NCBI GenBank assembly: GCA_019115305.1 | Contig: DXDW01000187.1 | Coordinates: forward strand, 1 to 36,563 | Source of the DNA: Candidatus Anaerofilum excrementigallinarum | GTDB taxonomy: Bacteria; Bacillota; Clostridia; Oscillospirales; Ruminococcaceae | Length of the DNA: 36,563 nucleotides | Reading direction: 5' to 3' | Shown here: positions 1 to 36,563 of the stretch, one piece after another | Numbering within the stretch: position 1 is the first letter of the stretch | How the letters are laid out: every line of letters starts with the position of its first letter | Translations under genes and position numbers: made by a program | The notes under the pieces: generated by a model | What the model was told of the DNA's origin: nothing | Seen by the model: only the letters and a program-made list of their open reading frames with translations | The model's database searches: none

Positions 1-37
1 CAATTGCTCCAATCGACGCCTATATGGGCCGAAAGTC

Positions 38-66
38 TTGTAAATGCCGCGCATTTGTTTTATAGT
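38..66 (+). promoter_or_regulatory. putative sigma-A promoter for the BTAD regulator
   Basis: TTGTAA (38-43), 17-nt spacer, TATAGT (61-66), about 80 nt upstream of the 146 start codon. Confidence 0.5.
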
Positions 67-145
67 TATAAAGTACTCATGCTTTGCCGCGACTTTTTTG
101 GCAAAGTTGGTTAGAACCGCAAAACACCGAGGGGAGTGGTGAGAA

Positions 146-1390
146 ATGAGCGATTCAGCCAAAGTGATGCGTGTGAATATGTTGGGCGAATTTTCCATCT
201 ACTGCAATGGCGAGCCCATCCGGCTGGAAAACAATTACAGCACCAAGGCCATGAAGGCTTTGCAGCTGCTGCTGTACCGGGGCGAGCAGGGCATTCTGCG
301 GGACAGCCTGCTGGACACCCTGTTTTCCGGCGATTCCACCTCCGACCCTGTAAACAATCTGAAGGTCACCTTGTCCAATCTGCGGCGGCTGCTGGCCAAG
401 GTGGGTCTGCCGCCCGAGGTGACGGTGCAGTCCCACAACAAGCGGTACAGCTTTGTATGTCCCGGCGGCATCGATCTGGACGTGTGGGAGTTTGAGCGGC
501 TGCTGGGCAAGGCGGCCGCCAGCGAGCACGAGGAAGAACGGCGGGAATACCTGCTGCAGGCCGCCGATCTGTACAAGGGCGATTTTCTGCCCCATCTGTC
601 CGGCGAGGACTGGGTGCTGGTGACCGCCGCCAAGTACCGGCAGCAATATTTCGGCTGTGTCCAGGATCTGGCTGCCCTGTTGGGCCGTCGGGAGGAATGG
701 GAGCGGCTGTATGCCATCGCCACCCATGCGGCGGCGCTGCATCATCTGGAAGAATGGCAGTGCCTGCGCATCGACTGCCTGATGAAACTGGAACAGTACC
801 GGAAGGCCAAAGAGGTATACGACCAGGCTGTGCGGGAACTGGAGGAGGATTTTGTAGCCAAACCCAGCGCCGAGCTGGTAAAGCGGTTCCAGATGCTGAG
901 CCTGGCGGGGGACGAAAAGCGGGAAACCGTCACCCAGCTCACCAACCAGCTGCAGGAGGAGACCCGGGGCCGGGGCGCCTACTATTGCAGCTATCCCAGC
1001 TTTATCGACGTTTACCGCATGTGCTGCCGGATGATCGAGCGCAGCGGCCAAAGCGCCTATCTGCTGCTCTACTGGCTCACCGACAGCCGGAACAACACCC
1101 TGGAGGACAACCAGAAGATCGCCGCTGCCGCCCCCAAGCTGCGCAGCGCCATCCAGCAGAGTCTGCGCCGGGGCGACGCCTTCACCCAGCACGGCCGGGA
1201 CCGGTTTTTGGTGCTGCTCATCGGCACCAACCGGGAAAACTGCGAGCTGGTGCACCGGCGCATCGCCCAGCGGTACAAAGAGGACGCCGCCTGGGGCGTA
1301 TCCATCGCCCACGCGCTGCACATCGCCGGGGACTCCACTTTGGATTTCCAGGACGGCCGGTTCTGGCGGGCCTCCGACAGCACCCCCTGA
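146..1390 (+). CDS. BTAD-domain (SARP/AfsR-like) transcriptional regulator with C-terminal degenerate GGDEF-like region
   Basis: N-terminal winged-helix (MRVNMLGEFSIYCNGEPIRLEN..KALQLLLYRGEQGILRDSLLDTLF..VNNLKVTLSNLRRLL) followed by a helical BTAD-like region; C-terminal LRRGDAFTQHGRDRFLVLLIG resembles GGDEF spacing. Confidence 0.8.
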   Translation: MSDSAKVMRVNMLGEFSIYCNGEPIRLENNYSTKAMKALQLLLYRGEQGILRDSLLDTLFSGDSTSDPVNNLKVTLSNLRRLLAKVGLPPEVTVQSHNKRYSFVCPGGIDLDVWEFERLLGKAAASEHEEERREYLLQAADLYKGDFLPHLSGEDWVLVTAAKYRQQYFGCVQDLAALLGRREEWERLYAIATHAAALHHLEEWQCLRIDCLMKLEQYRKAKEVYDQAVRELEEDFVAKPSAELVKRFQMLSLAGDEKRETVTQLTNQLQEETRGRGAYYCSYPSFIDVYRMCCRMIERSGQSAYLLLYWLTDSRNNTLEDNQKIAAAAPKLRSAIQQSLRRGDAFTQHGRDRFLVLLIGTNRENCELVHRRIAQRYKEDAAWGVSIAHALHIAGDSTLDFQDGRFWRASDSTP

Positions 1391-1511
1391 TACATGGCTT
1401 TTTCACTGCTTTGGAGCTTTTCCAAGGCGGTGTTTTTTATCCGCGTTTTTTGGCTTTTCAGTCCAAGTCTCGTCAAAGTCTATGAAATTTTTTCACTGCA
1501 AAGCTATTATC

Positions 1512-1540
1512 TTGAATTAACGCCCATTTTGTGGTATGCT
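1512..1540 (+). promoter_or_regulatory. putative sigma-A promoter for the BlaI-like gene
   Basis: TTGAAT, 17-nt spacer, TATGCT. Confidence 0.5.
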
Positions 1541-1635
1541 AATGAGTGAAATGATATTTTTTAGTTGCGGTACGAAGCAGGCTGCCGCAATACGGAATGG
1601 AACAAGCGAATTTTGAACGAGAGGAAAATCGACAG

Positions 1636-1953
1636 ATGGAAGCAACAAAATTGTTTGACGCTGAGTGGAACCTGATGTGCTTTGTGTGGGCCAATCAGCC
1701 CTCTACCGCCAGCCAGGCGGCAGCCTATGCGCTGAAAGCCTTCAACTGGAAAAAGAACACCACCTACACTGTGATCAAGCGGCTGGTGGAAAAGAAGATC
1801 CTGCGTCGCGATGAGCCCGGCTTTGTCATCACCCCGCTGGTGCAGAAAGACGAAGTCCAGCGTGCCGAGGCGACCTGGGTGCTGAACAACCGCTTTGACG
1901 GCGATGTGAACGCCCTGCGGGAGACTCTGCGCGCCGCCGGTTACCAGCTGTAA
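1636..1953 (+). CDS. BlaI/MecI/CopY-family transcriptional repressor
   Basis: MEATKLFDAEWNLMCFVWANQPSTASQAAAYALKAFNWKKNTTYTVIKRLVEKKILRRDEPGF matches the BlaI winged-helix pattern; start placed at the internal ATG 1636. Confidence 0.75.
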   Translation: MEATKLFDAEWNLMCFVWANQPSTASQAAAYALKAFNWKKNTTYTVIKRLVEKKILRRDEPGFVITPLVQKDEVQRAEATWVLNNRFDGDVNALRETLRAAGYQL

Positions 1954-1979
1954 GCACGGTTCTGTTCCTTTTTCAAAAC

Positions 1980-2015
1980 GGTCGGTTCCCCTTTGGGGGG
2001 CACCGGCCTTTTTTG
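1980..2015 (+). terminator. intrinsic terminator after the BlaI-like gene
   Basis: ggtcggttcccc-ttt-ggggggcaccggcc followed by tttttt. Confidence 0.7.
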
Positions 2016-2034
2016 CTGTCTGTCTTTTCCACGA

Positions 2035-2090
2035 AAAAAGAGAGTTTTCAACTTTTCACCAACGAAATGTTGAAAACTCTCTTTCTTTTA
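2035..2090. terminator. bidirectional intrinsic terminator
   Basis: Inverted repeat agagagttttcaac...gttgaaaactctct (2039-2082) flanked by an A-run and a T-rich tract, between convergent genes. Confidence 0.8.
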
Positions 2091-2104
2091 TCCGTTATAT
2101 GGTC

Positions 2105-3232
2105 TCAGCGGAACATGCCCGGCTGGGTGCGGGCCAGAAAATCCGCCGCCTGGCGCAGCCGGGGCGCCGCGTAGGCGAAAAATTCCCGGTAGCTTTCGCA
2201 GTAATAGTTGAGGCTGGCAGGGCCGTCCACGCAGTCCCGGCGGCAGCCGCCCCGGCAGAGCGCCAGCCAGGGGCAGGCCTGGCATTCGGCGGGCTTTTGA
2301 AGGGAATCCTCGATAAATCGAATTTCTTTCCGCTTCTGGTCCAGCTCTTCCAGGGTGTTTTCGGGGATGCGGCCCAGCCGGAAGGCGTCCAGGGCGTAAA
2401 AGTCGCAGGGGAACACGCTGCCGTCGGCCTCCACCAGATACTGCACGTTGCAGTGTCCCGCCATAGCGCAGCTTTCCGGCGGGCGGCCGTTGAGCATCAT
2501 CATCAGATTGTCGAAATACCGCACCGACACCACAAAGCCCCGGCGCAGGTCGTTGAACCACAGATCAAACAGCTTTTTGAGGAACTCGCCGTACTCCTTG
2601 GGGCTCAGGGAATACTCTTCCCCGCCCCGCTGGCTTTCCAGGGCATCCATGCAGGGTATATACTGATGGTATAGGTACCCTCTCTTGATATACGAATTGT
2701 ATACGCTGGTGATATTTTTGGCCAGCTGCCGGGTGACCACCGTGAGGATATTGAATTCCACCCCGTGCTGGGTCATGAGCTGGGCCGCCCGCTGCACCTG
2801 GGCAAAGCTGCCGGCGCCCCCGGGGCCCTGGCGGTAGAGGTCGTGGGTCTGCTTGACGCCGTCCATGGAAAGGCCCACAAGAAAGTGGTTTTTGGCCAGA
2901 AAACGGCACCAGTCGGCGTCGATGACCATGCCGTTGGTTTGCAGCGCGTTGGTCACCCGCAGGCCGGGGCGGCTGTATTTCTGTTCCAGCCGGACCACGT
3001 CCTCGAAAAAGTCCAGGCCGGCCAAAGTGGGCTCGCCCCCCTGAAAGGCAAAGGTACAGCTGCCCCGAGCGTTTTGCATAAACAGCCGCACCACCTCTTC
3101 CAGGGTTTCCCGGCTCATTTTGCCGTAGTTGGGCACCTGGCGGATGGCGGCCTCGTCGGCATAGAAGCAATATTTGCACCGCAGGTTGCAGCTGGCGCTG
3201 GCGGGCTTGATCATCACATTGATCGGATGCAT
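2105..3232 (-). CDS. anaerobic sulfatase-maturating enzyme-like radical SAM/SPASM protein
   Basis: CNLRCKYCFYA radical SAM CxxxCxxC motif; FAFQGGEPTLAGLDFF; SPASM-type Cys cluster C(x)5-like (CQACPWLALCRGGCRRDC) near the C-terminus. Confidence 0.85.
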   Translation of the reverse strand: MHPINVMIKPASASCNLRCKYCFYADEAAIRQVPNYGKMSRETLEEVVRLFMQNARGSCTFAFQGGEPTLAGLDFFEDVVRLEQKYSRPGLRVTNALQTNGMVIDADWCRFLAKNHFLVGLSMDGVKQTHDLYRQGPGGAGSFAQVQRAAQLMTQHGVEFNILTVVTRQLAKNITSVYNSYIKRGYLYHQYIPCMDALESQRGGEEYSLSPKEYGEFLKKLFDLWFNDLRRGFVVSVRYFDNLMMMLNGRPPESCAMAGHCNVQYLVEADGSVFPCDFYALDAFRLGRIPENTLEELDQKRKEIRFIEDSLQKPAECQACPWLALCRGGCRRDCVDGPASLNYYCESYREFFAYAAPRLRQAADFLARTQPGMFR

Positions 3233-3279
3233 GGAAAACCTCCCCTTTGTGCCCCCGCTGGCGGGGAGCTCTTGACAAA

Positions 3280-3308
3280 AGTATACTCCGGGGAGGATGA
3301 TATGTAAA
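3280..3308 (-). promoter_or_regulatory. putative promoter for the radical SAM gene
   Basis: On the minus strand TTTACA, 17-nt spacer, TATACT. Confidence 0.5.
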
Positions 3309-3339
3309 ATGAAATTTTTTCTGAAGGGAGGGCTGCGGC

Positions 3340-4269
3340 GTGACGCTGCGCCATCTGCGCATTTATCTGGAGGTTTACCGCTGCGGCAGCATCACCCAGG
3401 CGGCCAAAAAGCTGTATATCTCCCAGCCATCGGTGAGCCAGGTGATCCAGGAGCTGGAAAGCCACTACGGACTGCATCTCTTCGACCGCATCTCCCGCCG
3501 GATGCAGCCCACCGAGGAGGGGCGTCGGTTTTACGACTATGCCTACCACATTATTGCTCTGTTTGACGAGCTGGAGGAGGGCGCCCAGCACTGGGAGGCC
3601 AGCGGACGGCTGCGCATCGGCTGCAGCGTGACCATCGGCACCCATTTTCTGCCGGGTCTGCTGCTGCGGTTCCGGCGGATGTACCCCGAACTGACCATCA
3701 CCGCCCAGATCCGCAACTCCACCCAGCTGGAGGAACTGGTCTACCAGGGCAAACTGGACCTGGCCCTGGTGGAGGGCCTGCAGTCCAACCCCCACCTCAC
3801 CCACATTCCCCTTTCCACCGACAAACTGGTGGTGATCGCGCCCCCGGGGCATCCTCTGGCCGACCGGGACCGGGTGGAGGTCAGCGAGCTGGCCGGCCAG
3901 CCCTTTGTGCTGCGGGAGACCGGCAGCGCCGGCCGGGATATTTTCGATGGACTCATGGCCTCCCACGGGTTTGTGGTGGAGCCGCTGATTGAAAGCATCA
4001 GCACCGAGGCGGTGCTGGTGGCGGTGGCGTCGGGACTGGGGCTTTCGGTGCTGCCCGAGATGATGGTGCGCCAGGCGCTGCAGCGGGGCCGGGTCTGCCG
4101 GCTGCAGGTGGGCGAACTGGAACTGGAACGGCAGTTTTCCCTGACCCACCACAAAAACAAATACCTCACCGCTCCGGCCCAGGCTTTTGCAGCCCTCTGC
4201 CAGGCCATGTTCGCCCGGCGGGCCTTGCCGGCTCACGCCGACGAAACGGAGGAAAAAAGAGAAAAATAA
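3340..4269 (+). CDS. LysR-family transcriptional regulator
   Basis: MTLRHLRIYLEVYRCGSITQAAKKLYISQPSVSQVIQELESHYGLHLFDRISRRMQPTEEG is a canonical LysR HTH; GTG start preceded by aagggaggg. Confidence 0.92.
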   Translation: MTLRHLRIYLEVYRCGSITQAAKKLYISQPSVSQVIQELESHYGLHLFDRISRRMQPTEEGRRFYDYAYHIIALFDELEEGAQHWEASGRLRIGCSVTIGTHFLPGLLLRFRRMYPELTITAQIRNSTQLEELVYQGKLDLALVEGLQSNPHLTHIPLSTDKLVVIAPPGHPLADRDRVEVSELAGQPFVLRETGSAGRDIFDGLMASHGFVVEPLIESISTEAVLVAVASGLGLSVLPEMMVRQALQRGRVCRLQVGELELERQFSLTHHKNKYLTAPAQAFAALCQAMFARRALPAHADETEEKREK

Positions 4270-4312
4270 AAGGGCGGGCCCCCGCATCCTTTCGGATGCG
4301 GGGGCCCGCCTG
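4264..4312 (-). terminator. strong intrinsic terminator between convergent genes
   Basis: 17-bp GC-rich inverted repeat ggcgggcccccgcatcc/ggatgcgggggcccgcc (4273-4310); T-tract only on the minus strand (serves hsp20). Confidence 0.75.
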
Positions 4313-4322
4313 CGCAGAGGTG

Positions 4323-4763
4323 TTATTCAATGGCGATGTAGTTGGTCTGAGGGATCTCCCGGTGGACCTTCTTGGGCACCGTCAGCCGCAGGATACCGTC
4401 CTCAAACTTGGCGGTAACATCCTCCCGGGCGACGCTGTCGCCCACATAGAAGCTCCGGCTGCTCTGGCCGGTATACCGCTCCCGGCGGATATAGCGGCCC
4501 TCCTTGTCCTTCTGGTCCTTGTCCAAGCCCTTGCTGGCGCTGATGGTCAGATAGCCGTTTTCCAGCTGCACCTGGATCTCGTCCTTCTTGAAGCCGGGCA
4601 GGTCGACATCCAGCTCATAGGCGGTATCGGTCTCCCGCACATCGGTTTTCATCAGGCCCCGGGCGTGTTTGCCGTACAGCTCCCGGCTTACCGGCAGCAT
4701 GGTGTCAAAGGGATCGGCGAACAGTTCATCAAACAGATTGCTATTAAAAATGGTGGGCAACAT
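4323..4763 (-). CDS. Hsp20/alpha-crystallin family small heat shock protein
   Basis: TDVRETDTAYELDVDLPGFKKDEIQVQLENGYLTISA...FYVGDSVAREDVTAKFEDGILRLTVPK alpha-crystallin domain. Confidence 0.93.
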   Translation of the reverse strand: MLPTIFNSNLFDELFADPFDTMLPVSRELYGKHARGLMKTDVRETDTAYELDVDLPGFKKDEIQVQLENGYLTISASKGLDKDQKDKEGRYIRRERYTGQSSRSFYVGDSVAREDVTAKFEDGILRLTVPKKVHREIPQTNYIAIE

Positions 4764-4917
4764 ACTTCATTCCTCCGTTTCAGTTGCTGCGCCGGAACTT
4801 TTGCTCCGGCGGTGATGCCGCCCTTCCGGGCTTTGGGGGCCCGGAGGTTTGGTTCGTTTTTTGTATCCGCCTTCCGGGGGCTTTGTTTTCCTTTGCCCTC
4901 CTTCCGGCTACAATTTT

Positions 4918-4945
4918 ATTATACTCAACTTTTTAGCACTCGCAA
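4918..4945 (-). promoter_or_regulatory. putative hsp20 promoter overlapping CIRCE
   Basis: Minus-strand TTGCGA (4940-4945), 16-nt spacer, TATAAT (4918-4923). Confidence 0.6.
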
Positions 4946-4959
4946 GCATAGAGTGCTAA
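4933..4959. promoter_or_regulatory. CIRCE operator (HrcA binding site)
   Basis: TTAGCACTC-gcaagcata-GAGTGCTAA: exact match to CIRCE consensus TTAGCACTC-N9-GAGTGCTAA. Confidence 0.95.
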
Positions 4960-5058
4960 AATTAACACAATCGACATACTTTTTACCGGATTTTTGCACA
5001 AACGTTTCGATTTATCGTGCAATGTTTGGAATTTTTTATTTTGGGCAGCCTTCTTTAT

Positions 5059-5074
5059 ATAGGTATATACCTAT
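5059..5074. promoter_or_regulatory. 16-bp perfect palindrome, candidate operator
   Basis: ATAGGTATATACCTAT equals its own reverse complement; lies upstream of the promoter of the TauE/SafE gene. Confidence 0.55.
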
Positions 5075-5097
5075 GCTATTGTTAGATATTTAGATAT

Positions 5098-5126
5098 TTT
5101 ACTTATGTTTTGCGCCGGGGTATAAT
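5098..5126 (+). promoter_or_regulatory. putative promoter for the TauE/SafE gene
   Basis: TTTACT, 17-nt spacer, TATAAT (5121-5126). Confidence 0.6.
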
Positions 5127-5200
5127 AGAAAGTAAAGCGCGTATTCTCCGCACACTGCCCCGCGGCTGCGGCCGCCTCAGGAAAGGAAACGGGATTTATT

Positions 5201-5986
5201 ATGATGTTGTTCTTTTTGATCATCAGCCTTGCGGCCAGCATTGTAGGCGCCATCTGCGGCATCGGCGGCGGGGTAATCATCAAGCCGCTGCTGGACGTCA
5301 CCGGCCTGGCCACCGTGGCCACCAGCAGCTTTTTGTCGGGCTGCACTGTGCTGGCCATGAGCTGCTACTCGGTGGGCAAGCTGATGATTTCGGGAGAAAG
5401 CCGCATCAATCTGCGCCGCAGCACCCCTCTGGTCATCGGCAGCATTGCCGGCGGCTTTCTGGGCAGCCAGCTGTTCGGGCTGGTGCAGGGTCTTTTCGCC
5501 AGCCCCGACACCGCCGGCGCGGTGCAGGCAGGCTGCCTGCTGGTGGTGACCTTGGGCACCTTGCTCTACACCATGTTCAAGGACCGGTTCCACACCCTGG
5601 ACGTGAAAAACGACCTGCTCATTGTTCTCATCGGCGTATTCCTGGGCGCCATGAGCAGTTTTCTGGGCATCGGCGGCGGGCCCATCAACCTGGTGATCCT
5701 GTTCTATTTCTTCAGCATGGAGACCAAGACCGCCTCCCAGAACAGCCTGTATGTGATCTTGTTCAGCCAGATCTCCAACCTGGTCACCACCTTCGCCACC
5801 GGCTCGGTGCCGGAGTTTGAGCCGGTAGCCCTGGTGCTGATGATCGCCGGCGGCATCGGCGGCGGCATCATCGGCCGGGCCCTGAGCAAGCGGATGGACA
5901 ACTCCCACACCGACAAGCTGCTCATGGGTCTGATGGTGGTTATCATGGGCGTCTGCGTCTACAACATGACCCGCTTTCTGGCCTGA
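5201..5986 (+). CDS. sulfite exporter TauE/SafE family membrane protein
   Basis: Hydrophobic protein with repeated AxxxGxICGIGGGVIIKPLL and LGAMSSFLGIGGGPINLVIL motifs typical of TauE/SafE. Confidence 0.88.
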   Translation: MMLFFLIISLAASIVGAICGIGGGVIIKPLLDVTGLATVATSSFLSGCTVLAMSCYSVGKLMISGESRINLRRSTPLVIGSIAGGFLGSQLFGLVQGLFASPDTAGAVQAGCLLVVTLGTLLYTMFKDRFHTLDVKNDLLIVLIGVFLGAMSSFLGIGGGPINLVILFYFFSMETKTASQNSLYVILFSQISNLVTTFATGSVPEFEPVALVLMIAGGIGGGIIGRALSKRMDNSHTDKLLMGLMVVIMGVCVYNMTRFLA

Positions 5987-6013
5987 GCCAGTTTCCCGCA
6001 GCACAATATAAGC

Positions 6014-6056
6014 AAAACCGCCCTCTGCCGGCAATCGGCAAAGGGCGGTTTTTTCT
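6014..6056 (+). terminator. intrinsic terminator
   Basis: aaccgccctctgccg-gcaatcggcaaagggcggtt followed by tttt. Confidence 0.75.
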
Positions 6057-6072
6057 GTTCTTTTGGGGCGGA

Positions 6073-7173
6073 TCAGCCCAGCTCGGCGGCGGCGGTGTCC
6101 AGGGCAGCCCGGATCACCTTGTCCATGTCGTAGTACTTGTACCCGCCCAGCCGGCCGCCGAAAATCACGTCGGGGCGGCTGGCGGCCAGGGCCGCGTATT
6201 TCTGGTAGAGAGCCTGGTTCTTCTCGTCGTTCACCGGGTAGTAGGGCTCGGCCCCGGGCTGCCAGGCGGCGGGGTATTCCCGGCTGATCACCGTTTTGGG
6301 CTGGGTGCCGAACTCGAAATGCTTGTGCTCGATGATGCGGGTGTAGGGCACATCCCGGCTGGTGTAGTTGACCACCGCGTTGCCCTGGTAGTTGTCGCAG
6401 TCCAGCACCTCGGTCTCGAAGGTGACGGTGCGGTATTCCAAAGCGCCGTAGCAGAAGTCGAAGAACTCGTCGATCATGCCGGTGAACACCGTCTTTTGGG
6501 CGATGTCGGGATTTTCCCGGATAAACTCGGCGTAATCGGTGTCCAAGCGCACTTCGGCGCCATCCAGAAGGGCGTCGGTGAGGGCGTTGTACCCCTCCAC
6601 CGGGATGCCCTGGTGGGGGTCGGAGAAATAGTTGTTGTCGTAGACAAAGCGCAGGGGCAGACGCCGGATGATGAAGGCGGGCAGCTGGTCGCAGGGGCGG
6701 CCCCACTGCTTTTCGGTGTAGCCCTTCACCAGCTTTTCGTAGACGTCCCGGCCCACCAGCTTGAGGGCCTGTTCCTCCAGGTTTTTGGGCTCGCCGATGT
6801 TCAGCTCCTCGATCTGCTTGCGGATGATCTCCTTGGCCTCGGCGGGGGTGCGGATGTTCCACATCCGGGAAAAGGTGTTCATGTTAAAGGGCATGTTGTA
6901 CAGCTCGTCGCCGTACACCGCCACCGGGGAATTGATGTAGTGGTTGAAGTGGACAAACCGGTTGACATACTGCCAGACCTCCTCGTCGGAGGTGTGGAAG
7001 ATATGGGCGCCGTAGCGGTGGACCCGGATATCCTCCACCGTCTCGCAATGGATATTGCCGCCGGTGTGGCTGCGCCGGTCGATGACCAGACAGCTCTTGC
7101 CCTGGTCCATGGCCTGGCGGGCAAACACGGCCCCGAACAGGCCCGCGCCCACGATGAGATAATCGTATTTCAC
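6073..7173 (-). CDS. glf: UDP-galactopyranose mutase
   Basis: MKYDYLIVGAGLFGAVFARQAMDQGKSCLVIDRRSHTGGNIHCE..RYGAHIFHTSDEEVWQYVNRF..YNMPFNMNTFSRMWNI is highly characteristic of Glf. Confidence 0.95.
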   Translation of the reverse strand: MKYDYLIVGAGLFGAVFARQAMDQGKSCLVIDRRSHTGGNIHCETVEDIRVHRYGAHIFHTSDEEVWQYVNRFVHFNHYINSPVAVYGDELYNMPFNMNTFSRMWNIRTPAEAKEIIRKQIEELNIGEPKNLEEQALKLVGRDVYEKLVKGYTEKQWGRPCDQLPAFIIRRLPLRFVYDNNYFSDPHQGIPVEGYNALTDALLDGAEVRLDTDYAEFIRENPDIAQKTVFTGMIDEFFDFCYGALEYRTVTFETEVLDCDNYQGNAVVNYTSRDVPYTRIIEHKHFEFGTQPKTVISREYPAAWQPGAEPYYPVNDEKNQALYQKYAALAASRPDVIFGGRLGGYKYYDMDKVIRAALDTAAAELG

Positions 7174-7187
7174 AGCCCTTCCCCCTG

Positions 7188-8204
7188 TCAGTTAAAGCCG
7201 ACCAGCTTCTGGCTGATCTTGTAGGCGGTCACCGCCAGCCAGCGGCCGGGACGGGAATCCATATTCATCACCCGGCCCATAATACCACGGCGCAGACGGC
7301 GGTATTCCCAGGGATGCTTGTCGTGGATCATCTGCCACAGATCGGCCTTTTTCTTCAGGTTCTCCTCGCTGCCCGACCGGATGCAGAGCACCGAGGAAAC
7401 CGTGGTGATGATCTCCAGATAGTTGTACATATAGCTCTGCTGGCGCTTGTTGGCAATGCGGGCCAGCTGCACCTGCTCCAGCATCATGCGGTTCACCCGC
7501 AGCTGCTGGTCGATGCGGCGGATCATCACCTGCTCCTGCACCGACTGGTCGTCCCGGCCGATAAAGTAGCGGTAGAGGTCCACGTTGAGGTAGTAGAGGG
7601 TCTTGACGCTGGCCATGGGCACATAGACAAACAGATTGTCCACATAGAAGGTGTGCCGGGGCAGATCCAGGCCGCAGTCCCGCAGCAGCTGGGTGCGGTA
7701 GATCACCGCGTGCATCAGCATGTACTGGCCCTTGCGGAAATGGCCCACCTCGTCCCAGGTAAGCATCTTGTTTTCCGGCAGAGCGCCGGTATACCGCACC
7801 GGGCGCTGGAGATTGGCACTGACCTTTTCATAGACATAGTTGCTCACCAGCAGGTCGGGGCCATTGCCCTCGGCCGCAAACCGGCGCAAAGTGTCCAGCA
7901 CCTTGGCGTAGGCATCGTCGTCCAGCCAGTCGTCGCTGTCCACCACCTTGAAATACAGACCCTGGGCGTTTTTCACACCGGTCATCACTGCGGCGCCGTG
8001 GCCGCCGTTGGGCTGATGGATGGCCCGCACAATGCCGGGATAGTTTTGCTGGTATTCGTCCGCAATGGCGGCGGTATTGTCGGAGGAACCGTCATCCACG
8101 ATCAGGATCTCCACCTCGTCGCCGCCCTGTAAAAGCACATCCACGCAGTGCCGCATATAGTCCTGCGAATTGTAGCAGGGCACCGTTACAGAAAGCAGTT
8201 TCAT
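7188..8204 (-). CDS. GT2-family glycosyltransferase
   Basis: MKLLSVTVPCYNSQDYMRHCVDVLLQGGDEVEILIVDDGSSDNTAAIADEY..VVDSDDWLDDDAY; start trimmed to ATG at 8204 from the longer supplied ORF. Confidence 0.9.
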   Translation of the reverse strand: MKLLSVTVPCYNSQDYMRHCVDVLLQGGDEVEILIVDDGSSDNTAAIADEYQQNYPGIVRAIHQPNGGHGAAVMTGVKNAQGLYFKVVDSDDWLDDDAYAKVLDTLRRFAAEGNGPDLLVSNYVYEKVSANLQRPVRYTGALPENKMLTWDEVGHFRKGQYMLMHAVIYRTQLLRDCGLDLPRHTFYVDNLFVYVPMASVKTLYYLNVDLYRYFIGRDDQSVQEQVMIRRIDQQLRVNRMMLEQVQLARIANKRQQSYMYNYLEIITTVSSVLCIRSGSEENLKKKADLWQMIHDKHPWEYRRLRRGIMGRVMNMDSRPGRWLAVTAYKISQKLVGFN

Positions 8205-8349
8205 TCTTTTCCTCTTTTCCGACACGCCCGCAGGGGGTGCCGATTTGATGTTGTCCTCACGCCTTTCATTATACGGCAATCCCCCGGCACAGGCAAGCAT
8301 CCGGCAAAATTTTGACGTAACCGGCGGGATTTTTATCCTTTTTTCACGA

Positions 8350-8383
8350 AAAAGGCCCGGCCTTCCGCAGAAAGCCGGGCTTT
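8350..8383 (-). terminator. intrinsic terminator downstream of ilvC
   Basis: Minus-strand gcccggc...gccgggc stem followed by cctttttc. Confidence 0.7.
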
Positions 8384-8395
8384 GCAGCCGGTGGA

Positions 8396-9412
8396 TTATT
8401 TTTTCAGCCAGCTCATCATGTTGCGCAGATCGGCGCCCACGGCCTCCACGGGATGCTCGGCCTCCCGGCGGCGGGTAGCCAGGAACTTGGCCTTGCGGCC
8501 GGCGCTCATCTCCTGCATGAACTCGCTGGCGAAGGTGCCGTCCTGGATCTCGGTGAGGACCTTCTTCATCTCCTTGCGGGTCTCCTCGGTGATGAGGCGC
8601 TTGCCGGTGCGGTAGTCGCCGTACTCGGCGGTGTTGGAGATGGAGTAACGCATCTTGCCGAAACCGCCCTGGTTGATCAGGTCGACGATGAGCTTCATCT
8701 CGTGGATGCACTCAAAGTAGGCCATCTCGGGCTCGTAGCCGGCAGCTACCAAAGTGTCGAAGCCGGCGTGCATCAGCTCGCAGACGCCGCCGCACAGAAC
8801 GGCCTGCTCGCCGAACAGGTCGGTCTCGGTCTCCTCCCGGAAGCTGGTCTCCAGGATGCCGGCGCGGCCGGCGCCGATGCCGCTGGCGTAGGCCAGAGCG
8901 ATCTCCTTGGCCTTGCCGGAGTAGTCCTGATGTACAGCGATGAGGCTGGGCACGCCCTTGCCCTCCAGGTACTGGCTGCGGACGGTGTGGCCGGGGCCCT
9001 TGGGGGCAACCATGATCACATCGATGTTCTTGGCGGGCTGGATGAAGTTGAAGTGGATGTTGAAGCCATGGGCAAACATCAGCACGTCGCCTTCCTTCAT
9101 ATAGGGGGCAACCTGGGCGTTGTAGATGTCGGCGGCCAGCTCATCGGGAACCAGCATCATGACGATATCGCCGGCCTTGGCGGCCTCCTCGATCTCCATC
9201 ACCTTAAAGTTGGGACAGGTGGCGGCGAAAGCCTCGGCCTTAGCCCAGTGACCGCTGCCCTTGCGCAGGCCAACCACTACGTTGACGCCGCTTTCGGCCA
9301 GGTTCATGGAATGGGCATGGCCCTGGCTGCCAAAGCCGATAACGGCCACGGTCTTGCCGTCCAGCAGGCCCAGATTGCAGTCCACGTCGTAGTACTTCTT
9401 GATCATTTCCAA
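8396..9412 (-). CDS. ilvC: ketol-acid reductoisomerase
   Basis: [76 protein letters not shown]. Confidence 0.98.
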
Positions 9413-9483
9413 ACACTCCTCTTTATCCTAAAAATCTGTATCATAGCAGGGCCGCCAGGGCCCCGTGGTACCAAAAACAGTGC

Positions 9484-9996
9484 TCACCGCTGGGCGGGCC
9501 GGGCCTGCAGCTCCTTGCGGTCGCCGCGGCTCATGGCGGTGATGCCGGTGCGGCAGAGCTCCAGCACCTTGTACTGGCTGAGCATATTCAAAAAGGCGTC
9601 GATCTTTTCCGGCTCGCCGGTGAGCTCCATGCTCATGCTGTGGGGGGACAGGTCGATGATCTTGGCCTTGTAGATGCTGGCGATCTCGTGGAGCTCGGCC
9701 CGGTTGGCGGCGGTGGCCGTCACCTTGATGAGCAGCAGCTCCCGCTGCAGGCTGCTGTCGGCGTCCAGCCGGAAGATCTGGCAGGTCTCCTCCAGACGGG
9801 CGGTCTGCTTGATGATCTGATCCAGCACCTTTTCATCGTCGTGGACCACCACGGTGATGCGGGAGATGGCGGGGTCGTTGGTGGCCGACACGGTAAGGCT
9901 GTCGATGTTGAAGCCCCGGCGGGCAAACAGGCTGGATACCCGGGCCAGAACGCCCGCGTGGTTCTGCACCAGCACGCTGATTACTTCTCGTTTCAT
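9484..9996 (-). CDS. ilvN: acetolactate synthase small subunit
   Basis: MKREVISVLVQNHAGVLARVSSLFARRGFNIDSLTVSATNDPAISRITVVVHDDEKVLDQIIKQ ACT-domain regulatory subunit. Confidence 0.96.
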   Translation of the reverse strand: MKREVISVLVQNHAGVLARVSSLFARRGFNIDSLTVSATNDPAISRITVVVHDDEKVLDQIIKQTARLEETCQIFRLDADSSLQRELLLIKVTATAANRAELHEIASIYKAKIIDLSPHSMSMELTGEPEKIDAFLNMLSQYKVLELCRTGITAMSRGDRKELQARPAQR

Positions 9997-10013
9997 GGGT
10001 CTTGGCCCTCCTT

Positions 10014-11678
10014 TCAGCTCATCATGATGTCATCCAGAGTGCCGCCGGCGGGGATCATGGGCAGCACCTTTTCGTCCTTGTCGATGACGCATTCGATCCA
10101 CACAGGGCCCTTCTGCTCCAGCGCCCAGGCAAAGGCCTGGCGGAATTCCTCCAGATTGGTGCAGCGGCGGCCCTGGGCTCCAAAGGCCTCGGCCAGCTTG
10201 GGATAATCGGTTTTGCGGTGGGGGTCGGTGGCGGAGTAGCGGCGGCCGTAGAAGGCGGTCTGCCACTGGCGCACCATGCCCAGCACCTGGTTGTTGAAGA
10301 TGACGGTGATGACGGGCAGCTCGTAGCTGACAGCGGTGCAGCACTCGTTGAGGTTCATGTGGAAGCTGCCGTCGCCGGTGAGCATGATCACCCGGCGGCT
10401 GCCGGCCAGGGCGGTGCAGGCGCCGATGGCGGCGCCGTAGCCGAAGCCCATGGTTCCCAGGCCGCCGCTGGTGATAAAGCTGCGGGGGCGGACATGGCGC
10501 ACATACTGGGCGGCCCACATCTGGTGCTGGCCCACGTCGGTGACGTACACTGCGTCGGGGCCGGCCTGCTCGCAGATGCTGCCGATGATCTGGTGGGGCT
10601 TGAGGGAGTAAGCGTCGTCCCGGGGACGGTAGTCCTGGGCCTGCCAGCTGCGGATGAGCTCCATCCACTCGGGATGCTCGGCGGGCTGCACCAGAGGCAG
10701 CAGCGCCCGCAGCACGGTTTTGACATCGCCGATGACCCATTTGTCCACCGCGACGTTTTTGTTCACCTCGCTGGGGTCGATGTCGATCTGGAGAATGGAA
10801 GCCCGGCGGGCAAAGGTCTGGGGATTCAGGGCCACGCGGTCGGAGAAGCGGGTGCCGATGGCGATAACCAGGTCGGCCTCGTCCACCGCCTTGTTGGTGG
10901 TGCGGCAGCCGTGCATGCCCAGCAGACCCAAATTCAGCTCCTCGCCGTAGCCCAGAACGCCGGCAGCCATGAGGGTGTAGGTGGCGGGGATCTGGGCCTT
11001 CTGGGTCAGCTGGCGCAGCTCCTCGCCGGCCTCGCTGGCGGCCACGCCGCCGCCGAAGTAGATCACCGGACGCTTGGCGGCGTTGATCATCTCGGCCGCC
11101 TGGGCCAGGGCGGTGGCGTCGGGCACCGCGGGTGCCGGGGGCGTCCACCGGGGCCGGGGGTTGAACTCGCAGACGGCGCTGGTGACGTCCTTGGGGATAT
11201 CCACCAGCACCGGGCCCTTGCGGCCGCTCTGGGCAATGCGGAAGGCGCTGCGCATGACGTCGGCCAGCTCCTCCACCTTGCGCACCACAAAGTTGTGCTT
11301 GGTGATGGGCATGGTGATGCCGGCGATGTATACTTCCTGGAAGCTGTCCCGGCCGATGAGGCTGGTGCCCACATTGCCGGTGAAGGCCACCATGGGCACG
11401 CTGTCCATGTAGGCGGTGGCAATGCCGGTGACCAGGTTGGTGGCGCCGGGGCCGCTGGTGGCCAGCACCACGCCGGTGCGGCCGGTGGCCCGGGCATAGC
11501 CGTCGGCGGCGTGGGCCGCCCCCTGCTCGTGGGCCGTGAGGATATGGGTGATGCGGTCCTGGTATTTATACAGGGCATCGTACAGGTTGAGTACGCTGCC
11601 GCCGGGATACCCGAACATCACATCCACACCCTGCTCGATGAGCACCTCGGCAAAGATTTCTGATCCTGTCAGCTTCAT
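10014..11678 (-). CDS. ilvB: acetolactate synthase large subunit, biosynthetic type
   Basis: MKLTGSEIFAEVLIEQGVDVMFGYPGGSVLNLYDALYKYQDRITHILTAHEQGAAHAADGYARATGRTGVVLATSGPGATNLVTGIATAYMDSVP; ThDP-binding region GDGSFHMNLNE. Confidence 0.98.
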   Translation of the reverse strand: MKLTGSEIFAEVLIEQGVDVMFGYPGGSVLNLYDALYKYQDRITHILTAHEQGAAHAADGYARATGRTGVVLATSGPGATNLVTGIATAYMDSVPMVAFTGNVGTSLIGRDSFQEVYIAGITMPITKHNFVVRKVEELADVMRSAFRIAQSGRKGPVLVDIPKDVTSAVCEFNPRPRWTPPAPAVPDATALAQAAEMINAAKRPVIYFGGGVAASEAGEELRQLTQKAQIPATYTLMAAGVLGYGEELNLGLLGMHGCRTTNKAVDEADLVIAIGTRFSDRVALNPQTFARRASILQIDIDPSEVNKNVAVDKWVIGDVKTVLRALLPLVQPAEHPEWMELIRSWQAQDYRPRDDAYSLKPHQIIGSICEQAGPDAVYVTDVGQHQMWAAQYVRHVRPRSFITSGGLGTMGFGYGAAIGACTALAGSRRVIMLTGDGSFHMNLNECCTAVSYELPVITVIFNNQVLGMVRQWQTAFYGRRYSATDPHRKTDYPKLAEAFGAQGRRCTNLEEFRQAFAWALEQKGPVWIECVIDKDEKVLPMIPAGGTLDDIMMS

Positions 11679-11720
11679 TACTTTCCACTCCCTCTTTGTC
11701 GCTTTTCCGCCGCAAAAAAC

Positions 11721-11762
11721 AAAAAACGGCCTTTGTCTCCCCTCTTAAGAGACAAAGGCCGT
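11721..11762 (-). terminator. T-box-controlled intrinsic terminator upstream of ilvB
   Basis: Minus strand ggcctttgtctc-ttaagaggg-gagacaaaggcc then gttttttgtttttt. Confidence 0.85.
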
Positions 11763-12029
11763 CGCAAACAGCTCTCTGCGGTACCACTCTTCTTGCCGCC
11801 CCAAAGGGCGACCCCTCGCTCCGGCATGGCTGCCGGTTCCCCTGCTAACGGGAGAGAAACCCCGTCCGGACCTACCCAGGCGCAGACGCCCTTCGGCCGG
11901 CAGCTCCGGGAGGACTTGACACCGGGCGCCCGCACCGCCTTGCACCTGCCGGCGGCTCTCTGCAGCGGAAAATTCCCCGTGCTACTTGTTCCCATCATCG
12001 CCTTTTGCATATAATGCTTTCGTATATTG
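11721..12029 (-). ncRNA. T-box leader (tRNA-sensing riboswitch) of ilvBNC
   Basis: Minus-strand motifs gatgatgggaacaAGTAgc, cAGAGAGccgccggcaGGTGcaaggcgg, and the T-box core aagaagaGTGGTACCGCagagagc, followed by the terminator and ilvB. Confidence 0.92.
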
Positions 12030-12035
12030 TTCTAC

Positions 12036-12064
12036 ATTATATCCAGTTTTTCAGGGTATGTCAA
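12036..12064 (-). promoter_or_regulatory. consensus sigma-A promoter of the T-box/ilvBNC transcript
   Basis: Minus-strand TTGACA-N17-TATAAT (12059-12064 and 12036-12041), perfect consensus. Confidence 0.9.
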
Positions 12065-12083
12065 GAGATTTTTGTCCTTTCGG

Positions 12084-12518
12084 TCACCGGCGCCCGGCGG
12101 GGTCTCCGCCGCCGTCGATCCAGATCCACAGGTTGCCCTCCTCGTCCCGGGCGGCGGTCATCAGCCGGTTGGGCACCCCGGTGGGGGTGGGCAGATCGTC
12201 CTCGTAGGGCACAAAAAAGCTCTGGGGCGGTTCGTCCTCGTAAAACAGGTCGATCCAGGTGATGTCCCGGAACCGGGCCAGCCGCTCCAGCTGGTCCATG
12301 CTGGAAATGCCGCAGGCGGTGGTATAGGGCACCGCCGCCGCCCGGTCCAGGCAGATCTGGGCCTGTTCAAAGGTGGTGACGATGTTGTCCTCCCCGTTGG
12401 GCAGCGGATCGTTCCAGTCCCACACCTGGTCGATCTCCAATATCCGCACCAGATGGCCGGGGATCACCAGTACCTCGTCGTTTTCCATCACCAGCTCCAT
12501 GCGCTGCAGCATCCCCAT
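12084..12518 (-). CDS. conserved hypothetical protein
   Basis: 144-aa ORF from an ATG at 12518 preceded by gaggaggcgag; MGMLQRMELVMENDEVLVIPGHLVRILEIDQVWDW; no recognised domain. Confidence 0.6.
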   Translation of the reverse strand: MGMLQRMELVMENDEVLVIPGHLVRILEIDQVWDWNDPLPNGEDNIVTTFEQAQICLDRAAAVPYTTACGISSMDQLERLARFRDITWIDLFYEDEPPQSFFVPYEDDLPTPTGVPNRLMTAARDEEGNLWIWIDGGGDPAGRR

Positions 12519-12597
12519 ATTCCTCGCCTCCTCTGCGTGTTCTTTGCTATTGTACCACATCCCGGGGAAATGAAAAGTAAAATCTTTGGGAATATTT

Positions 12598-12626
12598 GGA
12601 GGCTGTCGAAAAATTCGACAGCCTCC
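12598..12626. repeat. 13-bp inverted repeat with 3-nt loop
   Basis: ggaggctgtcgaa-aaa-ttcgacagcctcc. Confidence 0.85.
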
Positions 12627-12711
12627 TGAGGGACACCAAACGCACCACCTGCGCAAAGCGCAGGGGATGCTTATTGGTTTCCCCCAGTACCCTTTTCCGG
12701 CGAAAAATCAC

Positions 12712-12742
12712 CCGGTTTTGCGCACAAAGCACACAAAACCGG
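12712..12742. repeat. inverted repeat, possible terminator-like hairpin
   Basis: ccggttttg...caaaaccgg followed by atgcttttt. Confidence 0.6.
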
Positions 12743-12761
12743 ATGCTTTTTCTGTCAAGGT

Positions 12762-12796
12762 GTCAGGATTCCCGGTACATGCCCGTGAATCCTGAC
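12762..12796. repeat. 10-bp inverted repeat
   Basis: gtcaggattc...gaatcctgac. Confidence 0.7.
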
Positions 12797-12931
12797 GTCA
12801 TTTTTATACTACACTATTTTCAGAAAAAGGGTCACTGATAAGTTTGTATTGTTTTATCCCGGGGCCTTACGCCGGGGCGCCGGGTGTGGTATGATAAAAA
12901 AAGAGCTTTTTACACCGAGGAGGGGTTTTGT

Positions 12932-13852
12932 ATGTCCATCCACACTGTATCTCTGGTGGGACTGGGGGCTTTGGGTATTCTGTTCGGCCACAAACTGGCC
13001 GGCTGTCCCGACTGCCGTCTGCGGGTGATCGCCGACGAGGACCGGGCCGCCCGCTACCGGGCCGAAGGGGTGATGTGCAACGGGGAAAAATGCGAATTTG
13101 ACTATGTTTCCCCCGCCGAAAAGCAGCCGGCGGATCTGGTGATCTTCGCGGTCAAGTCCACCCAGCTGGAAAGCGCCATCCGGGACGCCGCCGGTCAGGT
13201 GGGCCCCGACACGGTGCTGATCTCTCTGCTCAACGGCATTTCCAGCGAGCAGCGGCTGGAGGAGATCTGGCCGGGTCAGGTGGTCTACGCCGTGGCCCAG
13301 GGCATGGACGCCACCCGCAGCGGCCGCAGCCTGGTCTATTCCCAGCCCGGGGAAATCTGTTTCGGGGAAAAGGACGGCTCCCTCACCCCCCGCTGCGCGG
13401 CGCTGAACCGGCTGTTTGCCGCCGCCGGCATCCCCCATCTGCTCTGCGGCGACATCCTGCGCCGCCAGTGGAGCAAGCTGATGCTGAACGTGGGCCTCAA
13501 CCAGGCCACGGCGGTGTACGGGGTGGACTACGGCGGGGTGCAGAAGCCCGGCCCCGCCCGCACCGCCATGCTGGCCGCCATGCGGGAGGTGCAGCGCATC
13601 GCCGCCGCCGAGGGCATCCGGCTCACCGACGAGGAGTTTGACGAGTGGGTCAAGCGCACCGACAGCCTTTCCCCCACCGGCAAGCCCAGCATGCGCCAGG
13701 ACGCCGAGGCCGGCCGCCCCACCGAGCTGGATTTGTTTGCCGGCACCATCCGGGCTTTGGGCAAAAAGCACGGCATCCCCACCCCGGTGAACGATTCCTT
13801 TTACGAGGCCATCCTCCAGCTGCCCGCCGAGCGGGCCGCCCGGGGGCTGTGA
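12932..13852 (+). CDS. ketopantoate reductase family protein (ApbA/PanE-like)
   Basis: MSIHTVSLVGLGALGILFGHKL Rossmann start; DLVIFAVKSTQLESAI; LISLLNGISSEQRLEEIW; ILRRQWSKLMLNVGLNQATAVYG; gaggagggg upstream of ATG. Confidence 0.88.
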   Translation: MSIHTVSLVGLGALGILFGHKLAGCPDCRLRVIADEDRAARYRAEGVMCNGEKCEFDYVSPAEKQPADLVIFAVKSTQLESAIRDAAGQVGPDTVLISLLNGISSEQRLEEIWPGQVVYAVAQGMDATRSGRSLVYSQPGEICFGEKDGSLTPRCAALNRLFAAAGIPHLLCGDILRRQWSKLMLNVGLNQATAVYGVDYGGVQKPGPARTAMLAAMREVQRIAAAEGIRLTDEEFDEWVKRTDSLSPTGKPSMRQDAEAGRPTELDLFAGTIRALGKKHGIPTPVNDSFYEAILQLPAERAARGL

Positions 13853-13960
13853 CTTGCCAGCGGGGGGAAAATTCACTATAATAATGGATGTGCCGGGGCG
13901 GCCTGGGTCCTTTTTTCCGCCCCCCGGCGCCGGCAATTCTACGAAAGCAAGGTGAGTCCC

Positions 13961-14308
13961 ATGATTCCATCGGATTTCTTTACTGCTCTTTCCATCGACC
14001 AGACTTCGGTGATGGCCCGCTTCGGGGGCAGCGCCGCTCTGCTGGAACGCTTTTTGAAAAAATTCCCCGCCGACCCCTCCTGGCCTTCCCTCTGCACCGC
14101 TCTGGAGCAGCAGGATCTGCCCGAGGTGGAGCGGGCAGCCCACACCCTGAAAGGGGTGGCGGCCAACTTCGGCTTTGCCCGGCTGTCCCAGGCCTGCGCC
14201 GACATGGTGGCCGCCGTGCGGGCCGGCCGCCCCGAGGATCTTCCCGAAGCCTTTGGCCGGGCCAAGGAGCAGTACGAGGCCATTCTGGCCAAAATCGCCC
14301 AGATGTAA
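13961..14308 (+). CDS. Hpt (histidine phosphotransfer) domain protein
   Basis: LPEVERAAHTLKGVAANFGFARLSQACADMVAAVRAG carries the Hpt signature HxLKGxxxxxG; start could instead be the GTG at 13952. Confidence 0.85.
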   Translation: MIPSDFFTALSIDQTSVMARFGGSAALLERFLKKFPADPSWPSLCTALEQQDLPEVERAAHTLKGVAANFGFARLSQACADMVAAVRAGRPEDLPEAFGRAKEQYEAILAKIAQM

Positions 14309-14346
14309 AAATCCCCCTTTCCGCCCCGGCGGGAGGGGGATTTTTT
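14307..14346 (+). terminator. intrinsic terminator after the Hpt gene
   Basis: aaaatccccctttccgccccggcgggagggggatttttt. Confidence 0.8.
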
Positions 14347-14465
14347 CGGCATACCCGCCATACTTTTTCTCTCAAAGCTGTGCAGGGTGCCGATTTTTGG
14401 TTTTTTGCCGATTTTCCCTTGCCTTTTTGCCCCAAAACAGGCATAATACCTCGTTGGGTCCGTCC

Positions 14466-14526
14466 CATATAAATTCATAATATGGATGAATGTTTCTACC
14501 AGCTGCCCTGAACAGCTGCCTATGTG
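14466..14526 (+). ncRNA. purine-class riboswitch aptamer (guanine-like C at the specificity position)
   Basis: catatAAattcatAATATGGatgaatGTTTCTACCagctgCCCTGAAcagctgcCTATG: P2 attcat/atgaat with L2 aatatgg, J2/3 GTTTCTACC, P3 cagctg/cagctg with L3 ccctgaa, J3/1 cCTATG; P1 is weak. Confidence 0.82.
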
Positions 14527-14629
14527 TTCGGCCCCCCGCTGCGGGGGACCCTACCCTTTTGCAGCCGGTCAGGGCGCTTTTTTGCGCCCATCGCCTTTGC
14601 GGTCACAACAGGACAGGAGGAATTTTTGT

Positions 14630-16039
14630 ATGCAGTACGATCTCATCATTGTAGGCGCCGGTCCCGCCGGCATCTTCACCGCCCTGGAACTCATCCGCCG
14701 CCGCCCCGACCAGAAGATCCTGCTGGTGGAAAAAGGCCAGCCGGTGCAGCGCCGCCGCTGTCCCAAGGAGCAGACCGGCCGCTGCGTGAACTGCCGCCCC
14801 TGCTGCCACATCACCACGGGATTTTCCGGCGCGGGGGCCTTTTCCGACGGCAAGCTCAGCCTGAGCTGCGAGGTGGGGGGCGAGCTGCCCGACCTCATCG
14901 GGGCCGATCTGGCCCAGGAGACCATCGACTACACCGACAAGATCTATCTGGAATTCGGCGCCGACCCCCATGTGGAGGGTGTGGGCCATCCCGAAGCGGT
15001 GAAAAAGATCCGCCGCCGGGCCATCCAGGCAGGTCTGAAGCTGGTGGACTGCCCCATCCGCCATCTGGGCACCGAAAAGGCCCAGGAGATCTACTACGCC
15101 ATCCAGCAGGAACTGGAGCGGCTGGGGGTGGAACTGCTGTTCGGCACCGACTGCGCCGACCTGACGGTGGAAAACGGCCGCTGCATCGGCGTGGTGCTGC
15201 ACAAGGCCGGTGACCCCGAGGCCGACCGCCGGACCCTGCTGGCCAAAAACACCGTCATCGCCGCCGGACGCCGGGGCGCGGCCTGGCTGGAGGAGCTCTG
15301 CCGCCGCCACGGGGTGGAGCGCACCCCCGGCAATGTGGACATCGGCGTGCGGGTGGAGGTGCGCAACGAGATCATGGAGGAGGTAAACGAGGTCCTCTAT
15401 GAGTCCAAGCTCATCGGCTATCCCGCCCCCTTCAAAAACAAGGTGCGCACCTTCTGCCAGAACCCCGGCGGTTTTGTGAGCCAGGAAAACTACGACAACG
15501 ACCTGGCGGTGGTCAACGGCCACTCCTACAAGGAGAAAAAGTCGGACAACACCAACCTCTCCATCCTCTGCACCCACCATTTCCGGGTGCCCTTCGACCG
15601 GCCCATCGACTACGCCCGCAAGGTGGGCGAACTGACCAACATGCTGGGCGCCGGCCACATCCTGGTGCAGCGCTACGGGGACATTCTGGAGGGCAAGCGC
15701 ACCTGGCAGGAGGAGCTGCACCGCAGCAACCTGCGCCCCACTCTGCCCGACGCCGTGGCCGGTGACATCACCTCGGCCATGCCCTACCGCACCATGACCA
15801 ACATCATCAGCTTTATCCAGGCTCTGGACCAGGTGGTGCCGGGCTTTGCCTCCTCCGAGACTCTGCTCTACTCCCCCGAGCTGAAATTTTATTCCAACCG
15901 CATCGAGATGGACCCCCAGTTCCACACCAGCCTGCCGGGGCTGGCCTGTCTGGGCGACGCTTCGGGCTGGACCCGGGGTCTGATGATGGCCAGCGTCATG
16001 GGTGTGCTCATGGGCCGCCGTCTGGCCGAAGAAGCCTGA
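14630..16039 (+). CDS. NAD(P)/FAD-dependent oxidoreductase, COG2509-like
   Basis: MQYDLIIVGAGPAGIFTALELIRRRPDQKILLVEKG; CPKEQTGRCVNCRPCCHITTGFSGAGAFSDGKLSLS; C-terminal LACLGDASGWTRGLMMASVMGVLMGR; ATG preceded by acaggagg. Confidence 0.9.
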   Translation: MQYDLIIVGAGPAGIFTALELIRRRPDQKILLVEKGQPVQRRRCPKEQTGRCVNCRPCCHITTGFSGAGAFSDGKLSLSCEVGGELPDLIGADLAQETIDYTDKIYLEFGADPHVEGVGHPEAVKKIRRRAIQAGLKLVDCPIRHLGTEKAQEIYYAIQQELERLGVELLFGTDCADLTVENGRCIGVVLHKAGDPEADRRTLLAKNTVIAAGRRGAAWLEELCRRHGVERTPGNVDIGVRVEVRNEIMEEVNEVLYESKLIGYPAPFKNKVRTFCQNPGGFVSQENYDNDLAVVNGHSYKEKKSDNTNLSILCTHHFRVPFDRPIDYARKVGELTNMLGAGHILVQRYGDILEGKRTWQEELHRSNLRPTLPDAVAGDITSAMPYRTMTNIISFIQALDQVVPGFASSETLLYSPELKFYSNRIEMDPQFHTSLPGLACLGDASGWTRGLMMASVMGVLMGRRLAEEA

Positions 16040-16108
16040 TTTTCCGGCAAAAAGCAAAAAGAAGAGGCGAGTTCCCGGGCCTGTGCCCAAAATCCCGCCC
16101 CCTCGGCA

Positions 16109-16158
16109 GAAAAAACGCCCGCTTTTGGAAAACTCTCCAAAAGCGGGCGCTGTTTTTT
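16109..16158. terminator. bidirectional intrinsic terminator
   Basis: gcccgcttttgga...tccaaaagcgggc with an A-run on the left and tttttt on the right, between convergent genes. Confidence 0.85.
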
Positions 16159-16174
16159 GTATCTTTGTACAGAT

Positions 16175-17377
16175 TTATTTCAGGGTGAGGTCGTCCTCCA
16201 CCAACCCCTCCTGGGCCAGCATGTCCTTGAGCACCGTGATCTCGGTGGACACATCCAGCGCCATGTCGGCGTACAGGCTGTCCAGCAAATTCTCGTAGGC
16301 CCCGGTGAGGGTGTCCAGAATGCCGGGGATATCGCTGCGGATGGTGTCGATATTGACCCCCTCCACCGGCTGGTCGTCCACCTCGGTGTAGACCCGCAGC
16401 AGCTTGACGGTGGTGGGCAGGTAATAGCTGTTGAACTTGCGGATGCTGTTCTGCTGGCGGGGGTTCTGCTCCACCTGCTCGAAGATCTTCTCGCTGAGCA
16501 GCCGGATGTGGTCCACCTTGCCCCGGATCGACTCGTCGTCGATGAGCCGGCACAGCTGCTCCATCTGGACCAGATACCGCCGGCCGCCCTCCTGCTGGGC
16601 GGCAGCCTGCTGCTGCCGGGCCGCTTCCTGGGCCTGGCGGCTTTCCTCCTGCCGCCGGCGGCTCTCCTCCTGGGCGGCCTCGTAGGCTTCCATGCTGGTA
16701 AACACCTGGCCGCTCTCCTCGTCCAGCACCAGCTGGGGCAGCAGCTGCTTGTCCCGCAGCCGGCGCAGGTCACGCAAAGTCTTTTTCTCGTTCTGGCCGC
16801 TGGCCTGGCTCAGGCGCTGGAGAGAACAGGATTTCTGCCCTTCCAGCAGCGGCAGATACTGCTGGCCACGGCTGCAAAGGCCCCGGAGCAAAAATCCCCG
16901 CACCGACAAAACCGCCGCCCCCAGGGCCAGCAGCCCCAGACCGGCCGCCGCAAAGGGAGCCAGCACCACAACGGCCGCCAAAGCCACCGCCAGCCCCAGC
17001 ACCACGGTGCCCCAGCCATAGCCTCCCAGAGTGCCCAGAAACTGCCGGCTTTTCAGCCGGAAAGACCCCTGGGGCCGCCGGGAACGCCGGGTATAGGCCG
17101 GAGGGGCCGATTCGTAGGAGGTAACGGGGGTCTTTTTGCCCCGGGTCCAGGAGACACGGTATTCGGCGGGCTGACGGGGCGGATTTTCCTTTTTCTCGGC
17201 AGCGGTCTGCTGCAGAGAATCCCCTACCTCCCGGGCCACCGATTCCACCGCCTTGCCCACCTGGGACAGGCCCTTGTCCAGCTCCTTTTCCAGCCGCCGG
17301 CCCAGGCCCTTGAGCTGGCGGCCCAGCTCCTCGGGGTCAAAATCGTCGCTATAATCCTGTCTTTTCTTGTCGCTCAT
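16175..17377 (-). CDS. XpaC-like (5-bromo-4-chloroindolyl phosphate hydrolysis family) protein
   Basis: N-terminal charged/amphipathic region, two hydrophobic segments (GTVVLGLAVALAAVVVLAPFAAAGLGLLALGAAVLSV) and a C-terminal helical region typical of XpaC-like proteins. Confidence 0.7.
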   Translation of the reverse strand: MSDKKRQDYSDDFDPEELGRQLKGLGRRLEKELDKGLSQVGKAVESVAREVGDSLQQTAAEKKENPPRQPAEYRVSWTRGKKTPVTSYESAPPAYTRRSRRPQGSFRLKSRQFLGTLGGYGWGTVVLGLAVALAAVVVLAPFAAAGLGLLALGAAVLSVRGFLLRGLCSRGQQYLPLLEGQKSCSLQRLSQASGQNEKKTLRDLRRLRDKQLLPQLVLDEESGQVFTSMEAYEAAQEESRRRQEESRQAQEAARQQQAAAQQEGGRRYLVQMEQLCRLIDDESIRGKVDHIRLLSEKIFEQVEQNPRQQNSIRKFNSYYLPTTVKLLRVYTEVDDQPVEGVNIDTIRSDIPGILDTLTGAYENLLDSLYADMALDVSTEITVLKDMLAQEGLVEDDLTLK

Positions 17378-17949
17378 AGTTTCTTTTCCTTTTTATGGTC
17401 CGCATTTGTATCCGCCGGCAGAGCGCAGGCCACCTCCTGGGCGGCCGCCACCCGGCAGGCAAAAGCCCGGGCGGCCATGCGCAGCAGCCGGTTTCCCGGC
17501 CCGGCCGGCGGCGCCGGGGGCTGGGGCTGGCCCAGCATTTCGGCTGTGGCCGTGGCCAGAGCATGCTCGATCTCGGTACAGAACAGATCGTAGGCGGCCT
17601 GGCCACTTCCCTCCCGGCTGGTCTGCATCTGGATGGCCGTCTGGATCTGGGCGATGGGGAACAGCTCCTTGAGCAAAGTGATCACCACCAGATAGGCCAG
17701 ATGCCGCTGGTTGTACTTTTTCTTGTTGGGCTTGGGCATCAGTTCCAGCTTGACATAGTTGTTGACCATGGCCGGGGTGATGAGGTGCCGCTTTTCCAGA
17801 AACAGGCCCGACAGCCTGCCCTCCAAAAAGACGATCACCTGATCCATATAAAGCTCCAGTTCGGGCAGCTCCTGCCAGCGGGGCAGATGAAACTGCCCGG
17901 CCTCCCGGGCCCACTGTTCCAGCCGCTGTTCCATAGGTTCCTGCACCAT
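17374..17949 (-). CDS. DUF1836-like protein
   Basis: LPELELYMDQVIVFLEGRLSGLF..HLITPAMVNNYVKLELMPKPNKKKYNQRHLAYLVVITLLKELFPI; 4-bp overlap with the downstream gene. Confidence 0.75.
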   Translation of the reverse strand: MVQEPMEQRLEQWAREAGQFHLPRWQELPELELYMDQVIVFLEGRLSGLFLEKRHLITPAMVNNYVKLELMPKPNKKKYNQRHLAYLVVITLLKELFPIAQIQTAIQMQTSREGSGQAAYDLFCTEIEHALATATAEMLGQPQPPAPPAGPGNRLLRMAARAFACRVAAAQEVACALPADTNADHKKEKKL

Positions 17950-18134
17950 GCATCCCTCCTCCCACGCCCCCTTTTCAGGCAAGGGACGTATAAAATAATG
18001 ATACTACCACCGCCTTTCCCTGTCAAAGGGTATTGCCCCCTCAAATCCCGCCGGACTGCCCTTTTTCGCCCCGGTGTGGTATACTGGGCAGTAAACAGGC
18101 CCCAGGAGGCCCTATGCAAAGGAAGTGACGCCCT

Positions 18135-19238
18135 GTGAAAGGCTTTTTTCGCCGGATGCTGCCGGCATTGATTCTGGGCGCAGTGGGTGCGGCGGTACTG
18201 GCCGCCTACACCCTGCTGCGCCGCAGCCCCGCCGCCATGGCCGCCTGGCTGCAGACCATCGCCATGGGCTGGGGCCGCCGTGCCTCGGGGGTATGCGCGG
18301 TGTTCGGTTTTTCGGTGGCCGAACTCTGCTGGACTTTGGGGGTGCTGGGTCTCATCCTCTTTGTGGTTTTGGCGGTGCGGGCCGTCTGGCGCAGCCGGGG
18401 CCGCCGGTGGCGGGTGCTGGGCTGCCGGCTGCTGGCGCTGGGCTGCGCCGGGGTATTCATCTGGGCCGGCTACACCGCCTTTTGGGGCGTGGGCTACCTG
18501 GCTCCTTCCTTTTACTCCGCCCAGACCGGCCTGGAGGCCAAACCCGTTTCGGTGGAGCAATTGCAGCGCACCACCGCCCTGTTTGCCCAAGGGGCCAACT
18601 ACTACGCCGACCAGGTGGCCCGGGATGAGACGGGGCTGTTCAGCGAGGATCTTCTCGCTTTGTTTTCCCGCACCGACTCCCTCTACACCCAGCTGGAACA
18701 GCAGTTCCCCGCCCTGGCCGGGCCGGTGCGCCGGGCCAAGCCCATGTTTTACTCCCCGCTGATGAGCGCCTTGGGCTTCACCGGCTTTTATTTCCCCTTT
18801 ACCGGGGAGGCCAATGTCAACATCCATTCCCCCGGCTGCATGGTACCGGCCACCATCGCCCACGAGCTGGCCCACCAGCGGGGGGTGGTGTTTGAGGACG
18901 AGGCCAACTTCACCGGCATTGCGGCCTGTCTGTCCCAGCCCGACCCGGTGTTCCGCTACTCCGCCTGTCTTATGGGCTACATCCACCTGGCAAACGCCCT
19001 GTTGGCGGCTGATGCGGAGGCCTGGGAGGAGATATCGGGGAGTCTGAACCAGCTTGTGCTGCGGGATCTGGAGGACAACAACGCCTTCTGGGCCCGGTAC
19101 GACACCCCGGTGTCCGACGCCGCCGAGGGGGTCTACGAGGGCTTTCTCCAGAGCCACGGCGAAGAGCGGGGCATGCAGAGCTACGGCGCCTGTGTGGATC
19201 TGCTGGTGGCCTTTTACCAGGACGCCGACGCCCTGTAA
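18135..19238 (+). CDS. DUF3810-like membrane protein with HExxH-type motif
   Basis: N-terminal transmembrane segments and PATIAHELAHQRGVVFEDEANFTGIAACLSQPDPVFRYSACLMGYI. Confidence 0.82.
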   Translation: MKGFFRRMLPALILGAVGAAVLAAYTLLRRSPAAMAAWLQTIAMGWGRRASGVCAVFGFSVAELCWTLGVLGLILFVVLAVRAVWRSRGRRWRVLGCRLLALGCAGVFIWAGYTAFWGVGYLAPSFYSAQTGLEAKPVSVEQLQRTTALFAQGANYYADQVARDETGLFSEDLLALFSRTDSLYTQLEQQFPALAGPVRRAKPMFYSPLMSALGFTGFYFPFTGEANVNIHSPGCMVPATIAHELAHQRGVVFEDEANFTGIAACLSQPDPVFRYSACLMGYIHLANALLAADAEAWEEISGSLNQLVLRDLEDNNAFWARYDTPVSDAAEGVYEGFLQSHGEERGMQSYGACVDLLVAFYQDADAL

Positions 19239-19490
19239 ACCGGCATTTTCCGCCGAAAAGAGGGGCCTGTCCCTGCCTGGGGGCGGGTTGACGGGCCCCG
19301 AGAGGGCCGGGGACAAAATTTATTTTTTTGCCCCCGGCCAAACCATCTTGACAATCCGGTTTTGTGTTGTATCATTTTTGAGGTGGACGGCGTGCCGCCT
19401 CTTTTTTTGGGCTTTTTCGGCGCTGCCGCTCCCCTGTTCCGCAACGATGTATTTATAATAAGTAGTATCTAGAGAAGGCAGGCATATTTT

Positions 19491-20831
19491 ATGGTTACCT
19501 CCATGACAAGCGGTTCTCCCGCCAAACTGATTTTTCTTTTCACGGTTCCGCTGTTTATCGGCAACCTGTTCCAACAGCTGTACAACATGGCCGATACCTT
19601 CATCGTGGGCCGTACCTTGGGCGTGAACGCCCTGGCCGCCGTGGGCTGTACCGGCAGCCTGATGTTTTTGATCATCGGCTTCGCCCAGGGTCTTTCCTCC
19701 GGCTTTTCCATCCTCACGGCCCAGCGGTTCGGCGCCAAGGATGAGGCCGGCGTCCAGCGCAGCTTTGTGGCCAGCCTGGTGCTGGGCGGCATCATCGGCC
19801 TGGTGCTCACGGTGGTCAGCGTGGCCTTTGCCCGGCAGATGCTGGTGATGCTCCAGACCCCCGCCGAGATTCTGGACGACGCCTTTTCCTATATGATCGT
19901 GGTGTTTGCCGGCATTCTGGCCACCATGCTGTTCAACGTGCTGTCCAACGTGCTGCGGGCTCTGGGCGATTCCCGCACCCCTCTGCTGTTTTTGTCGGTG
20001 GGCTGTGTTTTTAACATCGTTCTGGACCTGATCCTGATCCTCTTCACCCCCCTGGGGGTCATGGGCGCCGGCGTGGCCACCGTGGCCGCCCAGCTGTTCA
20101 GCGGGCTGGCCTGCCTGTGGTACATTGCCAAGCGGTTCCCCATTCTGCGACTTTCCCGCCAGGACTGGAAGCTCACCCGCCACGACGTGGTGCAGCATCT
20201 GCGCATCGGTCTGCCCATCGCCTTCCAGACCTCCATCATCGCCATCGGCTCGCTGATTCTGCAGTTTGTCCTCAACGGTCTGGGCAGCGTTTCGGTGGCG
20301 GCCTTCACCGCCGCCAGCAAGCTGGAAGGTCTGGGCAGCCTGCCTCTGACGAGCGTGGGCGTGGCCACCGGCACCTTTGTGGCCCAGAACTACGGCGCGG
20401 GCCAGATCCACCGCATCCGCACCGGCGTGCTTCAGGCCGGCGGCATGGCCCTGGCCTTTTCGGCGGTGATGGGCGCGGTGTTCATCGCCTTCGGCGCCCC
20501 TCTGAGCAGCCTGTTCATCGAGGGCCAGCCCCAGGCCATGGAGCTCGCGGCCATCTATCTGCGGGTGACCGGCATCTGTCTGTGGGTGCTGGGTCTGCTG
20601 TTTCTCTTCCGCTACACCCTCCAGGGTCTGGGCCAGAGCTTCGTGCCCACCTTTGCAGGGGTGATGGAGCTGGTGATGCGCAGCGTGGGCTCCCTGGTGC
20701 TGGTGGCGCCCCTGGGCTTTACCGGCGCCTGCATCAGCAACGTGTCGGCCTGGGTGGGCAGCGCCGTGCCCCTCACCATCGCCTTTTTCCTCACCATGCG
20801 CCATCTGTCCTATATCCGCGGCCAGCGCTGA
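19491..20831 (+). CDS. MATE family efflux transporter
   Basis: LIFLFTVPLFIGNLFQQLYNMADTFIVGRTLGVNALAAVGCTGSLMFLIIGFAQGLSSGFSILTAQRFGA. Confidence 0.94.
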   Translation: MVTSMTSGSPAKLIFLFTVPLFIGNLFQQLYNMADTFIVGRTLGVNALAAVGCTGSLMFLIIGFAQGLSSGFSILTAQRFGAKDEAGVQRSFVASLVLGGIIGLVLTVVSVAFARQMLVMLQTPAEILDDAFSYMIVVFAGILATMLFNVLSNVLRALGDSRTPLLFLSVGCVFNIVLDLILILFTPLGVMGAGVATVAAQLFSGLACLWYIAKRFPILRLSRQDWKLTRHDVVQHLRIGLPIAFQTSIIAIGSLILQFVLNGLGSVSVAAFTAASKLEGLGSLPLTSVGVATGTFVAQNYGAGQIHRIRTGVLQAGGMALAFSAVMGAVFIAFGAPLSSLFIEGQPQAMELAAIYLRVTGICLWVLGLLFLFRYTLQGLGQSFVPTFAGVMELVMRSVGSLVLVAPLGFTGACISNVSAWVGSAVPLTIAFFLTMRHLSYIRGQR

Positions 20832-20844
20832 TCCGACTTTCTTT

Positions 20845-20888
20845 TCCCCTTCCGCCTCTGTTTATGGGGCGCGGAAGGGGATTTTTTT
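20845..20888 (+). terminator. intrinsic terminator
   Basis: ccccttccgc...gcggaagggg followed by attttttt. Confidence 0.8.
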
Positions 20889-20926
20889 GTTGCCGGAGCA
20901 TCAAAAAGTCCTGTAAAAGGCCCCGG

Positions 20927-20959
20927 GTTATGTAAAGGTTATGTAAAGTTTGAGTAATA
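20927..20959 (+). promoter_or_regulatory. candidate Pho box (11-bp tandem repeats)
   Basis: GTTATGTAAAG GTTATGTAAAG tttgagtaata: two perfect and one degenerate 11-bp unit upstream of the Na/Pi cotransporter. Confidence 0.65.
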
Positions 20960-21073
20960 ACTTTACCAAATCCATTGCAAGATTTCCCCCTTTGCTGTCA
21001 TAATAATAACTGTTCTGAGCAAAAAAACGACAGAGAATTTGCGGCGAATGGGCCCGCAAAAGGAGAGAATCGT

Positions 21074-22681
21074 ATGCAATTGGAAGATATTTTCACACTG
21101 CTGGGCGGCCTTGCCCTGTTTTTGTACGGCATGCAGATCATGTCCAACGGCCTGGAAGTGGCCGCTGGCGACCGGCTGCGCTCCATTTTGGAAAAACTCA
21201 CCAGCCGCCGCTGGCTGGGCGTTCTGGTGGGCGCCGGCATCACTGCTATCATCCAGTCCTCTTCTGCCACCACGGTCATGGTGGTCGGCTTTGTAAACTC
21301 CGGTCTGATGACCCTCACCCAGGCGGTGGGCGTGATCATGGGCGCCAATATCGGCACCACCATCACCGGCCTGATGATCGCTCTGGACGTGGGTCTCATC
21401 GCCCCTCTGTTCGCCTTTGGCGGCGTGGCCATCACCATGTTTGCCAAAAAGCAGCGGGTGATCTGCATCGGCCAGATCATGGCCGGTCTGGGCATTCTGT
21501 TTATCGGCATGAACCTCATGAGCTCCTCCATGGAGCCCCTGCGTGACTATCCGCCCTTTGTCAATATGCTGGCCAGCTTCTCCAATCCTCTGCTGGGCAT
21601 TCTGGCGGGCGCGGCCTTCACCGCCATCATCCAGTCCTCTTCGGCCAGCATCGGTATCCTGCAGGCTCTGGCCCTGTCCGGTGTCATCGGCCTGGAAAAC
21701 GCCGTGTTCGTGCTGTTCGGCCAGAACATCGGCACCTGCATCACCGCGGTACTGGCCAGCCTCAGCGCCAACCGGGCCGCCAAGCGCACCACTTTGATCC
21801 ACCTGATGTTCAACTGCATCGGCACCGCCATCTTCACCATCATCTGCATCTTCTTCCCCTTTGTTTCCATGATGCAGAATATGCTGCCCGGTGACGTGGT
21901 CGGCCAGATCGCCGCCACCCATGTGGTCTTCAACATCGTCACCACTCTGGTTCTGTTCCCCTTCGGCAACCTGCTGGCCAAGGCTGTCTGCCGCATCCTG
22001 CCGGATGCCTCGGCGAAGGACAAGCTTGCCAGCATGAACATGATCGACGAGCACGGCGTGGGCTCCACCGCCATCTTTATCCGCCAGCTCCGCGACCAGC
22101 TGGGCCAGATGTACGCTTTGGCCCGCAGCAATGTTTCCCTCTCCTTCGACGCCCTGCTGCAGCGGGACAAGTCCCTGCTGGACAAGGTGACCGCCCAGGA
22201 GGACGAGATCGACCGCTTTAACGCCGATATCATCAAGCGCATCGGCCACGCCTCCACCCACGAGATGAGCGCCCAGGACTCCGAGACCCTCAACCGGCTT
22301 CTGGTGCTGAGCAGCAACATCGAACGCATCGGCGACCACGCCATGAACATGGCCGAGTACCTCCAGCCCCTGGAAAAGCACCATGTGGATCTGGACAAGA
22401 TCACCACCGAGGAGCTGCGGGGCCTGAAAGAGCTGGTGACCAAGGCTCTAAACACCATCGACATCGAGGCTTCAGTCCACGAGGAAGGCCCCCTGCAGGC
22501 AGTGAGCGACATGGAGACCGAAAGCGACTCTCTGAGCAAGAAGTTCCGCCGGGCCCAGATCCAGCGTCTGCGGGACGGCGAAAGCGACGCCGAGCTGAGC
22601 ATCCTGTACAGCGAGATGCTCACCGACGTGGAGCGTATGCTGGACCACACCCTGAACATCGCCGAGGCCGTCTACGCCTGA
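21074..22681 (+). CDS. Na/Pi cotransporter family protein with PhoU-like C-terminus
   Basis: LGGLALFLYGMQIMSNGLEVAAGDRLRSILEKLTSRRWLGVLVGAGITAIIQSSSATTVMVVGFVNSGLM and second AAFTAIIQSSSASIGILQAL QSSS motif; C-terminal helical PhoU-like region. Confidence 0.94.
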   Translation: MQLEDIFTLLGGLALFLYGMQIMSNGLEVAAGDRLRSILEKLTSRRWLGVLVGAGITAIIQSSSATTVMVVGFVNSGLMTLTQAVGVIMGANIGTTITGLMIALDVGLIAPLFAFGGVAITMFAKKQRVICIGQIMAGLGILFIGMNLMSSSMEPLRDYPPFVNMLASFSNPLLGILAGAAFTAIIQSSSASIGILQALALSGVIGLENAVFVLFGQNIGTCITAVLASLSANRAAKRTTLIHLMFNCIGTAIFTIICIFFPFVSMMQNMLPGDVVGQIAATHVVFNIVTTLVLFPFGNLLAKAVCRILPDASAKDKLASMNMIDEHGVGSTAIFIRQLRDQLGQMYALARSNVSLSFDALLQRDKSLLDKVTAQEDEIDRFNADIIKRIGHASTHEMSAQDSETLNRLLVLSSNIERIGDHAMNMAEYLQPLEKHHVDLDKITTEELRGLKELVTKALNTIDIEASVHEEGPLQAVSDMETESDSLSKKFRRAQIQRLRDGESDAELSILYSEMLTDVERMLDHTLNIAEAVYA

Positions 22682-22700
22682 TCCCCTTTTGAGAAAACAC

Positions 22701-22756
22701 AAAGCCGCCTTCCGGTTTTCCCCATTTACGGGAACCGGAGGGCGGCCTTTTTTGTT
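22701..22756. terminator. bidirectional intrinsic terminator
   Basis: aaagccgccttccggtt...aaccggagggcggccttttttg between convergent genes. Confidence 0.8.
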
Positions 22757-22760
22757 TTGT

Positions 22761-23705
22761 TCAGCGCAGCAGGGCGCTGTTGGAGGCGATCCAGTCGCTG
22801 TACAAGAACAGCACGTCCTGGTCGGAAAACTCGATATAGTCCTCCACCAGAGAGGAATGGATGAACCGCAGATCAAAGATGGTGATGCGGCTGTAACTTT
22901 CGCAGAGCAGCGGCGCCAGGCTGCTGGCGAAGGAATCCCCGAAGATCACCAGCTGGCGGTCGGTTTCGGCCTGGGGGCTCTCGATGACAAGATAGGGCGT
23001 GATGCCCGACAGGAACAGCCCGTAGGGGGTGGAGGAATCCAGCTTGGCGGTGTCGTAGACCGTGTGGGCGGCGTCCTCCTTGTAGTTGTCCACCTGGGCA
23101 TCGTCGGTGGCGTCGCTGGTGAGCCAGACCAGCTGTTCGGCGGCGGGGCGGGGCAGCTTGCGCACCAGGTCGCCGGAGAATTCGGCGGTGTGGGGGGTGA
23201 ATTCTTCCAACTTCACCGCAAAATCCATGGCTTCCCCCAGAGTGTCCAGCACCGGCTGGAGGGCGTCCTGCCGCCAATGGCGGTCGGTGCGCAGATAGCT
23301 GTCCAGCTGCAAAGCGCCGGAAAGGTCGATGGCGGTCATGCCGCTTTGGGCCAGCTGCTGGGCTGCCCGCTGCCAGAAGGCCTCGTGGTCCAGGGTGGGA
23401 TAGCCCTCCTGCCGCACATACCAGCCCTTGTCCGGCACCAGGGCCCAGTATACCCGGTTGTCGTCAGAGAGCATCCCCTGCAGGGTCTGCAATTTGGCGG
23501 CGAAAGCATCGGCGGCGGAGTCCTCCACCGGTTCCAGGGCCTCGAACCAGTGGTCCCCTACCTGGTAGATCCCGTTTTCATCGGGAAGCTTGGCCAGCCG
23601 GCGGTACCAGGCCAGAGCCGGCTGATACAAAAGGGCAGCCGCCCCCACCGCCGCCAGGGCGATGACAGCGGCTGCCGCCAGCTTCCTTTTTGAGATGCCG
23701 CGCAT
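22761..23705 (-). CDS. DHHW/AlgX-like SGNH-type protein
   Basis: Signal anchor, YLRTDRHWRQDALQPVLDTL motif, LVIFGDSFASSLAPLLCESYSRITIFDLRFIHSSLVEDYIEFSDQDVLFLYSD typical of the AlgX/AlgJ SGNH-like group; start overlaps upstream stop (TGATG). Confidence 0.72.
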   Translation of the reverse strand: MRGISKRKLAAAAVIALAAVGAAALLYQPALAWYRRLAKLPDENGIYQVGDHWFEALEPVEDSAADAFAAKLQTLQGMLSDDNRVYWALVPDKGWYVRQEGYPTLDHEAFWQRAAQQLAQSGMTAIDLSGALQLDSYLRTDRHWRQDALQPVLDTLGEAMDFAVKLEEFTPHTAEFSGDLVRKLPRPAAEQLVWLTSDATDDAQVDNYKEDAAHTVYDTAKLDSSTPYGLFLSGITPYLVIESPQAETDRQLVIFGDSFASSLAPLLCESYSRITIFDLRFIHSSLVEDYIEFSDQDVLFLYSDWIASNSALLR

Positions 23706-24193
23706 CACTCGGTCTCCAGGGCCTGGAAGTTGGCCACGATCTGGTCGGCCAGGTCGGTGCCGGACATCACCAGCAGCACCAGGTCACCCCGCTGCTCCAC
23801 GACCTTCTTTTCGGCCTCCACGCAGATCCACTTGCGGGGGTCGGCGTTCTCCTCCACAGCCTTGGCAAGCTCCTCGGCAGCGGCGGCGTCCTCGGCCCGC
23901 AGCAGGCAGACCGAATGGGCCACGGCGTTGATCATGGCGTCGCTGGACAGGCCTTCCTTGAAGTCGGAGGCGGGCACGCCCACAAAGCTCTCGGCGTTGT
24001 CGGCGGTGAGTTCGGTGTTGGCCACCATGGGCATGTTGTTCTCATCGATGCCCTCGTACAGCTTTTCCATGATCTCCTCCAAAGTGCCGGGGATGTTGCC
24101 GCCGGCGGCAGCGGAGGAAGAGGAAGAAGCGCCGCAGCCCGCGAACAGGGCCAGCAGCAAGGTGCAAACCAGAACCAAAGACAGCTTTTTCAT
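23705..24193 (-). CDS. putative lipoprotein, DUF4358-like
   Basis: MKKLSLVLVCTLLLALFAGCGASSSSSAAAGG lipobox; IMEKLYEGI..CLLRAEDAAAAEELAKAVEENADPRKWICVEAEKKVV. Confidence 0.7.
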   Translation of the reverse strand: MKKLSLVLVCTLLLALFAGCGASSSSSAAAGGNIPGTLEEIMEKLYEGIDENNMPMVANTELTADNAESFVGVPASDFKEGLSSDAMINAVAHSVCLLRAEDAAAAEELAKAVEENADPRKWICVEAEKKVVEQRGDLVLLVMSGTDLADQIVANFQALETE

Positions 24194-24293
24194 ATGCAAT
24201 TACTCCTTTTGTTTGCCGGGTCTGCCGGCGTTGTGAAAATCGATGGCCGCGGGCGGCGGCCGCATGGGGTAAGGAGACGGGCTACCGATACTA

Positions 24294-24896
24294 TTACCCG
24301 CCCAGAGCCGAAAGATACACCGTTTCCCCCTGGCTTTCCAGTTTCCAGGCGGGCTGGATATATCCTCCGCCGGCCAGATAGACCAGCCGGGGCTGGGTGT
24401 CGGACTGGGCCAGTCCGGCCAGGGCCAAAGCGTCCGCGGCCGAAACCGTGTCATATTCCCCCAGCAGCGCCGGCTCTGCGTCGGTCTGCTCCCAGACCGG
24501 CAGGGTCTCGGGCAGATCTTCCTGCTCCAGCAAAGCGGCGATGTCCGGGTCGGGGACGTCGGTTTCCTGGACGTCTGCGGGCAGACAGCCGGGCACAAAT
24601 CCCGCCTCAGCCATGGCCATCCGGGGCATGGCCGCCAGAGCCTGCGGGGCCGAATCCTGCACAGCGCTTTGCTCGCTTTGGGCGGGAGCGGTGGAAATTC
24701 CGTCGGACAGAGACAGGGAAAGCACCGCAGCCAGACACACCGCCGCGGCGGCGGCCACCGGCAGCCCCCGCCGCCACACTGTCAGCCGGGGCTTTTGGGG
24801 AGCCGCTGCGGCCATTTTGGCCAGGGTATCGGCCTTCCAGTTCTCGCTGGCCTGTACCTTGTCCATGGCCTGGCGGTAGATATCCTCATACCTCAT
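24294..24896 (-). CDS. putative anti-sigma factor / membrane protein
   Basis: Single TM segment (GLPVAAAAAVCLAAVLSLSLS) after a cytoplasmic N-terminus; overlaps the 3' end of the ECF sigma gene. Confidence 0.6.
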   Translation of the reverse strand: MRYEDIYRQAMDKVQASENWKADTLAKMAAAAPQKPRLTVWRRGLPVAAAAAVCLAAVLSLSLSDGISTAPAQSEQSAVQDSAPQALAAMPRMAMAEAGFVPGCLPADVQETDVPDPDIAALLEQEDLPETLPVWEQTDAEPALLGEYDTVSAADALALAGLAQSDTQPRLVYLAGGGYIQPAWKLESQGETVYLSALGG

Positions 24897-25374
24897 CGGC
24901 GAACTCTCCTTTCAGCGTTTGCTGCAGCTTTGCACGGGCCCGGGCCAGCTGGCTGAGCACCGTGTTGGGGCTGCGCTGGAGCAGGCGGCCGATCTCGGCG
25001 GCGGTGTAGCCCTCTATGTAATGGAGATACACCACCTGGCGGTACTTCAAAGGAAGCTCCGCCACCGCGTCCAACACAATGTTTTCCTGGGGGGTGAAGG
25101 GCGCCGGCAAAGTGTCCTCCAGATCGGCCCGGTGACGCATCCAGGCGCTGGTGAGATGACTTTTGCTGCGGTTGATGGTGGCCCGCAGCAGCCAAGCCTT
25201 CTGATGGGCCGCGTTTTCAAACCGGGGCGCCTTGCGCACCAGAGTGAGAAACACCTCCTGGGCAATATCCTCGGCGTCCTGGCGGTTTTTCACCATGCCA
25301 AAGGCCGCCCGCACCACCATATCCCCGTACACTTCCAGGGCCTGCTCCAAAGGCAGGGCAGCTTGGTCGTCCAT
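24886..25374 (-). CDS. ECF RNA polymerase sigma factor
   Basis: YGDMVVRAAFGMVKNRQDAEDIAQEVFLTLVRKAPRF (region 2) and ELPLKYRQVVYLHYIEGYTAAEIGRLLQRSPNTVLSQLARARAKLQ (region 4). Confidence 0.93.
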   Translation of the reverse strand: MDDQAALPLEQALEVYGDMVVRAAFGMVKNRQDAEDIAQEVFLTLVRKAPRFENAAHQKAWLLRATINRSKSHLTSAWMRHRADLEDTLPAPFTPQENIVLDAVAELPLKYRQVVYLHYIEGYTAAEIGRLLQRSPNTVLSQLARARAKLQQTLKGEFADEV

Positions 25375-25704
25375 TCCGCCGCCTCCTTACATACGAAATA
25401 CAAAATAGCTCCCCCTATTATTGCAAAAAAAAATAAAAAAGGCAATCAAACCGGCCCTTTCCCGCCAAAAAAGGAGAAAAAGGGGCCTGTGGGCCCGCAC
25501 GAGGGAGAAAAAGAGGTGCATCCCCTTCCCCGGCCGGTGTTCTGCGCCCCGGCCCCCACAGCTCCGAAAGGCCGCAATATCCCCCAAAAAGCGCGCGGCG
25601 CGGCGGCAGCGACCCCCGGCCCGCGGCGCTTCAACCGGAGGACCGGCGGACGGAAAATCCGCCCAAAACCGCCCTCCAAGGTCAAAAAGCGCCTAAAACC
25701 GCCT

Positions 25705-25733
25705 TTGTGAAAACTGTGAAATTTCGGTATACT
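25705..25733 (+). promoter_or_regulatory. putative promoter for hflKC-like genes
   Basis: TTGTGA, 17-nt spacer, TATACT. Confidence 0.6.
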
Positions 25734-25840
25734 GTATCCATACCAAGGCGCGGAAGGCCGCGCCCCCCACACCAAAGACGCACCGCCCCGGGCTGGCACA
25801 GGGCGGACGGGCTTTGTACAAATCCAAGGAGGAACAATCC

Positions 25841-26854
25841 ATGGCCTTTTTCAACAAGATCCCCCGGCCCGGAACGCCGGGAAACCCCATCGATATGAAA
25901 CCCGCCGGCGGCAAAAAGCTGGCTGTCAAAACCGGCCGCGGCCTGCTGGCCGTTATAGTGCTGGCAGTAGTGGCGGTGCTGGGCTTCAATTCCTTTTACA
26001 CCATCAACGAGCAGGAGAACGCCGTGGTGGTCACCTTCGGCAGCCCCGCTGCCGTCACCAGCCCCGGCCTGCACTTCAAGATCCCCTTTGTGCAGCAGAT
26101 ACATAAAGTCGACATGACCATCCGCAGCTTCCCCATCGGCTACGACATGGACACCCGGGAGGCCATCACCGACGAATCTTTGATGATCACCTCCGACTAC
26201 AACTTCGTCAACGTGGACTTCTTTGTGGAGTACCGGGTCACCGACCCCGTGAAATTCCTGTACAGCAGCCGGGAGCCGGAGCTCATTCTGAAAACCCTGA
26301 GCCAGAGCTACATCCGTGACACCATCGGCCTGTATCCCGTGGACGATGTGATCACCACCGGCAAAAACCAGATCCAGAGCGAAATCAAGGACAAGATCGT
26401 CTCCCGCATGGACACCGAGGACATCGGCATCCAGCTGGTGAACATCACCATCCAGGACGCCGAGCCTCCCACTGCCGAGGTGCTGGACGCCTTCAAGGCG
26501 GTGGAGACCGCCAAGCAGGGCAAGGAGACCGCCGTGAACAACGCCAACAAATACCGCTCGGAGCAGATGCCCGCCGCCGAGGCCAAGGCCGACCAGATCC
26601 TGCAGAGCGCCGAGGCCGCCAAGGCCAGCCGCATCAACGAGGCCAACGGCCAGGTGGCCCGGTTCAACTCCATGTACGCCGAATATGTGCAGTATCCCCT
26701 CATCACCAAGCAGCGTATGTTCTACGAGGCCATGGAGGAGATCCTGCCCGAGATGACGGTGATCATCCAGGACGGCCAGGGCAACACCCTGAACCTGCTG
26801 GACCTGGCCAAAGAACAGACCGCCGCCGCACCCGAGACCAACCAGGAGGGCTGA
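25841..26854 (+). CDS. SPFH/band-7 protein, HflK-like protease modulator
   Basis: N-terminal TM then NEQENAVVVTFGSPAAVTSPGLHFKIPFVQQIHKVDMTIRSFPIGYD; EAKADQILQSAEAAKASRINEANGQVARF. Confidence 0.85.
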   Translation: MAFFNKIPRPGTPGNPIDMKPAGGKKLAVKTGRGLLAVIVLAVVAVLGFNSFYTINEQENAVVVTFGSPAAVTSPGLHFKIPFVQQIHKVDMTIRSFPIGYDMDTREAITDESLMITSDYNFVNVDFFVEYRVTDPVKFLYSSREPELILKTLSQSYIRDTIGLYPVDDVITTGKNQIQSEIKDKIVSRMDTEDIGIQLVNITIQDAEPPTAEVLDAFKAVETAKQGKETAVNNANKYRSEQMPAAEAKADQILQSAEAAKASRINEANGQVARFNSMYAEYVQYPLITKQRMFYEAMEEILPEMTVIIQDGQGNTLNLLDLAKEQTAAAPETNQEG

Positions 26855-26858
26855 TCCC

Positions 26859-28208
26859 ATGAAGAAACATACCAAAAGATTTGCGGTGCTGGCCGCCGTG
26901 GTGGCCGTGGCCGCCCTGGCAGCCCTGAGCAGCTGCTTTGTGGTGACCCAGCAGAACCAGTACAGCGTCATCCGCCAGTTCGGCAAGGTGGTGGACGTGC
27001 GCACCCAGCCGGGCATCAGCATGAAGATTCCCTTCATCCAGCAGTCCAGCACCATCCCCAACACCATGCTGCTGTATGACCTGCCCATCTCCGACGTCAT
27101 CACCAAGGACAAAAAGACCATGGTGGCCGACAGCTTTGTACTGTGGCGGGTGGACGACCCCTACCGCTTTATCCAGAACCTCAACGGCCAGCTCTCGGTG
27201 GCCGAGGACCGGCTGTCCACCAACGTATACAACGCCATGAAAAACGTCATCAGCTCCAAGACCCAGACCGAGGTCATCAGCGGCCGGGACGGCGAGCTGG
27301 CCCAGCAGATCAAGGACAACGTGGGGGACACCATGGAGCAGTACGGCATCGAGCTCATCGCCGTGGAGACCAAGCATCTGGACCTGCCCAACGACAACAA
27401 GGAGGCCGTCTACCAGCGGATGATCTCGGAGCGCAACAACATTGCCGCCAGCTACACCGCCGAGGGTGAATCCGAGGCCACCAAGATCCGCAGCGAGACC
27501 GACAAGGAAGTGGAGATCATGCTCAGCGAGGCCCAGGCCAAGGCGGAAGCCCTCCAGGCCGAGGGCGAGGCCGAGTACATGCGCATCCTGTCGGGTGCCT
27601 ACGCCGACGAATCCCGGGCGGATTTCTACACCTTCGTCCGGGCCCTGGACGCCGCCAAGGCCAGCCTGTCCGGTTCCAATAAGACATTGTTCCTGGACAA
27701 GAGCAGCCCGCTGGTGGAAGTATTCTACAACGAGGGCTGCGCCCTCTCCCCTTACCCCGGAGCCGATGGCTCCGGGGATTTTTGGTCTTGTGGAAAAGGG
27801 AGAAATCGGGGGGTATATTTTGGACATTCTTCCCCTGTGAAATGCCGTATAATAAAAGTAGAGGCTGGGGCAAAAGGCCCCGGGAAAGGATGGTGCGGCT
27901 ATGAAACTCACCTTTTTGGGCGCGGCTCACGAGGTAACCGGCAGCTGCACGCTGCTGCAGGCAAACGGAAAGAACATCCTCATCGACTGCGGGCTGGAAC
28001 AGGGCCCCGACGAATACGAAAACCCCGAACTGCCCCTGGCGGCGGGGGATGTGGACGCGGTGCTGCTGACCCACGCCCACATCGACCACTCGGGCCGGCT
28101 TCCCCTTTTGTGCCGGCAGGGCTTCCGGGGTCCCATTTACTGCACCGGGGCCACCGCCGACCTGTGCAACATCATGCTGCGGGATTCGGGCCATATCCAG
28201 GAATTTGA
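26859..28208 (+). CDS. HflC-like SPFH protease modulator; homologous part ends near 27735 but no in-frame stop until 28208
   Basis: VVTQQNQYSVIRQFGKVVDVRTQPGISMKIPFIQQSSTIPNTMLLYDLPISDVITKDKKTMVADSFVLWRVDDPYRF; ESEATKIRSETDKEVEIMLSEAQAKAEALQAEGEAEYMRIL; the tail after FYNEG is low-complexity readthrough. Confidence 0.8.
   Translation: MKKHTKRFAVLAAVVAVAALAALSSCFVVTQQNQYSVIRQFGKVVDVRTQPGISMKIPFIQQSSTIPNTMLLYDLPISDVITKDKKTMVADSFVLWRVDDPYRFIQNLNGQLSVAEDRLSTNVYNAMKNVISSKTQTEVISGRDGELAQQIKDNVGDTMEQYGIELIAVETKHLDLPNDNKEAVYQRMISERNNIAASYTAEGESEATKIRSETDKEVEIMLSEAQAKAEALQAEGEAEYMRILSGAYADESRADFYTFVRALDAAKASLSGSNKTLFLDKSSPLVEVFYNEGCALSPYPGADGSGDFWSCGKGRNRGVYFGHSSPVKCRIIKVEAGAKGPGKGWCGYETHLFGRGSRGNRQLHAAAGKRKEHPHRLRAGTGPRRIRKPRTAPGGGGCGRGAADPRPHRPLGPASPFVPAGLPGSHLLHRGHRRPVQHHAAGFGPYPGI
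27755..27783 (+). terminator. intrinsic terminator inside the open hflC-like reading frame
   Basis: ccccggagcc-gat-ggctccgggg followed by attttt. Confidence 0.7.
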
Positions 28209-29502
28209 AGCCGAATGGCGCAACCGCAAGGCAAAGCGGGCGGGCTTGCCGGAATATCTGCCCCTCTACACGGTGCAGGACGCGGTGAACGCCATGAAGC
28301 AGTTCTCTCCCTGCCGCTACGGCGAGGTGGTGCCGGTATGCGAGGGCATTTCGGTGCGGTTCACCGACGTGGGCCATCTGCTGGGCTCGGCCAGCATCGA
28401 GATCTGGGTGGAGGAGGAGGGCAAGCAAAAGACCCTGGCCTTCTCCGGCGACGTGGGCAACCTCCACCAGCCGCTGCTCAACGACCCCAGCTATCTCTCC
28501 CAGGCCGACGTGGTGGTGATGGAATCCACCTACGGCGGCCGCAGCCACGGCCCCCGGCCCGACTATGTAAACGACCTGGCCCGGGTGCTCCAGCGCACCT
28601 TCGACCGGGGGGGCAATCTGGTGGTGCCCTGCTTTGCGGTGGGCCGCACCCAGGAGATGCTCTATTTCCTGCGGCAGGTCAAGCAGAACCGGCTGGTGAA
28701 GGGCCACGAGGACTTCCCGGTGTATGTGGACAGCCCCCTGGCCGTGGAGGCCACCGGCATCTTCCACAACACCGACCGGGAATATTTCGACCCCGAGACC
28801 TGCAATCTGCTGGAACAGGGCATCGACCCCATCCGCTGCCCCGGGCTGCGGCTGGCGGTGACCAGCGAGGAGTCCCAGGCCATCAACGCCGACCGCCGGT
28901 GCAAGGTGATTTTGTCGGCCAGCGGCATGTGCGAGGCGGGCCGGATCAAGCATCACCTGAAACACAACCTCTGGCGGCCGGAAAGCACCATTCTGTTTGT
29001 GGGCTACCAGGCGGTGGGCACTCTGGGCCGGGCTTTGGTGGAAGGAGCCACCGACGTGCGGCTGTTCGGAGAAAAAATCGAGGTGCGGGCCGAGATCTGC
29101 CAGCTGCCGGGCATGAGCGGCCACGCCGACCGGGAGGGGCTGGTGAAATGGCTGGAGGCCATCCAGCCCATGCCGGGCCAGGTGTACATCAACCACGGCG
29201 GGGAGGACTCTTGCGAACAGCTGGCCGCCCAGCTGCGCAGCATGGGCTACAACGCCCTGGCTCCCTATCCCGGCGCGGAGTACGATCTGGCCACCGGGCA
29301 CCAGCTGGCTGCGGGCAACACCCAGCGCAAGGAGCCCGAGGAGGTCAGCCTGGAGCGGCGGGGCACCGCGGTGTTCCGGCGTCTGCTGGAGGCCGGCAAG
29401 CGGCTGATGACGGTGATCAGCCACAACCAGGGAGGCACCAACAAGGACCTGGCCAAATTTGCCGACCAGATCAACGCCCTCTGCGACAAATGGGACCGAT
29501 AG
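27901..29502 (+). CDS. MBL-fold beta-CASP RNA metallo-hydrolase family protein
   Basis: MKLTFLGAAHEVTGSCTLLQANGKNILIDCGLEQG; LLTHAHIDHSGRLPLL; VVVMESTYGGRSH; VILSASGMCEAGRIKHHLKHNLW; LPGMSGHADREGLVKWL. Confidence 0.95.
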   Translation: MKLTFLGAAHEVTGSCTLLQANGKNILIDCGLEQGPDEYENPELPLAAGDVDAVLLTHAHIDHSGRLPLLCRQGFRGPIYCTGATADLCNIMLRDSGHIQEFEAEWRNRKAKRAGLPEYLPLYTVQDAVNAMKQFSPCRYGEVVPVCEGISVRFTDVGHLLGSASIEIWVEEEGKQKTLAFSGDVGNLHQPLLNDPSYLSQADVVVMESTYGGRSHGPRPDYVNDLARVLQRTFDRGGNLVVPCFAVGRTQEMLYFLRQVKQNRLVKGHEDFPVYVDSPLAVEATGIFHNTDREYFDPETCNLLEQGIDPIRCPGLRLAVTSEESQAINADRRCKVILSASGMCEAGRIKHHLKHNLWRPESTILFVGYQAVGTLGRALVEGATDVRLFGEKIEVRAEICQLPGMSGHADREGLVKWLEAIQPMPGQVYINHGGEDSCEQLAAQLRSMGYNALAPYPGAEYDLATGHQLAAGNTQRKEPEEVSLERRGTAVFRRLLEAGKRLMTVISHNQGGTNKDLAKFADQINALCDKWDR

Positions 29503-29514
29503 GCAACAGACGAC

Positions 29515-29550
29515 AAAAAGGCTCCCGGCGCAAAACGCCGGGAGCCTTTG
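29515..29550. terminator. intrinsic terminator between convergent genes
   Basis: ggctcccggcg-caaaa-cgccgggagcc flanked by aaaaa and ttt. Confidence 0.75.
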
Positions 29551-29564
29551 CTGTATGCGATTTT

Positions 29565-30920
29565 TTATACCAGTGCCGAATGGCGCAGCCAGCGGCCGGA
29601 GAAAAAGCGCCAGAGGAAAAACGCCGCCCGGAACACCCAGTCCAGCAGCATGGCCACCCACACGCCGATGGCGCCCCAGCCCAGCATGGAGCCCAAGATC
29701 CAGCTGAACAGGATGCGGAAGGCCCACATGGAGAAGACCGACACCACCATGGTGAACCGCACGTCCCCCGCCGCCCGCAGCGCGCCGGGCAGCACAAAGG
29801 CCACCGGCCACAGCAGCATGGCGAAGCCGTCGTGGATGAACACCAGCCAGGTGGACAGCTGCAATGTCTCGGCGGAGACATTGTACATTTTCAGCGTCCA
29901 GGGCAAGGTGAGCAGAATCACCGTGTTCAGGGCGATCATGGCCAGGTAGGCGATGCCCACCAGCTTTTTGGCGTAGCCGGTGGCCTGTCTGCGGTCCCCG
30001 GCCCCGATGCACTGGCCCACCACCGTGATGACGGCCAGACTCACCGCCTGGCCCGGGATGCAGCCCAGGCTGTCCAGGTTGTTGGCCACGGCGTTGGCGG
30101 CGATCTGGACGGTGCCGAAGGCCGAAATAATGCTCACCACCAGCACCCGGCCCAGCTGGAACATGCTGTTTTCCAGCGCGCTGGGAATACCGATGTGCAG
30201 AATATTGCGGATGAGGGCAAAATCCGGCTGCCAGCGCCGCTGGCCCGCCAAAGTCACCGGCAGATGGGGGTCCCGCAGCCGCACCAGCATCACCACACAG
30301 GCCCCCGCCCGGGAAATGAGGGTGGGCAGGGCCACGCCGGCCACTCCCAGATGGAGCAGATAGACGCCCACGGCGTTGCCGGCGATGTTGAAGAGGTTCA
30401 TGCCCATGCTCACCTGCATGGAGATGCGGCTGTTGCCCATGCTGCGGAACAAGGCCGCGCAGGAGTTGTACACCGCCAGAAAGGGATAGGACACCGCGCT
30501 GATGCAGAGATAGATCATGCAGGCGTCAAAGACATCGTCGGTGATGCTGCCGAAAAACAGCCGGATCAGGCCTTTGGAAAAGACCAGAGCCAGCGCCGCC
30601 ACCGCCAGCCCCAGCAGCCCGCTCACCCACACCAGCTGCCAGGCCGACTGGCAGGCGCGCTGGGGCTTTCTGGCCCCGATGAGCTGGCTGGTGACCACCG
30701 CGCCGCCGGTGGCCAGAGCCGCGAAAATGTTGATGATGAGCACATTGATCATGTCCACCAAAGATACCCCGCTCACCGCCGCCTCGCCGGCGCTGGACAC
30801 CATCACCACGTCGGCCATGCCCACCGTCACCGCCAGCAGCTGTTCCACCACCAGCGGCCAGAGCAGAGCCGTCAGTTCCCGGCCTGAAAACAGGGGCCGG
30901 GCCTGGATTTTTTCTGCCAT
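29565..30920 (-). CDS. MATE family efflux transporter
   Basis: ELTALLWPLVVEQLLAVTVGMADVVMVSSAGEAAVSGVSLVDMINVLIINIFAALATGGAVVTSQLIGA; start trimmed to ATG at 30920 with gaggag upstream. Confidence 0.93.
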   Translation of the reverse strand: MAEKIQARPLFSGRELTALLWPLVVEQLLAVTVGMADVVMVSSAGEAAVSGVSLVDMINVLIINIFAALATGGAVVTSQLIGARKPQRACQSAWQLVWVSGLLGLAVAALALVFSKGLIRLFFGSITDDVFDACMIYLCISAVSYPFLAVYNSCAALFRSMGNSRISMQVSMGMNLFNIAGNAVGVYLLHLGVAGVALPTLISRAGACVVMLVRLRDPHLPVTLAGQRRWQPDFALIRNILHIGIPSALENSMFQLGRVLVVSIISAFGTVQIAANAVANNLDSLGCIPGQAVSLAVITVVGQCIGAGDRRQATGYAKKLVGIAYLAMIALNTVILLTLPWTLKMYNVSAETLQLSTWLVFIHDGFAMLLWPVAFVLPGALRAAGDVRFTMVVSVFSMWAFRILFSWILGSMLGWGAIGVWVAMLLDWVFRAAFFLWRFFSGRWLRHSALV

Positions 30921-31038
30921 TTTTCCCACTCCTCCGATTCCCGGAAAATTTTTTCTTTCTTGTGTATTGTACTACGCCCCATAGCTCTTGACAAGGACAC
31001 ACCCATTTCCTATAATACAGGAAACTGAATTTTTCTGG

Positions 31039-31221
31039 GTTTAAGTGCCGCCGGCTGCGTATGGCGTCGGCGGAGAATAGTGAATCCGGTGCAAATCCGG
31101 AACGGTACCGCCACTGTAAGCGAACAGGCGTCTGCGCAAAGACGAAAGTCGGTCATTGGGAGCTTTCCCGAGAAGGCCGTGCAGCCGCCGCTAAAACGCA
31201 AGTCAGGAGACCTGCTTAAAC
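31039..31221 (+). ncRNA. cobalamin (AdoCbl-type) riboswitch
   Basis: P1 gtttaag/cttaaac; gaatagtgaatccggtGCAAatccggaacggtaCCGCCACTGTaagcg; B12 box aagtcaggagacctgc. Confidence 0.97.
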
Positions 31222-31282
31222 GGGATTGCCCGTGCTTTTCGAGCAATAGAAGCAGGGGCGGCAATTGTTGTGCAGAAAATCG

Positions 31283-31320
31283 GCTGCGGCAGCGCAAATT
31301 TTGCTGCCGCAGCTTTTTTT
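31283..31320 (+). terminator. riboswitch attenuator terminator
   Basis: gctgcggcagc-gcaaatttt-gctgccgcagc followed by ttttttt. Confidence 0.88.
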
Positions 31321-31409
31321 GCGTCCCCGTTTGGCAGGGGAAATTTTCGGTTCTGCCGGGGTTTTCTCGGGATATTTCCCATTTTTCAAACGGTAAAGGA
31401 GAAGCAATC

Positions 31410-32600
31410 ATGAAACAAGCAAAATCCCTCTCGGTCCGTCTGGCGGCTCTGTCCGCTGCTTTGGTGCTGGGCCTTTCGGCCTGCGGCAGCCCCGCCAGCA
31501 CCTCCTCTTCCCAGCCCCAGAGCCAGTCTCAGTCCCAGTCTCAGCCCGTCTCCCAGGCCCAGGGTGAGCTGGTGAGCCAGGGCATGATGGAGCTGAAATA
31601 CGCCAAGCTGTTCACCATCGAGATGTTCGAGGGCGGCTACCGGATGATCCGGGGCGGCACCCAGGATCTGGAATACCTGGTAGTGCCCGAGGGCGCCGCT
31701 GTGCCCGAAGGTCTGGACCCCGCCGTGGTGGTGCTGCAGCAGCCCATCACCAAGGTCTACACCGCCAGCAACGCCATGATGTCTTTGGCCAGCAAGATCG
31801 GCGCTTTGGAGAACTTCAAGCTCTGCGCCACCAAATACGAGTCCTACTACCTGCCCGACATCATCGCTCAGTTTGACGCCGGCAACCTGGCCTATTCCGG
31901 CAGCTACAAGGAGCCCGACTACGAGCTGATGACCTCCACCGGCATCCAGCTGCACATGGACACCACCATGGTGGATTCCAGCCCCGAAGTGCTGGAGAAA
32001 TTCGCCGAGCTGGGCATCCCCAGCCTGGTGGAAGATTCTTCCCTGGAGCCCGAGATCCTGGGCCGTGTGGAATGGGTCAAGCTGCTGGGCGTGCTGTTCG
32101 GCAAAGAGGCCGAGGCCGAGGAATACTTTGACCAGCAGGAAGCCAAGTTCAACGCCGCTGTGGCGGGTGAATCCTACGGCAAGACCGTGGCCATGGGCTA
32201 CCTCTCTTCCGACGGCAAGTGCTACGCCCGCAACGGCGGTGACTACCTGGCCCAGATGATCGAGATGGCCGGCGGCGACTATGTCTGCGCCGACATGAAG
32301 CCCGAGGACACCGGCAACAGCTCCATGACCTTTGAAGAGTGGTACAACTACCTGGCCGACGCCGACTACCTGTTCTACTACAACATCGGCCAGAAGGTCT
32401 ACTCCATCCAGGAACTCATCGACGCCAATCCCCTCTTCGCCGACTGCAAGGCGGTACAGAACGGCAACGTCTGGGTGACCTGCGACGGCTTCTCCCAGTT
32501 CAGCGCCGAGATGGCCGACATCCTCACCGATATGAACGCGGTGCTGGCCAGCGACGATCCCGCTTCGGTGGAGACTACCTACCTGGTGCACCTGCAGTAA
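31410..32600 (+). CDS. ABC transporter substrate-binding lipoprotein, cobalamin/siderophore type
   Basis: Lipobox LGLSACGSPAS, Q/S-rich linker, then BtuF/FepB-like region; downstream of a B12 riboswitch and upstream of FecCD/ATPase. Confidence 0.85.
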   Translation: MKQAKSLSVRLAALSAALVLGLSACGSPASTSSSQPQSQSQSQSQPVSQAQGELVSQGMMELKYAKLFTIEMFEGGYRMIRGGTQDLEYLVVPEGAAVPEGLDPAVVVLQQPITKVYTASNAMMSLASKIGALENFKLCATKYESYYLPDIIAQFDAGNLAYSGSYKEPDYELMTSTGIQLHMDTTMVDSSPEVLEKFAELGIPSLVEDSSLEPEILGRVEWVKLLGVLFGKEAEAEEYFDQQEAKFNAAVAGESYGKTVAMGYLSSDGKCYARNGGDYLAQMIEMAGGDYVCADMKPEDTGNSSMTFEEWYNYLADADYLFYYNIGQKVYSIQELIDANPLFADCKAVQNGNVWVTCDGFSQFSAEMADILTDMNAVLASDDPASVETTYLVHLQ

Positions 32601-32678
32601 ATCCGCCAGCCGCCCGCTCTGTGCCGCGGGCGGCTCTTTTGCCACCTGGGCTATTTTGTCTGGAAAGGAGACTCCCCT

Positions 32679-33776
32679 ATGCACTGCAAAACTTCCCTGC
32701 CCGGCCTTGCCCGCACCGGCCGTCTGGTGGGGGTGTATCTGGCCTTGGCGCTGCTCTTGTTCTGGGGTCTGGTACTCAATGTGAACATGGGCTCGGTGCC
32801 CATCCCCGCCGGGGAGATCCTGGCCATGGTGTGGCGGGCCATCCGGGCCGGCCTGGCCGATCTGGTGCTGGGCGGCGACCGGCTGGAAGCCATCACGGCG
32901 GCCTCTACGGCCAGCCGCATCGTGTTCAGCATCCGCATGCCCCGGATGCTGCTGGCCGCCATTCTGGGCGGGGCGCTGTCGGTTTCCGGCTATCTGCTCC
33001 AGGTGTTTTTCCGCAACCCCATCGCCGGGCCCTTTGTGCTGGGCATCTCCACCGGCGCCCGGATGGTGGTGGGCATCACCTTGATCTTTCTGGCCCCCAT
33101 GGTGGGCAGCCTGGGTTCGGCTTCTCTGGTGCTGGCCGCCTTTGCCGGCTCGCTGCTGGTCACCGGAGTGGTGCTGCTCTTTGCCCGCCGGGCGGGCAAT
33201 ATGTCCATGCTGCTGCTCATCGGCATCATGATGGGCTATATCTGCAGCGCCGTCACCGATTTCTGCATCACCTTCGCCAACGACAACGACATCGTCAACC
33301 TCACCAGCTGGTCCATGGGCAGCTTTTCGGGGGCCAGCTGGGAAAACGTGCGGCTGGCCGCGGTGATCTGTCTGGCGGGCACCGCCGCCTGCTGGCTGCT
33401 GTCCAAGCCCATGGGGGCCTACGCCCTGGGGGAGGAATACGCGGCCACCATGGGTGTGAATGTGCGCCTTTTCCGGGTGGGGCTGATTTTGCTTTCCAGC
33501 CTGCTGTCGGCCTGCGTCACCGCGCTGGCGGGGCCGGTGTCCTTTGTGGGCATCGCGGTGCCCCACATCACCCGGCGGCTGCTGGGCACCAGCCGGCCCA
33601 TCCTCATCATCCCCGCAGCCTTTCTCTGCGGCGGGGTGTTCTGCGTTTTCTGTGATCTGGTGGCCCGCACCGCCTTTGCTCCCACCGAACTGGCCATCGG
33701 CACCGTCACATCCGCCTTCGGCGCCCCCATCGTCATCGCCACGATGGTGCGCCGCCGCCGGCAGGAGGAGGAATGA
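32679..33776 (+). CDS. FecCD-family ABC transporter permease (BtuC-like)
   Basis: RIVFSIRMPRMLLAAILGGALSVSGYLLQVFFRNPIAGPFVLGISTGARM; FVGIAVPHITRRLLGTSRPILIIPAAFLCGG. Confidence 0.95.
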   Translation: MHCKTSLPGLARTGRLVGVYLALALLLFWGLVLNVNMGSVPIPAGEILAMVWRAIRAGLADLVLGGDRLEAITAASTASRIVFSIRMPRMLLAAILGGALSVSGYLLQVFFRNPIAGPFVLGISTGARMVVGITLIFLAPMVGSLGSASLVLAAFAGSLLVTGVVLLFARRAGNMSMLLLIGIMMGYICSAVTDFCITFANDNDIVNLTSWSMGSFSGASWENVRLAAVICLAGTAACWLLSKPMGAYALGEEYAATMGVNVRLFRVGLILLSSLLSACVTALAGPVSFVGIAVPHITRRLLGTSRPILIIPAAFLCGGVFCVFCDLVARTAFAPTELAIGTVTSAFGAPIVIATMVRRRRQEEE

Positions 33777-34888
33777 CCATGGAACCCTATCTCTTTACCC
33801 GGGACCTGGCCGTGGGCTACGGCGGAAAGGCCCTGCTGCAGGGCATCGATATGCAGCTGCGCCCGGGGCGGCTGCACTGCCTCATCGGCCCCAACGGCGC
33901 GGGCAAATCCACCATCCTCAAAACCCTCACCCGTCAGCTTGTGCCGGTGGGAGGCGGGGTGTATATCCAGAACCGTTCCCTGTCCCAGTGGCCCCGGCGG
34001 CAGCTGGCCGCCCGGATGGCGGTGGTGCTGACCCACCGGGCCCGCCCCGAACTGCTGACCTGCGCCGAGGTGGTGGCCATGGGCCGCTACCCCTATACCA
34101 GCCTGCTGGGCCGGCTGTCCGCCGCCGACAAGGCCGCCGTGCTCCGGGCGCTGGAGCAGGTCCACGCCGCCGACCTGGCGGGGCAGGATTTTTCCACCCT
34201 CTCCGACGGCCAGCGCCAGCGGGTGCTGCTGGCCCGGGCCCTCTGCCAGCAGCCGGAACTGCTGGTGCTGGACGAGCCCACCGCCTATCTGGACATCCGC
34301 CACAAGCTGGACCTGCTGGACATTCTGCGGCGGCTGGCCCGGGAGGAAAACCTCACGGTGCTTTTGAGCCTTCACGAGATCGACCTGGCGGTGAAGGTGT
34401 CCGACTGGCTGTTCTGCGTCAAGGGGGATTCCATCGCCGCCAGCGGCCCGCCGGAAGAGATTCTGCGCCAGGGCACCATCGAGACCCTCTACGACATGGA
34501 CAAGGGCAGCTACAACCTGGCCTTCGGCAGCGTGGAGCTGCCCCGCCCCGCCGGCAAGCCCCAGGTGTTTGTGGTGGCGGGAGGAGGCAGCGGCATCCCC
34601 TGCTTCCGGGCGCTGCAAAAGCAGCAGCTGCCCTTTGCGGCGGGTATCCTCTTTGAAAACGACATCGACTTTCAGGTAGCCCGCCAGCTGGCGGGACAGG
34701 TGGTATCGGCCCCGGCCTTTGAGCCCATCTCCCCCGCCCTCTACCGCCGGGCCGCCCGGCTGCTGCTGGACTGCGGCCGGGTCCTGGACGCCGGCACCCC
34801 CGCCGGCAGCCTGAACCAGCCCAACCGCCGTCTTTTGGAGCTGGCCGCCCGCCGGGGCATCCCGGCGGAGCCTTTTTCTCTGCCCTGA
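33773..34888 (+). CDS. ABC transporter ATP-binding protein (BtuD/FecE-like) with C-terminal extension
   Basis: LIGPNGAGKSTILKTL Walker A; LSDGQRQRVLLARALCQQPELLVLDEPTAYLDI signature and Walker B; about 110-aa extra C-terminal region. Confidence 0.95.
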   Translation: MTMEPYLFTRDLAVGYGGKALLQGIDMQLRPGRLHCLIGPNGAGKSTILKTLTRQLVPVGGGVYIQNRSLSQWPRRQLAARMAVVLTHRARPELLTCAEVVAMGRYPYTSLLGRLSAADKAAVLRALEQVHAADLAGQDFSTLSDGQRQRVLLARALCQQPELLVLDEPTAYLDIRHKLDLLDILRRLAREENLTVLLSLHEIDLAVKVSDWLFCVKGDSIAASGPPEEILRQGTIETLYDMDKGSYNLAFGSVELPRPAGKPQVFVVAGGGSGIPCFRALQKQQLPFAAGILFENDIDFQVARQLAGQVVSAPAFEPISPALYRRAARLLLDCGRVLDAGTPAGSLNQPNRRLLELAARRGIPAEPFSLP

Positions 34889-34906
34889 CCGAAAGGAGCC
34901 CTCTGT

Positions 34907-36283
34907 ATGCGCGCCATTCCCCGTATCCTCATCGCCGGAACCGGCAGCGGCTGCGGCAAAACCACCGTCACCTGCGCCCTTTTGCAGGCACTGGTGAACC
35001 GAAATCTCCGGGTGCGAGCCTGTAAGTGCGGCCCCGACTACATCGACCCCATGTTCCACCGGCATATCGTCGGCCGCAGCAGCTCCAATCTGGACCTGTT
35101 TCTGCTGGGCCCCGACACGGTGCGGCGGCTGCTGGCCAAGGCCGGCGCCGGCTGCGACATCACGGTGATCGAGGGGGTTATGGGCTACTACGACGGCCTG
35201 GCCCTGGACAATTCCGCCGCCAGCAGCTGGCAGGTGGCCCGGGTCACCCACACCCCGGCGGTGCTGGTGGTGGACGCGAGAGCGGCGGCGCTGTCGGTGC
35301 TGGCCACGGTGGAGGGCTTTTTGAATTTCCAGCCCCACAGCCAGATCGCCGGGGTCATCCTCAACGGCTGCTCCGCCGGGGTGTATGAAGGGCTGGCAAA
35401 GGCCATCCGGGAGCGGTTCGGCAGCCGGGTGCAGCCTTTGGGCTTTCTGCCCCGGATGGAGGACTGCCGCCTGGAGAGCCGCCACCTGGGTCTGGTCACC
35501 GCCGACGAGGTGGAGGGCCTGGACCGCAAGCTGGAAGTCCTGGCCCGGCAGGCTGCCCAGTCCCTGGACCTGGAAGGCCTGCTGGCGTTGGCACGCTCCG
35601 CCCCGCCCCTCTCCTTCCGGCCCCTGCCTTTGCCCCGCTTTGGGGAAACAGTGCGCATCGCCCTGGCCCGGGACAAGGCCTTCTGTTTTTACTATGCCGA
35701 CAGCCTGGACCTGCTGGCCCGGCTGGGGGCCGAGCTGGTGCCCTTCAGCCCCCTGGAAGATAAAGAACTGCCCCCGGACATCCAGGGGCTTTACCTCGGG
35801 GGCGGCTACCCCGAACTCTACGCCGACCGGCTTTCCGCCAATCGCTCCATGCGCCGCAGCATCCGGCAGGCGGTGGAGAGTGGAATCCCCACCGTGGCCG
35901 AGTGCGGCGGGTTTATGTACCTGACCCAGACCATCGCCGGCAGGCCCATGGCCGGGGCTCTGCCCGGGGACTGCTTTGACGCCGGGCGGCTGACACGGTT
36001 CGGCTACCTGACCCTCACCGCCCAGTCGGACAGCCTGCTCTGTGCCAAGGGCCAGAAGCTGCCCGCCCACGAGTTCCACCACTGGGACTGCACCCAGCTG
36101 GGAGGCGACTGGCTGGCCCAGAAGCCATCGGGCCGCAGCTGGACCTCCGGTCTGGCCGGTCCCACCCTCTACGCCGGGTACCCCCACCTGCACTTCTGCG
36201 CCGCCCCCGGGGCTGCCGTCCGCTTTTACACTGCCTGCATAAAGGAGAAACACCGCCATGAGTCAGATCATCCAACCCGCTGA
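34907..36283 (+). CDS. cbiA: cobyrinate a,c-diamide synthase
   Basis: RILIAGTGSGCGKTTVTCALLQALVNRNLRVRACKCGPDYIDPMFHRHIVGRSSSNLDLFLLGPDTVRRLL; GLYLGGGYPELYADRLSAN; ECGGFMYL. Confidence 0.95.
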   Translation: MRAIPRILIAGTGSGCGKTTVTCALLQALVNRNLRVRACKCGPDYIDPMFHRHIVGRSSSNLDLFLLGPDTVRRLLAKAGAGCDITVIEGVMGYYDGLALDNSAASSWQVARVTHTPAVLVVDARAAALSVLATVEGFLNFQPHSQIAGVILNGCSAGVYEGLAKAIRERFGSRVQPLGFLPRMEDCRLESRHLGLVTADEVEGLDRKLEVLARQAAQSLDLEGLLALARSAPPLSFRPLPLPRFGETVRIALARDKAFCFYYADSLDLLARLGAELVPFSPLEDKELPPDIQGLYLGGGYPELYADRLSANRSMRRSIRQAVESGIPTVAECGGFMYLTQTIAGRPMAGALPGDCFDAGRLTRFGYLTLTAQSDSLLCAKGQKLPAHEFHHWDCTQLGGDWLAQKPSGRSWTSGLAGPTLYAGYPHLHFCAAPGAAVRFYTACIKEKHRHESDHPTR

Positions 36284-36563
36284 CATCGAAGCCGAGAGCT
36301 TCGCCATCATCACCCGGCTGCTGGGGGACTATCCTCTGGACGAGGAAAACGCCCCTGTCATCCTCCGGGCCATCCACACCACCGCCGACCTGGACTACGC
36401 CAAAACTTTGTTCTTTTCCCCCGGGGCGGTGGCAAAAGGGGTAAAGGCCCTGGCCGCCGGAGCCCACATCGTCACCGACACCCACATGGCCGAGGCCGGC
36501 ATCAACAAGCGCCGGCTGGAACAGCTGGGGGGCCGGGTACACTGCTTCATCTCGGACGAGGAT
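36258..36563 (+). CDS. cbiC: precorrin-8X methylmutase / cobalt-precorrin-8 methylmutase, truncated by window end
   Basis: MSQIIQPADIEAESFAIITRLLGDYPLDEENAPVILRAIHTTADLDYAKTLFFSPGAVAKGVKALAAGAHIVTDTHMAEAGINKRRLEQLGGRVHCFISDED; overlaps the cbiA 3' end. Confidence 0.9.
   Translation, partial: MSQIIQPADIEAESFAIITRLLGDYPLDEENAPVILRAIHTTADLDYAKTLFFSPGAVAKGVKALAAGAHIVTDTHMAEAGINKRRLEQLGGRVHCFISDED

Follow-up and report, generated by a model that had tools for sequence, protein, structure and literature searches.

The leader and its gene

The window (the whole 36,563-nucleotide stretch analysed, contig DXDW01000187.1 of Candidatus Anaerofilum excrementigallinarum) carries a purine-class aptamer upstream of a gene for a FAD-dependent oxidoreductase of unknown function. 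The features of this locus are given here with the evidence for each.

14419–14447 (+): probable sigma-70 type promoter, TTGCCT, 17 nt, CATAAT (consensus scan, 9/12; weak alone)
14460–14531 (+): purine-class aptamer, three-way junction of P1, P2, and P3 (RF00167; clade model R1; helix covariation)
14479–14485 (+): L2, AATATGG (sequence)
14492–14500 (+): J2/3, GTTTCTACC (sequence)
14500–14505 and 14513–14518 (+): P3, CAGCTG/CAGCTG (sequence)
14506–14512 (+): L3, CCCTGAA (sequence)
14519–14520 (+): J3/1 positions 73 (C, not A) and 74 (C, the guanine-type specificity base) (Rfam alignment, numbering checked)
14615–14620 (+): ribosome-binding site AGGAGG, 9 nt ahead of the ATG at 14630 (sequence)
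14630–16039 (+): COG2509-like FAD-dependent oxidoreductase, 469 aa, function unknown (PF21688 and FAD domains; alignment of 33 relatives; AlphaFold model)

The Rfam purine model (RF00167), named in a preliminary description of the sequence as the check on its proposed purine aptamer, matched positions 14445–14542 (+) over its full length with 48.0 bits (gathering score 37, E 3.2e-5). The core parts listed in that description (J1/2, L2, J2/3, P3, and L3) were all found base by base. Clade model R1 scored 74.1 bits at 14460–14531, the window copy being one of its training sequences. A scan of the assembly, which is 84% complete, found the window copy to be its sole purine aptamer. Since the copy is alone in the genome and R1, in the flanks of related genes, finds it only just upstream of those genes, the match is more than chance. 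Promoter-like sequences were seen by eye at the same place in orthologous leaders.

The pocket bases U22, U47, U51, and C74 are all canonical and, judged from its sequence, the aptamer belongs to the purine family and has a guanine-type pocket. Both J3/1 bases had been read correctly: C at position 74, and C in place of A at position 73. Because C74 sets the specificity, guanine, hypoxanthine, or xanthine is the predicted ligand, much as the preliminary description expected, and we infer that guanine (or one of the other two) would occupy the junction. The signatures of other classes were absent from the window aptamer, with the definitions of xanthine-II and guanine-II taken from PMC9295807. 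Position 14520 is C and not the U74 of adenine riboswitches. The J2/3 segment (GTTTCTAC) has neither the U51G nor the insertion of xanthine-II, and J3/1 has no insertion; the insertions in both segments that mark guanine-II are likewise missing. The 2′-dG-I, -II, and -III classes have altered J2/3 pocket bases, and the window J2/3 is canonical, so the 2′-dG variant that had also been raised does not fit. P1 is as weak as was first described. It is short and mismatched (CATA/TATG, 14466–14469/14521–14524, plus an outer C–G pair), and together with C73 this may give the window copy a low ligand affinity.

The protein of the downstream gene matched PF21688 with 46 bits (cut-off 27) and contains FAD/NAD Rossmann domains, in agreement with its earlier assignment as a FAD-dependent oxidoreductase that is not a classical purine gene. 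Four cysteine residues (C44, C52, C55, and C59) are invariant in the alignment of 33 relatives; they could hold an iron–sulfur cluster. The AlphaFold model has a mean pLDDT of 83.6 and is of low confidence around residues 50–80. The nearest solved relative by both sequence and fold is 3NLC, followed in the fold search by general FAD oxidoreductases. The fold search gave no substrate, and the NCBIfam search put no name on the enzyme. Its score for the aminoacetone oxidase family (TIGR00275) was 28.4 against a cut-off of 183.8.

Elsewhere in the window, a cobalamin riboswitch lies at 31026–31233 (97.9 bits). The genes behind it encode a BtuF-like binding protein, a FecCD permease, an ABC ATPase, and a CobB/CobQ-like amidotransferase, and as annotated this is an ordinary B12 uptake locus.

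The predicted terminator and direction of switching

The minimum-energy fold of 14452–14583 pairs 14501–14519 with 14561–14578, directly ahead of six Ts. The preliminary description had suggested a shorter version of this pairing (14501–14510 with 14570–14578); it is real in the fold and extends further. The terminator was taken from the full fold, as the automatic terminator finder had chosen an earlier T-run at this place. Its parts are as follows.

14501–14519 (+): 5′ arm of the predicted intrinsic terminator, made of the P3 5′ strand, L3, the P3 3′ strand, and base 73; excludes the aptamer (minimum-energy fold)
14530–14550 (+): internal hairpin of the terminator structure, ggCCCCCCgctGCGGGGGacc (minimum-energy fold; equivalent hairpin in orthologous leaders)
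14561–14583 (+): 3′ arm (14561–14578) and U-tract (14578–14583) of the terminator (minimum-energy fold; sequence)

Almost all orthologous leaders have as their minimum-energy fold a long terminator of the same design, with the P3 5′ strand and L3 as the 5′ arm and a 3′ arm that abuts the U-tract. In 22 orthologous leaders, the duplex of the two arms has a mean energy of −20.8 kcal mol−1 with the true partners, compared with −15.0±0.74 kcal mol−1 when the arms are permuted between species and −9.8 kcal mol−1 when they are shuffled. None of the 20,000 permutations was as low as the true partners (z = −7.8) in this test, which takes the sequences without correction for relatedness; relatedness should make it conservative. 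Among the aptamers of the same scan, those of purine transport (permease) and biosynthesis genes mostly have their terminator further downstream, separate from the aptamer and not built on P3.

P3 cannot serve the aptamer and the terminator at once, and a transcriptional ON switch, at first considered conceivable, is the best reading of the leader from comparison and computed folding. In the absence of ligand, the nascent RNA would pair the P3/L3 strand with the stretch before the U-tract, and transcription would terminate. Guanine (or hypoxanthine or xanthine) bound in the junction would hold P3 and P1 in the aptamer and block the terminator, and RNA polymerase would then read through into the oxidoreductase gene. 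The direction of switching in cells would accordingly be ON by this model.

Conservation and base 73

We fetched 80 related loci and scanned them with Rfam and with R1, which was built from 18 COG2509-linked aptamers. Intact aptamers precede 20 of the 80 COG2509-like genes, and one further gene has a degenerate copy; the aptamer is always on the strand of the gene and just upstream of it. No further R1 match was found in 541 kb of flanks of these loci. The pairing of aptamer and gene, whose conservation the preliminary description had made a check, is present in the Oscillospiraceae, Lachnospiraceae, Acutalibacteraceae, and Clostridiaceae. In the 18 aligned orthologous aptamers, 90.8% of the cells in P1, P2, and P3 are paired, and two-sided changes occur in 13 of 20 pairs. 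This covariation was reached in none of 500 shuffles, and sliding the partners by one column destroys the signal.

Anaerofilum and other Clostridia supply the closest relatives of the protein, and the enzyme is encoded in three more genomes of the genus, at 86–87% protein identity. When the riboswitch label is mapped onto a tree of 91 enzymes, it requires 16 changes, with at least nine of them forced by well-supported branches; thus, the pairing was not inherited once but gained, retained, or lost again and again. A distant branch of COG2509-like paralogues (37–38% identity; L130, L173, and L174) also has a purine aptamer. Its predicted terminator is a different, shorter, compact hairpin formed by the P3 3′ strand, J3/1, and the P1 3′ strand, and it is again of the ON type. 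That one enzyme family has two different ON platforms, on separate branches, speaks for a functional regulation. About three quarters of the COG2509-like genes at the 80 loci have no riboswitch, so the core role of the enzyme need not be purine-specific, and a broader housekeeping role is possible.

Three of the loci are unusual. The degenerate copy, in Anaerofilum sp. An201 (L032 2822–2892; the same as L143 and L192), has lost the J1/2 UAUAA and carries G in place of A52 and A76 before the same gene. By its sequence, it is likely a dead switch beside an intact gene, which indicates that the switch can be lost. The Sarcina ventriculi aptamer ahead of the COG2509-like gene (L053 2819–2892) shows U74 and a single additional U in J3/1, and its ligand may differ (possibly adenine). 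One 39.8 kb MAG contig (CALWZD010000062.1) contains the same locus twice in opposite orientation (L033 and L034), either as a real inverted duplication or as an assembly palindrome.

Base 73 was counted in 93 distinct aptamers. With A in 74, G in 12, U in four, and C in two, it varies more than any other core base of J3/1; positions 22, 23, 46, 47, 49–53, 75, and 76 hardly vary in the same set. The other C73 copy (L162) sits before a guanine deaminase gene, and G73 and U73 also occur in aptamers ahead of ordinary purine genes. Sister species of the genus have an aptamer with A73 before the same gene as in the window. In the window terminator, C73 (14519) pairs with G14561, and an A there would cost 2.8 kcal mol−1 in the fold; in the terminator fold of two sister species, A73 is opposite a U (by eye). 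In published analyses, A73 is a stacking neighbour of A24 (PMC9588036) and makes only a weak interaction with the ligand, with no hydrogen bond (PMC13306598). The variable position, the weak contact of A73, and the C73–G14561 pair together suggest that A73C probably leaves ligand recognition unchanged and is an adaptation to the terminator, as far as few sequences can tell. C73 may also be a sequencing error in this fragmented assembly.

Two other explanations of the window copy were weighed against a functional switch. The copy could be decaying, with relaxed constraint and with expression set by the terminator alone or constitutive. A73C, the weak P1, the degenerate An201 aptamer, and the many relatives that have no switch would fit such a decay. 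We consider it unlikely, since the remaining core positions, P2, P3, the L2/L3 contacts, the terminator, the ribosome-binding site, and the spacing are all intact, C73 is paired in the terminator, and the clade model still gives 74 bits (with the window in the training set).

It is less probable still that A73C and the weak P1 shift recognition to a different purine derivative, the substrate on which the FAD enzyme acts. All ligand-contacting bases are canonical, G or U at position 73 precedes ordinary purine genes, sister species combine A73 with the same gene, C73 adds a C–G pair to the terminator, and A73 has no hydrogen bond to the ligand (PMC13306598). These points outweigh the rarity of C73 (2/93), the origin of known variant classes in pocket changes (PMC9295807), and the fact that the enzyme gene does not belong to the classical purine genes. 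The preliminary description had seen in A73C a hint that the aptamer may bind another ligand. The variable site, the A73 of the sister species, and the lack of 2′-dG, xanthine-II, guanine-II, or adenine features speak against this, and a ligand-changing mutation was rejected on the census and the A73 of the sister genomes.

The purine-disposal genes, the enzyme, and known riboswitches

Below about 55 bits, the class-wide search with R1 also picked up many ordinary purine aptamers, and we drew the regulon from the top matches only. Outside the enzyme family, the best matches precede purine-disposal genes. One genome (G409) has three copies: before an 8-oxoguanine deaminase (NF006055, 578 bits, cut-off 532), before a guanine deaminase that is followed by a permease, and before the xanthine dehydrogenase gene xdhA (1197 bits, cut-off 780). 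A second species of its genus has the same three aptamer–gene pairs. A guanine deaminase, assigned by similarity, also lies behind the aptamer in G390, G569, G581, and G648; the two guanine deaminases tested narrowly missed the NCBIfam equivalog cut-off (355 and 361 compared with 375 bits). An adenine deaminase is preceded by a copy with U at position 74 (adenine-type). An ON-type aptamer with G73 stands before a MATE exporter (L029 1516–1586/L175 1501–1571), possibly a guanine-induced purine exporter, and another ON-type copy lies before a permease (L177). In the organism's own family, the R1 matches above 62 bits all precede the COG2509-like gene. Two adenine-type copies (L111 and L112) have no gene directly behind them.

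Other aptamers were noted in the same search. Two U74 members of the subfamily (L156 4588–4657 and L157 5802–5871) have their own terminator-like fold and no gene directly behind; tyrS starts about 870 nt downstream of the L156 aptamer. In the organism's own family, a purine aptamer before xdhA (L190 1501–1576 (−)/L211 6909–6984 (−)) looks like a xanthine-II riboswitch because of its U51G and longer J3/1. Three tandem purine aptamers (L160 1930–2001, 3469–3540, and 4986–5057) each stand ahead of one of the copies of a gene for a PnrA-like (Bmp) nucleoside-binding lipoprotein. A sister species has a second subfamily aptamer at a contig end (L208 5411–5482 (−), G536:C133; 58.9 bits) with G73 and A54, and the ORF that follows it most closely matched no Pfam family.

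An OFF switch of the xpt type, in which the ligand promotes termination, is very improbable: described guanine-I switches are mostly OFF (PMC9295807, PMC11477304), but here the terminator takes the P3 5′ strand and L3 that the bound aptamer needs paired, this pairing co-varies in 22 leaders and is re-invented in the distant paralogue, and guanine OFF control of the other subfamily genes, which are disposal genes, would make little sense. Comparison and computed folding support the aptamer class, the mutually exclusive terminator, the conservation, and the regulon. We consider it likely that the window element is a guanine-type purine riboswitch acting as the transcriptional ON switch of a purine-disposal regulon that would include the orphan flavoenzyme gene across related Clostridia.

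As related aptamers precede genes for purine breakdown and export, the RNA suggests that the flavoenzyme takes part in purine disposal. The predicted regulon strongly indicates that the enzyme is linked to purine metabolism, which was put forward earlier as a possibility, and it is from the switch alone that we infer a role in purine disposal. The neighbours of the enzyme gene differ between genomes, with no conserved purine gene among them. Operon context was dropped as a clue to the role on the same ground, as no purine gene recurs beside the enzyme. Xanthine dehydrogenase-like genes occur in the genus, with scores that fall short of the NCBIfam cut-off for XdhA; one species has them downstream of a purine aptamer and a purine permease, and another species has an ssnA RNA motif (RF03031, 48.5 bits; L209 6234–6281, G135). 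With these, purine breakdown is plausible in the organism. The L209 region also contains xanthine dehydrogenase-like and amidohydrolase genes. The enzyme would most likely act on purine excess, either as a catabolic redox enzyme or as an electron-transfer partner. Only tentatively do we propose the wider picture, in which COG2509-like flavoproteins catalyze, or feed electrons to, an undescribed anaerobic step of purine breakdown, and the guanine-type ON-switch clade of gut Clostridia controls a whole purine-disposal regulon, with base 74 changing to follow the substrate of each enzyme.

The aptamer itself is ordinary. What is unusual is a canonical guanine pocket wired ON for purine-disposal genes in several families of gut Clostridia, and the novelty lies in the ON platform, the set of purine-disposal genes, and the orphan flavoenzyme. 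The literature searched, which covered few subscription papers, described no guanine ON switch before guanine deaminase or xanthine dehydrogenase, and an earlier description is possible. Within that literature, where one paper mentions COG2509, this is the first functional lead for the widespread flavoenzyme family COG2509, whose function is unknown.

In both sequence and fold, the enzyme comes closest to the PF21688 FAD-dependent protein VP0956 of Vibrio parahaemolyticus (3NLC), which is 23% identical over the fold and is itself uncharacterised. Among riboswitches, the 8-oxoguanine class has a guanine-like junction and ON control of 8-oxoguanine deaminase, with a narrow spread in the Paenibacillaceae. 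One member of the present subfamily likewise precedes an 8-oxoguanine deaminase gene. The 8-oxoguanine class is mentioned in PMC9295807, where xanthine-II and guanine-II are predicted to be ON switches with the same junction, xanthine-II controlling purine catabolism. The window element differs from both in having no U51G and no insertion in J2/3 or J3/1. The adenine riboswitch of the pbuE type is a transcriptional ON switch whose terminator takes up aptamer strands. The window element would share this ON platform but has C74; U74 occurs in the subfamily before adenine deaminase. With guanine-I (RF00167, B. subtilis xpt type), it shares the three-way junction, the U22/U47/U51/C74 pocket, and the GG–CC loop–loop contact. 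It differs in C73 and in its predicted ON platform, OFF in xpt, with P3 and L3 built into the terminator. Many clade members, though not the window copy, have a shortened L3, and in place of the usual guanine-I genes, the clade would control purine-disposal genes and an orphan FAD enzyme.
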